From positions 2,003,585 through 2,067,584 of the forward strand of contig NZ_CP029256.1 of assembly GCF_003628755.1 (NCBI RefSeq): a stretch of 64,000 nt of DNA, read 5' to 3'. Position 1 is the stretch's first letter. Each line of letters begins with the position of its first letter. A program made the position numbers and the translations under genes. This DNA comes from Christensenella minuta (GTDB taxonomy: Bacteria; Bacillota; Clostridia; Christensenellales; Christensenellaceae). Positions 1-64,000 of this stretch are shown piece by piece. The notes beneath the pieces were generated by a model, which saw only the letters and a list, made by a program, of their open reading frames with translations, made no database searches and was not told where the DNA came from.

Positions 1-1334
1 ATCGCTTCAAGCGGACTCATCTTCGTTGCCTTCCATGCAGGATAAATGCCGGACACAATGCCGACGCCTACGGCGATCGCAATCGCGCCGAGGCTGAGCC
101 ACCACGGGATGGAAAGCTGTACCCCGTTCTGGAAATACATGCCGAGGAAGCTGATCTCGCTGCCGCCGAAATTTGCGGCCGCGCCGAAGATATAGCTGAC
201 CCCGAGGCCGATCAGCCCTCCTATAAGGCCGATCATTGCCGCCTCCACGAGGAACATCAGGTTGATCTTGCGAATGGAAAGGCCGATAACCTTCATTACG
301 CCGATCTCCCGCGCCCGTTCAAGGATGCTCGCGAGCATGGTATTGGCGATACCGATCGCCGATACCAGCAGGGAGATGAGGCCGATGGCGATGAGCTGCG
401 ACTGCTGGCGCGCCTGTTCCTCCTGCATCTGGGTGATCCATTCGGTGGGGCTGTAGGCCTGGAATCCCATTTCCTTGACCGCCTTGAGGATGTCTTCCAC
501 CGCGTCAACATCCACCGCGTTCACATAGCCCTGCGAATATTGTCCTTCTTTGATTCCTGCCTGGTCCATCAGCTTGCGGTTTTCGCGGATAAGCATATTG
601 GCGGCGGGAATACTCATATAGATATTATAGCTCTCCTGACTGTCCGACTGCTTAAGAATGCCCGTAATTTTTCCGCGGTATTCCTTGGGCGCCGGCTGGT
701 CAGGGGTGGATGGGTCTGGATTTTCGATCAGGTATCCGCTGCCCGGGTAATACTTCACGTTCGTCCCTACCCAGTCTACATCCGGCCCGGCCGGTTCCTG
801 GTATTCGCCGTCGTCGGCCACGGCGACCGCGTAGCCGCCAGCCATCATCACGCCGCCCATCATGCCTCCGGAGGCATTCGGGTCCTGGAAATACTGCCGG
901 GCGTTCGCGCCCACGATAAGCTCCACGTTAGGGCTGTCCGAGAAGACATTTCCCTCCATGAATTTAAAATCCATAGTTTGCGGGTCAACCGCATAAATAT
1001 AGGTATCCGCCTTATATTTTCCCATCACAATATACGAGGGGATGCTCATCAGGCCGCTCGCGTTTTTCACCCCCGGAATGGCCCGTATCTGGTTCAGCTT
1101 GGCATCCGTAAGCTTGGCGTTTTCCCCCGAGCCCATGGGGGATATCTCGATCCGCGTAAGGTCCGTACTCTGCATGATGCTCTGGTTGAACTGCTCAAGG
1201 TTCCCGAGACCGAGCGCCACCATGATAACAATGCACGCCGTTCCGATAATCACGCCGAGGACGGTCAGTATGGTCCGCATCTTGCGCCGCCACAGATTGG
1301 ATGCCGCAAGAAGAACAATATCAATAAATGTCAT
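1..1334 (-). CDS. MacB-like ABC transporter permease (3'-partial)
   Basis: Permease subunit of a MacB/DevA-type ABC export system in the cytoplasmic membrane. My translation starts MTFIDIVLLAASNLWRRKMR, with a first membrane helix near residues 20-45 that is followed by a long extracytoplasmic region of about 200 residues (MacB_PCD-like). A C-terminal FtsX domain has three helices and the stretch LERAREIGVMKVIGLS, typical of this family. The reading frame is open at base 1, where it has reached the last conserved motif (KATKMSPLEA), so only a few C-terminal residues are missing. The ATG overlaps the end of the upstream exported-protein gene by 14 nt, which suggests translational coupling. The transported substrate cannot be read from the sequence. 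Confidence 0.9.
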   Translation of the reverse strand, partial: MTFIDIVLLAASNLWRRKMRTILTVLGVIIGTACIVIMVALGLGNLEQFNQSIMQSTDLTRIEISPMGSGENAKLTDAKLNQIRAIPGVKNASGLMSIPSYIVMGKYKADTYIYAVDPQTMDFKFMEGNVFSDSPNVELIVGANARQYFQDPNASGGMMGGVMMAGGYAVAVADDGEYQEPAGPDVDWVGTNVKYYPGSGYLIENPDPSTPDQPAPKEYRGKITGILKQSDSQESYNIYMSIPAANMLIRENRKLMDQAGIKEGQYSQGYVNAVDVDAVEDILKAVKEMGFQAYSPTEWITQMQEEQARQQSQLIAIGLISLLVSAIGIANTMLASILERAREIGVMKVIGLSIRKINLMFLVEAAMIGLIGGLIGLGVSYIFGAAANFGGSEISFLGMYFQNGVQLSIPWWLSLGAIAIAVGVGIVSGIYPAWKATKMSPLEA

Positions 1335-2997
1335 CGTCTTCGAGGTCCTCCGAAAGCTCCTGCGCGCGTTTTTTTCTTTTCCTTTTTACCACAATTACAA
1401 TGGCCACGGCTGCCGCAGCGCCTGCGGTGATCCCCCAGCCCCACCACGGGAAACCTGCTGGCTCCTCCGGCGGGAGCTCTTCGCCGGGATCCATGCCGCC
1501 ATAATCCGGCATAGGCGTGAGGACTGTTTCAACCGGCACCTTCATCTCGTATTCTTCGCCGTACTCGTCTTCATAAGTGACGACAAAATTTCCTTCCACC
1601 GGACCGGGCTGGACGGCATCTTCCGCGCCTGCGCCGCCTACAGCCTGCACCGTGCCGCTTTCCCCCGATACAACAATCGAGTCCGGTCCATCCGCACCGC
1701 CGGTTATTGCGCCGTCCGCCGCGGGAGCCACTTCGGCATTCCCGGTTTCCGCGCCGCTCATGCCGCCCATCCCCGCATTCGGGTCCTGGGCAACGGACGC
1801 ATAGATATCCGCCGTCTTCGCCGTGCCGGATTCCATATTTCCAAGAAAAGCGCTCGATTCCGGCGTAAGACCGGGAACGTCAAGCACGACCGTTACATTA
1901 TAAAGGGTGTTTTTTCCCTTGTTGTATAAATTGAGGCTCGCGGAGGTGGTATCGCCCATATAGACTTCCGATGGGAATTTCGGCGGATCATATTCAAGAC
2001 GGATCTTCTGGTGCACCTCCACGCTGATCTCATCCGCCGCCGTAAGCTGCGCCGCCTGGCTGTCTTCGTAGGCGATGGCGATATCGATCTTCTGCGGCCC
2101 CGCTTTGGCGTCGGCGCGCGCTTCCATCGTGAAGCTGAAATCCGCCGTTTTCTTCGGGCCGATCTTTTCAATATACGCCGTATTGGTATTGTCGCCGGGC
2201 ATCAGATCGGTCGTCTGGCTTTTGAAGGTGACTGTGATGTTTTTGACGCTCGTCGATTTGCTCGTGTTGGTAAGCGTCACCTTTACGGTAAACTTTTCAC
2301 CCGCGTTGACCGGATCGGGACTGATCTCGTAATTGCTGATGATGACCTTGGGCTGAGAACTCACTCCGCTCCCCCCGCCACCGCCGCCCGCGCCGGGATC
2401 GATCCCCGGGTCTGTTCCCGGGTCTGTTCCCGGGTCTTCCGTCGGCTGACCGGACGGCTCCCCACTTGGTTCGGCCGTCGGCTCAGAGGGGTCTTGCCCG
2501 TCCGTTACCTTGACGAATACCGTAAACTCCTGCGTTTTAACAGTGCCGTCCATAAGCGGGTATTTCGCGGTGACGACAACCGGATAGTTCCCATTCACCC
2601 TGTTTTCCGCAAGCGGCAGGCTGAGGTCCACCAAATAAGACTCCTTTGTTTTCCCGTCGGCCAGCTTATTTTCCTTAAGGGATACGGCCGTATCGTAATT
2701 ATTGAATATAAAGGGAGCGGTCTTGGGATCGCCGAGGCCAACCGAAATATTGACCTGTTCCCCATTTTTCACCTGTTCTGTTCCCGGGCCGGGGACCAGC
2801 GGAAGGAGAATGCGCGCCGTTCCCCCGGATACGGCGGGGCTATATCCCTCCTGATAGGAGGCGTTCATGCCCCCGTATTGACTTTTGCCGTCGATCCGGA
2901 GCGCCGTTCCGCGCATATCCGCAGCAAATGCGGTTGGCAGCGCAAACGAAAACGCGAGTATAACGATGAGTGCGATAATTGTGATCCGTTTCTTCAT
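1321..2997 (-). CDS. Exported CARDB-like protein with C-terminal membrane anchor
   Basis: A 558-residue exported protein in an ABC export operon. It has a signal peptide (MKKRITIIALIVILAFSFA...), Ig/CARDB-like beta domains, and a Pro/Thr/Glu/Gly-rich linker around residues 195-235 (TDPGTDPG repeats, then a glycine run). More CARDB-like domains follow ('NYEISPDPVNAGEKFTVKV'), then a C-terminal membrane helix (FPWWGWGITAGAAAAVAIVI) and a short charged cytoplasmic tail. The start is the ATG at 2997; the reading frame is open further upstream but that extension overlaps the ATPase gene. It sits between the ATPase and the permease and probably replaces the usual periplasmic adaptor (HlyD/MacA-like) seen in other MacB operons. 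That role is inference from position. Confidence 0.8.
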   Translation of the reverse strand: MKKRITIIALIVILAFSFALPTAFAADMRGTALRIDGKSQYGGMNASYQEGYSPAVSGGTARILLPLVPGPGTEQVKNGEQVNISVGLGDPKTAPFIFNNYDTAVSLKENKLADGKTKESYLVDLSLPLAENRVNGNYPVVVTAKYPLMDGTVKTQEFTVFVKVTDGQDPSEPTAEPSGEPSGQPTEDPGTDPGTDPGIDPGAGGGGGGSGVSSQPKVIISNYEISPDPVNAGEKFTVKVTLTNTSKSTSVKNITVTFKSQTTDLMPGDNTNTAYIEKIGPKKTADFSFTMEARADAKAGPQKIDIAIAYEDSQAAQLTAADEISVEVHQKIRLEYDPPKFPSEVYMGDTTSASLNLYNKGKNTLYNVTVVLDVPGLTPESSAFLGNMESGTAKTADIYASVAQDPNAGMGGMSGAETGNAEVAPAADGAITGGADGPDSIVVSGESGTVQAVGGAGAEDAVQPGPVEGNFVVTYEDEYGEEYEMKVPVETVLTPMPDYGGMDPGEELPPEEPAGFPWWGWGITAGAAAAVAIVIVVKRKRKKRAQELSEDLEDDDIY

Positions 2998-3746
2998 TTT
3001 TCCTCTCCCTGTATTCCTAATTCCGCCTGTATGATCTCTTCGGTACTTATTTCGGCAGGTCCGTGCGTTTCGCGTTTCGCCACTTTCCCGTCTATGATAT
3101 GAATAACCTGGTCGGCATATTCCGCCTTGGCTGGATCGTGCGTCACGAACAGGAGGGTCGCGCCGCGTTTTTTTGCCTGTCCGCACATAATGTCCATAAT
3201 CTGTTCCGCGGTCACCGAATCGAGGTTGCCCGTCGGTTCGTCCGCAAAGATAATCTCCGGCTTTGCGATAATGGCGCGCGCGATCGATACGCGTTGCTGC
3301 TGGCCGCCTGACAGCTGGTTTGGAAGATTTTTAAGCTGCTGCCTGAGGCCCATTTCCACAAGCAGTTTTTTTGCCGCTTCCATGCGCCTGGCGCGCGGCA
3401 CGCCCCGGAACATCAAGGGCAGCGCCACGTTTTCCACCGCCGTCATGGTGGGCATCAGGTTGAACGATTGGAAGACGAAGCCGATATGCTTCAAACGGAA
3501 ATCCACCAATTCGCTTTCATTCATTTTATAAGTCGGTTTTTTCTTGATAAAAATCCTGCCCGCGGTCGGATGTTCAAGCCCTGCAAGCAGGGAAAGCAGC
3601 GTCGATTTTCCGCTGCCCGAGGTGCCGAGAATCGCGCACACCTCTCCGGGCATCACATCAATGTCCACACCGTCCAGTGCATGTATTTTTGCACTGCCCA
3701 TGCGGTATATTTTTTTCAGATTCCTGGCTGCAATGATCGGTTCCAA
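2994..3746 (-). CDS. ABC transporter ATP-binding protein (LolD/MacB-like), TTG start
   Basis: A 250-residue cytoplasmic ATPase that powers the export system encoded by the next two genes. Walker A is GTSGSGKST, the signature is LSGGQQQRVSIARA and Walker B is IIFADEP, followed by a switch histidine (FVTHD). The length fits the LolD/DevA class. The best start is TTG at 3746, because GGAGGA lies five bases upstream (3752-3757) and the protein then begins MEPIIAARNLKKIY like its relatives; in-frame ATGs upstream lack a ribosome site. The stop overlaps the start of the next gene by 4 nt. A -10-like TATAAT lies at 3843-3848 on this strand. Confidence 0.93.
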   Translation of the reverse strand: MEPIIAARNLKKIYRMGSAKIHALDGVDIDVMPGEVCAILGTSGSGKSTLLSLLAGLEHPTAGRIFIKKKPTYKMNESELVDFRLKHIGFVFQSFNLMPTMTAVENVALPLMFRGVPRARRMEAAKKLLVEMGLRQQLKNLPNQLSGGQQQRVSIARAIIAKPEIIFADEPTGNLDSVTAEQIMDIMCGQAKKRGATLLFVTHDPAKAEYADQVIHIIDGKVAKRETHGPAEISTEEIIQAELGIQGEEK

Positions 3747-3965
3747 AGACTTCCTCCAAAAATGGCGTCTTTCGGGCATAAAAAAGCCCTGCACGAAGTG
3801 AAGGGGAAACGGCAAAGATCCCACCCCTAACCTACGTCTTTCATTATAGCATAAAGAATCTTTCCGTTGGGCGGCACTTTATGAATAAATTCTTACAAAT
3901 AATATGGTTTTTTAAAAATTATTATCGGGACGGCGGAAGGCCGCGAACCGTCCTCCGCAGAATAT

Positions 3966-3999
3966 AGAGAAGGGAAACGCGGATGCGTTTCCCTTCTCT
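3966..3999. terminator. Perfect 15-bp inverted repeat, possible terminator
   Basis: Arms 3966-3980 and 3985-3999 are perfectly complementary with a GGAT loop. It lies between rhamnulokinase and the ABC operon promoter. The flanking T-tracts are weak on both strands, so it may be a terminator for rhaB or an attenuating hairpin. Apart from this hairpin and a -10-like box, 3747-4068 holds nothing I can identify. Confidence 0.5.
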
Positions 4000-4068
4000 A
4001 ATTTTATAGTCCTGCGGTTTCCGTTCTAAGTATACGGCAGGCTCGGTTCTCAAGCGAACGGCGCTGTT

Positions 4069-5535
4069 TCAGCCCTCGATGATCTTGACGAACGATTGGT
4101 ACTGCGCAGCCCATTCCGCCGTATCCCGGGGGGTATACGTCTTCGGCGCACAGGACGCGGCCACCACGCGGCGCGCCTCTTTGATGTCCTTGATTTCACC
4201 CGCGGCAATGAGCTGTACTACGATGTTACCAAGCCCGGTTGCCTCGTCCGGTCCGGCAATTACGGTCATGCCTGTCGCATTGGCCGTCATCTGGCACAGA
4301 AGCGCGCTCTTTGTGCCGCCCCCAAGGATATGCACCGTACCGTATTTTTTGCCCGTGCATTCCGCGAGGCGTTTGATGCTGTAATGAAACTTCATGGCCA
4401 GGCTTTCGTCGATGCAGCGGATGATTTCGCCTTCCGTCTGCGGAACAGGCTGCCCCGTCTTTTCGCAGTAGGCGCGGATACGCCTGGGCAGGTTTCCAGG
4501 CTTTCCAAATTCCGGGCTGTCCACATCGATCAGGCTACGGAACGGCGTGCATTCTTTCGCCATCTGCTCCAGCTCTCCAAAGCCGAACTCCTTGCCCTCG
4601 CGGATCCACTGGCGGCGGGACTCCTGGATCGGCCACGTACCCATTATATTTTTCAGGAAACGGTAAGTGCCTTCCACCCCGCCCTCGTTCGCGAAGTTGT
4701 ATCCCGCTGCCTTTTCGTTGATGCAGGGTTCGTGCAGCTCGGTGCCAAGCAGGCTCCATGTACCGCAGCTGATGAAAATAAAATCATCTTCCTGCGTGGG
4801 GGTCGCCGCGACCGCCGCCGCAGTGTCGTGGCCGGCAGTACACATCACTTTGGCTTTGGGGGCGCCAAGTTCTTCGCAGATGTCGTCGCGCAGCAGGCCG
4901 CACTCGGTTCCCGGCTGGACGATATCACATAATTTTTCGCGCAGAATGCCCGAAAGCTCCAGCACCTTTTCACTCCAGTCCCTGCTTTTCGCATCCAGCA
5001 TTTCAGATGTGGACGCAATGGTGTATTCCGTATGCATTTCCCCCGTAAGGAAATAGTTGTAAAGATCCGGCGTAAAGAGTATTTTTTTCGTCGCCGCCAG
5101 AAGCTCGGGCTTCTGCTCCTTCAGGTAAAGCAGTTGGTAAAGCGTGTTGATGGCTAGATGCTGCAGGCCCGCCGTCTGATACAGCTCGTCCGGATCAATC
5201 CGCTTCATGAATTCCTCAAACGGCTGTTCCGACCGCCCGTCGCGGTAATGAACAGGGTTCTGGACAAGCTGGCCGTCTTCCCCGATCAAGCCAAAATCGA
5301 CGCCCCATGTGTCGATGCCGATCATATCGAAGCCTCCCGCAAGCGCCGCCTTGCTGATGCCCTGCTTGATATTGTAAAACAGGCGCAGCGCATCCCAGAA
5401 AAGCGTCCCGTTCAGCGAAACCGGATCATTGGTGAAGCGGTGGAGTTCTTCCATTGTAATTTTTCCATCCGCATACTGGGCGATCATTGCACGGCCGCTG
5501 GAAGCGCCGAAATCGAATGCTAAAATTCTGCTCAT
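4069..5535 (-). CDS. rhaB: Rhamnulokinase
   Basis: A 488-residue FGGY-family kinase that phosphorylates L-rhamnulose to L-rhamnulose 1-phosphate in the cytoplasm. It begins MSRILAFDFGASSGRAMIA, the N-terminal nucleotide-binding lobe in the form typical of RhaB, and carries DTWGVDFGLIG and the C-terminal ATP-binding segment HILGGGTKSALLCQM. Length equals that of characterised rhamnulokinases. The SD AAGGGG lies 7 nt before the ATG. No rhaA or rhaD genes are adjacent, so it is a stand-alone copy here, divergent from an aldo/keto reductase. A related FGGY sugar kinase is the only other reading, and the N-terminal signature makes RhaB likely. Confidence 0.9.
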   Translation of the reverse strand: MSRILAFDFGASSGRAMIAQYADGKITMEELHRFTNDPVSLNGTLFWDALRLFYNIKQGISKAALAGGFDMIGIDTWGVDFGLIGEDGQLVQNPVHYRDGRSEQPFEEFMKRIDPDELYQTAGLQHLAINTLYQLLYLKEQKPELLAATKKILFTPDLYNYFLTGEMHTEYTIASTSEMLDAKSRDWSEKVLELSGILREKLCDIVQPGTECGLLRDDICEELGAPKAKVMCTAGHDTAAAVAATPTQEDDFIFISCGTWSLLGTELHEPCINEKAAGYNFANEGGVEGTYRFLKNIMGTWPIQESRRQWIREGKEFGFGELEQMAKECTPFRSLIDVDSPEFGKPGNLPRRIRAYCEKTGQPVPQTEGEIIRCIDESLAMKFHYSIKRLAECTGKKYGTVHILGGGTKSALLCQMTANATGMTVIAGPDEATGLGNIVVQLIAAGEIKDIKEARRVVAASCAPKTYTPRDTAEWAAQYQSFVKIIEG

Positions 5536-5671
5536 GCTCTTTCCCCTTTACTATTTCTATTATATTAACTATACTGAAAATAAGAATCGGAATCAATGAA
5601 GAAAACAACAAATTTTTGTAAATTTTCAACACTCTTTGTTTGGATATGCGGTTTTTTTGTTTTTCCCGGAA

Positions 5672-5700
5672 TTGATGTCACGTTTCGTTTGTGAGATAAT
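5672..5700 (+). promoter_or_regulatory. Promoter of the aldo/keto reductase gene
   Basis: TTGATG (5672-5677), 17-nt spacer, GATAAT (5695-5700), followed by an A/T-rich start region and GGAGGA before the ATG at 5745. It lies in the divergent rhaB/AKR intergenic region. Confidence 0.6.
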
Positions 5701-5744
5701 AAAAATATAATCATCACCCAGCCTGAGAGGACGGAGGAAAGATC

Positions 5745-6737
5745 ATGGACTATGTAAAGCTCGGCAGAACGGATCTGAAGATAAGCCGGATGGTAATGGG
5801 CGGAGACGTGCGCACACCCCGCGAGGAATTTGCCGCCGCGCTGCAGCTTGCGGTGGATCATGGCGTGAACCTCATCGATACCGCGCCCGCCTACGGGAAC
5901 AGCGAGGAGGTCCTTGGCACGATTCTCCCGGAGATCAGGGGCGAGTTGTTTGTATCTACTAAATTCAGCAACGACCCGCAGCCTTTTTTGCCGCAGGACC
6001 GGGACTGCCTGATGCGTGCCGTGGAAAACAGCCTCTCCCGCTTGAAACGCGATAAGATCGATATCTGGATGGTGCATGAGCCCGACCGTCCGTATCAATA
6101 CGACTGGTGGGAACGCCCGCAGGACCTTAATCATCCTGAAGCGTATTATGGGCCGGTCATGGATGTGCTGTCCGACCTGAAAAGCCAAGGCGTTATCAAA
6201 TATACGGGCATCGGCGGGACGACGGCATATGAGATCGTGCCGATCATCGAAAGCGGCTTTTTCGATGTGATACTGACTGCCTTCAACTACAGCCTTTTGT
6301 GGCAGGAGGCGGCCATCGAGGTAATCCCCGCGGCGAAAAAGCAGAATATGGGGATTTTGCTTGGCTCCGCGCTCCAGCAGGGCGCGCTCGCGAAGCGCTA
6401 CGACGAACAGGTAAGGGCAAAGCCGGCATGGCTTTCAAAGCCCCGCCAGCAGCAATACCTGAAATTATACGAGCTGTGCGACGATTTGAAGATCGATATC
6501 GCAGACCTTGCGATGCGGTTTGCATTTTCAAATCCGGATATCCACGCCGTCGTAACGGGCGCGGGCAAGGTGAAGAATGTGCAGCGGAACCTTGAGTCGT
6601 ACCACAGGGGCCCGCTGCCGCAGGATGTGCTCAGGCGTATCGGTGAAATTTACCGGATGGTACCCTTCCGCCCATTCGAGGAATCGTTTTTCATGCCCTT
6701 TACGCGCCCCTATAAAGGGCCGCGGGCGGTGCACTGA
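5745..6737 (+). CDS. Aldo/keto reductase
   Basis: A 330-residue NAD(P)H-dependent oxidoreductase with the (beta/alpha)8 fold. It begins MDYVKLGRTDLKISRMVMGG. The catalytic tetrad can be traced: Asp and Tyr in LIDTAPAYGNSEEVLG, Lys in LFVSTKF and His in IWMVHEPD. The C-terminal cofactor-binding segment (VVTGAGKVKNVQRNL) is present. GGAGGA precedes the ATG at good spacing. Its neighbour rhaB, read divergently, suggests a role in deoxysugar or aldehyde metabolism, but the substrate is not shown. Confidence 0.9.
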   Translation: MDYVKLGRTDLKISRMVMGGDVRTPREEFAAALQLAVDHGVNLIDTAPAYGNSEEVLGTILPEIRGELFVSTKFSNDPQPFLPQDRDCLMRAVENSLSRLKRDKIDIWMVHEPDRPYQYDWWERPQDLNHPEAYYGPVMDVLSDLKSQGVIKYTGIGGTTAYEIVPIIESGFFDVILTAFNYSLLWQEAAIEVIPAAKKQNMGILLGSALQQGALAKRYDEQVRAKPAWLSKPRQQQYLKLYELCDDLKIDIADLAMRFAFSNPDIHAVVTGAGKVKNVQRNLESYHRGPLPQDVLRRIGEIYRMVPFRPFEESFFMPFTRPYKGPRAVH

Positions 6738-6780
6738 ACGGCTTCGGCTTTCCGCACATCCGCCAAATAATTTTTGTATT

Positions 6781-6812
6781 AAAAAAGGACAGGCAACCGC
6801 CCGTCCTTTTTT
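6781..6812. terminator. Bidirectional terminator between convergent genes
   Basis: Hairpin with A-run and T-run on its two sides (AAAAAAGGACAGGC / GCCCGTCCTTTTTT, one mismatch), placed between the convergent aldo/keto reductase and P-type ATPase genes. Confidence 0.85.
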
Positions 6813-6821
6813 GATCCCGGT

Positions 6822-9218
6822 TTATTTCTTCTTCAGCTCGTCGTCCGTAATCTGCAGGCTCCTGCGTACGATCTTCTTGGAAAGGAACTTGTCCGCGCGT
6901 TTTTCCACAATGCGTTCAAAGCCCCGCATCATGAACGGCGCGACCGCCGTGAAAACACACACTACAACGGCCTGCGGAAGGCTGATTGGCGCCACATCGA
7001 AAAAGCCCCTGAGGAAAATGATGCACAGGATGAACAGGCCAATGGCGCTGCCGAGGATCACCTTGCGCGCCGTGGTAAACGGCATGCTGACCTTAGCTAC
7101 CACCCACATACCGACCGCAACCGCCATGAGCATGCACATCGTGGAGACCGCCGCCGGGGTGTATTGGAAGATTCCCGCAAGCACGTTGACCGCAAGGATT
7201 CCGATAATAACGGAAAGCCCTCCGGGCAATGATTTTTTTAAAATATTAATCAGGAAATGCTCCTTGATCGGCGCAAAATTCGGCTCCAAAGCAAGGAAAA
7301 ACGCCGGGAAGCCAATGGTCACAAAACTGATTAGCGTCATCTGCAGGGGCGTAAACGGATAACTGCTGTCGAGCAGGATTACCGTCGCGAACGCAAGGAG
7401 CACCGCATACACCGTTTTGGTAATAAACAGAGTGGCCACGCGTTCTATGTTGTTGATTACCTTGCGCCCTTCATTTACAATATCGGGCATCGTCGCAAAA
7501 TTAGAATCGAGCAGCACAAGGTTGGCGATATTTTTAGCCGCGTCGCTGCCCGACGCCATAGCAATGCTGCAATCGGATTCCTTCAGGGCCAGCACGTCGT
7601 TTACGCCGTCGCCCGCCATGGCGACCGTATGACCCTTGCGTTTCAGCGCGGCAATCAATTCCTTTTTCTGGGAAGGCGTTACCCGCCCAAACACGCTGTA
7701 CTTTTCGGCAGCCGCCTCAATATCCTCCTTCGTTTTGAGCAGGGTGGCATCCACCGCTTCATAATTTTTTACGCCCGCGCGTTTGGCGATCGCGCCGGCC
7801 GTGACCGGACTGTCCCCGGATATGATCTTAAGCTCTACCTGCTGCTTCTCAAAAAATTCAAGCGTCTTTTTCGCATCCGCCCGAATCCGGTCGGAAATGA
7901 GCAGGAACGCGATGGGGCGCATTCCCCCGGGGACCTTGTTATCCAGCACGTCGGTGGCGTCGCTGTGCGCAAGCACCAGCACCCGGCTTCCTTGTTTCGC
8001 GTATTTTTCCGCGTCGAGGCCCGCATACCCGTTGGGAAAAATAAACTCGAAGGCCCCGAGGAAATAGGTCCCTTCCCCTTCAAAGCTTACGCCGCTGTAT
8101 TTACGCGCCGAAGAAAATGGCACGATGGTTTTTACTTCATGGTCAAAGCTCTTGCCGAATTTTTCCACTACGGCATGGAAAGTCGCGTTATCGTCCTGAA
8201 GCGCTCCGGCCATATTGGAGAGGATCCTGTCCAAGTCTTTTGCAGCGCCTACGGGAATGACTTCCTCCACATGCATCTTTCCCTCGGTGATCGTTCCCGT
8301 CTTGTCAAGGCACAGGATATCTACACGCGCGAGCGTCTCGATGCAGTAGAGGTCCTGCACAAGCGTCTGCTTTGTCGCGAGGATCACGGCGCTGGTTGCA
8401 AGGGAAATACTGGTGAGCAGGATAAGGCCTTCAGGGATCATGCCAATAAGGGCCCCCACCGTTTTGACCGTATTATCCGGTATGGGCAGGCCCACCACAA
8501 GCCCCTGTTTCAGAAACAGCAGAATACCCACCGGCACGATGATGATGCTGATAATTTTAAGGATGCGGTTGAGGGAATTGCGCAGCTCGGACGTACGCTT
8601 TTTAGATGCCTTCGCATCATAGGAAATTTTATTTGCATAGTTTTCAATTCCCACGCGCTCCACACGCGCGTAAGCGTTGCCCGATACGATAAAGCTGCCC
8701 GAATAAAGAAAGTCGCCCGGGCCCTTGGCCACAACGTCGGATTCGCCCGTAATCAGGGACTCGTTGACCTCCACCGATCCTTCAAGCATCACCCCGTCCG
8801 CACATACCTGGTTGCCGGGCCGAAGCTGCATCACATCGTCAAGGACGATATCCGCAACGCCGATCTCCTTTTCGGCTCCGTTCCGTACCACCGTGACCTT
8901 GGCCGCCACGATCACCGAGAGCTTATCGAGCGTTTTCTTGGTTACGATCTCCTGTGCAATCCCAATGACAAGGTTCCCCACGACAACGAGCAGGAAAACA
9001 AGTTCCTTGATGTAGCCCGTCATCACGATAAGGACCGTGAACACCATATTCAGTATATTAAAAAAGGTTACAAGGTTATCCTTAAAAATCTGCCGGTACG
9101 ATTTTGTCGTATTCGTATTATACGCATTTGTGAGACCCGCATCAATACGGCTTTTGACCTGTCCGTCCGTAAGCCCCGTGCGGCAGTCCGAATCATAGCG
9201 CTGTTGCCCGTCGTCCAT
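6822..9218 (-). CDS. Cation-transporting P-type ATPase (CtpE-like)
   Basis: A 798-residue membrane ATPase. Motifs in order: actuator TGES (SLITGESDVV), membrane-helix PEGL (MIPEGLILLTS), phosphorylated Asp in CLDKTGTITEG, and hinge motif GDGVNDVLALKES. About ten membrane helices are expected, with four after the hinge. PEGL rather than CPC/CPx argues against a heavy-metal pump. The short N-terminus and overall layout resemble CtpE-type Ca2+ or Mg2+ pumps, but ion choice is inference. It starts at ATG 9218 with GGGGAAGGA upstream and is monocistronic between two terminators. Confidence 0.9.
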   Translation of the reverse strand: MDDGQQRYDSDCRTGLTDGQVKSRIDAGLTNAYNTNTTKSYRQIFKDNLVTFFNILNMVFTVLIVMTGYIKELVFLLVVVGNLVIGIAQEIVTKKTLDKLSVIVAAKVTVVRNGAEKEIGVADIVLDDVMQLRPGNQVCADGVMLEGSVEVNESLITGESDVVAKGPGDFLYSGSFIVSGNAYARVERVGIENYANKISYDAKASKKRTSELRNSLNRILKIISIIIVPVGILLFLKQGLVVGLPIPDNTVKTVGALIGMIPEGLILLTSISLATSAVILATKQTLVQDLYCIETLARVDILCLDKTGTITEGKMHVEEVIPVGAAKDLDRILSNMAGALQDDNATFHAVVEKFGKSFDHEVKTIVPFSSARKYSGVSFEGEGTYFLGAFEFIFPNGYAGLDAEKYAKQGSRVLVLAHSDATDVLDNKVPGGMRPIAFLLISDRIRADAKKTLEFFEKQQVELKIISGDSPVTAGAIAKRAGVKNYEAVDATLLKTKEDIEAAAEKYSVFGRVTPSQKKELIAALKRKGHTVAMAGDGVNDVLALKESDCSIAMASGSDAAKNIANLVLLDSNFATMPDIVNEGRKVINNIERVATLFITKTVYAVLLAFATVILLDSSYPFTPLQMTLISFVTIGFPAFFLALEPNFAPIKEHFLINILKKSLPGGLSVIIGILAVNVLAGIFQYTPAAVSTMCMLMAVAVGMWVVAKVSMPFTTARKVILGSAIGLFILCIIFLRGFFDVAPISLPQAVVVCVFTAVAPFMMRGFERIVEKRADKFLSKKIVRRSLQITDDELKKK

Positions 9219-9314
9219 GTCGTTCCTTCCCCGTCATTACATAGTGACTTTATTATATCATATTTACCCTATGCTCCAATGATTATCCGCCAAAATTTAT
9301 AAATTCCTAACAAA

Positions 9315-9341
9315 AACGACGGATTTCTTCATCCGCCGTTT
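9315..9341 (-). terminator. Terminator after aldose 1-epimerase
   Basis: Hairpin AACGGCGGAT / ATCCGTCGTT (one mismatch) followed by a T-run when read on the minus strand, just beyond the stop codon at 9362. Confidence 0.75.
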
Positions 9342-9361
9342 CAAAAGTCTTAAGAATTCCC

Positions 9362-10390
9362 TTATTTCGTGAGGAACCGGTATTCCGTTACGTCGTGGTA
9401 GGTCTTTCCCTTCTGCAGGATGCAGGAAGGAAATTCATCGTGGTGCACGCTGTCCGGGAAAAGCTGCGTCTCAAAGCAATAGGCCGTACGCGGGCCGTAT
9501 TGCACTCCGTTCTTCCCCTTCATCTCCGGCACGAAGTTCGCCGTATAGAGCTGCATGCCCGGTTTGTCCGTATAGACCTCCATCACGCGGCCGCTCTGCG
9601 GGTCTTCAACCCGCGCCGCACGCCGGAAGCCCGCGCCCCACAAAACAAAGTTGTGGTCGTATCCCCCGCACAGCTTCATCTGCGGGAATGGATCTTCGAT
9701 CCGCTCGCCGATCAGGTGCGGATGCGTGAAATCGAGCGGAGTGCCCGCAACCTCGGCAATCTCTCCCGTGGGGATCAGGTTGCCGTCCACCGGCGTATAT
9801 TCCCCGGCGTCGATGGTCAGCACATGGTCGCTGATCTCGCCCTCCCCCCGCAGGTTGAAATAAGAATGATTTGTGAGGGACAATATGGTGTCCTCATCCG
9901 ATTCTGCAAAATATTCGAGGCGCACTGCATTATCGTCCGTAAGGGTCATTTCAATGCGCACATCCACCGCGCCCGGGAAGCCGCCTTCCCCGTCCGGACT
10001 GTGATAGGAAAGGGTCAGCATATTGCCGTCTGCCGTACCGTCCCACACCTTGCGGTTAAAGCTGTTGTCTCCTCCATGAAGAAGATTTACCCCGTTTTCG
10101 TTGCACGGGATGGCGTAATCCTTTCCGCCCACCGTGAACCGGCCGTTTGCGATCCGGTTGGCATACCGCCCGACTGTTGCGCCAAAAAAGGGATGGCCGC
10201 CAAAATACTCCTCCGGCGTTTCAAAGCCGAGCACTACATCCGCCCTATTGCCGTCTGCGTCCGGCATTTCGACCGACATAATCGTCCCGCCATAATTCGT
10301 GACCTTCATGCATCCGCCGGCTTCACTCGAAAATGTATAAACAAAAATATCCTTACCGTCTTTACTGCCAGTTTTTTGAGTTTCAATCAT
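9362..10390 (-). CDS. galM: Aldose 1-epimerase (galactose mutarotase)
   Basis: A 342-residue cytoplasmic mutarotase interconverting alpha and beta anomers of hexoses. Family signatures seen: VGRYANRIANGRF, the histidine region NLLHGG, SLTNHSYFNL with the catalytic His, and the late Glu motif YCFETQLFPDS. Length is usual for GalM. The gene stands alone with its own terminator and lies divergent to the tRNA-Val gene. Only galM-type function is supported; the sugar preference is not. Confidence 0.93.
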   Translation of the reverse strand: MIETQKTGSKDGKDIFVYTFSSEAGGCMKVTNYGGTIMSVEMPDADGNRADVVLGFETPEEYFGGHPFFGATVGRYANRIANGRFTVGGKDYAIPCNENGVNLLHGGDNSFNRKVWDGTADGNMLTLSYHSPDGEGGFPGAVDVRIEMTLTDDNAVRLEYFAESDEDTILSLTNHSYFNLRGEGEISDHVLTIDAGEYTPVDGNLIPTGEIAEVAGTPLDFTHPHLIGERIEDPFPQMKLCGGYDHNFVLWGAGFRRAARVEDPQSGRVMEVYTDKPGMQLYTANFVPEMKGKNGVQYGPRTAYCFETQLFPDSVHHDEFPSCILQKGKTYHDVTEYRFLTK

Positions 10391-10485
10391 GATCTTTACC
10401 GCCCTTTTGATTTGCTATTATTATTCTACATCAAAAGCGGCTTTTTTCCTATCCGTTATCAATCAATTTTTTGTGAAATTTTCTT

Positions 10486-10513
10486 TTGCAATATGAAGGA
10501 GGTGTGCTATAAT
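10486..10513 (+). promoter_or_regulatory. Promoter of tRNA-Val
   Basis: TTGCAA (10486-10491), 16-nt spacer, TATAAT (10508-10513); the tRNA begins 10 nt downstream. Confidence 0.8.
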
Positions 10514-10523
10514 AGTTAGCAGT

Positions 10524-10600
10524 GGAGGCATAGCTCAGTTGGTCAGAGTACCTGCTTCACATGTAGGGGGTCGCTGGTTCGAGCCCAGCTGTCTCCACCA
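10524..10600 (+). tRNA. tRNA-Val (anticodon CAC)
   Basis: A 77-nt cloverleaf including encoded CCA. Acceptor GGAGGCA pairs with TGTCTCC (one G-T). The anticodon arm is CCTGC-TTCACAT-GTAGG with CAC at 10558-10560 and the T arm is GCTGG-TTCGAGC-CCAGC. The 3' end is the prophage integration site; integration leaves the tRNA sequence intact. Confidence 0.95.
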
Positions 10601-10602
10601 AA
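10585..10602 (+). other. attL core (18 bp)
   Basis: CCAGCTGTCTCCACCAAA, the last part of tRNA-Val plus two bases, is repeated exactly at 44392-44409 beside the integrase gene. It marks the left boundary of the prophage. Confidence 0.93.
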
Positions 10603-10612
10603 CACCAAATAG

Positions 10613-10640
10613 ACCCGCTATTTAAGCGGGTTTTCTTTTT
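10613..10640 (+). terminator. Phage-side terminator behind tRNA-Val
   Basis: ACCCGCT / AGCGGGT hairpin with loop ATTTA and a T-rich tail (TTTTCTTTTTT). It lies inside the prophage left arm, so it supplies the terminator for the tRNA in the lysogen. A near copy sits at 55460-55480. Confidence 0.85.
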
Positions 10641-10644
10641 TCCA

Positions 10645-10665
10645 TACACGTTTTTTACACGTTTT
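10645..10665 (+). repeat. Left arm-type integrase sites
   Basis: Two direct copies of TACACGTTTT at 10645-10654 and 10656-10665 with an 11-bp period. The same arrangement occurs right of the integrase (44248-44268) and in the orphan site at 55491-55511. Arm-type binding sites of a tyrosine recombinase are the natural reading. Confidence 0.7.
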
Positions 10666-10717
10666 ATGCGATGTCGGTGTTCCATCCTCCATATATTTGG
10701 GTTTTTCACACCTTCGC

Positions 10718-10755
10718 AAAAAAAGGGCCGCCCACGCATCAGCGCAAGCGGCCCC
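10718..10755 (-). terminator. Terminator of the late operon
   Basis: Stem GGGCCGC / GCGGCCC at 10726-10732 and 10749-10755, followed on the minus strand by a run of T (10718-10725), directly after the holin gene. Confidence 0.85.
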
Positions 10756-10761
10756 ACATCC

Positions 10762-11046
10762 TCAACCTTTCGGCTCTGTATACCCCTGCGCTTGCTCGCT
10801 GTCCTTAATCCCTTTTGTGGTCGGGTCGGTCAGCACGCCAATAAACGACAACGCCGCCATCGCCACCGTGCCAATCAGGAACGGGTTTGTGAAGAACTGC
10901 TGCAGCACGTTCCCGATGCTCTCCCACGTCGTCATGTCCGCGTACGACAGCCCGTAATACGCAAGCACAGGCGATGCGATCACGCCTAACAGCCCTACCC
11001 AAAACAGCGGGCTTTTTGCCCGTACCTTCCAATTAATTTTACTCAT
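10762..11046 (-). CDS. Phage holin, phiLC3-type
   Basis: A 94-residue membrane protein that would form the lesion letting the endolysin reach the wall. It begins MSKINWKVRAKSPLFWVGLL and ends its second helix with GVLTDPTTKG, both hallmarks of phiLC3-family holins; two helices are visible. The start ATG at 11046 has GGAG 6 nt upstream, whereas the longer frame has no ribosome site. It is the last gene before the late terminator and lies directly after the amidase gene. Confidence 0.9.
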   Translation of the reverse strand: MSKINWKVRAKSPLFWVGLLGVIASPVLAYYGLSYADMTTWESIGNVLQQFFTNPFLIGTVAMAALSFIGVLTDPTTKGIKDSEQAQGYTEPKG

Positions 11047-11060
11047 AGCTTTCTCCTTTC

Positions 11061-11903
11061 TTATTCCCCCGGCGCGGGCTCCCACAAGATCGCCCACGTC
11101 AGTTCGCCGCACTTACCGTCCGGCTTGTTGCCGTTGTAGCGGCATCCCACGTCCCTTCCTTCGTTGATCCTCGCCTGCTGGAACGCAATCACGGCATCTC
11201 TGGTCTTATCACCAAACTCCCCATCTATTTTTCCCGGATCGGCAAGATGTGCCTTGAGCCGCTCTTGCAACTGCCGCACATCGTCGCCCGTCATCATCGG
11301 GCTGGTGCGTTTTAATACCCGCGTAAGCTCCGGCACATTCGCGGACGGGCTGGGCGGCGTTGCCGTGTTCGGCACAACGCCTCCGGCAATGGAAAGAATC
11401 GCGGCCGTGATCCCCTGAACGATCTCATTAAACTTGCTGTCAAACAACGCGTTGTCCCCAGCATTATCTATGAATCCGCACTCGATGGTCGTTGCAGGCA
11501 TGGTCGTATGGGAGAGCACATAGGTGTTCCTGTCCTGCACCTTAACGCCCCGGTCACGGAACCCAACACCCACAAGCGCGCTTTGGACCGCCTGCGCCAT
11601 TTCCCGCGACGTTGCGCTTGCACCAGTTACGATCAGGCACTCCGCGCCCGCACCGCCTCCTGCGTTGCGGTGAAAAGCAATGAACAGGTCCGCACCCCAC
11701 AGGTTCGCGTTCTTCGCAATGTCTTTCACATTGATAAGGTAGTCCGCATTCCGCTCCAGTTCTACAGTGTGTCCCGCCGCTTTCAGCTTGTCCGCCACTG
11801 CGGACGCATAACGCAGCGCGTCGTCCTTTTCCTGCCGTCCTCCGACGCCTACGGCCCCGCTGTCGCTCCCGCCGTGACCCGGGTTGATATAAATTTTACT
11901 CAT
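11061..11903 (-). CDS. Endolysin: N-acetylmuramoyl-L-alanine amidase
   Basis: A 280-residue lysis enzyme cutting the amide bond between muramic acid and the stem peptide. The N-terminal Amidase_3 domain (about 1-165) starts SKIYINPGHGGSDSGAVG with the zinc His, and has a second His in LFIAFHRN and the catalytic Glu in TTIECGFIDN. The C-terminal part (about 195-275) is a peptidoglycan-binding-like domain with 'DDVRQLQERL' and 'GKIDGEFGDKTRDAVIAFQQ'. No signal peptide is seen, so release should depend on the adjacent holin. Confidence 0.93.
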   Translation of the reverse strand: MSKIYINPGHGGSDSGAVGVGGRQEKDDALRYASAVADKLKAAGHTVELERNADYLINVKDIAKNANLWGADLFIAFHRNAGGGAGAECLIVTGASATSREMAQAVQSALVGVGFRDRGVKVQDRNTYVLSHTTMPATTIECGFIDNAGDNALFDSKFNEIVQGITAAILSIAGGVVPNTATPPSPSANVPELTRVLKRTSPMMTGDDVRQLQERLKAHLADPGKIDGEFGDKTRDAVIAFQQARINEGRDVGCRYNGNKPDGKCGELTWAILWEPAPGE

Positions 11904-12005
11904 TGTTCTTTCTCCTCCTTTAAATTCGAGGCGCTTCCGCGCCTTATTTCACCTACAGCTTTTTCACATCTTCAACCAATCCAAAATAAAAACGGCTCTC
12001 GCCGC

Positions 12006-12275
12006 CTAGTGGTCTTTTTGTATATGATCGATTCTTTTGTGCGCTTGCTTTGCGCTTTCTTCTACCGCCGTAATTCTGTGTTCGTGGTCGTCCACCTTGC
12101 AATCGAGCTTTTCGACGTCGCTTTTTATGCCAAGTATCGTGTCGAGCTTTGCGTCTACACCGCCCCGCCACTTGCTGTCATTCGCTATTTTTTTGTCCCG
12201 TCCGGTCAGCCACCCCGCAAGGCCGACAAAGCACCCGACTGCGGCAATCAGGATTGTGATTTCTATTTGCATCAT
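12006..12275 (-). CDS. XhlA/BhlA-like phage membrane protein
   Basis: An 89-residue protein with one N-terminal membrane helix (IEITILIAAVGCFVGLAGWL) followed by a heptad-rich coiled coil (VEKLDCKVDDHEHRITAVEE). This layout is that of XhlA/hemolysin-like lysis accessory proteins. Its ATG overlaps the stop of the tail-fibre gene (ATGA). The function as lysis helper is inferred from shape and position. Confidence 0.65.
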   Translation of the reverse strand: MMQIEITILIAAVGCFVGLAGWLTGRDKKIANDSKWRGGVDAKLDTILGIKSDVEKLDCKVDDHEHRITAVEESAKQAHKRIDHIQKDH

Positions 12276-13522
12276 GCCTTATCCCCCAATCCGTCAATTT
12301 CTTCCTGCGTGAGGATTCCTTTGGAAACGAGCAGCGCCGAAAGCGCGTCAAATTTTGCAGCTTTCGCTTTAATCCCATTTATCTCCATTTCATGTATCTG
12401 CCACCCGGCCACAGTACGCGAAATCAATTCGTTGCTGTCAAATCCTTCTACTTGCTCATTTCCATCATCATCCGTGCCATACGTTGCCATGCGCCGGTCT
12501 ATCTCTGCAAGCTGTTCTGCAATAAATCCCGTGTGTACCTTATCTGGATCGTCGCATTCACACAATGATGTAAAGTTGACCACAAGGATTTTTAATAATA
12601 CTTTTCTGATCTCTTCCAGGTCTGCGGCGTTGATATTCGTCTTCCACCGCTGTGATGATGTAGAGCGGTAAAAATGATGGCCGCTTGCGCTGTCGGAAAT
12701 ATGAGTGTTCGCCGCCGCCGTCGTTGTACGGTTATATGTACCCTGCGATTTCAGCGCACCCGTCGCGTTTATCGTTGGTGCGACAACCTCTCCCGCTGCC
12801 GATATATACAGCGGCGTCGCCACAACACTTGTCCCATCGGCATTATATACGTGAAAATATAGATTATTTCCGCTGTCATAGTGAATCCTGAACCGCCTTG
12901 ACCCGCCCGTAAACCACATAGAACCGTCCGCTACATCTATCCTGAAATTAGGCGCTATGATGTTTCCACTTGCGTCAAGACTTCCATCTAATACTTGTGC
13001 TCCGCTATTTTTCAATACATCCGCGGCAAGCGCATACAACACTGCGGCTTTTCCGCCCAGCTTCTCCGCGTCGATCTCCGCAGCGCCGATCTGCCGCGTG
13101 ATGCCTGTGATGTTGCCGCTCACGATCTGCAACACCGCGATCTCGCCCTCATAGACGCTCCCCGTGCCGTTGATATCCTCCTGTACCAGGGCCGGGAATG
13201 TCGGCGTTGCGGAAAAGTCCGTTACCCACCCAACCTGGCCCGGCCCCGTCTCACTCGCTTCCTGCGTTAGGTCAATCCTGCATATGAGGCGCACATATCC
13301 GTCTGTAAGCGTTGGCGTGACAGGGATTGTGTCCGCCCCGTTGTTTTCGATCACAGCGCCTTTCAGGATAAAGTGCCCGCCTCCTACAGTGATCGAATTC
13401 GATGTAGATGTGACCTCACACCCGCTTCCGATGATCCCATCTCCCATGATCTCCGCAAGAATGCTTCTCCAGTTTTTCGCCGTATTGTTCCGCCTGTCAA
13501 AGATCAATCCGTTTAATGCCAT
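12272..13522 (-). CDS. Tail fibre/receptor-binding protein with S74-type chaperone domain
   Basis: A 416-residue tail tip protein. The N-terminal part (MALNGLIFDRRNNTAKNW) resembles siphovirus tail-tip proteins. The C-terminal ~120 residues hold the features of the Peptidase_S74 intramolecular chaperone: a Ser followed by RWKTNI, then HTGFIAEQLAEI, and a helical end. In this family the domain trimerises the fibre and then cleaves itself off. The start is ATG 13522, with GGAGGG 7 nt upstream and the previous stop 1 nt away. Confidence 0.8.
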   Translation of the reverse strand: MALNGLIFDRRNNTAKNWRSILAEIMGDGIIGSGCEVTSTSNSITVGGGHFILKGAVIENNGADTIPVTPTLTDGYVRLICRIDLTQEASETGPGQVGWVTDFSATPTFPALVQEDINGTGSVYEGEIAVLQIVSGNITGITRQIGAAEIDAEKLGGKAAVLYALAADVLKNSGAQVLDGSLDASGNIIAPNFRIDVADGSMWFTGGSRRFRIHYDSGNNLYFHVYNADGTSVVATPLYISAAGEVVAPTINATGALKSQGTYNRTTTAAANTHISDSASGHHFYRSTSSQRWKTNINAADLEEIRKVLLKILVVNFTSLCECDDPDKVHTGFIAEQLAEIDRRMATYGTDDDGNEQVEGFDSNELISRTVAGWQIHEMEINGIKAKAAKFDALSALLVSKGILTQEEIDGLGDKA

Positions 13523-13523
13523 A

Positions 13524-14513
13524 CTATTTCCCTCCAAGCCTCATGTTTATTTTTTCATCCAGCATAATCCGCAGTTCTCCACTTTTGTATACCGTTTTGG
13601 TTCGTTCGCTGCTTTTACGGATTGCGGAGATGTAACTGTTAAGCACCCGACCTTCCTTCGTTCGGATGGTCAGGTTATCATAAAATTCGTAATCCTTTCC
13701 GCATGCAAATTCAATCAAATGCGAATCGCTGTTTTCCGTAAACTTGTTTTTGACTTCCTGCGCCGCGTTTGCCGCCTCGCTCACGCTTAAGACTTCCCAC
13801 GTACCGTCCACCCGGTTTTCATCAGTATAGGTGTTCGTGATCGTCCCATCCTTGAGCAAATACCAGTCCCGCCGCGCTCCGGTGTCTTCCGCAACCGTCG
13901 TGATCTTCCCGATGGCCTCATGCGCAAAAGATTCCTCCAGAATCTCGTAGTCCGACAAATCCAGGAATACCTTGTGCGTCTGCCTGTCCCGGTAATAGAT
14001 ACGCATCACCAGCTTGCCGTTCACCACTGAATAAGATGTGTGGATGTTGTACAGCCGCCGCACCTTGGATAGGTACGACTTTACATTCCACACCCCGTCT
14101 TCTACGTCAGGAAGGGCGCTTCCAGCCGTAGACGTAGAGGCGGCCACCGTTAGGTACGGCGTGGCATACACTGCGTCCGGCTGATTCACATAATACTTGT
14201 CGATCAGCGACTTGATATATCCCTCGATACTCCCGCTGACCGTTCCGGGCGCGTCCGGGATATCCCGTGAAAAGAGCGTGTCAATATCACTGCACGTGAC
14301 GCTTAGCGTCTCCCGGTCTTTATCCACCTCCTTCACGACCCCGAAAAATTTCCCGGCAAAGAAAAAGTCCCCCGCTTTTGCGGAAGACCCTGTTCCCTTG
14401 ACCGTAAATTCCGATACCTCATCGTAAATGGACTGCACCGTCATGTCATAGCTAAGCGCCGTGGCATGATGCTTGAGCTTAAAGGTGTGCCTGTCCCGTA
14501 TATATGCGATCAT
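13524..14513 (-). CDS. Phage tail protein (tail hub/Tal-like N-terminus)
   Basis: A 329-residue structural protein placed between the distal tail protein and the fibre, where siphoviruses encode the tail-associated hub (Tal/gp27-like). It begins MIAYIRDRHTFKLKHHATAL and is beta-rich with no lytic domain seen, so it probably is the hub only. The start ATG at 14513 follows AAGGGG that overlaps the preceding stop codon. The assignment rests on gene order and general fold; no catalytic motif is visible. Confidence 0.7.
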   Translation of the reverse strand: MIAYIRDRHTFKLKHHATALSYDMTVQSIYDEVSEFTVKGTGSSAKAGDFFFAGKFFGVVKEVDKDRETLSVTCSDIDTLFSRDIPDAPGTVSGSIEGYIKSLIDKYYVNQPDAVYATPYLTVAASTSTAGSALPDVEDGVWNVKSYLSKVRRLYNIHTSYSVVNGKLVMRIYYRDRQTHKVFLDLSDYEILEESFAHEAIGKITTVAEDTGARRDWYLLKDGTITNTYTDENRVDGTWEVLSVSEAANAAQEVKNKFTENSDSHLIEFACGKDYEFYDNLTIRTKEGRVLNSYISAIRKSSERTKTVYKSGELRIMLDEKINMRLGGK

Positions 14514-14517
14514 CTTC

Positions 14518-16119
14518 TTACCCCTTGAAATATTCGTGGACGTGTAATGTGTGTATGATTGGCTCCACGTCAAATGTAACCGTTTCCCCGGAATAGGTTG
14601 TATTTCCCGCCTGTACGGAAAGGGTTCCTTTCACGCCGTCCGTCTCCACAGTGTTTGTCCCCTGTTTGGTCTCAAATATCCCGGGGGCTTCTATCGACGT
14701 TCTCGTCGGCTCCGCAAGCCCGTATTGCACCTTAACGGGCGTTCCCGCCGCCTTCTGCGCGGCAAGCCACGCCTTGATAAGCGCTGCTTTCTCCGCGTCC
14801 GAAAAGGATTCGTCCCACTCATCCAGTGCCGCCTTCGCGATAGACAGATAGACCGCACTGGAGGAATTCGCCCCGCGCATAAAATTAGACTGCGGGTTCG
14901 TAACGCCCATCTCTTTTATCTGAAAATGGCTCGACATCAGATTCATCATTCCGGCCTTTTTTTCCGGGATAACAATATATGCCGCGATATAGTCCGTTGA
15001 GGAAGCTCCCGCGACTGCCCAATTCTCTGTGCCGTTAAATTCCACGAACTCTACGTTCCGCACGGTCCCGCCCGCGTCCGCGTCCACATGATCCTGCGCG
15101 GTAATATTCCCGTCCGCATCCCGCAGGGCGCGTAACGGTTGGTCTATTGGGATGCTCACTGCCTTAGAACCGTTGACCGTAATGTCTATTGCGCCGCCGT
15201 CTCCCACGCTCTCGATCTCACTCGGATGCTCTGGGGATGGCATATTTTCCCCGGCTTCCTGCACAGAGTTCCCACCGATCCGCGTAACCTTGCCATAGGC
15301 CGGAGCCGTGTCTGCCGCCAGTGTCGCCCGCACTTCTTTTCCGACTGGAAGCGTAAAGAAATTAGCCACATTCTCGTTGAGAGATTCCACAAGGTCAGTG
15401 CGTGTGTTCCCGCTCACTTTCCACACCCCGTCTGCGTTTGGCCGGGAGGAATAATATATGCGGTCCCCCGCCTCCACCGACACGCCGGACAGGTCAAGCG
15501 CCCCAATCAGCTCCCCCGTTGCGTTGTCCTCTGCCTTGAAGTAGATATTTGAACACGGCCCATTGACCGTCAGCTCCATCGCGGCTGGAAAATGCCCCTG
15601 CGGGGTAAATACCTGCGCGTCGCCCGCTCCGCTGTCCGAGAACTTAAACGGGAATTTGAACGTGAACCGCATTGGGTTTACCGTGGAATCCGTTTGGAAC
15701 AGAAACGTAAGCGGGTTCTTTTTGTGATACGGGCTGGTGCCATGAAAAACGACCGGACATTCCAGCGTACCGTACAATGTTTTTTCCGTGCGCTCCAGCC
15801 CGTCCAGGCTCACATCCATGTACAGTTCCCGCCCCGGGTAGGGAACATATTTTAGCTGCATGTCTTGCGCTCCCTGTACCCAATCCACAAACTCGTGATA
15901 GGTTTGGTACGGCTCTTGTGTTTTGGACCAGAACACAAGCGTGCCGCCTATTTCCGGCTGCTCAAAATCTTTTGAGGATTCAATGAAAAATCCGTATTCC
16001 ACCTGCGCATATTCCCGGTTTTCCGCAAATCCGAGGCCGGAGGGTTCCCACATAAACTCAATATCTGATTGCAGGGACCGCTCCCGGCCTGTTCCGTCTA
16101 CAAGATAGAGTTTTCTCAA
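14518..16119 (-). CDS. Distal tail protein (Dit-like), TTG start
   Basis: A 533-residue baseplate protein that follows the tape measure, the usual Dit position. The first ~230 residues look like the Dit/'phage tail family' domain (MRKLYLVDGTGRERSLQSD, EYGFFIESSKDFEQPEIGG). The rest is a large beta-rich extension that could be a galectin-like or carbohydrate-binding insert. Translation starts at TTG 16119, overlapping the tape-measure stop (TTGA), with GGGAGG 8 nt upstream. The extension makes it longer than the simplest Dit proteins. Confidence 0.7.
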   Translation of the reverse strand: MRKLYLVDGTGRERSLQSDIEFMWEPSGLGFAENREYAQVEYGFFIESSKDFEQPEIGGTLVFWSKTQEPYQTYHEFVDWVQGAQDMQLKYVPYPGRELYMDVSLDGLERTEKTLYGTLECPVVFHGTSPYHKKNPLTFLFQTDSTVNPMRFTFKFPFKFSDSGAGDAQVFTPQGHFPAAMELTVNGPCSNIYFKAEDNATGELIGALDLSGVSVEAGDRIYYSSRPNADGVWKVSGNTRTDLVESLNENVANFFTLPVGKEVRATLAADTAPAYGKVTRIGGNSVQEAGENMPSPEHPSEIESVGDGGAIDITVNGSKAVSIPIDQPLRALRDADGNITAQDHVDADAGGTVRNVEFVEFNGTENWAVAGASSTDYIAAYIVIPEKKAGMMNLMSSHFQIKEMGVTNPQSNFMRGANSSSAVYLSIAKAALDEWDESFSDAEKAALIKAWLAAQKAAGTPVKVQYGLAEPTRTSIEAPGIFETKQGTNTVETDGVKGTLSVQAGNTTYSGETVTFDVEPIIHTLHVHEYFKG

Positions 16120-17969
16120 TTCATTAGCCTCCCTACTTTTTTCCGTACCGTATAGACCATTTGGTCCGTCATGCGCCTAATTTCCGCATCTGTCATTTTG
16201 CCTTTTACTGTGACTGGCATAGAGATATTTACCTGCATATCTCCCGTTCCGGAATTTCCTAAATTCATGTTAGGCAACGGTTGAGTGACAATCGGATCAA
16301 CACCTATAAAGGCGTTATTTACCGCTTTGCTGATGAAGGATTCCAGATCATCCGCTGCACCGACGAACTCCGGGCGTTTTTCCGCTATCTGGATAAGTTG
16401 TGGCCTGTTGAAATATCCGCCAACATCGTAGGCCCGTATCTTTGCGCCACTCGCTGTTGTTGCCGCCTCAATGGTGACAGACAAGCGGCTTTTTAGGCTA
16501 TCCATGATTCGATCAGCTTCGCTATAGAGATTCCCGGACACGGTGCGCATTCCGCGTGCCATATCATTGATGATCCCCATGCCCAAATAATAAAAGTTCC
16601 CGCCGTCGATGATGCCGCGCATGGATTGGATCGTGTCATCCATTTGATTGACCGTTTCGGCTTGCAGCGCGGTATTATCTGCTACACCTTTGCCGGATGC
16701 TGTCTGTGTGTCGGAGCCAAAGGCGTATGAGGCCGCTTCGGCGGGAGACTTTCCGGCGTTTAGCGCCGCAAGATAAGCGTTTACAAACCGTTCCGCAACC
16801 TCGCTTCCGCCGCCCTCCATTTCATCTGCAAGCTGCGAGATTAATTTCGCTTGATCCGTCCCAGCTTCTTCCAGATAGGTATATAGGGACTCCGGTATTT
16901 TTCCATACAGAGAATCGAGATTCGCAACCATATTCTGCGTAACTTGTGTGTTGTATTCGAGGTTTTCCGCAGCTTTCTTCAGCGATACTTGGTTTGACAG
17001 GTCGATCTTGTCGTTCATGTTTGTCGCCGCATCTACACGTTTCTGGTAAAGCTCCGCTTCGCGCCTCACTTCTTCTTCAAGTACCTCCGCGCGTTCCGCG
17101 TTATTGGCCTTCCAAAGCTCGAGGTTTGCCGCGTCTTCTTTGTTGAGCTTCTCTCCGTTTTCTTGGCGCTGCATAAACAGACGAGCCTCGTCTTCTGTTA
17201 TCTGTTTGGTTGCTGCCGACAGTGTCTCAATAGCTTCTGTCTCCCCCTGTGTTGATATGATTAAGGAATCGATATCTATTCCAAGGTCTTGGGCGGCAGC
17301 TTTAAATGTTTCCATTTCGTCATCTGCTTTGGCTAACGCATCCCCAGAATCTCTAAGTGTCCTTGCGTAGGATGCTGTGTCATTATCCGCGGTAGAAATA
17401 ATAGTATTTAATCTTCCTTGCTCTCCATGAAGCTTTCCTGATAGTTCAATGTTTTTTTGCAAATCTGGATGTAGCTTTGCTACCCCTTCTTGTACTTTCC
17501 TCGCCGCAATCGCATTGTCTAGCTGCAGATTATTTGTATCAGTTAATAGCTGGTTGTATCGTTCTAAAAATGCTTGCGTTTTCGCCTGTTTCGTGTATGC
17601 TTCAATTGCATCATAAATACTTCCAACATTTTCGTTAATTGCTCCTGTTTGGTCATTGATCGTAACAACTGTTTCCCCCAATACAGAGTTTAGCTCATTT
17701 GCTTTTTGCTTTAGCAACTCTTTTTGTGCAATAGAAGCACCGTCAGCCTCGTTCATGGTAATAATATCGTTGTTGAGGCTTTCGATCTCTCCCGCAAGCG
17801 TGTTTGCCATAGCAGCCTGCGCATCGATTTTTGCCGTTGAATTTTCGAATTCTGCAGCACTTTTGTTTAGGGATTCTATCAATTCTTCCGTATTATCTTT
17901 AAGGGCTTGCGCCTCCTCTGATGGTTTGGAAAGTTCGGAAAAAACGCCAATAAGCGTTGTTACTGCCAC
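16116..17969 (-). CDS. Tape measure protein, C-terminal part (frame-broken)
   Basis: Continues the tape-measure gene in the -1 frame from about 17970. It contains long helical/coiled-coil stretches (AQAALKDN... region onward) and a C-terminal part with DVGGYFNRPQLIQIAEKRPE, common at the end of siphovirus tape measures. The GTG at 17969 lacks a ribosome site, so independent translation is doubtful. Reading 'IIGLV' + 'G' + 'VAVTTLIGVF' across the junction gives a smooth membrane-type helix, showing one original protein of about 1010 residues. One extra G in the G4 run at 17969-17972 would restore it. Confidence 0.8.
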   Translation of the reverse strand: MAVTTLIGVFSELSKPSEEAQALKDNTEELIESLNKSAAEFENSTAKIDAQAAMANTLAGEIESLNNDIITMNEADGASIAQKELLKQKANELNSVLGETVVTINDQTGAINENVGSIYDAIEAYTKQAKTQAFLERYNQLLTDTNNLQLDNAIAARKVQEGVAKLHPDLQKNIELSGKLHGEQGRLNTIISTADNDTASYARTLRDSGDALAKADDEMETFKAAAQDLGIDIDSLIISTQGETEAIETLSAATKQITEDEARLFMQRQENGEKLNKEDAANLELWKANNAERAEVLEEEVRREAELYQKRVDAATNMNDKIDLSNQVSLKKAAENLEYNTQVTQNMVANLDSLYGKIPESLYTYLEEAGTDQAKLISQLADEMEGGGSEVAERFVNAYLAALNAGKSPAEAASYAFGSDTQTASGKGVADNTALQAETVNQMDDTIQSMRGIIDGGNFYYLGMGIINDMARGMRTVSGNLYSEADRIMDSLKSRLSVTIEAATTASGAKIRAYDVGGYFNRPQLIQIAEKRPEFVGAADDLESFISKAVNNAFIGVDPIVTQPLPNMNLGNSGTGDMQVNISMPVTVKGKMTDAEIRRMTDQMVYTVRKKVGRLMN

Positions 17970-19138
17970 CCCACAAGACCGATTATTCCCAACGCAGAGT
18001 TGAGCGTTGCGCCAAACGATTTTACGCCTGGTTCTGCTGCTTTTGCCCCTGCTCCTATCGCTGGTATTGCAGTGCCGGTGTTTTGCGCGGCGGTCTGCGT
18101 ATGAGTAAGGCTATTCCCAAATTCGTCCACAAAGCTACTAGTCTTCGTCAGTGTCTTTGGAAGCTCCTCAATAGGTTTTTTAAATTTCTGTACAGCGGAA
18201 TAAAGCTTCTGAACCGTTGTTATCGCGCCGGAACCGATTTTCATGACCGGGCCCGCTGCGATTGCAATTCCGCCCAAGGTAATGATGAGCTTTTGCGTCC
18301 CCTTGTCCAGACTATTAAATCCTTTCAACATCCCGTTTACGGTCTTCAATATCCCTGTCGCCGCCGGGAGCAAATTTTGTCCCAGCATGGCAGCGGCTTC
18401 CTTGAACTGCTCCTTTGCCATCCTCGTTTGGTTGGCAACGCTGTCAGACGTTCGCGCAAAATCCCCCTGCGCATTTGTTGTATTGGCGAGTACATAGTTA
18501 TACCGAAGCTGCACCTGTTCTGCCTGCGTCATACTCTGGATATTCTTTGTGATTCCCTGTTGCATGGCAAACTGCTGTAGGTTTGTTTGCGTCATGACAA
18601 TGCCGTATTGCTTAAGGGTTTCTGTCTCACCCGTAAACACGCTGTTAAGGGCAATGCGCGCCGTTTCCTGCGAAGTATTGTTAAATGATGCGAGATCAGC
18701 GGATAACTGCGTCAGGCTCATTGCCATTTCGAGACCTGTATCGGAAGCAATCCCCATTCCATCAGCCATATTGCCATAGGTAGAAGCCGCAGACATGGCC
18801 GTCTCTTTTGCAAGGCCCATTTGCTCAACAGCCGTCCCCGCCCATTCTTTCACAGAATCTGCGCTCTTTCCAAATACAACATCCACCTTCTGCGACGTTT
18901 CTTCCAGGTCAGATGCGTATTTAATCGCCGCAAGGCCTCCGGCAACAAGCGGCGCAGTGACCCCAAGCGTAAGCTTGTTTCCAATGGAATTCATTTTTTG
19001 CGCTGCCGTCGTCCAGCTATTTTGCATTTTATTTTGGGAATTTTCGCTTGCCTTTTCCGCTTTCTGTAATCCGCTTTGCAGCCCGTCCATATTTGCAGTT
19101 ATTTCAACAAGCAGGCGCCCAACGATTCCGTTTTGCAT
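17960..19138 (-). CDS. Tape measure protein, N-terminal part (frame-broken)
   Basis: The N-terminal 392 residues of the tape measure that sets tail length and fills the tail lumen. It has a coiled-coil start (SGLQKAEKASENSQNKMQN), the conserved tape-measure block ('TYGNMADGMGIASDTGLEMA', 'LKQYGIVMTQTN') and the first hydrophobic segment (LIITLGGIAIAAGPVMKIG). It ends prematurely with GLVGWQ then a stop. The start is ATG 19138 with GGAGG just upstream. The frame break is either a real mutation, sequencing error in a G4 run, or, less likely, recoding. Confidence 0.85.
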   Translation of the reverse strand: MQNGIVGRLLVEITANMDGLQSGLQKAEKASENSQNKMQNSWTTAAQKMNSIGNKLTLGVTAPLVAGGLAAIKYASDLEETSQKVDVVFGKSADSVKEWAGTAVEQMGLAKETAMSAASTYGNMADGMGIASDTGLEMAMSLTQLSADLASFNNTSQETARIALNSVFTGETETLKQYGIVMTQTNLQQFAMQQGITKNIQSMTQAEQVQLRYNYVLANTTNAQGDFARTSDSVANQTRMAKEQFKEAAAMLGQNLLPAATGILKTVNGMLKGFNSLDKGTQKLIITLGGIAIAAGPVMKIGSGAITTVQKLYSAVQKFKKPIEELPKTLTKTSSFVDEFGNSLTHTQTAAQNTGTAIPAIGAGAKAAEPGVKSFGATLNSALGIIGLVGWQ

Positions 19139-19208
19139 ATTTCCTCCACGTAAAAAAGACACCCCTTCGAGTGCCTTAAATTGCTGTTTACTTTTGATTT
19201 CCGCGTGG

Positions 19209-19214
19209 TATAAT
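19209..19214 (+). promoter_or_regulatory. Extended -10 box of the antitoxin RNA
   Basis: TGGTATAAT with TTTACT 16 nt upstream (19187-19192) on the plus strand. Predicted start near 19220, giving an RNA that begins GCAGGGAAAG. Confidence 0.55.
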
Positions 19215-19236
19215 ATAAGCAGGGAAAGCGCTAAAC

Positions 19237-19250
19237 GGCGTTGCCCCCTT
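19237..19250. repeat. Direct repeat DRb (TA locus)
   Basis: On the minus strand AAGGGGGCAACGCC, matching 12 of 14 bases of the copy at 19374-19387. Being transcribed in opposite directions in the two RNAs, the two copies give complementary segments. Confidence 0.6.
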
Positions 19251-19268
19251 AAGTGTTTACAACTTCAA

Positions 19269-19311
19269 GAGGTTGCCTAATTCGCGGTTAGGCAGCCTCA
19301 GTGTCTTTTTA
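19269..19311. terminator. Shared terminator of the convergent TA transcripts
   Basis: Arms 19269-19280 and 19288-19299 (12 bp, one G-T pair) around a 7-nt loop, with a T-run on the plus side. The toxin stop codon lies at the edge of the right arm, so the toxin mRNA ends in the same hairpin. Confidence 0.65.
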
Positions 19312-19372
19312 TCGTAACTACTATCCCGTAAGTAAATACGAGGGCAATCACTACTAAAAGCAATTCAGCCAT
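19298..19372 (-). CDS. Candidate type I toxin, 24-residue membrane peptide
   Basis: ATG at 19372 encodes MAELLLVVIALVFTYGIVVT followed by IKRH and a stop. It is one hydrophobic helix with a short basic tail, the shape of Fst/Ldr and related type I toxins. AAGGGGG lies 8 nt upstream and can be hidden by a CCCCC-AAAGGGGG hairpin in the leader or by the antisense RNA. Its own -10 (TATAAT) is at 19437-19442. It sits with a SHOCT-domain gene as a cassette between the tape-measure and tail-chaperone genes. No similarity search could be run, so family membership is inference. Confidence 0.55.
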   Translation of the reverse strand: MAELLLVVIALVFTYGIVVTIKRH

Positions 19373-19373
19373 A

Positions 19374-19387
19374 GGCATTACCCCCTT
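19374..19387. repeat. Direct repeat DRa overlapping the toxin ribosome site
   Basis: On the minus strand AAGGGGGTAATGCC, ending 1 nt before the toxin ATG. It includes the Shine-Dalgarno and is the predicted target of the antitoxin RNA. Confidence 0.6.
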
Positions 19388-19436
19388 TCGCTTGATCGGG
19401 GGATTTTGCCGCCTAACATTCTTTCCCTGCTATGCT

Positions 19437-19442
19437 ATTATA
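19437..19442 (-). promoter_or_regulatory. -10 box of the toxin transcript
   Basis: TATAAT read on the minus strand. The start would fall near 19430, giving an RNA that also begins with GCAGGGAAAG, the same 10 bases as the antitoxin RNA. Confidence 0.5.
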
Positions 19443-19489
19443 TCACTCATTTTTCCAAAATAAAACCGCCCATTGCTGATCGGCCTTAC

Positions 19490-20098
19490 TCATAATCCTA
19501 ACAGTTGTTTCTTCTTTGCCTCAAATTCTTCCTGCGTTATAATTCCATCATCTGCTAATTCTTTAAACTTTCGTATCTCATCGGCAGAAGATAGGCTGTC
19601 TGGCGATGAGGCAATCGCAGACTTAAGTTGCGCATATATTTTTTCAGCCGTCAAAATAACAACTTGATACATATCGCTTTTTATTCGTACAGGGTCATCA
19701 ATGAGGTCAATCCTCATGTGGGCATCTCTTGTACTTTTTAATACGATATCAAGATGCAAATCATTTACTTTTCCACCTTTCCCTAGCCCGGTTGCCAATG
19801 CGCCGGGTGCCCCAAGCAGAGCGTTTCCGACCATCATATCATGCAACCCCTGAACTTGGGCATTATTTTCACTTATGGAAACATCTACAACATCATCTAA
19901 CTTTTCCACGCGAAATATTGGGTTACTCATAATTGGAGTACAATAAAATCGGCGGTCTTTACTAATCAAAAAACATCGTGTAAAAGATTTTTCATCGGTA
20001 AATTCCAATCCAAAATCTTCTACAAAATTGACTTTTTTTAAAAAATCATTTTCTGCCTTTTGCATATCTGCCACAGTTTTGATTCTATTACTTTCCAT
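19490..20098 (-). CDS. SHOCT-domain protein, prophage accessory gene
   Basis: A 202-residue soluble protein of unknown role. The C-terminal ~28 residues form a SHOCT domain (FKELADDGIITQEEFEAKKK). The middle (RRFYCTPIMSNPIFRVEKLD) resembles the PH-like domain often found with SHOCT. The start ATG at 20098 has GGGAGG 8 nt upstream. It has its own promoter-like sequence (20121-20150) and lies with the TA locus between structural genes that are normally adjacent, so it is probably a moron cassette. SHOCT domains are common oligomerisation modules; no activity can be assigned. Confidence 0.75.
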   Translation of the reverse strand: MESNRIKTVADMQKAENDFLKKVNFVEDFGLEFTDEKSFTRCFLISKDRRFYCTPIMSNPIFRVEKLDDVVDVSISENNAQVQGLHDMMVGNALLGAPGALATGLGKGGKVNDLHLDIVLKSTRDAHMRIDLIDDPVRIKSDMYQVVILTAEKIYAQLKSAIASSPDSLSSADEIRKFKELADDGIITQEEFEAKKKQLLGL

Positions 20099-20120
20099 AA
20101 CGTATTCCTCCCTTTCCCAT

Positions 20121-20150
20121 ATAATACCACATACGGCGAAAGGGGGACAA
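20121..20150 (-). promoter_or_regulatory. Promoter of the SHOCT gene
   Basis: On the minus strand TTGTCC (20145-20150), 18-nt spacer, TATTAT (20121-20126) preceded by TGG. It lies just after the tail-chaperone stop. Confidence 0.5.
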
Positions 20151-20153
20151 CTA

Positions 20154-20596
20154 TCACAATTCATCAATAAATGTAAATTCTGGCTGGTCCGCCGCGTGGC
20201 TTGCGCGTAATAGCCATTCCAAATCTTGTGACAGGAAGTCATCTATCCGCATGCCGTGATGCATCATCATGTCATGCGCCAATTTTAAAAAGCCTATTCT
20301 TGCGTCGCCGGGGCTTCGTTTTCCGTCGCCACCGGAGTACCGAAAAAAGCGCTTGAAATACCACTCTCTATTTCCTTAAACGCCGCAGTCACTTCCTCGA
20401 GGTCTGCTTTTTCCAGTTTCTTCCTGTCAATTTTCATTACGTCGGACAAAAAATCATATCTCGCATCAAAAAACTGCTTTGTGAGGATTTTATCGCCTGC
20501 CGCCTCGATGTAATCCAATAGCCTAAGCCAATCTTCCCCCGTAAATCCTTTTTTTACATAGTCTTTGCCGTCAATAACAATTTTTATCTCTTTCAT
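20154..20596 (-). CDS. Tail assembly chaperone gpGT (programmed -1 frameshift product)
   Basis: The 100-residue gpG-like frame can slip -1 at the canonical heptamer T TTT TTC (20342-20348) and continue in the frame that ends at 20154. The added part reads ...ARIGFLKLAHDMMMHHGMRI then DDFLSQDLEWLLRASHAADQ, which resembles the T-domain of such chaperones. The product helps the major tail protein assemble round the tape measure. It lies just upstream of the tape measure apart from the inserted cassette. The heptamer and downstream frame are seen; recoding is inferred from the well-known lambda-type arrangement. Confidence 0.8.
20294..20596 (-). CDS. Tail assembly chaperone, short form (gpG-like)
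   Basis: A 100-residue protein beginning MKEIKIVIDGKDYVKKGFTG, highly helical after a short beta start. It is placed between the major tail protein and tape measure as expected. GGAGGG lies just upstream of ATG 20596. It ends NEAPATQE. It is the normal termination product; the slippery site near its end gives the longer gpGT form. Confidence 0.85.
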   Translation of the reverse strand: MKEIKIVIDGKDYVKKGFTGEDWLRLLDYIEAAGDKILTKQFFDARYDFLSDVMKIDRKKLEKADLEEVTAAFKEIESGISSAFFGTPVATENEAPATQE

Positions 20597-20645
20597 GTTC
20601 CCTCCGTATTCAATAGGGAGGGGGCAGCTTGCGCCGCCCCAATCC

Positions 20646-20786
20646 TTATTCAGCCTCTTTTTTCTTGGATTCTTTCTTTTCTTCTTTTTGCAGCACAAAC
20701 CCCAGCTTAATAAACTGATCCTTTTTGTCCGCGTCATCGGTCACGGCGGTATGGCCGCCTTTCTTCAACCTATAAATCACGCTCAC
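20646..20786 (-). CDS. Small lysine-rich phage protein
   Basis: 46 residues, starting at GTG 20786 (MSVIYRLKKGGHTAVTDDAD) and overlapping the stop of the major tail protein by GTGA. The C-terminus is a string of K and E. Unknown function; position between the tail tube and chaperone genes suggests a tail morphogenesis accessory. The start is chosen from the 4-nt overlap. Confidence 0.6.
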   Translation of the reverse strand: MSVIYRLKKGGHTAVTDDADKKDQFIKLGFVLQKEEKKESKKKEAE

Positions 20787-21661
20787 GCACCTGCCTTCGC
20801 CGCGCTTACGTTCGAGACGCCCGCTTTTGTGCCCCCGGTTACATACAGGCGCACAAGGTAGTCCTTGCCCGCTTGCAAGCCCGTGAGCGTTGCCGCGCTG
20901 TCCGAAGCAGTCTTGTTGTCTACCGTGATCCAATCGCTGCCCTGCGATACCTGAATGGCCACATTGGACGCGCCCGTTGCAGCCGTCCACGCAAGCGTGA
21001 TTTCGCCCGCCGCCGATCCGGCAGATGCCACAAGGTCAGATACCGGCGTTACCGTGTTGTTATATCCCGCAACCGTGAAGTTGGGTGAAGAAAACCATCC
21101 GTTAACCGGATCGGAAAGCTGCGCCAATGTTAATGTATGCAAGGGATCGTCGCTGTCGAGAATATGCCGCCGTTCCCCGTCAGAGATACGTTTAAGCGCA
21201 GTATGCATGATCGTTTTTCCCTGATATGTAACGCCGCTTCCGCCTTTGGTGTTATAGTCCTCTTGCTGTTTTGAGAATTTTCCTTTTAATACCCAGATAA
21301 AGCGGTATTCCCCGTTGGACTTTTGCGATCTGAACCCAATAGCGACCTCCGGCGCGTTATCGGCCTCCCCTTCGATCACCATTCCGTTCGCATCCCTTTG
21401 CAGCCCCAATAAGTCGGCATATATGGCGGGCAACAGATCGGCCACTGTAATTGTGGTCTGTACCTCTCCGTCTGCCGCATAGCTTTCATATGTCCCGTCG
21501 TCTGCGTCGTACGATCCATTCTGCGTGTTGGGGTTATACCCAACCGTATTCACGCCCTGCATCCACACGGGCGCAGAATAAACAGTACCTTCCGGTGTAT
21601 CGGAAAGCACCTTTGCATAATACAACTGGTCTACGCCAATTCTCGGTCTTGGTTTACTCAC
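20783..21661 (-). CDS. Major tail protein with C-terminal Fn3-like domain
   Basis: 292 residues. The tail-tube domain (about 1-205) is of the phi13/TP901-1 type (VDQLYYAKVLSDTPEGTVY, VAIGFRSQKSNGEYRFIWVL). The last ~80 residues are a fibronectin-III-like module (AAGEITLAWTAATGASNVAI, GLQAGKDYLVRLYV). Such added modules lie on the tail surface in other siphophages and may bind carbohydrate or the cell surface; that is inference. Confidence 0.85.
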   Translation of the reverse strand: MSKPRPRIGVDQLYYAKVLSDTPEGTVYSAPVWMQGVNTVGYNPNTQNGSYDADDGTYESYAADGEVQTTITVADLLPAIYADLLGLQRDANGMVIEGEADNAPEVAIGFRSQKSNGEYRFIWVLKGKFSKQQEDYNTKGGSGVTYQGKTIMHTALKRISDGERRHILDSDDPLHTLTLAQLSDPVNGWFSSPNFTVAGYNNTVTPVSDLVASAGSAAGEITLAWTAATGASNVAIQVSQGSDWITVDNKTASDSAATLTGLQAGKDYLVRLYVTGGTKAGVSNVSAAKAGA

Positions 21662-22063
21662 TTATTCTTCCTCCTTTGTGATGTAATAACTTCTTTTCAA
21701 TAAGAGATTCCCGTTTTCGTCGCGATCCTGAATGATCCCGCTCATGGCGGGCTGGGCACGGAAATATTGGACGTCGTTTATAACAACGCCCTCCGGGAGT
21801 TCTCCATCTTCAAATCCAATTGCTTTGAGCGCATTGTGCGCCTCTTTTAGTTTTGCGTACCCATCAGGATAACGCTTTGTCCGCACGCATATTTGCAGGC
21901 CCGGTACTTCCGTACCTGCGATCTGATTCCCCGGCTGTCCCTGGTACTCGTAAAGCGCCATGCACTCAACAGGCGAATCAGGAAGCAGCGACAGGAATAT
22001 ATATTTCCCAACCGCTCCAATCCCGCGCTCCTGTAAATACCTTCCCATATCCTGAATCATCAT
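21662..22063 (-). CDS. Minor capsid / tail-terminator-like protein
   Basis: 133 residues, matching the 'minor capsid protein from bacteriophage' type in length and order (after the gp10-like gene, before the major tail protein). It begins MMIQDMGRYLQERGIGAVGK. The ATG overlaps the preceding stop. In related phages this position encodes the tail terminator closing the tube. No catalytic motif is visible. Confidence 0.7.
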   Translation of the reverse strand: MMIQDMGRYLQERGIGAVGKYIFLSLLPDSPVECMALYEYQGQPGNQIAGTEVPGLQICVRTKRYPDGYAKLKEAHNALKAIGFEDGELPEGVVINDVQYFRAQPAMSGIIQDRDENGNLLLKRSYYITKEEE

Positions 22064-22392
22064 CTGATTGCATCGCCTGCCTTTTTCCTGATATGTTCGA
22101 CATACCTTTCGGCATTTTCATTGAACGGATCTTCTAGATATTTTGCTTTGCCGCCTTTTGGATGGTTGTAGCCTAGTTCTTCGTGCTGCTTCATCGCATA
22201 CGGAAGATCATAGCCCACGGTCACATCAAGCAGCTCCTCCGTCACCGCACAATCGGCGCGGAGATCGCCAGTATCTACCGGGGCCTCCTGTACGGATTTG
22301 CTTTGCAGGTCAACACCGCAGTCCACAAGCCCGTCCTGCACTGAATTTGTAATAGCATCAAGCGCCTGATCGCCGTACCAATTCAAACTCAT
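22060..22392 (-). CDS. HK97-gp10-like head-tail joining protein
   Basis: 110 residues with the typical 'SVQEAPVDTGDLRADCAVTE' segment (APVDTG..R) and 'YAMKQHEELGYNHPKGGKAK' region of gp10-like tail components. The start ATG at 22392 is set by GGGAGG upstream and by the 4-nt overlap with the preceding gene. It acts in joining filled heads to tails. Confidence 0.85.
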   Translation of the reverse strand: MSLNWYGDQALDAITNSVQDGLVDCGVDLQSKSVQEAPVDTGDLRADCAVTEELLDVTVGYDLPYAMKQHEELGYNHPKGGKAKYLEDPFNENAERYVEHIRKKAGDAIR

Positions 22393-22688
22393 AGATACGC
22401 CTCCCATCCGCATATTGTGCCGTCGCGTTCTATCCACTCGCCAGCGCTAATCACTTCCGACCCATCGATCTTGTCGTTCGGTCTCACTTCGACCGTGCTG
22501 TAAACCGTGGTATTGGAAACGACCGTGTTTCCTTCCGCGTCGCGTATCATCTTACGATTCGCCTCTTTTCTGGCTTTAATTTCTACCGCTGGCTCGTATC
22601 CTGACGCGCCCCACTCGTCCGGCCCGGCCGCGCGCTCCAGCGTCACAGTCTGATTGCAATATTGCCCCAATCTGTTACCGTACCTCAT
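22389..22688 (-). CDS. Putative minor capsid protein (head-closure-like)
   Basis: 99 residues beginning MRYGNRLGQYCNQTVTLERA, a beta-rich small protein. In gene order it holds the head-closure/stopper position (SPP1 gp16-like). It overlaps the connector gene by 14 nt. Assignment by order and length only. Confidence 0.65.
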   Translation of the reverse strand: MRYGNRLGQYCNQTVTLERAAGPDEWGASGYEPAVEIKARKEANRKMIRDAEGNTVVSNTTVYSTVEVRPNDKIDGSEVISAGEWIERDGTICGWEAYL

Positions 22689-23201
22689 AACCGCCTCCCG
22701 TGTATGGCCGGATCAATTCCTGCGCCCTCACGCTTGCAAGAGCAGATTGCAATGATCCAACCGAAGCCTTATCGAAGCTCTCGGACAAATGTCCGATGGA
22801 ATACGACTGAACCGGGCCATTTCGTATTTCCCGGTTTTCCGTTGCCTCTGATGGGCTTATGATCTCTAAGGCTTCCTCGATCTGCGCTGCTTTTATGGCC
22901 TGCGGCACCTCTCTTAATTCTGGGTACCGGTCAACCTCCGGCGCATACAGAACGCCATCGATCATGGCGTAATTCTCCCCAAAGTAACGCGGAAACGCCA
23001 AAGGCTGTGGAAAAGCAAATTTTACGCCCCGGAACGTCAACGAATCCAGCGCGGCACAGGCGCGGCGGAGGGCGATTTCCTTATCGTCCCCGCGTTTTCC
23101 CACGCCATGCGCTGTTCATCCGTGGATAGGTAATGCATTGCGATATATGCGCCCGCTTCTTCTGTGGTCACATATGTGTCAATGCCCGTTGTAAGGCCCA
23201 T
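22675..23201 (-). CDS. Head-tail connector (DnaT-like/gp6-type), one-base frame break
   Basis: The gene starts at ATG 23201 (MGLTTGIDTYVTTEEAGAYI), 15 nt after the capsid stop. That frame ends early at RWIR-stop, while the conserved remainder (EIALRRACAALDSLTFRGVK and on to the C-terminus) lies in another frame. Adding one G to the G4 run at 23088-23091 joins them as ...ENAGDDKEIALRRA... into a 175-residue protein of normal length for this connector family. The frame that is open from 23103 lacks the proper N-terminus. Either a real lesion or a homopolymer sequencing error. Confidence 0.75.
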
Positions 23202-23216
23202 GCCAGACCACCCGCC

Positions 23217-24332
23217 TTATGCTTTTGACGCGACTGTTGCCTCGCCGTACTTCTTGCATTTGTTACTTCCGTCTACTTCGGCAATCCCGATCTTATTACC
23301 AGTGGTTGCCGTGATGTCCGATGTTCCGTCCCAGACTGTCCAGCCGGATGTAAGGCTCTGGTCGTAGGTCGGGGCTGTAATGGATGCACCCGTCTTATAC
23401 TTATAGCTGTTTCCGCTGCTAATCGACGGCTGCACTGTTACTTTTGTATTCCCAGATGCAGTACCCTCTACCGATGTAACCGACAGGGTGCCGGGCGCAA
23501 TGTCGCCATAATACTGGATCAGGTCAGGCATGACCTCTTTGGTGCCGTAATAATAGAACAATTCCAACGCATACGCATCAGCAAGGCCAATTTTTTCCGC
23601 CGCATACGGTTTCGGAAGAACCGGCTGCGCAATCGAGCCATAAACCATGACCACGAATTTCGCCCCTGCCGGAAGATACACGGAACTATCCACCCTTACT
23701 CCGTGGAATGCGTTGAACGATTCCGCCGCAGTGTCGATATTTGAGTTTTCCACCGAATCCAGATACTTTCGGATTTCACCATAGAATTCCGGGCTTGCTG
23801 TTACGTGGATCATATCACGCGGCACACCATCAACATAATTATTTTTTGTTGTTTCCACGCTCTGTATCGCTGCTTCAAGGATATCCTGTGCGGCGCTTTC
23901 GCTTGTAGAGAACTTTGTCCCCGTTTCAACCGCTTTGTCGAAAAATGCGCGTTCCAGCTCACGGGACATTGAAAGCGTATGGTTTTGAGTCCTTCTCACA
24001 ATAAGGCCTTCCACTCCATAAAGCTTCGTGTCCTTTTCTTCAAGTTCTTCCACGATTTCGCGGTCAACGTCAATCTGTACCGTAACAGGCTTCGCCTTTA
24101 CGAGATCGCCCTTTGCTGCCGCCCGCGCTGTGCCGTATTCTTTAGACTCCGAATTTGCAAACCGTTTTGCTTCCACGCTACCCGTTGTCGGATCGCCACT
24201 TAGGTCTTTGTTTTTTAGCATCGACGATATCATCCTGTGCTGGATATTGTCGATTACAACGCCATAACGTTCCGCAAGGAAATCTTTTCCTTCCGGGTCA
24301 AGTAGCATGCTTAAACTTGTGATTCTTGCCAT
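23217..24332 (-). CDS. Major capsid protein with C-terminal Ig-like domain
   Basis: 371 residues. The shell domain (about 1-275) starts MARITSLSMLLDPEGKDFLA and is rich in the helix/strand pattern of HK97/P22-type coat proteins. The last ~90 residues (TLSVTSVEGTASGNTKVTVQ onward) look like an appended surface domain. AGGAGG lies 10 nt before the ATG. It follows the GP20-type scaffold gene, the standard order. Confidence 0.85.
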   Translation of the reverse strand: MARITSLSMLLDPEGKDFLAERYGVVIDNIQHRMISSMLKNKDLSGDPTTGSVEAKRFANSESKEYGTARAAAKGDLVKAKPVTVQIDVDREIVEELEEKDTKLYGVEGLIVRRTQNHTLSMSRELERAFFDKAVETGTKFSTSESAAQDILEAAIQSVETTKNNYVDGVPRDMIHVTASPEFYGEIRKYLDSVENSNIDTAAESFNAFHGVRVDSSVYLPAGAKFVVMVYGSIAQPVLPKPYAAEKIGLADAYALELFYYYGTKEVMPDLIQYYGDIAPGTLSVTSVEGTASGNTKVTVQPSISSGNSYKYKTGASITAPTYDQSLTSGWTVWDGTSDITATTGNKIGIAEVDGSNKCKKYGEATVASKA

Positions 24333-24346
24333 TTGTATTTATCCTC

Positions 24347-24934
24347 CTAAATCATTGTTGGCGGCGTTTTTTTATCTTCTTCGTTTTTCGCCGGATTTCC
24401 GCCGCTTCCCGGCAGTTCTACGCCCGCTACCCATGCGGGATTGTTTTTTGCTACCGTCTGGATAGCATCTTCAATAGATGTGTCATCATTTACACGCGCC
24501 ATTGCGAGAATCACAGCGTCTTCCAGATGCTCAGTTTTGATGCCTGCGCTTATCGCAGCAATCATGGCGTTTGCCTTAGCCTCTTTTGCCGCTGCACCGC
24601 GTAAGGCTTCCTCCGCCTTGCGTTGCGCTTCGCTTACTTTGTCAGCTTCAGACTTTTGGGAATCCATAAACTTGATGAATTCATCCTTGTGCGCCTTATA
24701 TAGCTCTATGTCCTCTTTCTCAAGACCTTTAAGTCTTTTCCTGACAATCCCATCCGCGATCTTTTGCGCTTCCGATTTCACATCCCCCGTTTTACGCTCG
24801 TCAGCGCCTTCTTGTCCGCTTTCGCTTTGCGCCTGTGGGTTTTCCCGTTCCGCGTCTCCCGCGCCGTCTTGTGCGCTTGCAACGCCCGTTCCTGCCCCGT
24901 CTGCGTCCATAAAAGGAAATAAATATTTCAGCAT
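24347..24934 (-). CDS. Capsid scaffolding protein (GP20-like)
   Basis: 195 residues, acidic and almost wholly helical, with a coiled-coil core (KKLEKEDIELYK-like segment, then EAQRKAEEALRGAAAKEAKA) and a basic C-terminal stretch. This is the form of phage minor structural GP20/scaffold proteins. It would guide assembly of the capsid protein encoded next. Confidence 0.85.
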   Translation of the reverse strand: MLKYLFPFMDADGAGTGVASAQDGAGDAERENPQAQSESGQEGADERKTGDVKSEAQKIADGIVRKRLKGLEKEDIELYKAHKDEFIKFMDSQKSEADKVSEAQRKAEEALRGAAAKEAKANAMIAAISAGIKTEHLEDAVILAMARVNDDTSIEDAIQTVAKNNPAWVAGVELPGSGGNPAKNEEDKKTPPTMI

Positions 24935-25003
24935 AATTGCCTCCCCGTTTTAGGGCCGTCGCCCGTTATCTCCCGGTTTTTCCCAACTCCGTAAAAGGGT
25001 ATT

Positions 25004-25028
25004 AAAAAACCACCCTCGAAAGAGTGGT
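25004..25028 (-). terminator. Terminator inside the late operon (after the 74-residue gene)
   Basis: Hairpin ACCACTCT / GAGGGTGGT (one mismatch) followed by TTTTTT on the minus strand, between the 74-residue gene and the scaffold gene. Confidence 0.65.
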
Positions 25029-25044
25029 ATTCATTCAATATTGC

Positions 25045-25269
25045 TTATCTTTCAAGCAGAAGCTTGGTTGCTATCTTTTTAAGTTCTTCATTGCTTTTTG
25101 ATTCTAATGTCTTTTCACGCCACGGCATTATATGTTGTTTCGAAAAAGGCATTCTAAATCCCCAATCGAATTCACTTACCGCGAACGGCATTTCGGCCCC
25201 GTACCAGAAATCATCCGTTACCGGAAAAAAACCGAGTTTTAAAAGCAATTCTCTCCGTTCGTTCGACAT
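25045..25269 (-). CDS. Hypothetical phage protein, flanked by terminators
   Basis: 74 residues (MSNERRELLLKLGFFPVTDD...), aromatic-rich in the middle, helical ends. GGGAGG lies 7 nt before the ATG. It lies between terminators at 25287-25312 and 25004-25028, downstream of the MuF toxin-like gene and its DUF4926-like partner, so it may be a further accessory or second immunity gene. No family recognised. Confidence 0.65.
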   Translation of the reverse strand: MSNERRELLLKLGFFPVTDDFWYGAEMPFAVSEFDWGFRMPFSKQHIMPWREKTLESKSNEELKKIATKLLLER

Positions 25270-25286
25270 CTATATTTCCTCCCAAA

Positions 25287-25312
25287 CAAAAAGAACGCTA
25301 TTTCAGCGTTCT
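25287..25312 (-). terminator. Strong terminator after the DUF4926-like gene
   Basis: Perfect 8-bp stem AGAACGCT / AGCGTTCT with a 5-nt loop and TTTTT on the minus strand, starting 3 nt beyond the stop codon at 25315. Confidence 0.85.
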
Positions 25313-25314
25313 GC

Positions 25315-25488
25315 TTAGTCGTTTATTATTTTTTCTATTTCGTCGCGCTTCACAGTTATGGTGTCCCAATCCTTTGGCGACGAGCCGACATCTACGTCAA
25401 AAACATCCTGATTCCCGTATATTTCAACAACCGCAGCCCGCCGACCATCTTTCAGCAGTACGGCATCATATTGTTTAATTTTTTCCAT
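25315..25488 (-). CDS. DUF4926-like protein, candidate immunity partner
   Basis: 57 residues from ATG 25488 (MEKIKQYDAVLLKDGRRAAV). The small beta-barrel-like pattern 'DAVLLKDGRRAAVVEIY' followed by 'TITVKRDEIEKI' fits DUF4926. It overlaps the end of the MuF gene by 14 nt. DUF4926 genes often lie beside DUF6883-type toxin-like domains such as the one I see at the MuF C-terminus, so an antitoxin/immunity role is likely, though inferred from memory of the families. Confidence 0.6.
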   Translation of the reverse strand: MEKIKQYDAVLLKDGRRAAVVEIYGNQDVFDVDVGSSPKDWDTITVKRDEIEKIIND

Positions 25489-26938
25489 GTCTTTCAACCT
25501 CTTTTATATATGCGCTTGTCATCCATGTTTTATCTCCCTGAGTTTTCCAACCGACAATCACATTTGCAGGCTTACCCTTATTTCCATACAAGATAATCTT
25601 TTGCGTATACGCCGTTCCGTATTCGTCTAAATCGCGCAGCGTCGCCGGGTATTTCGTCGCCCTTGTCAATATCTCTTGTTGCAGGTCTTCCCAGCTATCT
25701 ATATTATACCCTAAACGGCTTTGGAGCGCACGACCTTTTGCCAATCCGTCGGCATTTGTTCCCCCAAACAGGTATTGAGTGAATTTATCTTTTGCAGCCG
25801 TCGTTTTATCAGCATTCGGCAAGGCCAAATCAGGATGATCAATCAGTTTTTTCCTACGCCTATAGTCAAGCTGCGTATACTGCCACTTATCGTTTCCTGA
25901 TTGCTTCATCCTGCGGAACCCTGAAAATGATTTTGGCGCGTCGTCTCCCAAAACCGCCTTATATCTTTGCCATTGTTTGCGATCAGTATACAGCTTGCGC
26001 TTTCTGTCCTGTCCGGTCCGATAGTTTGCTAGGCTCCTTTTTGCCTGTGCAGCCTGTTCCTTTGTCCATCCTTTCCCGCCGATGTCAAACGATCGGTTCG
26101 AGTAGTCGCGCATCTTCTGGATTTCTTCCGGCGGTTGCAGTTCTTCGATATATTGTGTCAATATGTGCCGGCAGTGCTGATGGAAATTCTGGTAAGCGCT
26201 CGACCACGGGGTATCGTAAAGCGCCGGATAATTCGGATCATTCCCGCTTACGCTGAATACCCGTCCCTGATATGGTTCGCATATTGGGCATGAACCAAAA
26301 TGCGAGGACATTTTTACTAAATCGTTGCCAATCCGTACGCCTAAGTTAATGTTTGCTGTGTTTTGCGCCTCGTGTACCGTTGACCGGGCCACAAGCTCCG
26401 CGTAAGCGTCGAGGCTCATATAGCACTTCTTGCCACCGCGCATATACTCAAGCGCAGCAACGCCTTTTTCTTCAAGCATTTGCACAAGGTTGCGCTGCAT
26501 CTGCCTTACAGTCTGCCCTGATGATACCTTTTCGAGAGAAGCCTTTATTCCGGCCTTTCGTATCTCATCATCCATCATGCGCCCTACATGGCCAACCGCG
26601 TTTGTAAGGTCGGCATTCAGATTCCTTTGCAGGATGGATACTGCGTCAAAATCTGCCGATGTCGCCTTTCCAATATTTGGCGGTGTTTTTCCCGCCGCCC
26701 TGTATTGTGCATTTACCCCACGCTGCGCCTGCTGAATGCCTTCGCTGTATATTTGTGGGATATGCCGGACGCTCCATGCTTCCGTTGCGGCGTACAACCC
26801 AGCAAGGATTGCGGATATCCGCGCCATCAGTTTGTGCTTGTACTCTCCTTGTGTTCCTTTAGCCTCTTTTCCAATTTCCTGCGTTATCTCATCCTGGGCC
26901 TGTTTGTACTGCTGTATTAATTCCTTCGCTCTGTCCAT
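25475..26938 (-). CDS. MuF-type minor capsid protein with C-terminal DUF6883-like toxin domain
   Basis: 487 residues. Residues 1 to about 280 match phage minor capsid/MuF proteins: helical start, 'ARSTVHEAQNTANINLGVRI', the Cys pair in SHFGSCPICEPYQGRVFSVS, and the His-rich 'NFHQHCRHILTQYI'. After a basic linker, the last ~105 residues (KFTQYLFGGTNADGLAKGRA, LGYNIDSWEDLQQEILTRAT, DEYGTAYTQKIILYGNKGKP, MTSAYI) follow the pattern of DUF6883, a domain found at the ends of polymorphic toxins. MuF proteins enter the capsid and can be delivered with DNA. Its N-terminus overlaps the portal gene by 50 nt. Confidence 0.8.
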   Translation of the reverse strand: MDRAKELIQQYKQAQDEITQEIGKEAKGTQGEYKHKLMARISAILAGLYAATEAWSVRHIPQIYSEGIQQAQRGVNAQYRAAGKTPPNIGKATSADFDAVSILQRNLNADLTNAVGHVGRMMDDEIRKAGIKASLEKVSSGQTVRQMQRNLVQMLEEKGVAALEYMRGGKKCYMSLDAYAELVARSTVHEAQNTANINLGVRIGNDLVKMSSHFGSCPICEPYQGRVFSVSGNDPNYPALYDTPWSSAYQNFHQHCRHILTQYIEELQPPEEIQKMRDYSNRSFDIGGKGWTKEQAAQAKRSLANYRTGQDRKRKLYTDRKQWQRYKAVLGDDAPKSFSGFRRMKQSGNDKWQYTQLDYRRRKKLIDHPDLALPNADKTTAAKDKFTQYLFGGTNADGLAKGRALQSRLGYNIDSWEDLQQEILTRATKYPATLRDLDEYGTAYTQKIILYGNKGKPANVIVGWKTQGDKTWMTSAYIKEVERHGKN

Positions 26939-28292
26939 CGGTTATCTCCATTGGCCGGTACACTGTAGGATTCTGCGCCGCTTCTTCCGTTTCGATCCTG
27001 TCAATTTCCTCCTGTGCTGCCTCGTCGTCAAGATCGCCCCATTCCTTAACTGCCGTCGTTTGGCTCATGAACGGTTTGTTTCCTGTTGCCATCGCTAGGA
27101 TTTCCGCATTCTCGCGCCTGTCGTCCGGCAAGCCGTCCTTCCAGGCAGCCGCTATGTCTTTTGTATCTATCTTCATATTGTTTGCCATCGCCACAAGCCG
27201 CACAACCCGTTTTAGCGTCTGCGTGTTGATCCCTGCGACCCTTCGGGCTTTAATCAACGGCGAAGTCATGCGCAGTCTTAACGCGGTTCCGCTATTGGCC
27301 TCGCCTTTCCCCGCTCCCTCTAAAAAGGCCGCGCCCATTTCCGACAGTGTATAAAGTTGATTCGTTAACCAATCAATCTCCCATTGCGTCGCCTGTAAAT
27401 TCCCTTCCCACGTCATATACTCCGGCTTGGCGTCTGTTTCACGGTCTCTCGGGAAATAGTTTCCAGGCACAAATATTTGTTCCCCGGTTATGGGGTCCTC
27501 CCTCAACGCGGTGCGTGGGCCTATTACAGTCGGCACGCTATGCTTGTCTAGTATTAAATCCATGCAATACAACCGCCACATTAATTGCCGCAGGATATCC
27601 GCTATTACCCCGTAATCGTCAATACCGTATATGCTTTTAGATTGCCCAACGTTGGAAAACACTTTGACCGCGTAATCGTCCGCGCCCGTCGTTTTCATTT
27701 CGCTGCTTAACAGTTTTCCGAACTTCATCGGAACTTTATCCCCAGCCCCCTTTTGAGCTTCGTAGCGCCGTATTTCATACTTCCCAATGTCGTGTATCTC
27801 GGCATATATTCCCCCGTTTGCGTAAAAGGCAATCACATGCTGCGTGACGTGTTTTGTGTCATAAGCGTCTACAACCGGATACCAGTTTTCGGGCGGAACG
27901 ATGGATATACGGTCGCCGAGGACTTTAACGGGCGAATTGCCGAACCTCGAAACGTCCATGATTGCTTCATACAGTGTGTTCGCAAATCCCATATTATCCA
28001 GAACATCATTCAGCTCATCCGATTTTTTCTTCCCAACTGTGATCGTCGGCATTTCACCGCAAACAAAATCCGCAGTTTTCTTAGTTAATAACTGCGGATA
28101 GTTGATTACCGTATTCACATCGACATTTCGCTTTTTCAAGTAGTCCGCTAATTTCTGGAAATCCGCCCCGAAAACATCTTTATGTTTCCCTTCAAACAGC
28201 TTTTCGTTTGCTTCGTACCGTTCAAGACGTTTCTTTTCACATTCCGGCGGAAAAGGTTTCCCGGTTCCGATCCAATCTAAATTTGTAAGCAT
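26889..28292 (-). CDS. Portal protein (SPP1 gp6-like)
   Basis: 467 residues forming the dodecameric DNA channel at the capsid vertex. It starts MLTNLDWIGTGKPFPPECEK, contains the long central helix region 'LTNQLYTLSEMGAAFLEGAG' and 'GTALRLRMTSPLIKARRVAG', typical of SPP1-type portals, and has an acidic, Gln/Glu-rich tail. It lies between the large terminase and the MuF gene as usual. The stop is deep inside the next gene (50-nt overlap), hinting at coupled translation. Confidence 0.9.
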   Translation of the reverse strand: MLTNLDWIGTGKPFPPECEKKRLERYEANEKLFEGKHKDVFGADFQKLADYLKKRNVDVNTVINYPQLLTKKTADFVCGEMPTITVGKKKSDELNDVLDNMGFANTLYEAIMDVSRFGNSPVKVLGDRISIVPPENWYPVVDAYDTKHVTQHVIAFYANGGIYAEIHDIGKYEIRRYEAQKGAGDKVPMKFGKLLSSEMKTTGADDYAVKVFSNVGQSKSIYGIDDYGVIADILRQLMWRLYCMDLILDKHSVPTVIGPRTALREDPITGEQIFVPGNYFPRDRETDAKPEYMTWEGNLQATQWEIDWLTNQLYTLSEMGAAFLEGAGKGEANSGTALRLRMTSPLIKARRVAGINTQTLKRVVRLVAMANNMKIDTKDIAAAWKDGLPDDRRENAEILAMATGNKPFMSQTTAVKEWGDLDDEAAQEEIDRIETEEAAQNPTVYRPMEITDGQSEGINTAVQTGPG

Positions 28293-28294
28293 TT

Positions 28295-28420
28295 TTACTC
28301 TTTCCCCGTCGCTTTCAACTTTTCGTTTAAGTATAGTTTTGCGAATAGTTGAGCTCCTTTTTGCATAATTTCTATTTCATATTCACAAAACATTGCTGAA
28401 TATTCAGTTTTTCAAGCAAA
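28295..28420 (-). CDS. Possible small helical protein between terminase and portal
   Basis: A 41-residue frame from TTG 28420 (MLEKTEYSAMFCEYEIEIMQ...) ending 2 nt before the portal ATG. Codon use looks genuine, but no good SD precedes the TTG and an internal ATG is an alternative, so this is a weak call. The stretch also holds two near copies of AATATTCAGTTTTT. Confidence 0.35.
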
Positions 28421-28466
28421 ATATTCAGTTTTTCTTCCTCATTTATGACCGCATAAAAATACAGAA

Positions 28467-29825
28467 TCAGTAATATACGTCGATAAACCGTCCGCCTAGT
28501 GGCTCGTATACCGCCAGCGCAAGAGCGTCCGCAAGGTCGGGCGAATGCAAACCGCGCTTCTTCATTTCTTCTTTGCGTTCAAGCTCGATCTCCCCGTTGC
28601 TGTTGATCCTGTACTTGCGATCCGATAGCTGGATGATCTGCTCATCATCGTAAAACAATTCTATTTCGCCGCATTTCAGCATATTGCGAACTGTGCCCCA
28701 CATTAGACCTGTTGAATTCGCCATTTCAACCGGGTCTTCTCCTCGAATTTTGCCGCCCCGTCCTCCGAAATGGCATTCCCGGAGAACGCAGGGCAGGCCC
28801 TGTTCCCGTAAACGGTCATATACGCCGACCCCGAGACCGTCGCAATCAATTTTTACCCGCGTTTCAACCCCCGGATATTCATCGTTGTACCGCTTCACCA
28901 TAGCCGCTATATGCCCTGCGATTTCCATCGTGTCATTGTGGGCGTATATCTCCGGTCTTTGCTGGTATCGTCTGTCAAACAGCGGGCATATGACGCTCTT
29001 GTCGTCGCCGTACCGCGCCACATCAACGCCAATGTCTATTACTTTCTCGGCTTTTGTTACCACGGACTTCTTGCTACACTTCTCCACCCACTCCAGAGCG
29101 ATGAAACTATCCGCAGCCTGCTTCGGAAACTCACCAGCCACGCGCACCCGGAAGACATCTGAATCCTCGCCGTACATCTCTATAATCATACGTACGAATT
29201 CAGCGTCTACGCGCGGCGACTGTGCGCTTGATACATGGAATCCGTTATATAACTTCCGGCTCCTATTGTGAGAATCAAAAAAGAACCCCGAGAGGTTCGT
29301 AGGATTCCCGCACATCAGCAGTTTTGCGTCCGGCGTTGATAACGCTCCAAGCACCGGTTCGAATATCTTATCCGGTACGCCGCTTGCCTCATCGATAATA
29401 TACAAGATATGCTCGGCATGGAAGCCTTGCAGCGCATCGGGCTTTGTTGCTGTCCTGGGCACCGCGAACCAGTTTTCCGGATGGCCTTTCATATACACCC
29501 GTTCATACGTCCACTCTATTTCAGTTTTCAGTTTGGAGCCGTTCAGCCATTTTGCCACTTCCGCCCAAAGGATATCATAAAGTTGATGCTTCGTTGGTGC
29601 CGTGCATGGTATCTTTGGAGATGGCCGCGTACACAAAAACCAAAGAATCAGCCACGATTCCAGCGCAGATTTCCCAATACCGTGCCCACTTCGGACCGTG
29701 GTTCTTGGGTTATTAGCCACACTGCGCATGATATCTGCCTGTACATCGTCAGGCGTTACGCCGATTAAGTCAACGGCAAATTCTACTGGGTGATCGACAT
29801 AATAGTTGATTGCGTCAGCGTTCAT
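28467..29825 (-). CDS. terL: Terminase large subunit
   Basis: A 452-residue packaging motor. The N-terminal ATPase has a Walker A variant SGHGIGKS (residues 46-53) and a Walker B-like 'HILYIIDEASGV'. The C-terminal RNase-H-like nuclease has 'VIDIGVDVARYGDDKSVICP' with acidic residues and 'VKIDCDGLGVGVYDRLREQG', ending near 'LHSPDLADALALAV'. It pumps DNA through the portal encoded next and overlaps the small subunit by 11 nt. Confidence 0.93.
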   Translation of the reverse strand: MNADAINYYVDHPVEFAVDLIGVTPDDVQADIMRSVANNPRTTVRSGHGIGKSALESWLILWFLCTRPSPKIPCTAPTKHQLYDILWAEVAKWLNGSKLKTEIEWTYERVYMKGHPENWFAVPRTATKPDALQGFHAEHILYIIDEASGVPDKIFEPVLGALSTPDAKLLMCGNPTNLSGFFFDSHNRSRKLYNGFHVSSAQSPRVDAEFVRMIIEMYGEDSDVFRVRVAGEFPKQAADSFIALEWVEKCSKKSVVTKAEKVIDIGVDVARYGDDKSVICPLFDRRYQQRPEIYAHNDTMEIAGHIAAMVKRYNDEYPGVETRVKIDCDGLGVGVYDRLREQGLPCVLRECHFGGRGGKIRGEDPVEMANSTGLMWGTVRNMLKCGEIELFYDDEQIIQLSDRKYRINSNGEIELERKEEMKKRGLHSPDLADALALAVYEPLGGRFIDVYY

Positions 29826-30195
29826 TTCTTCTACTTAGCCACGCTTGCTCTACAGCAGCCGCCAAACTGTCCCCTGCTTCAATCTTGGTTTCCTGCTTGT
29901 CTTTCCATCCAAACTGTTTCAATGCAAATATGTCCCCACCGTTGCCTCTTCCGATCAATCTTTTTTCGTATGCATTCTCAATTTTGAGCTTCGCCTTTTT
30001 TACCGCGTTGGAATATTCGTCTTTCCCTTGGTAATCTATGAGGACATCCCGTGTTGTTTCCAACGCAAGAGCAAGGCCCGTGACTGTCAACGGTTCGCCC
30101 GTTCCTTCGCAATCCGCAAAGTATTTATCTATTGCATCCTGCAATGCCTTAACAGTTTTAAATTTTAACGGCCTTCCCCGTTTGTTCTCTGACAT
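29815..30195 (-). CDS. terS: Terminase small subunit
   Basis: 126 residues from ATG 30195 (MSENKRGRPLKFKTVKALQD). The basic 'RGRPLKF' start and helix-turn-helix (LTVTGLALALETTRDVLIDY) match the DNA-recognition end of small terminases. The C-terminal half (ENAYEKRLIGRGNGGDIFAL, LKQFGWKDKQ) is the typical oligomerisation/contact region. The upstream extension to 30240 lacks an SD; AGGTGAG precedes 30195. Confidence 0.9.
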   Translation of the reverse strand: MSENKRGRPLKFKTVKALQDAIDKYFADCEGTGEPLTVTGLALALETTRDVLIDYQGKDEYSNAVKKAKLKIENAYEKRLIGRGNGGDIFALKQFGWKDKQETKIEAGDSLAAAVEQAWLSRRNER

Positions 30196-30199
30196 ATTC

Positions 30200-30403
30200 T
30201 CACCTATACTCTTTCCCCGTCTGCTTATCCAGAAATACAATCCGGTCTGTTATGATATATCCTGCCGCCTTTGCCATCCTATGCAGAAGGCTGACAAACT
30301 CCATTGCCTTTTTGTCCGCGAATAGGTATTTATCTGCATTGTCTATTGCTTCTTTAGCCGTTGTATCAAGACAGTGGCTTTCGTTGTATACACTGCTTCC
30401 CAT
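30200..30403 (-). CDS. Hypothetical phage protein
   Basis: 67 residues (MGSSVYNESHCLDTTAKEAI...), helical, ending 'FLDKQTGKEYR'. AAGGAG lies 5 nt before the ATG. It is the first gene after the non-coding interval and directly upstream of the small terminase. No family recognised. Confidence 0.6.
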   Translation of the reverse strand: MGSSVYNESHCLDTTAKEAIDNADKYLFADKKAMEFVSLLHRMAKAAGYIITDRIVFLDKQTGKEYR

Positions 30404-30414
30404 ATTTTCTCCTT

Positions 30415-30445
30415 AAACAAAAACGCCACCCATCAGGATGACGCT
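30415..30445 (-). terminator. Terminator, left copy of a 31-bp direct repeat
   Basis: On the minus strand CGTCATCC-TGAT-GGGTGGCG followed by TTTTTG. The whole 31 bp is identical to 31173-31203. It would end the structured non-coding RNA. Confidence 0.75.
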
Positions 30446-30958
30446 ATTCCCCGCATGGCTCCCCGGGCGCTGGTTCATTCGCCACTTGCGCACCTCTGGT
30501 ACTGCATACGGATTATTAACTTCATGCCACACCATTAGCATTGAGCCTATTAGCGTGGAAGGACATCATCCTACAACATGGTAGGTGATTTCAAGCCCGC
30601 TATTTATATGTCGCTGCGGGCAAGCGGCAATCATTTAATCCTATTCCGCTCTAAAACCTGCTCTTATCTGTGCAGGAAACCTACGGCTTGGTTTTTTCGG
30701 GTATCAGCCAGCTTGGGCGCACGGCTATTCCCGTTGGCACTCGACAGCTTCCCAAATGCCGCCTGATTATAGCGGTATGCGCCTACCCGCTTTCACGTGA
30801 CTTTATTGACCTCTCCGCATGGAATCTTATAAAAGGGGCCGCTGATCTCTAGCCAGTCCGCTCCAGCCCGCCCCCGCGCAATTCTCCGCAGGCATACGGT
30901 TCACTGCATTTTATTCGCGGATTTTCGTGCGTTTCCATGCCTACCCACGCACTGGCAC
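30446..30958 (-). ncRNA. Candidate large structured phage RNA (ROOL/GOLLD-like class)
   Basis: About 510 nt (540 with the terminator) without a plausible gene on either strand, between terminators inside the packaging region. Many hairpins are seen on the minus strand: GTGCGT..ACGCAC, AGCGGGTA..TACCGCT, CCTGC..GCAGG, GCCCGC..GCGGGC and CCTAC..GTAGG. It follows directly on a tmRNA-like element. Large ornate RNAs of Firmicutes phages (ROOL, GOLLD) have this size, prophage setting and closeness to tRNA-type genes. I could not test covariance, so the class name is a hypothesis. ORFs crossing it look random. Confidence 0.5.
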
Positions 30959-31039
30959 TGGTGGAGATGACGAGAATTGAACTCGTGTCCGCGAATTTCC
31001 TCTTCGGGCTTACATCGCGTCGAAACCATTCACATCCCC
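30959..31039 (-). ncRNA. tmRNA-like 81-nt RNA (tRNA-like domain without tag reading frame)
   Basis: On the minus strand, GGGGATG at the 5' end pairs with CATCTCC, then A and CCA. Pair 3-70 is G-U, the alanine identity element. The D-region is GGTTTCGAC as in tmRNA, with no D stem, and the T arm is ACGAG-TTCAATT-CTCGT preceded by GGAC as in tmRNA. Between the halves only a 5-bp stem (CGCGA/TCGCG) and a 20-nt loop remain instead of ~280 nt with tag and pseudoknots. It is therefore not a normal ssrA nor a normal tRNA. It could be charged with alanine or act as a decoy; that is inference. Confidence 0.65.
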
Positions 31040-31172
31040 ATATTGCTATGCCTACAGTCCCGCATCCCCCGTTAATATAGTTTTTCTTCTTGGGAAAGGA
31101 GATTCTCAAACATTCCCGCCTCACACGTCCTCGGCATAGCTAACCAGAAAGCTCTGGCTTATTTCATTGGCA

Positions 31173-31203
31173 AAACAAAAACGCCACCCATCAGGATGAC
31201 GCT
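31173..31203 (-). terminator. Terminator, right copy of the 31-bp direct repeat
   Basis: Identical to 30415-30445. It follows the late-regulator gene (ends 31260) and separates early from late transcription. The two copies frame the non-coding interval. Confidence 0.75.
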
Positions 31204-31259
31204 TTTCATATTTTCTCACAATGTCATACTATCACAAAAAATCGGACATTACCTTCCCT

Positions 31260-31703
31260 CTAACGGTCATGTTTCATTTTTTTTAATGCGCTTTGCTTTA
31301 ATCTCCAAACTTGTTTTTCACTATAATCCATTCGCGCCGCTATTTGCGACACTCTCAGTCCTTCAAAGTATCGGTACTGAATATATTCCCTTTCTTTCTC
31401 CGTCAGCCATGCTTCATTGATCATCCGCATGATATCATCCGAAAGATAGTAGAGGTTTACGATCTCTTTTCGGATAGCGTCTATCCTCGTTCCGTATACA
31501 TCGACCATTTTTTGTACAGCAGCAAACACGGGATCGGAAGTAAGGCCGCCCATAACCCGGACGGCATCAAGATTTTGGCCGCGCAGCATGCGCTCCGCCA
31601 GTGCGTCCTTTTTATCCATAAGTTCCGCAATCTGCTTCTCCTGTTCTTCTATTCGTTTTTTATATTCCGAGTACTGATACAACTTGTTTTCAACCGCTTC
31701 CAA
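31260..31703 (-). CDS. Sigma-70-region-4-like late transcription regulator, TTG start
   Basis: 147 residues. The N-terminal coiled coil (KKRIEEQEKQIAELMDKKDA) is followed by a C-terminal helix-turn-helix of sigma region 4 type (LTEKEREYIQYRYFEGLRVS, QIAARMDYSEKQVWRLKQSA). This is the architecture of ArpU/DUF1492-like phage late activators. The start is TTG 31703, with AGGAGGGG upstream. Its place just before the terminator and the late operon supports control of late genes. Confidence 0.8.
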   Translation of the reverse strand: MEAVENKLYQYSEYKKRIEEQEKQIAELMDKKDALAERMLRGQNLDAVRVMGGLTSDPVFAAVQKMVDVYGTRIDAIRKEIVNLYYLSDDIMRMINEAWLTEKEREYIQYRYFEGLRVSQIAARMDYSEKQVWRLKQSALKKMKHDR

Positions 31704-31788
31704 ATCCGCCCCTCCTGTGGTATACTATATTTAGCGAAAATCAATACCCGGAAAGAGCAGTTCCGCAGCCCGTGGGCTGTTCTTTTTT

Positions 31789-32082
31789 TTACCTCCTCGC
31801 CTTATACGCCATAGCCGCTATCTGGATACATTCAGCGGCTGCTTGGATTGCAGATTTCTCAATATAAAGAGGCCATTCTCCAACTTCATTATTTTTAACG
31901 CAATCCCAATATTCTGCCAAATATCCTCTTATACAATCAAATTCATCGCCCGCTTCCTCGACCTCTTCGAGAATCACCGCATACACCTCATGCGGGCTAT
32001 TAAAATTTCCACCGAATTTTTTAGCCGCTCTCTCGTATTCCTCACGTGCCAGTGCCTTTACCGCTTCAATCAATTCGTCCAT
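31789..32082 (-). CDS. MazG-like all-helical phage protein
   Basis: 97 residues, helical. It has 'VILEEVEEAGDEFDCI', resembling the EExxE...xxD metal site of all-alpha NTP pyrophosphohydrolases, and a second helical half. A nucleotide-cleaning role is possible but unproven. SD AAAGGA lies 9 nt upstream of ATG 32082. Confidence 0.6.
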   Translation of the reverse strand: MDELIEAVKALAREEYERAAKKFGGNFNSPHEVYAVILEEVEEAGDEFDCIRGYLAEYWDCVKNNEVGEWPLYIEKSAIQAAAECIQIAAMAYKARR

Positions 32083-32100
32083 ATTTTTACAATCCTTTCT

Positions 32101-32226
32101 TTACTTCAACAATACAAATTTCCACCAGTCAGGTAAATCAGACTGGATGATCACATTGGTCAAAAATATTCCGCCTATGATAAATGCAATTAAAACAATT
32201 ATTGCTATTACACCTGTTTTATTCAT
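32101..32226 (-). CDS. Small single-pass membrane protein
   Basis: 41 residues (MNKTGVIAIIVLIAFIIGGI..., ending LPDWWKFVLLK). One membrane helix with a short C-terminal tail. GGAG lies 8 nt before ATG 32226; an ATG two codons upstream is equally in frame. Unknown function, prophage early region. Confidence 0.6.
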   Translation of the reverse strand: MNKTGVIAIIVLIAFIIGGIFLTNVIIQSDLPDWWKFVLLK

Positions 32227-32294
32227 TTTCATATCTCCTTTCCTGATACTTCGGTGTTGGGGATTTCGTGATTTCTTCTCTCGCGCCTATGCGC

Positions 32295-33113
32295 TTATAG
32301 TCCCATGTTCCATAGCGTTATTTGCTGATCAAAATTCATCCAGAGTTTTTCAGTCCGGATTGCTCCGCTGTTTGCATTTGCCTGTTTTGTTTCCGTGTGC
32401 CATCCCGTCAGCATGTCGTTGTAAAGTTCATTATCGTACCCGGATAGCACCACCATACCGCAATGATTCAAAAGCAGCCGTAAAAGCTTTTCGTGCTCTT
32501 TCGGATCAAGCATTTCGTAACTATAAATCCTTCCTTTTCTCACATCAGGGGTGTAAGGCGGGTCGGCATAGATAAGGCAATCTTGATGATTATATTTTTC
32601 TATGAGTTCCACAGCTGGTCGGTTCTCAATCTGCGCTTCTTTCAGCCGTTTGCATATTGGGTATACATATTCCGGCATTTTCCCCCATATTTGTGCATTA
32701 ATCGGCCCCGCACTGCTCTTAGTGTTCTTCCATCCTACGCGGTCGGCAAGCTTGCATCCAAATCCTTGATTGCATCGAATCAGGAACCGCCGCGCATCTT
32801 CAACATCGTTCCCCGTCAGCTGGATTTGATCCCCTGCGTGCGGTTCATGTACCGATTCAAATTCCCGCCTTGCAAACGGTGTGCATTCAAGTGCATAGGC
32901 CAATTCATCAGGTTTATCCCTGATAACGCGGAAAAGATTGTAAATTCGACCGTCAATATCATTTATCGTTTCGTACGGAACAGGCGTTTTGCAGAAAAAC
33001 ACGGCTGCACTCCCGCAGTATGGTTCCAGATATACTTTATGCTCCGGGAAAAATGACGTGATCCACTCTGCCAGCTTCCATTTTCCTCCCGGATATTTCA
33101 GTATTGCGTTCAT
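32295..33113 (-). CDS. DNA adenine methylase (Dam/DpnM type)
   Basis: 272 residues, N6-adenine methyltransferase of the alpha class. S-adenosylmethionine motif KYPGGKWKLAEWI at the N-terminus, 'YLEPYCGSAAVFF' (motif I region), and catalytic DPPY in 'CLIYADPPYTP'. No restriction enzyme lies beside it, so it is an orphan phage methylase, plausibly protecting phage DNA or marking it for packaging or replication. Target site cannot be read from the sequence. Confidence 0.9.
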   Translation of the reverse strand: MNAILKYPGGKWKLAEWITSFFPEHKVYLEPYCGSAAVFFCKTPVPYETINDIDGRIYNLFRVIRDKPDELAYALECTPFARREFESVHEPHAGDQIQLTGNDVEDARRFLIRCNQGFGCKLADRVGWKNTKSSAGPINAQIWGKMPEYVYPICKRLKEAQIENRPAVELIEKYNHQDCLIYADPPYTPDVRKGRIYSYEMLDPKEHEKLLRLLLNHCGMVVLSGYDNELYNDMLTGWHTETKQANANSGAIRTEKLWMNFDQQITLWNMGL

Positions 33114-33126
33114 TATTCCGTCCCCT

Positions 33127-33744
33127 TTACCCCATCACCTCGACCGCGATCTGCCGCCTGCCCCACTCGCTTCCGCAAGAACATACATCGCGGTCTCCTA
33201 AGTACACATCTACCTTGCCGTTGTCCCTCATACGATCTTCAACCACGCACTCCCCGTAGCCGTCGATGTAAAGCCTTGTCCCTATCGGGTAATCATTGCT
33301 TGCCACCCTGCCCCATGCAAGAGGTTTTCCGCTTGCTGTGATACCTGTTGAATCGCAGGCCGAGCAGTACGCCGTGACCGTCTTGATATCCCCGCCAGTG
33401 GAATCGGATGTACTTGCCGCCGCCTGATACCCCGTAAACCCGCCCCACAGCCACCGCAGGCCGTTATCTGTGTTGCATAAGACGTATTCCGTCATACCCG
33501 CGCAGCCCTCGTATTCCATCGTGCTGATCACATAGACGGTATCGCCTGCCTTGACCTCTTCTGCCAACTCGCCCATCGGCCGCATGGTATAAGCGCAGTC
33601 CGTTGTAGCGATCCGCAGCTCCGTGACTTCCGCCGTGTCCAGGGAGGCGGCAGAGGCATGCATCGCATTGATTGTGAGTATCAGCATAAATACTAGGACG
33701 CATAATATGATAATCAGGATCGTTTGCTTTGTTTTATTGGTCAT
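33127..33744 (-). CDS. Exported 3D-domain (RlpA-like) protein
   Basis: 205 residues. An N-terminal membrane anchor or signal (TILIIILCVLVFMLILTINA) is followed by an SH3-like region and then a C-terminal 3D double-psi beta-barrel. The barrel shows TAYCSACDSTGITASGKPLA, GRVASNDYPIGTRLYIDGYG and an aspartate-rich end. 3D domains occur in lytic transglycosylases and stationary-phase wall proteins. It is unusual in the early region of a prophage and may alter the lysogen's wall. Activity is not proven. Confidence 0.8.
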   Translation of the reverse strand: MTNKTKQTILIIILCVLVFMLILTINAMHASAASLDTAEVTELRIATTDCAYTMRPMGELAEEVKAGDTVYVISTMEYEGCAGMTEYVLCNTDNGLRWLWGGFTGYQAAASTSDSTGGDIKTVTAYCSACDSTGITASGKPLAWGRVASNDYPIGTRLYIDGYGECVVEDRMRDNGKVDVYLGDRDVCSCGSEWGRRQIAVEVMG

Positions 33745-33930
33745 CTATTCTTCCCCCTGCTCCTGCGCTTCCCGCTCTTCGACATTTATGTAGTGCAACG
33801 GGCAGTCCACACACACGCTGTACGGCTCATCATCATATTCAGATTTTTGGAACCCATCACACGTTCCGTTCGTTTGGCGTGGGTGTCCATATTTTGTAAC
33901 CAGCTTGCAATTATCTAATGTTCGCTTCAT
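33745..33930 (-). CDS. Small cysteine-rich phage protein
   Basis: 61 residues (MKRTLDNCKLVTKYGHPRQT...) with four Cys including 'SVCVDCPLHYI', a possible zinc knuckle. The ATG overlaps the previous stop; the end encodes an SD for the next gene. Unknown role. Confidence 0.65.
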   Translation of the reverse strand: MKRTLDNCKLVTKYGHPRQTNGTCDGFQKSEYDDEPYSVCVDCPLHYINVEEREAQEQGEE

Positions 33931-34115
33931 TCCCTCTCCCCCTCCTTTGCCGCCAGTGTCTCAAACTTCACACAGCCCTTGCACGTCGTTTCAGTGTCCT
34001 CGGGTACTTCTTCGGTCGGCAACGACGCCCATTTTCCGCACTCGCACATAACGTAGATGTCTCCCCACGAACGGACAATGTGAACCTTCCCCCGCTTTGT
34101 TCTGATCTTTTTCAT
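33927..34115 (-). CDS. Small zinc-ribbon-like phage protein
   Basis: 62 residues with CECG and CKGC pairs spaced as a zinc ribbon (MKKIRTKRGKVHIVRSWGDI...). It overlaps neighbours at both ends by ATGA. It ends AKEGERE, encoded by the SD of the next gene. Unknown role. Confidence 0.65.
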   Translation of the reverse strand: MKKIRTKRGKVHIVRSWGDIYVMCECGKWASLPTEEVPEDTETTCKGCVKFETLAAKEGERE

Positions 34116-34324
34116 TCCCTCTCCTCCTGCGCTTCAAGCGCCTCAAACGGCCTTTCTTCAACTCGCCATTCGTCAGGTCTTTTTTGCCTGACAATAAAAT
34201 CGTCAAGCGGTTTCCTGTCCTCACACATTGCATAATCTTTCCATCGGTGCGTCTGGTGTGTCCTGTTTTTACGCATCTGTTCTTGTACTATATGCAACTG
34301 CTTATATTGCAGAACAAACATCAT
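34112..34324 (-). CDS. Small hypothetical phage protein
   Basis: 70 residues (MMFVLQYKQLHIVQEQMRKN...), charged, no clear motif. ATGA overlaps on both sides place it firmly in the operon. Confidence 0.6.
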   Translation of the reverse strand: MMFVLQYKQLHIVQEQMRKNRTHQTHRWKDYAMCEDRKPLDDFIVRQKRPDEWRVEERPFEALEAQEERE

Positions 34325-34671
34325 TCCCGCTCTCCCTCCTTTGCCGCCAATGCTGCCTCGGCTGCTTCTAAAATCGTGATATATGCTCCTTGTCTTTCTT
34401 CAAGAATGAGCGTCCGTTTGGTTTCATCATGGTAATTATCTCCTGCTCTCGCATCTATGCGGTCTTGGATTTCTTTTACCTTTGCTTTAGCGTAATCGAC
34501 CGTCTGCTTATACGCCGCAAATTCTTCTACTGTGCCGATATCCTCGTAGGCTTTCAGCCGTTCCCACACTCTGCGCTGATCGCAATAGCCATATTCGCAA
34601 AACGATCCGCCCGACACATCTTTGCACTGGGCGATGTCACAAAAATTGCCTTCAAATGTCAGTCTCTCCAT
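34321..34671 (-). CDS. Small hypothetical phage protein, cysteine-rich N-terminus
   Basis: 116 residues from ATG 34671 (MERLTFEGNFCDIAQCKDVS...). Residues 10-30 carry several Cys (FCDIAQC, FCEYGYC), then 'RVWERLKAYEDIGTVEEFAA' and a coiled coil. The N-terminus resembles many small phage proteins starting 'ERLTxxG'. A GTG three codons earlier overlaps the preceding stop and is an alternative start. Confidence 0.65.
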   Translation of the reverse strand: MERLTFEGNFCDIAQCKDVSGGSFCEYGYCDQRRVWERLKAYEDIGTVEEFAAYKQTVDYAKAKVKEIQDRIDARAGDNYHDETKRTLILEERQGAYITILEAAEAALAAKEGERE

Positions 34672-34676
34672 TTTAT

Positions 34677-34847
34677 TCACCGCACCTCTTTATAGACTGT
34701 TATCATATTTCCACAGATAGGGCACTCCACTCGATAATCTCCCCACATATACTGTTTGATATCATCAACATCATATTTCAGTAGAGCATCACATTCAGAG
34801 CATTTAACTTTTCCCGGTTTGATTTTTCCATATTTTCTTATTATCAT
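34677..34847 (-). CDS. 56-residue zinc-ribbon protein
   Basis: MIIRKYGKIKPGKVKCSECD..., with CSEC and CPIC pairs 30 residues apart, a classic zinc ribbon. It overlaps the upstream stop by ATGA and its own stop falls in the start region of the next gene. Too short for usual gene finders. Unknown partner. Confidence 0.65.
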   Translation of the reverse strand: MIIRKYGKIKPGKVKCSECDALLKYDVDDIKQYMWGDYRVECPICGNMITVYKEVR

Positions 34848-35125
34848 TCCTCTTCTCCTTCCTGTCCGCCGCGCCGCTCAAAACACTTTTCGTGTCCTAC
34901 ATCTTCGTTTTTGCATGGTTGTTTTCCGTTATGCTTGCATAATGAGCAAGGCGCTATGCGTCGTATATCTTCTATTGCCGCCGCAAGCTTCTCCCGCAGG
35001 GCGGCGTTCTCGGCTTCCAGATTCTTAATCACTTCCTCGGCAAGCGCCACCTCACACTCCAAACAAATTGTCGTCCTGTCTCGGTCAGTAAGTTCTTTTC
35101 CGTATCTATCACATGTCTTGCTCAT
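34844..35125 (-). CDS. Cysteine-rich coiled-coil phage protein
   Basis: 93 residues. An N-terminal Cys pair (CDRYG...ICLEC) precedes a coiled coil (VIKNLEAENAALREKLAAAI), and a second Cys cluster ends it (CSLCKHNGKQPC). It overlaps both neighbours. Unknown role. Confidence 0.65.
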   Translation of the reverse strand: MSKTCDRYGKELTDRDRTTICLECEVALAEEVIKNLEAENAALREKLAAAIEDIRRIAPCSLCKHNGKQPCKNEDVGHEKCFERRGGQEGEEE

Positions 35126-35190
35126 TCCCCGCTCCCTTCCGGCCTTAGCTTCCGCCCGCAGTTCGGGCAGCGTTTTAGTTTTTCAGCCAT
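35122..35190 (-). CDS. 22-residue zinc-knuckle peptide gene
   Basis: MAEKLKRCPNCGRKLRPEGS then GE and a stop. It starts at ATG 35190 in a TGATG overlap with the upstream stop and ends in an ATGA overlap with the next start, so it is exactly embedded in the operon. It has one CPNCG knuckle only. Its real translation is supported by SD AAGGTG just upstream and by the overlaps. Confidence 0.5.
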   Translation of the reverse strand: MAEKLKRCPNCGRKLRPEGSGE

Positions 35191-35468
35191 CACCTTCCAC
35201 CTTTGACCGTGTTATTATAAAATCTCACTTTCTTTCCCTTAACCCTGTCCATCCCGCCGTCGCCGCCGCCTTCAACGTAATGCGTGTAGCAGCAATACCA
35301 CTTTCTCGGCTTCCGGTACGCCCACCCGGGCGTTGCATTAAAGACCTTTCTACAGACCGGGCACGTCCTAAGATATGGATTGGTCGCGTAATATTTGGAC
35401 TTGTTATCTTCCTCGACCGGAACTGTTTTCATTTCAGAAACGCTTGCTATCATCTCATTTTCCGTCAT
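35190..35468 (-). CDS. Small zinc-binding phage protein
   Basis: 92 residues with 'LRTCPVCRKVFNATPGWAYR' and 'WYCCYTHYVEGGG', a likely zinc finger. It overlaps the nuclease gene by 14 nt. Resembles small phage proteins next to RusA-type genes. Role unknown. Confidence 0.65.
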   Translation of the reverse strand: MTENEMIASVSEMKTVPVEEDNKSKYYATNPYLRTCPVCRKVFNATPGWAYRKPRKWYCCYTHYVEGGGDGGMDRVKGKKVRFYNNTVKGGR

Positions 35469-35769
35469 TTTTCCATATCTCCATAAAATTCTTAAGCCGC
35501 AGTGTGACCTTCCATTCCTCCCGGTTCGCCCGGTGCATCACAACGGGTATTTCTCCCGCTTTTGCGTCCGCCTCCGCTTGCCGCAGGGCATTTTCCACAT
35601 TTAGCCGTTCGACACGCTTGCACTCGATATGCAATCCAGGAATCCCTACAACGTCCGCATCTCCATTTGCTCCGCAATATTGCTGTCCCCGACGGGCCTC
35701 GAAACCATATTTCTGCAATTCTTTCGCGAGTTCAAGTTCCCCGCGTTTACCCTTATTTCTGCTGTCCAT
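35455..35769 (-). CDS. PD-(D/E)XK nuclease, Holliday-junction-resolvase-like
   Basis: 104 residues. The fold signature is clear: an N-terminal Glu in 'GKRGELELAKELQKYGFEAR', the Asp in 'GANGDADVVGIPGLHIECKR' and the E-x-K pair (ECK). This is the size and layout of phage VRR/Hjc-like resolvases that stand in for RusA. It lies next to the replication helicase, which fits processing of replication or recombination intermediates. Confidence 0.8.
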   Translation of the reverse strand: MDSRNKGKRGELELAKELQKYGFEARRGQQYCGANGDADVVGIPGLHIECKRVERLNVENALRQAEADAKAGEIPVVMHRANREEWKVTLRLKNFMEIWKNDGK

Positions 35770-35848
35770 AGATCATATCATTCAGCGCCTTTGCCTCGAG
35801 CGCCGCCTTAATCGTTTTCTTAAGCCGCCTGTCACACGGATGCTTCAA
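35753..35848 (-). CDS. Possible 31-residue basic protein, TTG start
   Basis: From TTG 35848 (MKHPCDRRLKKTIKAALEAK...), with AAGGAG 6 nt upstream. It overlaps the helicase stop and the nuclease start. Short and helical; supported only by its good ribosome site and tight packing. Confidence 0.45.
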   Translation of the reverse strand: MKHPCDRRLKKTIKAALEAKALNDMIYGQQK

Positions 35849-36986
35849 GCCTATCTCCTTGATCCTCTTCCGCCTCTGCCGCTTTGCCTCCATCATCATA
35901 CTTGCCGTTATCAAAAGGCGTTTCACCCGTCCATTCCTCCTGTTCTGGTTCCCAGCCGTAATGCCGGTACTCGTCCATGTGGTTCAAAAACAACTTTGAC
36001 GGCTGGTCGAAATACGATTCCGCAAAAATGTCCTGCACTCCAAGGTCTCTGTTTTTGCATATTTCCACCACATTTGAGCAGTTATAGATCGCCGCGTCAG
36101 CCTTCCACTTAAAAAAGTCCATTGTGCGGTTCTTGAAATCATTATTCACTCGGTGTACGATTAGCACATTGTCAGCTGCATTGGTAATATCGGCTGTCCC
36201 AGAGATGTCCTCCTTTCTCAGCAGTCCCATGCTTTTACGCGGATGGCAGACAAAGAAAATGTGAACGTTGCGCTTTTTTGCAAAATTAGAAAGCTCCATT
36301 GTCAGCGCAGTTTGCTTCTCGTATTTGTCCCCTGGATACTCTCGTAAATCCATACTCATCAGGTTATCAAGAACGATCACGTCCACGTCCATAATCAGCG
36401 TGAAGAATTCAAGCGCCTTCATGATCTGCTTTACCGCCAGGCCAAAATCATTGTTGTACACGTAAATCTTTTCGTCCATCCAGTTTTCAATTTTCTCCCG
36501 CGCGCTGCTTTCAACGTGATACATCCATCCATCCTGCACTAAGTTGTCGCGGCCTGCCGCCTGTAGCATCAGCCATTCCTTTACCCTTGGAGCTCTCAGT
36601 TCCCCGGAAAATATTACCGAGCTAAATCCTTGCGTCGCCGCTTCCAATGCGATCTGTGACAGCCATGTCGATTTTCCGCTGCCGTTCGTGCCGCTCACGA
36701 TTGATAATTCGCCCTTGTTGAACCCGTGTATCCTGCCATCCACACCGTTAAGACCGCTTTTCACCGATACGATTTTGCTCCGGTCTGCTTGCCGGATGTG
36801 CTTCATACGGTAAAACATTCTGGGCTTTGGGTTTAACGCGTCGCCGCCAAACAGCGAAACCGTATCGAGCAGCTTCGCGAACGTGTTGCTGTAGCTCACA
36901 AACTCGCTCATTTCAGCGTCGGTCATATTCTCAAAACCGGCGTTCGCATATTTTTGTTTCAGCTGAAAATATTCGTCCCTCGTCAT
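35832..36986 (-). CDS. DnaB-like replicative helicase
   Basis: 384 residues. The RecA-like core has Walker A SGTNGSGKST, Walker B 'VDVIVLDNLMSM' and the DnaB-type 'FFVCHPRKS' (motif H3 region). It ends in an acidic tail. It lacks a full N-terminal DnaB domain, having only about 75 residues before the core, as in twinkle-like or phage minimal helicases. The ATG overlaps the upstream frame by ATGA. It unwinds the phage replication fork. Confidence 0.85.
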   Translation of the reverse strand: MTRDEYFQLKQKYANAGFENMTDAEMSEFVSYSNTFAKLLDTVSLFGGDALNPKPRMFYRMKHIRQADRSKIVSVKSGLNGVDGRIHGFNKGELSIVSGTNGSGKSTWLSQIALEAATQGFSSVIFSGELRAPRVKEWLMLQAAGRDNLVQDGWMYHVESSAREKIENWMDEKIYVYNNDFGLAVKQIMKALEFFTLIMDVDVIVLDNLMSMDLREYPGDKYEKQTALTMELSNFAKKRNVHIFFVCHPRKSMGLLRKEDISGTADITNAADNVLIVHRVNNDFKNRTMDFFKWKADAAIYNCSNVVEICKNRDLGVQDIFAESYFDQPSKLFLNHMDEYRHYGWEPEQEEWTGETPFDNGKYDDGGKAAEAEEDQGDRLEASV

Positions 36987-37291
36987 ATCTCAAATCCTCC
37001 TGCCACTCGCTTTGGCTCATTGGTTCCTGCGCTTGGCTCACCACGCGGAAGCCGATCCCATATAATCCCTTGCCAATTCGAAGCCATACACTCGGCGATC
37101 AGTGCCACAACTGCATCCTCTCCATGCCGATCTACCTGACCGGAAACTTGAGCAATTAAACTTTTAAGCCCTCTGGCTTTATATGCCTGTCTCTTTTCTT
37201 TCTTGTACTCTATCCAGTCTTTTAGAGCACATTGTATTTTTGAAGGCAGTCCTCTAAAGGTCTCGTCAGTCTCAAGGATGTCCTCCCCCGT
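36983..37291 (-). pseudogene. C-terminal part of the replication protein, after an in-frame stop
   Basis: Directly follows the TAA at 37292 in the same frame: TGEDILETDETFRGLPSKIQ..., 'DWIEYKKEKRQAYKARGLKS', 'MASNWQGIIWDRL', ending GGFEI and overlapping the helicase ATG. This helical 'KxxRxxYKxxGLKSL...NxWxGI' block is a common C-terminal domain of phage replisome organisers. No ATG, GTG or TTG start occurs before that block, so it looks like the second half of the 37292-37639 gene cut off by an ochre codon. Confidence 0.65.
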
Positions 37292-37639
37292 TTAAGGGGG
37301 TAGGGGGATATCTTTATTTGTATTTGTATTTGTATTTGACTTTGTATTGGTATCATTCGTATACGGTGGTATACGGTCGTATACGGTCGTATCTTTTTTA
37401 TTCCAACGCTTACGAATATTCTCCCTGTTTTTATCACATTTTTCCTGATATTGCAGATCGTCGTACTCCATTTGCTCCTGTATCGACGTAAAAGCAATGT
37501 CCGTTACCTCGTCAAGCTCTTCATGTTCTCCGCTTTCGGCATAATCAAACATGGCAAGGATTAACGCCTTAACGCGCTCAGGGTTTAGCTTCTCGATTGT
37601 TCTTCTATATCTTTGATGTAATATTGCCTCTTTTGCCAT
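37292..37639 (-). CDS. DUF6291-like phage replication protein, N-terminal part
   Basis: 115 residues. 'AKEAILHQRYRRTIEKLNPE', 'KALILAMFDYAESGEHEELD' and 'QEKCDKNRENIRKRWNKK' are hallmarks of DUF6291-type replisome organisers, followed by a low-complexity Asn/Thr/Lys stretch. It stops at PLPP-TAA inside a CCCCC..GGGGG hairpin, and the expected C-terminal domain continues in frame. SD GAGGTGAG precedes the ATG. Confidence 0.75.
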   Translation of the reverse strand: MAKEAILHQRYRRTIEKLNPERVKALILAMFDYAESGEHEELDEVTDIAFTSIQEQMEYDDLQYQEKCDKNRENIRKRWNKKDTTVYDRIPPYTNDTNTKSNTNTNTNKDIPLPP

Positions 37640-37647
37640 CTCTCACC

Positions 37648-38028
37648 TCAAAACGGAAGTTCGGAATCATCCAACGGCGCATATTCTTCCAGTCCTTCCA
37701 GCCCGCCCGGTGTTTCGTTTGCTTTTGCTTCCCTACTTCCACAGAATTCGATCCTGCTTGTCAGTACATACGTCTTGTACCGCGTTCCAGTCTCCGTCTC
37801 GTACTTGCTTACCTTAACAGAGCCAGTTAGTAATATCTCCTTGCCCTTGGAAAACCATTTCCCGATCAGCTCCGCTGTCTTATCCCATGCCGTGCAGCTG
37901 ATAAAGTCTGCCGGGCGGTCTTTTCCCGCGTCGCACGCAACCGTGAAATGTGAAACAGTCTTTCCTGATCCGGTCGTCCTCACTTCCGGGTCCATTGCAA
38001 GCCTTCCTTTCAAAACCACTAAATTCAT
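37648..38028 (-). CDS. ssb: Single-stranded DNA-binding protein
   Basis: 126 residues. The OB-fold begins MNLVVLKGRLAMDPEVRTTG, followed by 'ISCTAWDKTAELIGKWFSKG' and 'TYVLTSRIEFCGS'. The acidic tip DDSELPF is the partner-binding end of bacterial SSBs. It coats ssDNA during phage replication and recombination. It overlaps the upstream gene by ATGA. Confidence 0.93.
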   Translation of the reverse strand: MNLVVLKGRLAMDPEVRTTGSGKTVSHFTVACDAGKDRPADFISCTAWDKTAELIGKWFSKGKEILLTGSVKVSKYETETGTRYKTYVLTSRIEFCGSREAKANETPGGLEGLEEYAPLDDSELPF

Positions 38029-38240
38029 GCCGTTTCCTCCAAGCTATATTTAAAATAAACCTTCTTCTCGCCGTATCTGTTGCGTCTCTTAACCGTTTCC
38101 GTCTTGATCTTGTACCCTAATGCCTTAAGATCGTAAATACGCGCTGAAAGCCGCGTAATGTCTAAATCATCGAACGCCTGCATAGTTGTTATGCTTCCAA
38201 AATCCTTCATATATCTGATGATTTTTTCACATTGGCTCAT
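38025..38240 (-). CDS. Helix-turn-helix protein (HTH_39-like)
   Basis: 71 residues from ATG 38240 (MSQCEKIIRYMKDFGSITTM), with the winged-helix pattern 'QAFDDLDITRLSARIYDLKA' and a basic wing. Common small phage DNA-binding protein beside ssb genes. GGAGGA upstream sets the start; the longer frame has no SD. Confidence 0.8.
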   Translation of the reverse strand: MSQCEKIIRYMKDFGSITTMQAFDDLDITRLSARIYDLKALGYKIKTETVKRRNRYGEKKVYFKYSLEETA

Positions 38241-38557
38241 AATCTCAATTCCTCCGGGTATTTGTGGTATACTCTGTCCTCGTCCGGGAATCCCGGATAT
38301 TTTTCCTCCAAATATTCCTTCATCCTCCGCCGCACCAGCTCGCCGCAACCCCGCGCATGCTGTTTTTCGTGGCACTCCCGGCAGATGCAGACGATATTTT
38401 CCGGTATTCCCATTCCCAGTTTAGAGCGCGGGACATAATGCCCCTCCGGCAGCCCTACGTTCCGTCCGCATACCACGCATATACCGCCGTCCCGCTCCGC
38501 TACCGCACGCTTTACCTCCGGCGATATCTCACACGCTTTTGTGCTCGCCTTTTTCAT
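38237..38557 (-). CDS. HNH endonuclease-like protein
   Basis: 106 residues. Zinc Cys pairs are CVVC and CREC, and the HNH core is 'LPEGHYVPRSKLGMGIPENI' followed by 'CRECHEKQHARG'. In this phage class such proteins near recombination genes may aid processing or be free-standing nucleases. Start chosen from the ATGA overlap at 38554-38557. Confidence 0.8.
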   Translation of the reverse strand: MKKASTKACEISPEVKRAVAERDGGICVVCGRNVGLPEGHYVPRSKLGMGIPENIVCICRECHEKQHARGCGELVRRRMKEYLEEKYPGFPDEDRVYHKYPEELRL

Positions 38558-38886
38558 CCGCGCCACTCCCGTTCTATTGTGCTTTCAAGCGTCTTGATCT
38601 GTATCTTGTAAACATTGATCGCTTCAAGCGCCGCCTTATATCCCGTCTCCTTACAATCCCGTTCAAACTTCTTTTTGGCGATCTCCCGGTCTCCGCGGCA
38701 AATATCTGAAATGATGGTGACGGGCGTTCCCTTGTCCCGCTCGGTCAATATTTTCTGCGCAAGCGCTATACGGTAATCCTGCTCCGCCTGCGCATACTCC
38801 CTGCCGCGCACTCCAAGCTGCTTTAAGGCGCTGTCAAGAAGGGATACTTTGCCTGACAGCTCATTTACTAAATCCTGTCCGCTCAT
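38554..38886 (-). CDS. Hypothetical coiled-coil phage protein
   Basis: 110 residues (MSGQDLVNELSGKVSLLDSA...), helical, with 'RGREYAQAEQDYRIALAQKI' that is frequent in a family of Firmicutes phage proteins next to erf. Overlaps at both ends. Function unknown. Confidence 0.7.
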   Translation of the reverse strand: MSGQDLVNELSGKVSLLDSALKQLGVRGREYAQAEQDYRIALAQKILTERDKGTPVTIISDICRGDREIAKKKFERDCKETGYKAALEAINVYKIQIKTLESTIEREWRG

Positions 38887-39593
38887 ACCGCACCTGCCTT
38901 ACTGTTTAACAGGTCAAGAAAACCGTTTGCCTCGACGTATGTCAGATCATGTAATGATTGCTTTTGCTTTGATTTCAGGGTAGTGATTATATTAACCTTT
39001 GCTTCTTTTGCAGCCGCTTTGATTGCTTCTATCTGTTCTTCTGTCGCCATTGCCGTTTTACCCGGATCAAATCCTTTGTTGATTTCATTGGCCTTTTTGC
39101 TGTCAGCTTCCCGGCGTTCTTTTTCTGTGGGCTCGCCGTATAGTCCCGCGTCGTATAGATCGCTCGACAGCTTATCCGCATCATCGCCCGTGGGGATCGC
39201 AAACGTGCGCAGGAGCATATACTTATATGCGTATGTCATGGCTTTCCCAACTCCTTTGTCCTGCGTGTCTACCCCCGTGCCGGAAGACGGAACGTCGATA
39301 TACTCTTCCGGCTTTTCTGTGTTTACAATGCGGTAAGTCACATTTACAGTCGTGATCCTATTGATCTTTTCCTTTCCATAGCTGTCTGTTATCCGCTCGT
39401 CCTCCCGTTTATGCTCCTGTGCAATCGGAAGAATGACCAGTTTGTTTTTCAGCAGCGATGTTCTCACTGTAGAAGTCACCTTCTCTTCACTTATGGCCTT
39501 GTAAGACCTTCCGCCACCAGTAGCGACATTGTCATCTTTCGCCAAATATGCAACGTCGCTCATAACAGCCGCTATTTTTTCATATAAATTCAT
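38883..39593 (-). CDS. erf: ERF-family single-strand annealing recombinase
   Basis: 236 residues. The ERF domain begins MNLYEKIAAVMSDVAYLAKD and holds the typical 'TYRIVNTEKPEEYIDVPSSG', 'GTGVDTQDKGVGKAMTYAYK' and 'YMLLRTFAIPTGDDAD' block. A Lys-rich helical C-terminus follows. It anneals complementary ssDNA, working with the nearby SSB. Start ATG 39593 (GGAGGAG 6 nt upstream) in a TGATG overlap. Confidence 0.92.
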   Translation of the reverse strand: MNLYEKIAAVMSDVAYLAKDDNVATGGGRSYKAISEEKVTSTVRTSLLKNKLVILPIAQEHKREDERITDSYGKEKINRITTVNVTYRIVNTEKPEEYIDVPSSGTGVDTQDKGVGKAMTYAYKYMLLRTFAIPTGDDADKLSSDLYDAGLYGEPTEKERREADSKKANEINKGFDPGKTAMATEEQIEAIKAAAKEAKVNIITTLKSKQKQSLHDLTYVEANGFLDLLNSKAGAV

Positions 39594-39994
39594 CACGCGC
39601 TCCTCCTATAAGGGATGGGTTCCCGGTTTTCGTACCAGTCCGCAAAGGCGTAAAGGTCATCCTTTGCATATTCCCTGAAGATTCCTGCCCACATATCCCG
39701 CGCCGACTCCGCTCTGTCGAGTTTTTCCCGGATAAACTCCTGTTCATTTGCTTTGAGATAGTCCAGGAATTCATCCCATTCGCTCAACGCAAACGTCTTG
39801 AAGTCATCAGCCGCAGCGTCTTCAAATACCGCCCTGTTTTTGCACTCGTCCGAGCAATACCACTCCCCGGCGTACTTAACCGCTTCGTCGGCGTATGCCT
39901 CATGCCCGCATGCGCAAGATATGATATCGTCGTCTGCCGGGGCTGCTGCATCATATATTTGCATGTCCGGCCACTGGTCCACAAACATTGCCAT
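39593..39994 (-). CDS. Acidic cysteine-containing phage protein
   Basis: 133 residues. The N-terminal half has 'ISCACGHEAYADEAVKYAGE' and 'WYCSDECKNRAV', a likely zinc site similar to treble-clef knuckles. The C-terminal half is helical and acidic. Unknown role, directly before erf. Confidence 0.7.
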   Translation of the reverse strand: MAMFVDQWPDMQIYDAAAPADDDIISCACGHEAYADEAVKYAGEWYCSDECKNRAVFEDAAADDFKTFALSEWDEFLDYLKANEQEFIREKLDRAESARDMWAGIFREYAKDDLYAFADWYENREPIPYRRSA

Positions 39995-40051
39995 TGACTT
40001 TCCGTCCTTTCTGCCTCATAATGGAGGCGAAGATAATCTTCTCGGTTATTT

Positions 40052-40210
40052 TCACCGCCCGTCAGAGCTACAACTCCGGCGGGTATTTTTATACGTCCGT
40101 ACTCTCCGCTTCCTCCACACCCACAGGATCATGAGCCGCAGACTGTACACTCCATAGCCCGCGATCACTGCGCCTATGCCTAACATCAGCGCTTCTGCGA
40201 TCAGTTTCAT
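40052..40210 (-). CDS. 52-residue membrane protein with basic tail
   Basis: MKLIAEALMLGIGAVIAGYG... One or two hydrophobic segments, then a tail rich in Arg (WRKRRVRTYKNTRRS). GGAGG lies 7 nt before ATG 40210, which overlaps the preceding stop. Too short for usual gene finders. Confidence 0.6.
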   Translation of the reverse strand: MKLIAEALMLGIGAVIAGYGVYSLRLMILWVWRKRRVRTYKNTRRSCSSDGR

Positions 40211-40497
40211 GCCTGTACCTCCAATCCTAACTTCTTCATCTTCAAATAGCTCCTCTCCACCGCCGCAATGTCGATGCCCGCATACTCATACGTCGTTTTG
40301 GTATCTACATTTTGCGGATTCCACACTTTTACACCTTTTTCAATCATCAGCTTGCGGACTTCCTTTTTGATGGACAATACTGTCGAATTGGCCGAAACGT
40401 CGAACAATTCTTTGAGTTCTGGATTGCCTATTTCGTTTGGATAGGCGTAGTAAATCCGAAGTGCTGTTTCTGCGTTGAATGGTCTTTTTTTGTTCAT
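40207..40497 (-). CDS. Hypothetical phage protein, possible DNA-binding
   Basis: 96 residues from ATG 40497 (MNKKRPFNAETALRIYYAYP). 'GNPELKELFDVSANSTVLSI' suggests a helix-turn-helix, followed by a long basic helix. A GTG three codons earlier is an alternative start. Lies between an Xre-type regulator and a membrane protein gene in the early operon. Confidence 0.65.
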   Translation of the reverse strand: MNKKRPFNAETALRIYYAYPNEIGNPELKELFDVSANSTVLSIKKEVRKLMIEKGVKVWNPQNVDTKTTYEYAGIDIAAVERSYLKMKKLGLEVQA

Positions 40498-40502
40498 TCC
40501 TC

Positions 40503-40943
40503 TCACTCACTTTTCATAATGTCCAGTAGCTGTTGGATTGCCGCTATTGCTTCGTGCGATTCTTTGGGAAATTCGCGCTTTAGATCGTCATTGTCCACAT
40601 GCCCGTCAATCGCGTCCCTTTCAAGCTTCTTAAAATACGGGATCAGGTCTTCTACCTCATATTTCATTCTGATTACTGAAGCTGCTAAATGCCCTGCATC
40701 TGGCACGTCCGTATATCGTTCACGGTAACTTTCATAGTTGCTCAACATCCATCGGTGCCATAGTCCCGGTGCGTCAAGAATTCTTTCAATATTGCCTACG
40801 TCGTCAGGTGTGGGCTGTGTTTCTCCGATTTCCCACCGCCTTACGGTGTCTTCTGATACGCCTAGTTCATTTGCCAACCGCCAACGTTGGATTTTCCGCG
40901 CCTCTCGCGCACTTCTTAGGTCATTATGTGTAAATTCTGCCAT
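40503..40943 (-). CDS. Xre-family regulator with C-terminal extension
   Basis: 146 residues from ATG 40943 (AGGAG 8 nt upstream). The helix-turn-helix is 'RKIQRWRLANELGVSEDTVR' with 'RWEIGETQPTPDDV'. The C-terminal ~70 residues are helical and acidic. Second gene of the early operon after the Cro-like gene; probably an early transcription regulator. Confidence 0.85.
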   Translation of the reverse strand: MAEFTHNDLRSAREARKIQRWRLANELGVSEDTVRRWEIGETQPTPDDVGNIERILDAPGLWHRWMLSNYESYRERYTDVPDAGHLAASVIRMKYEVEDLIPYFKKLERDAIDGHVDNDDLKREFPKESHEAIAAIQQLLDIMKSE

Positions 40944-40993
40944 GTTGGATTCTCCTGATTCATGTAAAATAGATTTGTACCTTGAAAAATGAA

Positions 40994-41173
40994 TCATGCC
41001 GAAATAATCTTAGAAATCGCTTTGCGCACTTTGTCTTTTTCCTTGTCCGGCATTTCACGGCGAAGCTTCCGGCTGAAAGATTCTTCTGCAATCCCGAGCG
41101 CCTCCGCAACTTCCCAATTATAGATACGTGCTTTTCTGATTTCTGCGCGAATGTCTTGATTAGCAAGAGCCAT
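40994..41173 (-). CDS. Cro-like repressor, first early gene
   Basis: 59 residues: MALANQDIRAEIRKARIYNW... with the HTH 'NWEVAEALGIAEESFSRKLR'. GGAGGGG lies 8 nt before ATG 41173. It is the first gene after the consensus early promoter and divergent from the lysogeny side, the standard place for Cro. Just below the length that most gene callers report. Confidence 0.8.
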   Translation of the reverse strand: MALANQDIRAEIRKARIYNWEVAEALGIAEESFSRKLRREMPDKEKDKVRKAISKIISA

Positions 41174-41243
41174 TGTTTTTTCCCCTCCTATACTGTATAA
41201 TTTAATGTTAGGTTAAAGCTTGTTATTAACCTTTGTTGGTTTT

Positions 41244-41272
41244 ATTATAATTCCGATTTTGGAATTTGTCAA
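41244..41272 (-). promoter_or_regulatory. Early lytic promoter with perfect consensus
   Basis: On the minus strand TTGACA (41267-41272), 17-nt spacer, TATAAT (41244-41249). The spacer is almost entirely the 18-bp operator at 41249-41266, so a bound repressor would block the polymerase. Confidence 0.9.
41249..41266. promoter_or_regulatory. Operator O1
   Basis: AATTCCGATTTTGGAATT, dyad AATTCC/GGAATT with a 6-bp centre, placed inside the early promoter spacer. Confidence 0.75.
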
Positions 41273-41288
41273 TTCTTTTTTCGGAATT
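41271..41288. promoter_or_regulatory. Operator O2
   Basis: AATTCTTTTTTCGGAATT, same 18-bp length and half-sites as O1, starting 22 bp from it (two helical turns) and touching the -35 box. Confidence 0.65.
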
Positions 41289-41318
41289 TTTAGGAACTTT
41301 ATTTTATGGGAGGGTTTT

Positions 41319-41909
41319 ATGACCACAAACGAAATCGCAAACGAGTTGCTAAATGTAATGTTTGCTCGGTATGAAGAAGAAGGCGATCTTGATATGTTTA
41401 ATTTTGAATCGCTGGTTGAAATGCTTGGCGAACCGGAAGGAAAAATTAATCGTGCTTTATGGTTGCTGAGCAAAGACGGTTACACAAAGGTTTGGAAAAT
41501 CGACAACATCGCTTGGGAGTCAATGCTAAACAGCAAAACGATTTCATATATGGAAAAATGCCCGCTGTCTACTGACGGGAAGCGGATAACGAAATATATT
41601 GAGCCGGAATCTAAGCCCGCACCTGCTGATTCTACTTTCATTATAGCTAATGCAAACAATTCTATTATTGGGACGCAACAAAACGCTACAATCAATATAA
41701 GCAGTTCGCTTGATGAAATACGCAAGCTGATTCATGAACAGGCGACACCAGAAGATGCGCCAGCCATGAATGAATTGGTGGATACAATAGGCAAAAATAA
41801 AAGATTCTCCATCAAGGATATCCCTGAAAAAATACTTGGATTGCTTAACAAATACCCCGTTATATTGCAATCTATTATTACAGTAATTGCCGCTCGATGC
41901 ACAAGATAA
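41319..41909 (+). CDS. Lysogen-side hypothetical protein under operator control
   Basis: 196 residues from ATG 41319 (GGGAGGG upstream). The N-terminal ~75 residues look like a winged helix ('FESLVEMLGEPEGKINRALW', 'LLSKDGYTKVWKIDN'). The middle holds 'NSIIGTQQNATINISSSLDE' and the C-terminal part is helical, ending in a hydrophobic stretch (KYPVILQSIITVIAAR). Located between Cro and the repressor, beside O1/O2, and transcribed toward the repressor, so it is probably expressed in the lysogen. Could be an exclusion or regulatory factor; no family recognised. Confidence 0.65.
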   Translation: MTTNEIANELLNVMFARYEEEGDLDMFNFESLVEMLGEPEGKINRALWLLSKDGYTKVWKIDNIAWESMLNSKTISYMEKCPLSTDGKRITKYIEPESKPAPADSTFIIANANNSIIGTQQNATINISSSLDEIRKLIHEQATPEDAPAMNELVDTIGKNKRFSIKDIPEKILGLLNKYPVILQSIITVIAARCTR

Positions 41910-42159
41910 CAGGACTGCACTTAGTATAACAAAGTGTTTCCAAGCATCCGTCTTTTAATACGGCTCTGCCATCGGACATAAAATCAATATATTCTCCGCT
42001 GATTATGGGGTTACCATTCGTGTCTTTCATGGCACATTTGATTTTAGATGTTGCGTTGCATGTAGCATTCTTAAATTCAGCATCAGGGTTGAGATAGCAA
42101 TACTGCTTGGAACAGTCAGTATTTTTCTCTGGGTTACAGCAATAAAATACATGCTTCAT
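41878..42159 (-). CDS. Cysteine-rich phage protein
   Basis: 93 residues. The start 'MKHVFYCCNPEKNTDCSKQY' is a recurrent motif of small Clostridia phage proteins; about eleven Cys in all. It runs against the lysogeny genes and its 3' end overlaps that of 41319-41909 by 32 nt. AGGAGG lies 7 nt before the ATG. Function unknown. Confidence 0.7.
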   Translation of the reverse strand: MKHVFYCCNPEKNTDCSKQYCYLNPDAEFKNATCNATSKIKCAMKDTNGNPIISGEYIDFMSDGRAVLKDGCLETLCYTKCSPVILCIERQLL

Positions 42160-42194
42160 AGTCTTTCCTCCTATGGTAATTATGTATATATTAT

Positions 42195-42212
42195 AATTCC
42201 GAAATCAGAATT
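42195..42212. promoter_or_regulatory. Operator O3 at the repressor promoter
   Basis: AATTCCGAAATCAGAATT, matching O1 and O2. It overlaps TATAAT at 42192-42197 just upstream of the repressor gene, suggesting autoregulation. Confidence 0.7.
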
Positions 42213-42232
42213 TGTAAAGAAAGGTTTTGAAA

Positions 42233-42559
42233 ATGATTTTTTGGGAAAAATTAAACCATCTATGCACCGAACAGAATACAACTGTCACCGCAGTATTAAA
42301 AGAGCTAAAAATAAGCACATCAAAAGGCACGGCATGGAGAAATGGTTCTGTTCCAAATGGTGTTATCCTTGATAAACTCGCAGACTACTTCGGCGTATCC
42401 ACCGACTATCTTTTAGGCCGCACGGAAGAACGCGGCTTCGTTTCAAAACACGCCGCCTCCACTATCGACGGTACTGAATATGACGATCTGCCGGAGGAAG
42501 CAATCGAAGAAATGGAAAATTACCGTGCGTATTTAAGGGAAAAGTACAGAAAAAAATAA
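42233..42559 (+). CDS. CI-like phage repressor (Xre family)
   Basis: 108 residues from ATG 42233. HTH region 'TTVTAVLKELKISTSKGTAW', then 'ILDKLADYFGVSTDYLLGRT', typical of SinR/CI-type repressors, with an acidic helical C-terminal arm (PEEAIEEMENYRAYLREKYR). It has no protease-type C-terminal domain; the adjacent ImmA-type peptidase gene probably cleaves it on induction, as in ICEBs1 and related phages. Three matching operators lie around it. Confidence 0.85.
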   Translation: MIFWEKLNHLCTEQNTTVTAVLKELKISTSKGTAWRNGSVPNGVILDKLADYFGVSTDYLLGRTEERGFVSKHAASTIDGTEYDDLPEEAIEEMENYRAYLREKYRKK

Positions 42560-42623
42560 CCCGGTGTACCTCATTTGTCATTTTGAAGTAATATGATATT
42601 GATGCAAAAGGGTGGTAACAGAA

Positions 42624-43112
42624 ATGACATTGAATGAAAGATTGGATCAGTATATTTTTGATGAGGGAATTGCCGTTGAGGAAATCCCCTTGTTTTACTA
42701 TAATGGCTTTTACGACTACGAAAGCGACTGGGCTTGTCCTGTTATAACATTAAACAGCAACATTGCTTCCGAGCGACAAAGGGCGGCTATAAAGGGACAC
42801 GAGTTAGGGCACCATTTCACGTTGAGCGCCGATCTTTTCTTTGCTCCTTACCTTGTAAAGAGCCGTGACGAATATAGGGCCGACCGCTGGGCGGCCGAAT
42901 ATTATATGCCTGTTAAAAGATTGATCGAACTGTATGAGCAAGGCTGTCGCACTCCGCTTGATATGGCGGAGCAGCTTGAGATACCAGTCGAATATTTATA
43001 TAAGGGTTTAGGCATATATTATCGAAAATATGGTCTATATGAAGACTTCGGCCAGTATCGGATATTCTGGAATCCCTTCAACATCAAAAAAGATCGCCGC
43101 AGGAGAAAGTAA
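42624..43112 (+). CDS. ImmA/IrrE-type metallopeptidase
   Basis: 162 residues. Zinc protease motif HELGHH in 'AAIKGHELGHHFTLSADLFF', followed downstream by 'EYRADRWAAEYYMPVKRLIE' supplying the third ligand. In related mobile elements this enzyme cuts the CI-like repressor after DNA damage. Start ATG 42624; a GTG four codons earlier is possible. The stop overlaps the integrase ATG (TAATG). Confidence 0.9.
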   Translation: MTLNERLDQYIFDEGIAVEEIPLFYYNGFYDYESDWACPVITLNSNIASERQRAAIKGHELGHHFTLSADLFFAPYLVKSRDEYRADRWAAEYYMPVKRLIELYEQGCRTPLDMAEQLEIPVEYLYKGLGIYYRKYGLYEDFGQYRIFWNPFNIKKDRRRRK

Positions 43113-44242
43113 TGCCAATCTATAAAATGAACGGACGGCGCGACGGGAAGCAAAAATACCGTGTGCGGATCAACTTCATAGACGCTCTCGGAAAGGCCCG
43201 ACAGGTAGATCGGGTTACTTACGGCTCTGATGAAGCGAAAATTCTTGAATTGAAGCTTTTGCAGGAGATACGCCATGAAGCACCTGCAAAACGCATTACC
43301 CTGCGTGAGCTTTTTGACGAGTATTGCGAGGTGCGAAAAAACGAGATCAGAGAATCGACGCTGGATAAATTCAAGCGTATCATGGAATACCACATTATGC
43401 CGGAGCTTGAACATATTAAGCTGGAAAAATTAGATACGAGGCTTTTAGCACAGTGGAAATTAAACATGGAAAATAAGGATATTTCCCTGCATACCAAGCA
43501 GGCGGCATTTTCCGTGTTTCGCACACTCCTTAACTACGCGGTCAAAATGGAGCATATTTCAAAAAATCCGTTGGTAAGAATCGGTAATTTTAAAAGTTCC
43601 GGGGAAATTAAAAAGGAAATGGACTTCTACACTGCGGAAGAATTTAAGAAGTTTATTTCAGTAGCCCGTCAGAATGCGCAGGAGGCCGAGAAACGCGGTT
43701 TTCTCTCCGAATGGGATTACTATGTGTTTTTTGCCATAGCCTTTTACACAGGGCTTAGGAAGGGCGAAATACATGGTTTGCAATGGAAGGATATCAGCAA
43801 AGGTTATTTGTCGGTCAAGCGGAGTGTCACACAGAAGCTTAAGGGCGAAGACCGGGAAACGCCGCCTAAAAACACCGCATCCATTCGCACCCTGCAAATG
43901 CCAATCCCATTGAAAAAAATATTGGACGAGCATAAAAAACGTTGGAAGCAATACGATGGTTTTACTTCATCGTTCAAGGTGTGCGGCGGCACAAAGAGCC
44001 TGCGCGATACATCTATAGAAAACCACAACAAGAAGTTTGCGCAGCTTGCCGGAGTGAAAAAAATACGAATTCACGACTTCCGGCACTCCCATGTTTCGTT
44101 ACTTGCGAACAGTGGCATCAACATTCAGGAGATCGCCCGAAGGCTGGGCCACTCCAAAATAGAAATGACCTGGAACACCTATTCCCACTTATATCCAAAA
44201 GAAGAAGAGAAGGCGGTAGAAATTCTTAACAAAATTAAGTAG
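43112..44242 (+). CDS. int: Tyrosine integrase
   Basis: 376 residues. An N-terminal arm-binding domain ('KYRVRINFIDALGKARQVDR'), a SAM-like core-binding domain (residues ~60-155) and the catalytic domain follow in order. Catalytic residues are Arg216 (TGLRKGE), His321 and Arg324 (HDFRHSH), His347 (LGHSK) and Tyr357 (NTYSHLYP). It recombines attP with the tRNA-Val 3' end; the right attachment site lies 150 nt downstream. Confidence 0.95.
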   Translation: MPIYKMNGRRDGKQKYRVRINFIDALGKARQVDRVTYGSDEAKILELKLLQEIRHEAPAKRITLRELFDEYCEVRKNEIRESTLDKFKRIMEYHIMPELEHIKLEKLDTRLLAQWKLNMENKDISLHTKQAAFSVFRTLLNYAVKMEHISKNPLVRIGNFKSSGEIKKEMDFYTAEEFKKFISVARQNAQEAEKRGFLSEWDYYVFFAIAFYTGLRKGEIHGLQWKDISKGYLSVKRSVTQKLKGEDRETPPKNTASIRTLQMPIPLKKILDEHKKRWKQYDGFTSSFKVCGGTKSLRDTSIENHNKKFAQLAGVKKIRIHDFRHSHVSLLANSGINIQEIARRLGHSKIEMTWNTYSHLYPKEEEKAVEILNKIK

Positions 44243-44247
44243 CCCTG

Positions 44248-44268
44248 TACACGTTTGGTACACGATTT
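44248..44268 (+). repeat. Right arm-type integrase sites
   Basis: TACACGTTTG (44248-44257) and TACACGATTT (44259-44268), again with an 11-bp period, just after the integrase stop and in the same orientation as the left-arm pair. Confidence 0.7.
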
Positions 44269-44391
44269 TTTAAAACTTCGATATTTTTGGGCCATCCTAC
44301 GAAATATGAAAACCGCTAAAAACAGCGTTATAATGCGGTTCTTCAAATTGCATTGCTCGCCTAAAATTCGTAAAAAATGTCCTTCTCAACT

Positions 44392-44409
44392 CCAGCTGTC
44401 TCCACCAAA
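44392..44409 (+). other. attR core (18 bp)
   Basis: Exact copy of 10585-10602 (CCAGCTGTCTCCACCAAA). Sequence to its right is the original downstream flank of tRNA-Val. Confidence 0.93.
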
Positions 44410-44466
44410 TCGGTCATATCCGAACCTTTTCTTTTTAGATGGAGTATTCGGAATGACAATTAGTTT

Positions 44467-44497
44467 AAAGGACAGGCGGTGAGCCTGTCCTTTTTTT
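44467..44497 (+). terminator. Original terminator region of tRNA-Val, right of attR
   Basis: Perfect 11-bp stem AAAGGACAGGC / GCCTGTCCTTT with loop GGTGA and TTTTTTT tail. It may also terminate the LuxR-like gene from the other side. Confidence 0.85.
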
Positions 44498-44545
44498 GCA
44501 TAAGCGAATATCTCAACGAAAACGCTGAGGGCATAACTTTATTTT

Positions 44546-45997
44546 CTATTCGATCAGGCCCAGCTCCCGTGCCTTTAAAACCGCGTCCATCGCGTTGTTG
44601 ACGTCCAGCTTCTTGTAGGCAAGCGACGTGTGCGTTTTGATGGTGGGGATGGAAAGCCCGGTCATTTCGGAAATCTCCGCGTTTTTGTAGCCTTGGGATA
44701 AAAGCTCCAGCATATGCTTTTGCTGCCCTGAGAGCTTCACCGGCTTATCCTTTTTGCCAATCCCCGCAATGTAACCAACGTGGCTGCCCGCAAAGCTGTG
44801 CGCGGCAAGCATAACCTCGCTTAAGTACGCTCGGGTGAGCGGGCCTTTGTAACCGTTATCACTCAATTTAGATAATATCCGTTTCAATATGGGAACGACG
44901 CCCGCCCCTTCGTCGGCAACCACACGTATGAAACCATACGGCTGTAATACCGCAAGCGTTTCCATAAGCTGGGTTTCGGCTTCCTTTTTGCGGCCAAGCG
45001 CCCAGTAAAGCGCCGCGAGGATGGCCCCTGCCTCGCACCTGTCCAGAGGGCGGCTTAAGTTTTCGCCAAACTTCTTCAGGAGCAACAGGTAATGCAGCGC
45101 GCGCTCGGTATTGCCCGTCGCGATATATGCCCGCGCCGTGGTGAAGTGCTGGAAGGAACGGAAAAACTCGATGTGGTTCGTCTCCGTCACATAATAGCTA
45201 TTCAGCCATTCGTGCGCGGCGGCTTTGTCGCCGTCCAGCAATTTCAGTTTGGTTTGATAGGCCGTCAGGTTGGGAATGAAGTATTGCGCGGAAGCATCCA
45301 CAAACGCGCACAGTCCGTCCATCAGGCTATCCGCTTCTTGCCTGCGCCCAAGCTGCCAAAGTGCACTGTGCTGGAGTATCATTACGCAGATTCGACCGTC
45401 TGCTTTGCTTTCCTTAGTGAGCAGGCCCATGACGCTTTCGTTTTCGCAAAGCGTCTCATTAAGACGATTTTTCTCGTACGTAAAGCACGCAAGGATGCCC
45501 GGACGCAGGTATTCCCATTCCGGGCCGAGCAACGGCGCAAACGTGCCGTCTATTTTGGAAAGTATTTTAGGATCGAGCGCGATCTCGGAATAGTCCCTGT
45601 TGCTGCGGTGCATATACGGAAGGTTGTGTGTAAAGGAAGCGATATTGGTCGCAAGCCCCTCCTGCGTAAATTTTTTCAGCACTTTACCGAATACGGTATA
45701 TAGCTGCACCTGCTTTTTCAGACTTTTGCGGTAGTCAACATGGAAGGCCAGCATGGCAAACTCGACAAACTCGTTTCCCGCCCTGGCAATGCGCGGCAGG
45801 TTGCGCATGATTGCGTCCATGTGGAACGCATATTCTTCGTGGCGGCTGGTGAGGTAATAATACCATGCGTACAGCACATGCAGCACCGGCGCTTCGCGGA
45901 ACGCCCGCTCGGGAAGCGTTTCTCCGCAAAATGTGCGCAGGAAATCCGCATAGGTGGCAACGCCGTCCTTGTGACCGCGGAACAGGAACAGGAACAA
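44546..45997 (-). CDS. LuxR/MalT-like regulator, C-terminal half (split gene)
   Basis: About 483 residues of helical repeats (TPR/MalT-like) followed by a LuxR-type helix-turn-helix at the end (LSGQQKHMLELLSQGYKNAE, ISEMTGLSIPTIKTHTSLAY). It belongs to the same protein as 46020-47102: the frame actually continues upstream through 'TDYKGTDNFLFLFLFRGH' to the GACTGACT duplication. No proper start codon with SD exists here, so as written this half would not be made independently. Confidence 0.75.
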   Translation of the reverse strand: MFLFLFRGHKDGVATYADFLRTFCGETLPERAFREAPVLHVLYAWYYYLTSRHEEYAFHMDAIMRNLPRIARAGNEFVEFAMLAFHVDYRKSLKKQVQLYTVFGKVLKKFTQEGLATNIASFTHNLPYMHRSNRDYSEIALDPKILSKIDGTFAPLLGPEWEYLRPGILACFTYEKNRLNETLCENESVMGLLTKESKADGRICVMILQHSALWQLGRRQEADSLMDGLCAFVDASAQYFIPNLTAYQTKLKLLDGDKAAAHEWLNSYYVTETNHIEFFRSFQHFTTARAYIATGNTERALHYLLLLKKFGENLSRPLDRCEAGAILAALYWALGRKKEAETQLMETLAVLQPYGFIRVVADEGAGVVPILKRILSKLSDNGYKGPLTRAYLSEVMLAAHSFAGSHVGYIAGIGKKDKPVKLSGQQKHMLELLSQGYKNAEISEMTGLSIPTIKTHTSLAYKKLDVNNAMDAVLKARELGLIE

Positions 45998-46019
45998 AAA
46001 GTTATCTGTACCCTTATAG

Positions 46020-47102
46020 TCAGTCGCCGCTCAAAAGCCAATAGCGCAGCGCGCGGGAATAGTCGCCGTGCTCCCTGTAATATCCTGCCACAGTCTTATA
46101 CAACCCGTTCGTATCGATGCCCGATTGATCCAACCGCCCCTGCAAAAACTCCTGGAACAGGTGGTGGTAGCGGTAGGTGTCTGTGTGCAGGCGGCTCAAA
46201 AACGAGTTTGATTTGCTCAGCTCGTCCATGATCTTAGGCGCATCGGGCCGGCCGGAAAGCGCGGCGGCAAGCTCCGTATCGAATTCGTCCGCCACGGAGG
46301 TACGCATACAGAAGTCCTGAAGCTCACTGTCCCACGTGTTCCAGCCCTGAGCCTCAAAATAATGTGCGAAATCATGCCCGCCCCCCTGCGTGACCGGCCC
46401 GGACATCGCGACGGCGTTCACACCGATTGCCCAGCCGTCCGTTGCCATATAGGCGAACCTGGTCTCGTCCGGCGTTAAAAAAAGGCCCAACGAATTGAAG
46501 TACTGCCTGATCTCCGCTTCCGAGAAGCGCAGGCGTTCCCGGCGTATGATATCCTTTTCTTCATTTTTTACAAGCGGCGCCAATTCCTCCGGGATATCGC
46601 CGCGGGAAAGGAGAAAAACGGTAAAGCTGCGCGGTACCCTTCGCAGCACAAGGGGCAGCGATTTTAGGATCTCGCCGCTGGTGATCATGTGGAAATCATC
46701 CAGCACGACCGCATAGAGTCCTTCCGGGGGCCTCATCTCGCTCAAAAGCCTTACCATATGCTCAACGGGCGTCGCTGAAAAGGCGGGGTCGGTCAATACC
46801 CCGCGCATATTTTCATTATCCGGCTGTAAGGAATAGAAGCCGGTCGCGAGCTGCTTATAGAAAACAGCAAGCGAATTATCGTAGCTGTCAAGTCCAATCC
46901 ATATGGGCGTGCGTCCGCTTTCCCTGAGCCAGAGCAGCGTGGTCACCGTTTTGCCGCTGCCTCCCTGCGCGGATACGAACACAAATCCGTCCTGCGCCGC
47001 ATCGCCCACGCGCGCGAGCAGGGCCTTGCGCGGCGCGCATACCTCAGGCAGCCTCGCAGGCATAAATTTATCGCTTAAAAAAGCCGATGTTTCTTCGGAC
47101 AT
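46020..47102 (-). CDS. LuxR/MalT-like regulator, N-terminal half (split gene)
   Basis: 360 residues. P-loop 'VFVSAQGGSGKTVTTLLWLR', Walker B-like 'LYAVVLDDFHMI', and the winged-helix end of a MalT-type NTPase. It ends ALRYWLLSGD-stop. Removing one copy of the tandem GACT at 46018-46025 gives ...LLSGDYKGTDNFLFLF..., an 850-residue LuxR regulator of usual size. So a 4-bp duplication has split the gene. It is divergent from the surface-protein locus and could have regulated it. Confidence 0.8.
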   Translation of the reverse strand: MSEETSAFLSDKFMPARLPEVCAPRKALLARVGDAAQDGFVFVSAQGGSGKTVTTLLWLRESGRTPIWIGLDSYDNSLAVFYKQLATGFYSLQPDNENMRGVLTDPAFSATPVEHMVRLLSEMRPPEGLYAVVLDDFHMITSGEILKSLPLVLRRVPRSFTVFLLSRGDIPEELAPLVKNEEKDIIRRERLRFSEAEIRQYFNSLGLFLTPDETRFAYMATDGWAIGVNAVAMSGPVTQGGGHDFAHYFEAQGWNTWDSELQDFCMRTSVADEFDTELAAALSGRPDAPKIMDELSKSNSFLSRLHTDTYRYHHLFQEFLQGRLDQSGIDTNGLYKTVAGYYREHGDYSRALRYWLLSGD

Positions 47103-47248
47103 CCGTCATTTTCTCCAATCCACCGTATGATGTTTCCATTATAACACAGGATTGAAAAAGAATATTTAAAAACCTCATACCGTATGATTTTATCATTCGC
47201 GGCGCTGTGCTATCTTGAAGCCATAACAAACCGGAAGGCGGTGTTTTT

Positions 47249-47539
47249 ATGGATATTGCGGAACGCGCGTACGATTATTCCGTGCGTGTTGCGGAGCTTG
47301 TTCGGTATTTGAAAGCGGAGGAAAAGGATTTCCCCCTGAGCGATAAGCTGCTTGACTGTGCGGTCTCGGCAGGGCTTTCGACACGGACTCCCGATCGGAA
47401 AGCCGCTGCGGACAGCGTGAGAGAGGCGGACTACCTGATCGAAATGGCGGCGAAGGCCGGTTATCTTACGCAAAGGCAGGCTGCGCATATCCGTGAAGAT
47501 GGAAAAGCGCTTCTGTCGATACTGAAGGAAAATGGCTGA
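47249..47539 (+). CDS. Four-helix bundle protein (S23/IVP-like)
   Basis: 96 residues, all helical: 'IAERAYDYSVRVAELVRYLK', 'LLDCAVSAGLSTRTPDRKAA', 'EADYLIEMAAKAGYLTQRQA'. The pattern fits the '23S rRNA-intervening sequence' four-helix family, which is also found free-standing and in diversity-generating elements. SD GGAAGG upstream. Function here unknown. Confidence 0.7.
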   Translation: MDIAERAYDYSVRVAELVRYLKAEEKDFPLSDKLLDCAVSAGLSTRTPDRKAAADSVREADYLIEMAAKAGYLTQRQAAHIREDGKALLSILKENG

Positions 47540-47599
47540 CCTTGTCAGGTACTGCATCAATTATGTCTATTCAAGCAGAAAAATAAAGGAGAACAGAAA

Positions 47600-48318
47600 A
47601 TGAAAAAGGGTTGGGGTAAATATTTTTTGGTGTTGCTCGCAGTGCTTCTCGCGCTTTCGCTTACGCCTGCGGCGGCTTTGGCGGAAGAGATCGACGATAT
47701 CCTGGGGCCGCTGACGCTTGACAGCGGAAGCGTCGCCGTGGGGGATACCACGGGCGCGACCATCACGTCACTATCCGTACAGAGGACGGCATGCTGCCGG
47801 ACGGAATGAAGATACTCTGGTCGGTGAGCGACGAAAAAACGGCGGCGATCAAGCAGGACCCAAACGCGGCGGATTCCGCGATTATCACGGGCAAGGCGTC
47901 GGGCGAGGTCATGATCACCGCGCAAATTCAGGATACGGACGGTTCCTTTTCCTATAACGTCAGCAAGGCCACCATACAGGTGAAGGACGGCGCAATCAGC
48001 GACGGCGGCAAAAGCATCGCGTGGACGAGCGGCGACGAAACGCTGGCAACGGTCGCGCCCAAAGAGGGTGCGCCGGAAGAAGCAATTATAACAGGGATAG
48101 CCCCTGGAACGGATGTCGCGATCACCGCGCAGTTGCTTGATGAAACGGGCGCGTTTACCAATGAAATATCCAATACCGTCATCGAAATCACGGGCGAAGC
48201 GGCGGCCGCTTTCCATCCGTATTTCTGGATACTGATCGTCGTTATCATCGCGGTGGTGGTTATTATGGTGGCCGTGCTCGTGACCAGATCAAGGCGCGTC
48301 CGGGGCGGTAAAAAATAA
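47600..48318 (+). CDS. Ig-like surface membrane protein with a frame break
   Basis: The N-terminal frame (47600-47809) has a signal peptide (MKKGWGKYFLVLLAVLLALS) and the beginning of a beta domain, then ends in CCRTE. The continuation (open in another frame to 48318) holds two Big2/Ig-like repeats ('ILWSVSDEKTAAIKQDP', 'IAWTSGDETLATVAPKEG') and a C-terminal membrane helix with a basic tail. Adding one base near 47770 (ATCACG-GTCACT) joins them as ...GATITVTIRTEDG..., a 239-residue protein. The gene leads the GC-rich surface locus. AAGGAG precedes the ATG. Confidence 0.7.
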
Positions 48319-48358
48319 TTCCATCCATCAAGGCATACAAAAAAGGAAAAACAGGCTG

Positions 48359-48388
48359 TATACCGGAATATTTACCTCTTCCGGTATA
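48359..48388. repeat. Inverted repeat upstream of the giant surface protein
   Basis: TATACCGGA / TCCGGTATA, perfect 9-bp arms with a 12-nt loop; no T-run follows. Terminator or regulatory hairpin. Confidence 0.5.
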
Positions 48389-48399
48389 TCTGTTTCGCA

Positions 48400-48441
48400 A
48401 TTTCTTGCAGGCGGTTCCGGAAATATCCGTCTGCAAGAAAT
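48400..48441. repeat. Second inverted repeat upstream of the giant surface protein
   Basis: 15-bp arms ATTTCTTGCAGGCGG / CCGTCTGCAAGAAAT (one G-T pair) around a 12-nt loop, 70 nt before the gene start. Possibly an attenuator or protein-binding site. Confidence 0.5.
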
Positions 48442-48509
48442 TACAGCAGGATAAAAGCAAGCCCCGCGCATGACCGGGGAAACTGGCGATAACATAGGAG
48501 GAAAAAAGG

Positions 48510-51500
48510 ATGAAAACACGTTTTGGGAAAAGGATCGTTGCGCTGGCAGGCGTAATCGCGGTGACACTATCTTTGCTGCCCGCCATGGCAAAAAGCGGTG
48601 AGCAGAAACTTGAGCCGCAAGCCGTGGGCGCGCCGCAAGTGACGCAAGGAGGAACGGCGCAGCCCGAGAACGCGCTTTCGGACGATGCGTACCGCGACTT
48701 TGGCTTTCAGTCCCTGCCCGATCAGGATGCCTTCACGTCGAATGAAAATCCCCTTAATGGCTTCGAGGGCACGGCCATGTCCCAGCTTTACGTGGGCTAT
48801 ATGAACAAGAACAAATCGCAGCAGGGCAGCTACGCGGTGTACGGCGCCATGCCCCGCCGCAGCGCGCAGGGCGCGGCCATCAGCGGAAACGGTTCTTCCG
48901 GGTACCTCGACGCCAACCCCGTCAGTCGGCCCATGGATTACCAAAGCCTTTCCGGCGGGCCGGTAGAGGACGGCGAATACCGCACGCTCAATTCCGTCTC
49001 CCTCGACATGGGCACAAACAGCGACGGTTCGGGCGGCAAGCGCGAGGTGATCTGCGAGTCCATCCTTTTAACAGGCAAGGAGCGGAACGTACAGAACGCC
49101 AAAACGGCGAGCTGGCTGTGCGTGCGCACCCTTGTCAACACCGGAAACGGATATGTTCCCGTAAAAACCGATTATATCAAGCTAAAGGAAAACGACAAGA
49201 GCATCGGCTCGATCGACGTGCGCGCCGCGCAGGGGCTCACCGCCGCAGCGGCGGGTGACTACGACGGCGACGGCGCGGACGAGCTGGCGGTGTACGTGCC
49301 GGATTTTTACGAGCCTTACATCCGGCTGTACGACGTCGGGGAAGACGGGGGCTTAACGCCGGGAGCGAAGATCGAATTGAATGAGCTTGCCGCGCCGAAC
49401 GACCCGTTTCAGTACCGTTTCGGCTTCAAAAACGGGAACCTGCCCATCGTAAACCTCACCACAGCGGGCCTTTCGCGCGGGGTAACGGGCAAGGACAGCC
49501 TCGTTATCAGCGCGTGCCTGCCGCGCACCGAAGATAAAACATATAAAGCGCACAGCCAGCTTCCCGCCTTCGCCGTCTATGAAAATGACGGAAACGGCAT
49601 GAAGCAGGTGTTTTTGGATCATCTCGCTTACGGCGATTATTATCTGCGCTTTCCCGCCGCCGTAGAGGCGGACGTGAACGGCAGCGGCACGAGCGAGATC
49701 GTGGTCGCGGGCTACGCGGATACCTGGAGGGACACGCGCAATGAAACGTCGAAGGATCATCCGTTCGGGAAGTACTGCGTCAACATGCTGACGTACGACG
49801 AGGAAGCGAAAACCTACCGCATGGCCTACACTAAGCCGTTGGAATTCACGCCCGCGCGGGACGTCAAAAAGGTGATGGCCGCGGACAGCGGCTACGCCAT
49901 GAGCGAGCCTGTGGCCCTTACGGCGGCGGCCTTAAGCGAGGCCGCGAATCACGACTATCTGTTCCTTGAGGGCGCGGTATTGAGCTTTAACGAGGGGGCG
50001 AATGTAAAAAAGGACGACAGTGAGCAAATGCGGCTTGCGGGCGGAACGCTCACATCCCACATGGAAATGAACATGACGCCCAGCGCGGTCACGGTCAGCC
50101 ACGCCGTTTCCGGCCGGTTCGCCGCGGACCGCCCTGAAAGCGAGCAGATCGCGCTCGTGTGGAACGACAATTACAGCCAATCAAACGCGGTGGCAGACGC
50201 AAGCATCACCTGGATCTGGATGGAAAACAACGCGCCCCGGCAGTACGACGCCAACTGCCAATATCTGAAAGGGCGCGACGCGGACGGAAGCGGCACCTTC
50301 CTTTCACTGGCAAAGGTGAACGATACGGCGAGCCGCGTGTCCTACAAATACAAGTCGAAAAGCTACGGCTGGAGCGCGCCGGGCGCGCTCGCGGCGCTGC
50401 CTGCGGTTCCTTACTGGGAGGAGCTGCCCTACGAGAACGGCGTGGGCGGCGTCACTTTCTCCGTTGGGAACGAGCGGGAAGGCTCGCCCGGCGCGGACAT
50501 GGGCGTATCGTTGGGAGCAACCGGCTCGATCACCGCCATGGCGGGCGCGGGCGCGCTTGGGAATAAAGCCCTTGGGGGCCTCACCGTGGATTTAGACGCT
50601 TCGGTCGAGTCCGCCGCGCATATGCAGGACGCGCTGTCGGTGGACAACACACAGACCTTTCGCGCACCGGGCGATAAAAACCATGTGCTGGTATACGCAA
50701 CGCCCATGGTGACCTACCAGTATGAAGTGTGGCTTCCCGCCTTTACGGTGACGGAAGAGACCGCGCAAAAATACAAGGAGCTGACAGGCAGCGACACGCT
50801 GAAAAACGAGGACGGAACGGTATATGGCGTCGGCGACACCGTGCCCGCCGGCTGGTACAGCTACAACCTGCACGTGCCCTATTCGCCCGCGTTTTCGCTG
50901 ATCCCCATGGACCAGTACAACGAGGCGTATACGAAGCACGCCCTTGGCACGGGCGAGATCGATATGAGCGCCTACGACTTTACCGTGGGCGACCCCACCA
51001 CCTACAAGACCGAGTTTTCGGCTATCCCGCACTACGACAGCCGGCTGAGTATGCGGTCGCGTGAAAAATACGTCATGGTGAGCGGCACAAATAACCAGAT
51101 TGATTTTACCGGCTCCGGGGGCCTCAGCGGGGGCCTGACGGCAAATCTGGCGTTCGACTCCGAGGTCAAGGGCAAAATAGAGGAAGAGGTCCAGCTCGGC
51201 GGCAGCGAAAAGATCGAGTATGAATCAGGCGGAACGCAGGGATTGGAAGAAAACGTGGCCTTTCATGCCGGCTTCAACGTCAATCTCGGCACGGGCGCTT
51301 CCACCGGCCTCCTGCCCACGGGCTACGGCCAGTACACTTTCACTACAACCATGGGCGTGTGGCCGTGCGTCGGTTCTGGCGCGCTGCTTACCACCGGCTT
51401 TATCGTGAAGGAAAAGCCCGAAATCCCGCCCACACCGCCGGAAAGCCCGTATGTGTACGAAACGGGCGTGCAGGAGGACGGCAAGGCATTCATGACGCTG

Positions 51501-54500
51501 GCGTGGGAGATGCCAAAGGGCACGGAATACCGCCTCGCCCAGGCGTATGAGGTGTTCTATAAGAACGCGGGCGCGGATGCACATGATTACAGGTCGTTCG
51601 GCACGGTGGAGGCGCTGAAGCAAAACTTTATGCGAGTCACCGGCCTCACGCCGGACACAACCTACGATTTCGCGTTCAAGCCCCTGCTCCCCGGCGGGAA
51701 AGACGGCGGGCTGTCAAGGCCGCTGACCGCCACCACGGCAAAGGTGGGCACGCTGACGCTGACAGCCACAAAGCCGGAAGACACCGACGTCGATGCGGGC
51801 GGAACCGCTGCGTTTGCGGTGGAGGCCATAGATTCGGAGGCGGGCACTGCCATCTCCTACCAGTGGCAGCGTTACGAAGCGGACGGCGGCTATCTCGGCG
51901 CGTGGCAGGACATTCCCGGCGCAAACAATGCTTCATACGACGTAAACAATGCGGCGCAGGCGATGGACGGCGATAAATACCGCTGCGTCGTGACCTCCGA
52001 ACAGGGCGGTTCGCCCCACAGCACGGCGGTGCAAACGGTGATGTCGCGTACGGCGACCCTGCATATCGGTTCAGACCCGCGCTTTTCCGTATCGCTTACG
52101 GCGCAGGCAGCGGACGGCGGCGCGCTCCCGCGGGAAAACGGCGGCGCGTATTTCCTGTCCGCGGGCGGCAAAGTGGCGCTGAAAACAGAGGTGACCAAAA
52201 CGGGCGTGCCAAGTATCAGCGACGGAACCGTCTCCCTGTACTGCCGCATGGACGGCGGCGCGGAGACGAAGATTGCGGACAATCTCGTACCCGTAAACGG
52301 CGAGGTATCGCATGAGTGGACGCCGGCCCAAACGGGGAAGTATGATTTGATCGCGGTCTATACCGCCCCCACGACCCGCGGCGCGGCGATAAACAACGGC
52401 ACAAACGCGGAACAGGATGCCGCACCCACGGGCGAGCCTCCGGCAACGCCCACGCCCGCGGAGACGTCCTCCCCAACGCCGGAGCCGACAATCGCGCCGA
52501 CAGAACAGCCGGAAGCGACAGCCGCGCCGACAGCTGCCGCGGATACCCTTGCTGCGGCTGCGGAAATGCAGGCGCTGTCCGCGACAGATGGAGCGCCCGA
52601 ACCAACGGCGGCCGCGACGGGCGAGCCGTCGGCAATACCCACGGAAACGCCGACGGCGGCGCCGACAGAACAGCCGACAGCGGTGCCGACAGAGCAGCCA
52701 ACGGAAACGCCGAAGGCGGCTCCCGGGGAAAACAACGTTCTGGGAAGCAGCGCCGGGAGCGCGTCAAATATCGCGGTATCCGATTCCCTGTCCGTCCATG
52801 TCGGGAAGATCGGGGACGAGGTATATGTTGTCCAATATAAGCTGGACGGCGGCGAAAACAGCACGGTCAACCCGCACGCCATCGGCAGGAACGCCATGCC
52901 GCACGAGCTTGCCGCGCCATCGCGGGTGGGCGCGGCGTTTGCCGGTTGGTTCGAGGACGCCGGGCTAACAACAGAGGTGACAGCCCTCGACCCCGCACAT
53001 ATCGCGAGCGCTCTGGGCGGCGAAAACAAGCCGTATGTGCTTTACGCAAAGTGGACGCCGATAGAATATGATATTACGTATGATCTGGACGGAGGGACGG
53101 GCCACGCGAACAACCCGGCCAAATACACGGTGCTCGATGGCGTTACCCTGCGCGAGCCGGAGAAAGACGGCTACCGCTTCACCGGATGGTATTTTGACAG
53201 CAGTGTTCCTGCCGCCGACGCAGACAAAACCAAACCCGTTTATTCCCTGCCGCTGATGGACAAAAAGGGCGGCTGGGTGGCTGCGGACGTCACCCTGTGC
53301 GCAAAGTGGGAGGCCATAGAGTACCCCATCATCTACTACACCCCGCTGGCGGCGGGCAAGGGCGCAAACCCCGACACATACACCGTGAAGGATACGGTGA
53401 CGCTGAGCCCGGCGGATTACTCGGGCCGTCCCTTGACGCCCGGCGGCTGGTATACGGACAGGACATTTACAACCGCGGTCACGCAGATCGGCCCGCATGC
53501 CACCGGGCCTGTCTCCGTGTACGCCAAGCCCGGGTTTGACGACGCATACGTCTTTTTCGACGCGCTGGGCGGCGAGTACGATGGTGATAACCCGCATCTT
53601 ACAATAAACCCTGGTACTGTCACCCTGGGCGGGGCCAACCGCCAGGGGTTTGACTTTTACAGATGGAGCGAGGCGGTTACCGTCGTGAACGGCGAGCGGG
53701 TGGCGGACGTAAGCGACCCTGATAAAATACACGCGAGTGGCGACGAATATAAAACAGGGGAGGCAAACGTCAGGCTGTTCTCCACGCTGTACGCCGCGTG
53801 GACGCCCGCCGCCGGGCAGGTGGAGATCCACTGGCTCGACCCGGCGGACGGGGAGGAAATTCACCTGAACCACGGCGTAAAGGGGGACAAGATCGCCGAC
53901 CCCGGCCTTGCTCCGGGCCATTACGGCTATGCGTTCGACGGCAAGTGGTACAAGGACAAGGCGCTCACCCAGCCGTGGAATTTCAAAGGCGACACGGTGC
54001 CCACAAACCTCACGGGCGCGCTGACGCTGTACGCGGGGCTTCGTGAGGTGTATTACACAGTCTCCTTCGAGCCGAACGGCGGCCCGTCGGTGCCCGCGCA
54101 GCAGGTGCGGGAGGGAGCCGCCGCGGCAAAACCCGCCGACCCGGTCATCCAAAGCCAGATTTTCCTCGGCTGGTACGAGGACGAGGCGGGCCTCACCCCC
54201 TACGACTTTGCCTCGGAGGTGCAGTCGGATATCACGCTGTACGCCAAATGGCGCACCCGCAGGTCGGTGAGGCCCGCTCCGGGCGACGACAAGATTCTCG
54301 GCGTCGAAGACGGCAAAGAGTACCTCCACGGCAGCAGGATCGATTTCACGGCGGAGGGCGCGGGGCTTGACAACACGTTCCCCATGGAGAACGACGAACG
54401 GCACGTTCCAAAGGGCTGGTCGGTCAACCCGTCCGGCACGTGGAGCGAACCGCCGTATGCGGCCTCGTTTGAAACAAAGGATATGGCGCTGGGCGCGCAT

Positions 54501-54785
54501 ACGCTTACCGTAACCTTTGCGGTGGAGCGGTATGAAAACGGCGCTTGGAAAGATACTGGTGACACGGCGGAGGCGCAGGTATCGTTTATGCTTTCGGAAA
54601 AAGCGCCCGAGCCTTCGCCCACACCCGGCGGAGAGCCTACGGCCAACCCCACGGACGGAGTATCCAGCGGTGGCGGCGTAAAGACGGGCGATGAGAGCCT
54701 GCCGATCTGGATTTGGCTGGTGATCGCGGTGGCCGCCGCGGTATGCCTTGTTTGCCTTGGAAGAAAGCTGCTAAAAAGACAGTAA
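48510..54785 (+). CDS. Giant cell-surface protein (2091 aa) with FG-GAP, Fn3 and Flg_new repeats
   Basis: Order of parts: signal peptide (MKTRFGKRIVALAGVIAVTL); FG-GAP/VCBS-like motifs ('GDYDGDGADELAVYV', 'VEADVNGSGTSEIVVAGYAD'); a large region without a recognised domain; a fibronectin-III-like module near residue 1000; an Ig-like module; a low-complexity Thr/Pro/Ala/Glu stretch (about 1290-1420); then several Flg_new/InlB B-repeat modules ('EYDITYDLDGGTGHANNPAK', 'YTVSFEPNGGPSVPAQQV'). It ends with VKTGDESLPIWIWLVIAVAA, a membrane helix and KRQ, similar to KTGD-type wall anchors. AGGAGG precedes the ATG. Probably an adhesin or polysaccharide/matrix-binding protein. Confidence 0.85.
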   Translation: MKTRFGKRIVALAGVIAVTLSLLPAMAKSGEQKLEPQAVGAPQVTQGGTAQPENALSDDAYRDFGFQSLPDQDAFTSNENPLNGFEGTAMSQLYVGYMNKNKSQQGSYAVYGAMPRRSAQGAAISGNGSSGYLDANPVSRPMDYQSLSGGPVEDGEYRTLNSVSLDMGTNSDGSGGKREVICESILLTGKERNVQNAKTASWLCVRTLVNTGNGYVPVKTDYIKLKENDKSIGSIDVRAAQGLTAAAAGDYDGDGADELAVYVPDFYEPYIRLYDVGEDGGLTPGAKIELNELAAPNDPFQYRFGFKNGNLPIVNLTTAGLSRGVTGKDSLVISACLPRTEDKTYKAHSQLPAFAVYENDGNGMKQVFLDHLAYGDYYLRFPAAVEADVNGSGTSEIVVAGYADTWRDTRNETSKDHPFGKYCVNMLTYDEEAKTYRMAYTKPLEFTPARDVKKVMAADSGYAMSEPVALTAAALSEAANHDYLFLEGAVLSFNEGANVKKDDSEQMRLAGGTLTSHMEMNMTPSAVTVSHAVSGRFAADRPESEQIALVWNDNYSQSNAVADASITWIWMENNAPRQYDANCQYLKGRDADGSGTFLSLAKVNDTASRVSYKYKSKSYGWSAPGALAALPAVPYWEELPYENGVGGVTFSVGNEREGSPGADMGVSLGATGSITAMAGAGALGNKALGGLTVDLDASVESAAHMQDALSVDNTQTFRAPGDKNHVLVYATPMVTYQYEVWLPAFTVTEETAQKYKELTGSDTLKNEDGTVYGVGDTVPAGWYSYNLHVPYSPAFSLIPMDQYNEAYTKHALGTGEIDMSAYDFTVGDPTTYKTEFSAIPHYDSRLSMRSREKYVMVSGTNNQIDFTGSGGLSGGLTANLAFDSEVKGKIEEEVQLGGSEKIEYESGGTQGLEENVAFHAGFNVNLGTGASTGLLPTGYGQYTFTTTMGVWPCVGSGALLTTGFIVKEKPEIPPTPPESPYVYETGVQEDGKAFMTLAWEMPKGTEYRLAQAYEVFYKNAGADAHDYRSFGTVEALKQNFMRVTGLTPDTTYDFAFKPLLPGGKDGGLSRPLTATTAKVGTLTLTATKPEDTDVDAGGTAAFAVEAIDSEAGTAISYQWQRYEADGGYLGAWQDIPGANNASYDVNNAAQAMDGDKYRCVVTSEQGGSPHSTAVQTVMSRTATLHIGSDPRFSVSLTAQAADGGALPRENGGAYFLSAGGKVALKTEVTKTGVPSISDGTVSLYCRMDGGAETKIADNLVPVNGEVSHEWTPAQTGKYDLIAVYTAPTTRGAAINNGTNAEQDAAPTGEPPATPTPAETSSPTPEPTIAPTEQPEATAAPTAAADTLAAAAEMQALSATDGAPEPTAAATGEPSAIPTETPTAAPTEQPTAVPTEQPTETPKAAPGENNVLGSSAGSASNIAVSDSLSVHVGKIGDEVYVVQYKLDGGENSTVNPHAIGRNAMPHELAAPSRVGAAFAGWFEDAGLTTEVTALDPAHIASALGGENKPYVLYAKWTPIEYDITYDLDGGTGHANNPAKYTVLDGVTLREPEKDGYRFTGWYFDSSVPAADADKTKPVYSLPLMDKKGGWVAADVTLCAKWEAIEYPIIYYTPLAAGKGANPDTYTVKDTVTLSPADYSGRPLTPGGWYTDRTFTTAVTQIGPHATGPVSVYAKPGFDDAYVFFDALGGEYDGDNPHLTINPGTVTLGGANRQGFDFYRWSEAVTVVNGERVADVSDPDKIHASGDEYKTGEANVRLFSTLYAAWTPAAGQVEIHWLDPADGEEIHLNHGVKGDKIADPGLAPGHYGYAFDGKWYKDKALTQPWNFKGDTVPTNLTGALTLYAGLREVYYTVSFEPNGGPSVPAQQVREGAAAAKPADPVIQSQIFLGWYEDEAGLTPYDFASEVQSDITLYAKWRTRRSVRPAPGDDKILGVEDGKEYLHGSRIDFTAEGAGLDNTFPMENDERHVPKGWSVNPSGTWSEPPYAASFETKDMALGAHTLTVTFAVERYENGAWKDTGDTAEAQVSFMLSEKAPEPSPTPGGEPTANPTDGVSSGGGVKTGDESLPIWIWLVIAVAAAVCLVCLGRKLLKRQ

Positions 54786-54907
54786 GACTCTTTACCGGAC
54801 GAGAAAGAGCGCCGCGCGAGCCTGTGAAACCAGCCTGCCGTCTTGACAAGTGCGGATGTGCTTGCAATACTGAAAGTGAAGAAAAGAAAAAGCGTGGAAA
54901 AAGCCAT

Positions 54908-55455
54908 ATGAAAAAACGTGTTTTGTGTTGATTACCGCATTGCTTTTGTTCGGCATGACGGCCTGCGGGGCGTAGCCTCAGCAGGGAGAAATCGCGAATG
55001 AAACGTCCGTTCCGCCTGCGCAGTCGTCGCAGGCGGAACGGGAAAACGTGAAGGTAACGGACGTGTCCGCCAAACAGCCGACCGAACAGACGGTTGCCGC
55101 AAACGAAGAGGTTTACGCCCTGCTCGATCTTTCCGACGAACGGGAAAAGGAGTGTGCGCAGAAAGGGCCTCTTGCCGCGCCGGACGCACTGGAAATCAAG
55201 GATGAAAACGGCAAAATCGTGTGGAGTCAGACGGCGTACGCATTCCTCGAGGGAGACGCGCCGGACACGGCGAACCCCAGCCTGTGGCGCAACGCGCAGT
55301 TAAACCACATCTACGGCCTGTTTGAGGTAACGGATGGCGTCTACCAGGTGCGCGGGGTCATCACCTACAACTACAAAGGAAAACGAAAAACGCTCAAATT
55401 AAAAGACATCAAGGATGGTTCGGATTTGAAAGAGTCTGCTCCACCACACGCCTAA
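54908..55455 (+). pseudogene. Decayed lipoprotein gene
   Basis: From ATG 54908 the frame reads MKKRVLC then stops; in another frame it continues LITALLLFGMTACG, a typical lipoprotein signal with lipobox, then an in-frame TAG (54974-54976), then a normal-looking secreted domain (ITYNYKGKRKTLKLKDIKDG near the end). One T is missing after TTGTGT and one stop codon is present, so two lesions. A GTG at 55048 opens the last 135 residues but lacks a leader. The end of the frame runs into the orphan attachment site. Confidence 0.7.
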
Positions 55456-55511
55456 ACAGCCCGCTTATACAGCGGGTTTTGTTTTTCCCGCACACGATTT
55501 TTACACGATTT
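55439..55511 (+). other. Orphan prophage left-attachment scar
   Basis: CTCCACCA (55439-55446) followed by a terminator (CCCGCT / AGCGGG, 55460-55480) and two arm-type sites CACACGATTT and TACACGATTT (55491-55500, 55502-55511). The distances from CCA to stem (14 bp) and from stem to first arm site (31 bp) are identical to those at the prophage left end (10600, 10614, 10645). No integrase or phage gene follows. Confidence 0.7.
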
Positions 55512-55525
55512 ATGAAAAAGCCGCC

Positions 55526-56128
55526 CTACCTTCCTCCCGCGAGCTTTTCGCCGACTGCTCCTCCCGGGTGAATAAGATGAAATTGTTCCCGCGTGTATCC
55601 GCTTTTTTCCATAATATGAATAGCAATCGCATCAAAAAGGGCAATCACCGTAATGGTGCTGGCCGTTGCCAGCATCCCGAGAGGACACGGTTCCTCTTTA
55701 ATTTCCGTTTTTAAAAACAAATCCGCGCCGCAGGCAATCCGGGAAGCTTCATCCTCTGAAACGCCTATGAGAAACGTTTCCTTCTCTTTCAGAACTGGCA
55801 TCAGCCGTACAAGTTCTTCCGTGTTCCCTCCTTTTGAGATCAGTATAGCGGTATCTCCATGCCGCGCGATTCCAAGACCGCCGTGCACCGCGTCTGCCGG
55901 TGAAAGAAACACGGCCGGTATTTCTACACAATTCAGGGTGTGCGCGATTTTTTTTGCGGCAGCCCCCGAGGTTCCGCATCCGCAGAGGATAACTTTGCCC
56001 CCGCGGGCTTTCGTTTCAAGCATGCGGTCTGCCGCCGCCGCCGCTTTTTTCTCATCGACTTGTCCGCAGGCGCGCGCCGCTTCTTCCAGTTCTTGTTTCA
56101 AAATTTGTGATATCTTCCTCATTTGCAT
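55526..56128 (-). CDS. SIS-domain phosphosugar isomerase
   Basis: 200 residues. The SIS fold signature is 'GGKVILCGCGTSGAAAKKIA', followed by 'ILISKGGNTEELVRLMPVLK' and a C-terminal 'EQFHLIHPGGAVGEKLAGGR', as in KpsF/GutQ-type arabinose-5-phosphate isomerases and 6-phospho-3-hexuloisomerases. No CBS domains. Last gene of the kinase/glycyl-radical operon, so it should isomerise a phosphorylated sugar made there; the substrate is unknown. Start ATG 56128 with GGAGGAG 5 nt upstream, inside the previous gene's end. Confidence 0.85.
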   Translation of the reverse strand: MQMRKISQILKQELEEAARACGQVDEKKAAAAADRMLETKARGGKVILCGCGTSGAAAKKIAHTLNCVEIPAVFLSPADAVHGGLGIARHGDTAILISKGGNTEELVRLMPVLKEKETFLIGVSEDEASRIACGADLFLKTEIKEEPCPLGMLATASTITVIALFDAIAIHIMEKSGYTREQFHLIHPGGAVGEKLAGGR

Positions 56129-57693
56129 TCCTTCTCCTCCTGCCGCCCTTTGGCCTTCAGGGCGCGTCTGAACGCTGTAGGCGACTGCTTTTCAATACTT
56201 TGGAACGCCCGGCAAAAATATTTCGGATCATTATAGCCTACCTCGTAGCAAAGCTCTTTGATCTGGACAGCCGGATCCTTCTCCATGATCTTTTTTGCGT
56301 TCTCGATGCGGAGCGACGTAAGATACCGGACAAAGGTCATCCCAAGTTCGTTTTTGAATATCTTGGTGAAATAAAAGGAGCTCAGTCCCACATGGTCCGC
56401 AACGTCGCACAGCGAAATATTATTTCTGTAATTCTCCCGGATATAGCCGATCGCTTTCCTGATGCTCTCGTTTGCGGTTTCCTTATCGGGCTGCACCGCT
56501 GTATGGCAAAGCGTTTCCACTTCCTGCAGGCATCTGTTCATCAGCTCAACCGGATCTGTGAACAGGTCAAACGAATCCTCTGTTCCTTCCTCCGACTCAA
56601 CAGACATCCGAAAACGAATCAGCGCCGCGACAAATTTCTGGATTTCTCCTACCAGTTTTTTCTGCGACCCCTGTGAAATTTGCGCGAACACTTCAAACAG
56701 CTGGACCGTTTTTTCGTGGGCTGCCGTCACGCATCCCCGCCGAATCTCCTGAAAAACCATTTCCTCCAGTTTAAAAGGGTACTCCGTTCTCTTTTCCACA
56801 GAAAAAGAATCCCACGTTTTACAAAAGACCGTACCCTCGTTCCCATTTGAGTTTTCCAGTACCGCCGCTACCGTCAGATAGGATTCCCGCAGCTCGTGAA
56901 GCGATGTGGAATACGGCGCCACGCTGAGAAAGACATGCTCGCAATGCGTTGCCTGCGCAAGATTTTTCGCACATTCATGCAGCCAGAACTCCCGGTCTTT
57001 CACCGTAATTTCCTCAAACAGGAATACGATCATCTTTCCATCCTGCAGCGAACTGGAAAGCCCGCGGTAACGGTTTTTAATATACTGCTTGATCCGCTGT
57101 GCAGCCCGCTGCGCTTCCGCTTCATCTGCGGCATCGATCCGTAATCCAAAGCACCCGCCGCATTCTGTTTTGATTCCAAGCAGGCCCAGATATCCGTAAT
57201 CATATATACGCGCAATATTGCCGATAAACAGCGTATAGATCAGTTCCTTCTCAAGTTCCGGCATCAATTTTGATACCGTATCCTTCAGGTTCAGAGCTTC
57301 CTCGCGTTCGTCCTGACGCTGCATAATCTGTCCGATGGCCTTTTGGAGCGAGCGGACCAGATCGTCAATCTTGATCGGCTTCAAAAAATAATCCTGTACT
57401 CCCAGCTTCAGGGCCTCCACAACCGTATCGAAATCATCGAATGCCGTGATTACGATAAAAATCATTTCCGGATAGCGGCGCTTCAGTTCCCGGATGGTTT
57501 CGATTCCGTTCAGGCCGGGCATACGGATGTCCATGCAAACGATATCCGGCTGCAGTGTCCCGGCTTTTTCTACCGCCTCGCGTCCGGACTGCGCCTGCGC
57601 GATTTCTATTTTTTCCAAGAAATGCTTTTTGATGATGGTTGCAACCGCTTCCCTGGCAATCGGTTCATCGTCCGCAATCAAAATTTTGAACAT
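56119..57693 (-). CDS. YesN-like response regulator (REC + AraC HTH)
   Basis: 524 residues. The receiver domain (1-120) has 'ILIADDEPIAREAVATIIKK', the phospho-acceptor Asp in 'DIVCMDIRMPGLNG' and Lys in 'YFLKPIKIDD'. A long middle region follows, and the AraC double helix-turn-helix occupies about the last 100 residues ('ISLCDVADHVGLSSFYFTKI', 'IKELCYEVGYNDPKYFCRAF'). It pairs with the histidine kinase encoded next and probably activates this operon. Overlaps the isomerase gene. Confidence 0.93.
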   Translation of the reverse strand: MFKILIADDEPIAREAVATIIKKHFLEKIEIAQAQSGREAVEKAGTLQPDIVCMDIRMPGLNGIETIRELKRRYPEMIFIVITAFDDFDTVVEALKLGVQDYFLKPIKIDDLVRSLQKAIGQIMQRQDEREEALNLKDTVSKLMPELEKELIYTLFIGNIARIYDYGYLGLLGIKTECGGCFGLRIDAADEAEAQRAAQRIKQYIKNRYRGLSSSLQDGKMIVFLFEEITVKDREFWLHECAKNLAQATHCEHVFLSVAPYSTSLHELRESYLTVAAVLENSNGNEGTVFCKTWDSFSVEKRTEYPFKLEEMVFQEIRRGCVTAAHEKTVQLFEVFAQISQGSQKKLVGEIQKFVAALIRFRMSVESEEGTEDSFDLFTDPVELMNRCLQEVETLCHTAVQPDKETANESIRKAIGYIRENYRNNISLCDVADHVGLSSFYFTKIFKNELGMTFVRYLTSLRIENAKKIMEKDPAVQIKELCYEVGYNDPKYFCRAFQSIEKQSPTAFRRALKAKGRQEEKECK

Positions 57694-57707
57694 GCTCTTC
57701 TCTCCCG

Positions 57708-59186
57708 TCAGTTATCATTCTTCCCGGTTTTCGGTAACAAAAATGTAATCTTGGTCCCGACGCCCGGTGCGCTTTCGATCCGTATGATATCATAATTCCG
57801 GTAATAGAGCCGAAGGCGTTCCACTACGTTGCGCACCCCGATTCCCGTTGTATGGCCTTTTTTCCCCGTCTCTCCCAAAAGCTCACTGCGCGTTTGCGCA
57901 TCCATGCCCACGCCATTGTCGGTGATCTCAATACACACCCGTCCATCCGCTTCAAAAACACGAATCAGGACAATCCCTTCATTTTCGCTGTTTTCCAGGC
58001 CGTGTATAATGGAATTCTCGACAAACGGCTGAACCGTAAGCCGCGGAATCTCAAACTTGCGGAGTTCCGGGGTTTCGATATTGATTTGATAATTCAGGCG
58101 TTCGCGGTATCTCGCTTTTTGGATATAGAAATACCGCTTCACGTTTTCGATTTCCTGTCCTATTGTCGACTGCCTGTCAAGGCTAATCAGGTTGTAACGC
58201 ATCATGTCGGAAACTGTGATAAGCAGCGTATAAGTATCGTTTGCATCCTCGAGCATCGCCGTTTGAGCGATGCAGCTAAGAGTGTTATAGAGAAAATGGG
58301 GATTGATCTGCGACTGGAGGGCCAGCATATTTGTCTGATCGAGCAGGTTCTTGATTTTCAGGTTCTCCATTTCCTTATTTTGCAGCTCCCCTTCAATCTT
58401 GGATTTATACTTAAGCTCCTGGATATAAACTTCAATGCGTGTAAGCATGGAGTTAAAGCCGCCCGCGAGAATCCCAATCTCGTCATTTGCCTCCACCTTT
58501 ACAGGCGTCAGGTTATCCTCTTTCATAAACACCCGGGACACATGATCCGTCAGCTGTTCCAGCGGATGGACAAGCGATTTTGAAAAACGGAACGCAATCA
58601 GCGCGGAGGCGCCCGCAAGCGCGGTCAAAAACGTAATCATCATGGACTGCAATCGTTCCGCACCCGCAACAAGCTCATTATAAATTTCCTCGCTCAGCGC
58701 GGCATGCACGAGAATCAGCGCGCTGATGCTTTCCTTCATCTGCCCGACAATATTTTTCCCAACCTCGTAATGGACGCGCGTTTCATATGGATTCCGCCCC
58801 CGGCTGGCCCGAATCGCGCTGTCCATTTCCGCATTAAATGAAAGTAATTGGGAGTTGATATTCTTATAAATAACCTGTTCCTCTTCCGTATAAAAAACGA
58901 TGGACATGGAATTGATCAATTGGTAGAGTTCATCATATTTGGAGTTGAACCGGTTCAGGGAATCGGTCGTTTTCAGAGTCAGGTATTCCTCGAAATCGTC
59001 CAGCATCTCATCCACTGTACTATTTACGTTGCTGATCGCTACAATATCGTGCATGAGAATCCTGTATTCGTCCGAAAGCTGGCCCATCTTCGCATATGCA
59101 ACGGACATAAACACCAGCAGCCCAATAATCAGGGTCAGGGAAAACGCGATGATCTTGGTTCCGATGCTGTGGTATTCGCGTTTCAT
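57708..59186 (-). CDS. YesM-like sensor histidine kinase
   Basis: 492 residues. N-terminal membrane helix (IAFSLTLIIGLLVFMSVAYA), extracellular helical sensor (~30-190), second helix (MMITFLTALAGASALIAFRF), HAMP, then the phosphoacceptor His in 'ALQSQINPHFLYNTLSCIAQ' and an ATP-binding domain with 'IEITDNGVGMDAQTR' and 'TTGIGVRNVVERLRLYY'. Its ATG overlaps the binding-protein stop, which indicates a three-component sugar sensor. Confidence 0.93.
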   Translation of the reverse strand: MKREYHSIGTKIIAFSLTLIIGLLVFMSVAYAKMGQLSDEYRILMHDIVAISNVNSTVDEMLDDFEEYLTLKTTDSLNRFNSKYDELYQLINSMSIVFYTEEEQVIYKNINSQLLSFNAEMDSAIRASRGRNPYETRVHYEVGKNIVGQMKESISALILVHAALSEEIYNELVAGAERLQSMMITFLTALAGASALIAFRFSKSLVHPLEQLTDHVSRVFMKEDNLTPVKVEANDEIGILAGGFNSMLTRIEVYIQELKYKSKIEGELQNKEMENLKIKNLLDQTNMLALQSQINPHFLYNTLSCIAQTAMLEDANDTYTLLITVSDMMRYNLISLDRQSTIGQEIENVKRYFYIQKARYRERLNYQINIETPELRKFEIPRLTVQPFVENSIIHGLENSENEGIVLIRVFEADGRVCIEITDNGVGMDAQTRSELLGETGKKGHTTGIGVRNVVERLRLYYRNYDIIRIESAPGVGTKITFLLPKTGKNDN

Positions 59187-60141
59187 GATTCCATCTCCGA
59201 AGCCGTTTCAATCGTATAATCCGTGTAGCATCTCTGCCGCGGAGCCATTTCATTTCGCTGCTTATACAGCTGTAAAACCGCCTCGTATCCCATTTCATAG
59301 GGCATGGGATCAATGGTAAAACGAATGATCCCTTTCTTAAGATAGTGCTCCACATCTGCGCCCACTCCCACACCCGCAATGGCAATATCCGGCACACGGT
59401 TCAGGTCTACGACCCCGCGCGCAATACCGGTAAGGATCGTTTCATCCGTTCCAATAAAGCAATCGATATCCGGGTATGCAAGAATACTTTTTTGCGTCTG
59501 GTCCATCGCATCAAGTACATTGGAAGAAACATAAATCGTTTCCAGCACATTGACCTCCGGCCTCTTCCCGAGCGCCTCCATCATACCCTGATAGCGCAGG
59601 TCGCCAAGTTCCTTTTCGACTATGTTCACCATAATAACAACATTATAAGCCTCATATCCCTCCGTATCGAGGTTCTGAATGACCGCTTTCCCTTCAGCGT
59701 TATTATCCGGGCCAACATACGACATCTCTTCGGTAGTGCATTCATTGTTGACACAAAGGACCGCGCAGCCGCTGCCGTCTATCAGAGCCAGTTCCTGCGC
59801 GTCCATGCTGCGCCCCATATGGATAATGCCGTCTACCCGTTCAAAAATCCCTTTTTCGATCAGCTTTTCATCTCCGCTGGCTAGCGCTGAATTCAGTCCG
59901 GCAACCTCAAGGAGCACATTTTTTCCTTCGCTGCTTCCCGCGCCCCGGCAACAAACTCGCTGGAAAAATATTCGGAGGGAGCGCCGGCGTCAACCAGTAT
60001 GTGGAAACGGTAGCCTTCAACGGTTTCCGCCGCGCCTGCCTCCAGTTCCAAAGGAAGCATTCCCAGGAAAAGGATGAATATAAATATGATTACGGCAATC
60101 GCCAGCATATATCCGCCTTGTTTCCCGAGCAGCTTCTTCAT
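59183..60141 (-). CDS. Membrane-anchored sugar-binding protein with a frame break
   Basis: N-terminal frame (59893-60141): one membrane helix (MLAIAVIIFIFILFLGMLPL), then 'ETVEGYRFHILVDAGAPSEY' leading into a periplasmic-binding fold. It stops after 'CSLRLPD'. The rest (59183-59917, '...GLNSALASGDEKLIEKGIFE', 'GIIHMGRSMDAQELALIDGS', 'FIGTDETILTGIARGVVDLN') lies in another frame. One more A in the A6 run near 59921-59926 gives AAKEKNVLLEVAGL, a 319-residue Peripla_BP-like protein. It is the sensory partner of the kinase rather than a transporter, since no permease follows. Confidence 0.8.
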
Positions 60142-60144
60142 TGT

Positions 60145-62409
60145 TTACAGTCCTTCATATCTTGATATAAACTCTTCCTGTACGTCGAGGGGAAGATTGA
60201 CAAAATGTGCGCTCACTCCCCACATCCGGATGATAAGATCCTTGTATTTTTCCGGTGTTTTCTGTGCCGCGCGAAGATCGGACACATTGACTACGTTCGG
60301 TTGGTGCTGTACGCCCCCGATCCTGAAATAGGACTTCAGCAGATCGGTAAAGGTCTCGGCCCCGCTCTCGCCTTCCAGCGTTGAGCCTACGTATTGCAGC
60401 ATTACGCAATTGTTCCATTGGTAAAGTTCACTGTCGATCTTTGCTGCGGACTTGAGCGCCGCGGTGGGTCCATACTTCAGCGTCCCGTTTTCCGGAGAGA
60501 GCGTGACCGGAATTGGCGTACCCGCTTTCCGGCCTTCCGGCGTAGCGGGAATCAGCCGTCCGGCAAAAACCGGATGCGGTTGATGAATGCCCGCAAGATG
60601 CCTTCCGCCGCCCGGCGTCCGGTATTTCAGTATTTCGCGGCAGGCAAATTCCAAAATTTTCCTGGCCTCGTCATCTACATAATCATCGTCATTACACCAT
60701 TTCGGCGCATTCCACAGCCATTGCCGCAACTCTTCCTTGCCTTCGTAATCCGCAGCGCATGCGGCCGCCACCTCCGCAAGTGTCGCACGGCGCTCCTCGA
60801 ATACAACCTTTTTAACAGCGGCAAGGGAATTGACCGCAATCACAGGACTTAATACCATAAAGCCTTTATCGGCGCGCTCACATCCGCAGCGGGTAATATC
60901 CGTCCCTTTCTCCATGCACCCATGATAGAGTGCTGATGTAATCGGCAGCGGCGACATGAGCGACTGGATATATTTTTCTTCCTTCCTGTCCGCCGCTTCA
61001 TTGCGTGCGGCCTGTGCAACGTCCATCCCCTGCGCAGGCGTATCCGGATCAAACCGCCCTTCACGCATTCCTTCAAAAAACAGGGCGTCATCTCCATTTT
61101 GGAACGCGCGCACCGCTTCTTCCCATGCATTATATCGTCCGATATTTTTTTCAATTTCAGCGGCGACCGCCTGTTTGAACAATTCCCTGAGTTCCTCGAA
61201 CGATCTGGCATCCGTATGCTTCTCGATAACATCCAGGAGCACAATCGTCAGGTTCACGCCTCCGCTGCAATAATGGTCCCCACGGCCCGGAATCAGAACA
61301 TCCTGGCATAATCCAAATCCATAATCCCGTGCATCCTCAGCCGGGACGCCGGCTTTTACCATGCTGGCAACGTACCGGTCGTCATTATAATACGCCATAC
61401 AGTTCAATCCGCCCACCGTAAGCTCGGCAGCCCCACGGAACAACCAATCGGGCGCGTTTTTATGGGTGCGGACCGAAACAAGGGGCTCTGGCAGCCGCGT
61501 TTTTTTGAGTGCAGAAAGAATCATGCGCGTCACCTCATTGCAGCCATCCGCTCCATCGCGCCTGAGCCCTCCGATCGTAATGTTATGCTGCGCGGAGTAT
61601 TTGCCCATCAGGTTTTTATCCAGCAATACTAAATCTGCCTGGTCATACATTTTCAAGAGCAGGCATTCCAGCAATTGCTGTTCTTCCACATGGTGGCGTG
61701 CATCGTAATATTCATATAATATTTGGTCGATTCTTCCAAAATTGATAAACTGGAAATTTTCTATCAGGGAAGCCAGATAGCCAAACCAAAAGAGCTGGCA
61801 GGCCTCCGCAAAATTCCCAGCTGGCCGAATACTGATATTTTGACATATTTCTGCGATATTTTCAAGCTCCGCCTTCCGTGTGGCGTCTTCGCACTTTTCG
61901 GCCTGTGCCCGCGCAAAATCCGCATACCGCTTAACCATACGCGAAAACCCCCTGTACGCGATCACAACCGATTTATAAAATTTAATGGCTTCGTCCTTCT
62001 GTTCATTCTCCAGCCGCTCCTGCGCTTCCCGGATGATTCCGCCGATTCCTTTCTTAAGCAAAATCCCAAAATCCGGCGCATAATGCGCCTGCGAAACGGC
62101 TTCCTGGTCCAGCTCAAAATATTCCCGGTCTTTTTCGTTTACATAATGCGGCAGCGCATTATAGTCAAAAAATGATTTATCATCGCTGTCCTCTCCCGGA
62201 TATCCATAAACCGTCCGTGTGCCCACGATCAATTCTTCTTCCCCGATATAGAGCGGCATACGTTCCAAAATTATTGCGATTGCACTGGCCTTTCGTTCGG
62301 GCAGGCTCAGGGGAAGGTCCGAGACATCCCAGTCCGGCATCACGATGCGCGCCTGCTTATGCACGCTTTCAAGCGTACGTTCCCGTAACCTCTGTGTCCT
62401 TGTGCTCAT
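60145..62409 (-). CDS. Glycyl radical enzyme (PFL-like) of unknown substrate
   Basis: 754 residues from ATG 62409 (GGAG 8 nt upstream). C-terminal glycyl radical loop 'IIRMWGVSAHFVNLP' with the radical Gly at 731. The thiyl Cys is probably Cys368 in 'DYGFGLCQDVLIPGRGD', where diol dehydratases and lyases of the family usually have GCxE. Residues such as 'RTHKNAPDWLFRGAAELTVG' and 'AYYNDDRYVAS' match PFL-like domains. The context of sugar kinase, isomerase and sugar sensor suggests a sugar-derived substrate, not pyruvate. Activated by the next gene's product. Confidence 0.9.
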   Translation of the reverse strand: MSTRTQRLRERTLESVHKQARIVMPDWDVSDLPLSLPERKASAIAIILERMPLYIGEEELIVGTRTVYGYPGEDSDDKSFFDYNALPHYVNEKDREYFELDQEAVSQAHYAPDFGILLKKGIGGIIREAQERLENEQKDEAIKFYKSVVIAYRGFSRMVKRYADFARAQAEKCEDATRKAELENIAEICQNISIRPAGNFAEACQLFWFGYLASLIENFQFINFGRIDQILYEYYDARHHVEEQQLLECLLLKMYDQADLVLLDKNLMGKYSAQHNITIGGLRRDGADGCNEVTRMILSALKKTRLPEPLVSVRTHKNAPDWLFRGAAELTVGGLNCMAYYNDDRYVASMVKAGVPAEDARDYGFGLCQDVLIPGRGDHYCSGGVNLTIVLLDVIEKHTDARSFEELRELFKQAVAAEIEKNIGRYNAWEEAVRAFQNGDDALFFEGMREGRFDPDTPAQGMDVAQAARNEAADRKEEKYIQSLMSPLPITSALYHGCMEKGTDITRCGCERADKGFMVLSPVIAVNSLAAVKKVVFEERRATLAEVAAACAADYEGKEELRQWLWNAPKWCNDDDYVDDEARKILEFACREILKYRTPGGGRHLAGIHQPHPVFAGRLIPATPEGRKAGTPIPVTLSPENGTLKYGPTAALKSAAKIDSELYQWNNCVMLQYVGSTLEGESGAETFTDLLKSYFRIGGVQHQPNVVNVSDLRAAQKTPEKYKDLIIRMWGVSAHFVNLPLDVQEEFISRYEGL

Positions 62410-62426
62410 TTTCCTACTCCATTCTC

Positions 62427-63308
62427 TCAAAGTGTCCGTATTCCCTTTTGGCGAAACAGCTGACGATATCCTTCCATCATCTCCGGGCTGGGCGCCTCGA
62501 AAAGCTCCGGCGGCGGACAGCCGATCCGGCGGTATTTGCTTACTCCAATCCTGTGATAAGGAAACAGCTCCACACATCCTATGCCAAGCGTTTCAAGCTC
62601 CTGCGCAATCAATTCGAGCTCTCCATCATTCACATCCCTGATGACCGGTATCCGGATGCGTATTTCGGCTCCCGCCTGTTTGAGGCGCCTCAGGTTTTCC
62701 CGGATCATCCCGTTGTCCCGTCCCGTATATTTTTTATGCTGTTTGCTGTCAAACAGTTTATAATCATATAAAAACAAATCCACAAAACCGGTCACTTTCC
62801 GGAAATTGTCCCAGGGAGCCGCGCCGGACGTTTCCACCGCGGTATGATATCCTTTTTGCTTCAGCAGATACAGGGCCTCCCTTAAAAAATCCGGCTGCAG
62901 CAACGGTTCTCCGCCCGAGAAGGTAACGCCGCCTTCCTTGCCGAAAAAAGCACTCTCTTTTTCCGCTTCCGCGCATACTTCCCCGGCCGACATCAGCGCG
63001 CCAACCAGCTTCAGCGCCTGCGCAGGGCATTCTTCCGCACACCTTCCGCAAGCCCGGCAGCGTTCAAAAAATATCCGCCGCAGACCGTCCTTCTGCACAT
63101 ATACGCCGTGCGGACATACCGCAGCGCACCGCCCGCAGCCGATACAGGCTTCTTCATGAAACAAAAGCTGGCTTTCCGGACGCAATCCTTCCGGATTATG
63201 GCACCACCTGCAGCGCAGAGCACAGCCCTTCAAGAAAATATTCACGCGAATTCCCGGTCCATCGTGGACGCTGAACCGCTGGATATCGAAAACCATTCCT
63301 TTTTTCAT
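62427..63308 (-). CDS. Glycyl radical enzyme activase (radical SAM)
   Basis: 293 residues. Radical SAM Cys triad in 'LKGCALRCRWCHNPEG', two ferredoxin-like clusters 'CIGCGRCAAVCP' and 'CRACGRCAEECP', and 'GGVTFSGGEPLLQ' for SAM binding. It installs the glycyl radical on the enzyme encoded directly downstream. Its ATG overlaps the kinase stop by ATGA. The double ferredoxin insert is typical of activases for dehydratase/lyase members. Confidence 0.93.
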   Translation of the reverse strand: MKKGMVFDIQRFSVHDGPGIRVNIFLKGCALRCRWCHNPEGLRPESQLLFHEEACIGCGRCAAVCPHGVYVQKDGLRRIFFERCRACGRCAEECPAQALKLVGALMSAGEVCAEAEKESAFFGKEGGVTFSGGEPLLQPDFLREALYLLKQKGYHTAVETSGAAPWDNFRKVTGFVDLFLYDYKLFDSKQHKKYTGRDNGMIRENLRRLKQAGAEIRIRIPVIRDVNDGELELIAQELETLGIGCVELFPYHRIGVSKYRRIGCPPPELFEAPSPEMMEGYRQLFRQKGIRTL

Positions 63309-64000
63309 ATTGCTCCAAGCTCCCGGAATTTTTCTTTCAACACCGGATAGAAGCTGCGGTACAATCCATATCCCTTACGGTATAGCTCCGCCCTCTCCCG
63401 GCTGTATTTCATCTCCCGCAAAGGAAAGACCGGTATTCCGGCTGCTTGCGGAATGTCCCGGTACACCCCCGCGCTTACACCCGCAATCAGCGCCGCGCCT
63501 AACGCGGAGGCGTTGCTGCTGTAGCTCAGAATAAGGTCTCTGCCAAAAACATCCGCGGCAATCCGCGCCCAAAGCATGCTTCGCGCTCCGCCGCCTGCAA
63601 GACGGATTTCAGATGCTTTCCCGCTCAATTCCTCTACTGCATCAAGACACTCCTTCAGGCTGTAGCAAACTCCCTCCATCACACTGCGGACCATGTGTGC
63701 GCGGGTATGTTTTGTTGCGAATCCAATGAAAGCGCCCCGCGCATACGGGTCCATATGCGGGCTCCGCTCGCCCATTAAATAAGGGAGGAAAACAAGGCCT
63801 TCCGACAACGCCGGCACCGTCTCCGCGAGCGATGAGTATTCCTGAAAACGGTTCGGCGTCTTATCCTCGAATATGGTCTCTACAAGCCATTTCATCGAAA
63901 GTGCCGCACTCTGCGTGACCCCGAGCGCTTCCCATGCGCCTGTCATTGCATGGCATTTTGTGTGGATGCGGTGCTTTTGGTCTGGTGCCGGCCGGTCCAG
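63305..64000 (-). CDS. FGGY-family carbohydrate kinase (5'-partial)
   Basis: The C-terminal ~231 residues of a xylulokinase/gluconokinase-type sugar kinase; the frame is open at the right edge. 'VFLPYLMGERSPHMDPYARG' and 'EIRLAGGGARSMLWARIAAD' are the C-terminal ATP-binding-lobe signatures. The first complete ATG in the window (63946) is internal, since conserved residues continue upstream of it. It heads, or is near the head of, the glycyl-radical operon and should phosphorylate its sugar or sugar alcohol. Confidence 0.88.
   Translation of the reverse strand: MDRPAPDQKHRIHTKCHAMTGAWEALGVTQSAALSMKWLVETIFEDKTPNRFQEYSSLAETVPALSEGLVFLPYLMGERSPHMDPYARGAFIGFATKHTRAHMVRSVMEGVCYSLKECLDAVEELSGKASEIRLAGGGARSMLWARIAADVFGRDLILSYSSNASALGAALIAGVSAGVYRDIPQAAGIPVFPLREMKYSRERAELYRKGYGLYRSFYPVLKEKFRELGAI

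Follow-up and report, generated by a model that had tools for sequence, protein, structure and literature searches.

Within the window, the whole 64,000-nt stretch of Christensenella minuta DNA that was analysed, an interval of about 0.76 kb lies on the minus strand of a prophage and is framed by two copies of a terminator. The locus comprises the following features, given from upstream to downstream on that strand.

31260..31703, minus strand: regulator gene with sigma70 region 4, the upstream neighbour (phrog_36, PF04545)
31173..31207, minus strand: upstream terminator copy T1, a 35-nt repeat; present as a single copy where the RNA is missing
31040..31172, minus strand: exchangeable 5′ module, an inverted repeat with 8-nt closing arms (31133-31140/31045-31052), then AATAT
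30959..31039, minus strand: tmRNA consisting of the tRNA-like domain (TLD) only, with acceptor stem including G3-U70, D region, P2, T arm and CCA (Rfam tmRNA, 70.2 bits)
30634..30958, minus strand: middle part of about 325 nt (link and start of the 3′ module), of which 30634-30832 is also found in the copies of the relative G001
30589..30633, minus strand: CptI-type antitoxin unit, an H-type pseudoknot of 45 nt (model searches, identity and covariation)
30450..30588, minus strand: 3′ extension in the form of the window copy, replaced in other copies (copy comparison)
30415..30449, minus strand: downstream terminator copy T2, a 35-nt repeat listed by the intrinsic-terminator scan
30200..30403, minus strand: 67-aa open reading frame (ORF) downstream of the RNA (phage family phrog_6568), not any known toxin family
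29815..30195, minus strand: terminase small subunit, TerS (phrog_606, PF16677)
28467..29825, minus strand: terminase large subunit, TerL (phrog_2)

A repeat search aligned T1 with T2 over 35 nt at 97% identity, with the first 31 nt identical and a spacing of 758, in agreement with the framing by terminator repeats described in an earlier reading made from the sequence only. T2 was found by the terminator scan as an intrinsic-terminator-like site on the minus strand, and T1 was not among the sites listed by that scan. T1 lies directly upstream of the RNA in the window, so that either read-through or an inner promoter would be needed for its expression. The cassette is on the strand of the late operon, as had been claimed, and precedes the 67-aa ORF, TerS, TerL, the portal gene and the minor head genes. 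The claim that the interval holds no credible gene also stood: its sole ORF of at least 80 aa (30849-31124, 91 aa) has no match in Pfam or PADLOC and is not common to all copies, as its 5′ part lies in sequence missing from copies C1 and C3. The 67-aa ORF downstream likewise gave no match in Pfam or PADLOC. Upstream of the regulator gene, the prophage carries a D12-class DNA adenine methyltransferase gene (32295-33113, minus strand).

A tRNA-like domain without a message

The Rfam tmRNA model (RF00023) matched over its whole length at 31039-30959 with a score of 70.2 bits, with 16 nt in the place of 310. The G3-U70 pair, the UUUCGAC sequence and the encoded CCA are all present, and the mRNA-like domain with the tag frame is missing from the position taken by the 16 nt. 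The 5′ unit is therefore an intact TLD that lacks a message. Beyond it lie about 544 nt, in agreement with the tmRNA-like element and the roughly 540 nt of further sequence proposed earlier. ARAGORN did not detect the TLD at 30959-31039. Compared with tmRNA, the cassette has the whole TLD in common but lacks the tag frame and the pseudoknots between the two halves. The genome of the window (G000) also encodes an ordinary tmRNA (193.8 bits), whose T arm differs from that of the cassette TLD.

A gene of this TLD-only kind is known from mycobacteriophage DS6A (PMC4131195, PMC11915505). In the first of these papers, a molecule of this kind, chargeable or not, is described as a strong inhibitor of tmRNA, perhaps by titration of SmpB (PMC4131195), and the DS6A form is reported to inhibit tmRNA in E. 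coli in the second (PMC11915505). The cassette shares with DS6A a phage TLD that lacks a message, with base pairs kept, a likeness drawn from the description rather than from a comparison of sequences; it differs in that its TLD sits in a longer RNA together with an antitoxin unit.

Phage contigs often carry TLD-only genes. IMG/VR was scanned with two patterns, and at least 132 viral loci fitted the second. Among the matches listed, 124 of the 132 viral loci (87 unique sequences) passed both an acceptor-stem test (six of seven pairs, best of six offsets) and a P2 test (five of six pairs, best of three registers), so that the count of TLD-only genes is at least 124 among these matches. The same pattern yielded 108 matches in GTDB genomes, seven of which passed both tests; most of the others were, by eye, 3′ ends of ordinary tmRNAs. 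G3 occurred in 93/93 of the unique TLDs listed, under a pattern that demanded U70 and left G3 free, and CCA was encoded in 32/93. From these 93 unique sequences among the matches listed, 17 of the 23 with a 15-nt offset were aligned, including two from cassette copies. In the alignment 98.3% of cells were paired and 74 cells were changed on both sides, versus no more than 15 in slid controls. Two of the five covariation measures were not clearly above shuffles (57 and 33 of 500).

Further loci were chosen non-randomly, for ORF-free flanks or for variety, giving 19 that were scanned by cmscan and 50 others. The tmRNA model reached its gathering score in 16 of the 19, the exceptions being L160, L111 and L256; the L160 TLD passes the pair tests and lies below the gathering score. 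No CptI unit was detected beside other TLDs in the 100 sequence sources scanned with the CptI model. Among the at least 124 IMG/VR loci with TLD-only genes (for example L043:968-1050, plus strand), an AAGCC...CGGA loop is often present. Streptomyces phage BRock (KX925554.1) carries a TLD-only tmRNA gene in a tRNA array (L396:594-674, 64.5 bits) that is missing from the annotation of the record.

A CptI-type antitoxin unit at the 3′ end

A model of the 3′ module gave a weak match (E 0.035) in G001, a genome of the same genus, and this match led to a CptIN/TenpIN locus. There, two repeats and a terminator-like hairpin are followed by a CptIN toxin gene and an adjoining TenpIN toxin gene (NCBIfam, 125.6 and 135 bits, respectively; cut-off 90 for both). 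The unit at 30589-30633 has 89% identity to one of the repeats beside the CptIN gene. For covariation, 17 of 21 located units were picked by eye, comprising 14 repeats from eleven CptIN loci and three phage units; two identical copies as well as L310a and L317a were left out. Two crossing stems are common to the units, 88.2% of cells pair, and 10 of the 11 pairs change on both sides, with 38 double-change cells versus at most six in slid controls. Neither the observed cells paired nor the covariation score was reached in any of 500 shuffles, and the further pair types were not above shuffles (281/500).

Comparison with antitoxin regions upstream of 16 CptIN, 11 TenpIN and 23 ToxN genes (L308, L309, L335, L336 and L357-L363 left out) gave the CptI unit a local score of 65, while the highest-scoring shuffled query reached 26. 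No other module of the cassette rose above shuffled queries in these regions, and the middle part (30634-30958) matched none of them. Searched against 20 relatives, the CptI model placed the six phage units, along with both G001 repeats, at E <1e-8, with the next match at 0.015; five weak matches in relatives look by eye like ordinary chromosomal sequence. In the 100 sequence sources, the best match beyond the phage copies and G001 repeats reached only E 0.7. Sequence and a covarying pseudoknot both place the 3′ unit in the CptI antitoxin family. The sequence-only reading had recognised neither this unit nor that the tmRNA-like element is a complete TLD of a kind present in many phage contigs.

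The E. rectale CptI repeat, as described in PMC4627078, shares with the cassette unit the S1-L1-S2-S1′-L2-S2′ pseudoknot, the AUAUAAAU loop and the UUGA end, as well as a terminator directly after it, which several cassette copies have. A single E. rectale unit was reported there to be fully antitoxic, and A29U or loss of U30 abolished antitoxicity (PMC4627078); the phage units keep both of these essential L2 bases. Their S1 stem has a C-A mismatch, which is also found in the G001 antitoxin, and in copy C3 the expected cleavage motif UUGA is replaced by UUAA. The cassette differs from the E. rectale system in that its single unit has no toxin gene and is part of a phage RNA with other modules. 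Each cassette RNA holds one CptI unit, rather than tandem repeats upstream of a CptN gene, and profile searches for CptIN, TenpIN and ToxN gave no match in G000. We therefore describe the unit as one that would work like CptI and not as a CptIN system. CptIN itself matches in 14 of the 391 genomes of the class, 11 of them above the cut-off.

A prophage in G000 thus bears an antitoxin unit unaccompanied by its toxin, as with pseudo-ToxI. In G001, one of the two cassette-bearing prophages does carry a CptIN toxin. This prophage adjoins ssrA and has an integrase, CptN, TenpN and an S24 repressor on one strand (toxins at L059:2620-5866, minus strand), with early genes, a helicase, a 147-aa ORF, the RNA and TerS on the opposite strand. 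The RNA and TerS lie 11 kb from the toxin and repressor genes, and toxin and antitoxin look-alike are here on one prophage.

A CptI scan of IMG/VR for units of the E. rectale type gave two loci, one of which is a CptIN locus by eye. A CptI unit of 38.8 bits occurs at L388:14653-14698 (plus strand), the same site as L395:4259-4304, in the 150,785-bp record IMGVR_UViG_2910649936_000002. The unit stands singly within a tRNA array, immediately 3′ of tRNA-Asn, and the CptIN toxin has no match anywhere in this record.

Copies and exchange of the cassette

The core (30589-31040) occurs at four places in G000 with about 99% identity and differing flanks; C1 and C2 lie in near-identical stretches and C3 elsewhere. 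G001 contains two copies of the last 244 nt, which lack the TLD and carry the 5′ module of C3. The TLD is thereby missing from two of the six cassette copies, both in G001, and the CptI unit is retained in all six, with different flanks. Upstream of the core, the window copy has one stem-closed module and C3 has another, also followed by AATAT; C1 and C2 have no 5′ module, and a bare terminator hairpin precedes their TLD. At the corresponding site, related prophages in G002, G003 and G005 lack the RNA and show a single terminator. The likeness between the window and G005 runs as far as the terminator's end and resumes about 500 nt past T2. The near-identical core at places with differing flanks and the RNA-free sites with a single terminator support the earlier suggestion of a cassette that arrived or excises as a unit, in that it seems to move as one, and a structured non-coding RNA cassette of prophages is likewise supported. 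TLD and CptI unit lie together in one cassette between the regulator gene and the terminase genes.

The range of the cassette is narrow. The 3′-module model has matches in two of 395 genomes of the order, and strong matches to the 5′ module among 80 relatives were confined to G000 and G001 (42 of the 80 pass E 0.5, the remaining matches starting at 0.013). The interval had no match in a phage collection, and its three matches among plasmids are all confined to the TLD.

Possible roles of the cassette

By analogy with known phage RNAs, we consider it fairly probable that the cassette is a mobile phage RNA gene carrying molecular decoys, which would mimic an antitoxin, and probably also tmRNA, to blunt host defence. 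A precedent for the first part is PhiTE, whose ToxI-like RNA can block ToxN in the course of infection (PMC3475682). Both are phage-encoded look-alikes of a type III antitoxin; the PhiTE pseudo-ToxI is of the ToxI family and belongs to a lytic phage, with repeats expanded under selection (PMC3475682), whereas the cassette unit is of the CptI family, lies in a prophage and is joined to a TLD.

We suggest that the RNA would be made late or on induction, and that RNase P and 3′ tRNA processing would release the TLD. The freed TLD could then compete for SmpB, AlaRS or EF-Tu and draw them away from the host tmRNA. The CptI unit may bind CptN-type ribonucleases, much as PhiTE pseudo-ToxI counters ToxN, so that the burst would be spared damage from toxin released during phage growth. 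For the G001 prophage that has its own CptIN, this toxin may be the target, which would protect the prophage itself when induced; for G000, the target would be CptIN encountered in other hosts. A type III toxin cuts mRNA and would leave stalled ribosomes for tmRNA, so the TLD and the CptI unit may, we infer, act around one event. E. rectale CptIN is reported to have left more than 200 coliphages unaffected (PMC4627078), and CptIN is therefore not a proven phage defence.

It is rather unlikely that the RNA is a functionless passenger, made of pieces of a toxin–antitoxin locus and of tmRNA that were acquired by recombination. The copies are nearly identical and may be recent, and the unit with its terminator resembles the 3′ end of an antitoxin array, as a passenger would allow; against this, both units retain every structural feature tested, the CptI unit persists among different flanks, a separate phage has a CptI unit too, and TLD-only genes covary widely.

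An ornate RNA of the ROOL/GOLLD type, forming an oligomer or cage with the TLD and pseudoknot as building or docking elements, also appears unlikely. The sequence-only reading had likened the interval to this class. What stands of that resemblance is the layout, an exchangeable 5′ part, a tRNA-like element and a more conserved 3′ part: GOLLD, according to PMC12286853, has a conserved 3′ part, a variable 5′ part and sometimes tRNAs in the linker, and the cassette is alike in this and, as with both GOLLD and ROOL, in being a large phage RNA near tRNA-like elements. Membership fell away, as the proposed Rfam search gave no match of the interval to ROOL (RF03087) or GOLLD (RF02032) at E<=10; besides tmRNA, only weak matches under the gathering scores were returned. 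Nor did the unusual hairpin richness noted earlier withstand comparison with shuffled sequences, since the interval folds no better than these (z -0.49 on the minus strand, -0.23 on the plus strand), and hairpin density by itself is then no evidence. Taken singly, five modules of the window had z of -0.16 to -0.89, and the 3′ module of a G001 copy -2.17; RNAalifold on five copies of the 3′ module gave 0 of 67 pairs with double changes. True ROOLs do occur beside TLDs on the same strand, with the TLD 38 nt 5′ of the ROOL in L161 (TLD 2471-2553, ROOL 1831-2432, minus strand) and 104 nt 5′ in L160 (TLD 7119-7201, ROOL 7306-7902, plus strand). This neighbourhood was seen in 2 of the 19 loci scanned by cmscan and, for ROOL or GOLLD, in 0 of the 50 other records, in searches where no match of any kind came up.

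A regulatory leader of the late operon, in which the RNA between T1 and T2 would take part in attenuation or antitermination, seems quite improbable. Its position directly before the terminase genes with terminators at both ends, and the single terminator of RNA-free sites, would suit such a role, but the TLD and the CptI unit are left unaccounted for, and the 5′ part, the 3′ extension and the terminators differ among copies. The TLD as an attachment-site remnant of integration into ssrA, a notion prompted by the G001 prophage of the same group that adjoins ssrA, was rejected as highly improbable, given that it lies about 12 kb from the integrase, has both halves and has a T arm unlike that of the host tmRNA.

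The two parts of the proposed decoy RNA each have precedents, and their combination in one phage RNA is a variant of known elements; our searches of the open-access literature turned up neither a CptI unit carried by a phage nor a TLD linked to an antitoxin. If the decoy reading is true, type III antitoxin RNA mimicry reaches beyond the single selected lytic phage PhiTE, into prophages and the CptIN family, and is combined with a tmRNA decoy. Two questions become testable: why message-free TLDs are kept by many phages, and whether CptIN has an anti-phage action. More tentatively, and with rather less confidence, phages might gather RNA mimics (TLDs, type III antitoxin units and perhaps more in the remaining modules) in one processed transcript, within or like tRNA arrays, as a modular counter-defence RNA of several decoys swapped as cassettes. 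Phage tRNA arrays and unexplained phage RNAs are accordingly places to seek further RNA anti-defence units.

Last, two stretches of the link are complementary to the P2 and the T arm of the TLD (30988-30996/30913-30921 and 30972-30979/30879-30886, respectively). They could form a switch, and by our estimate chance suffices to explain them.
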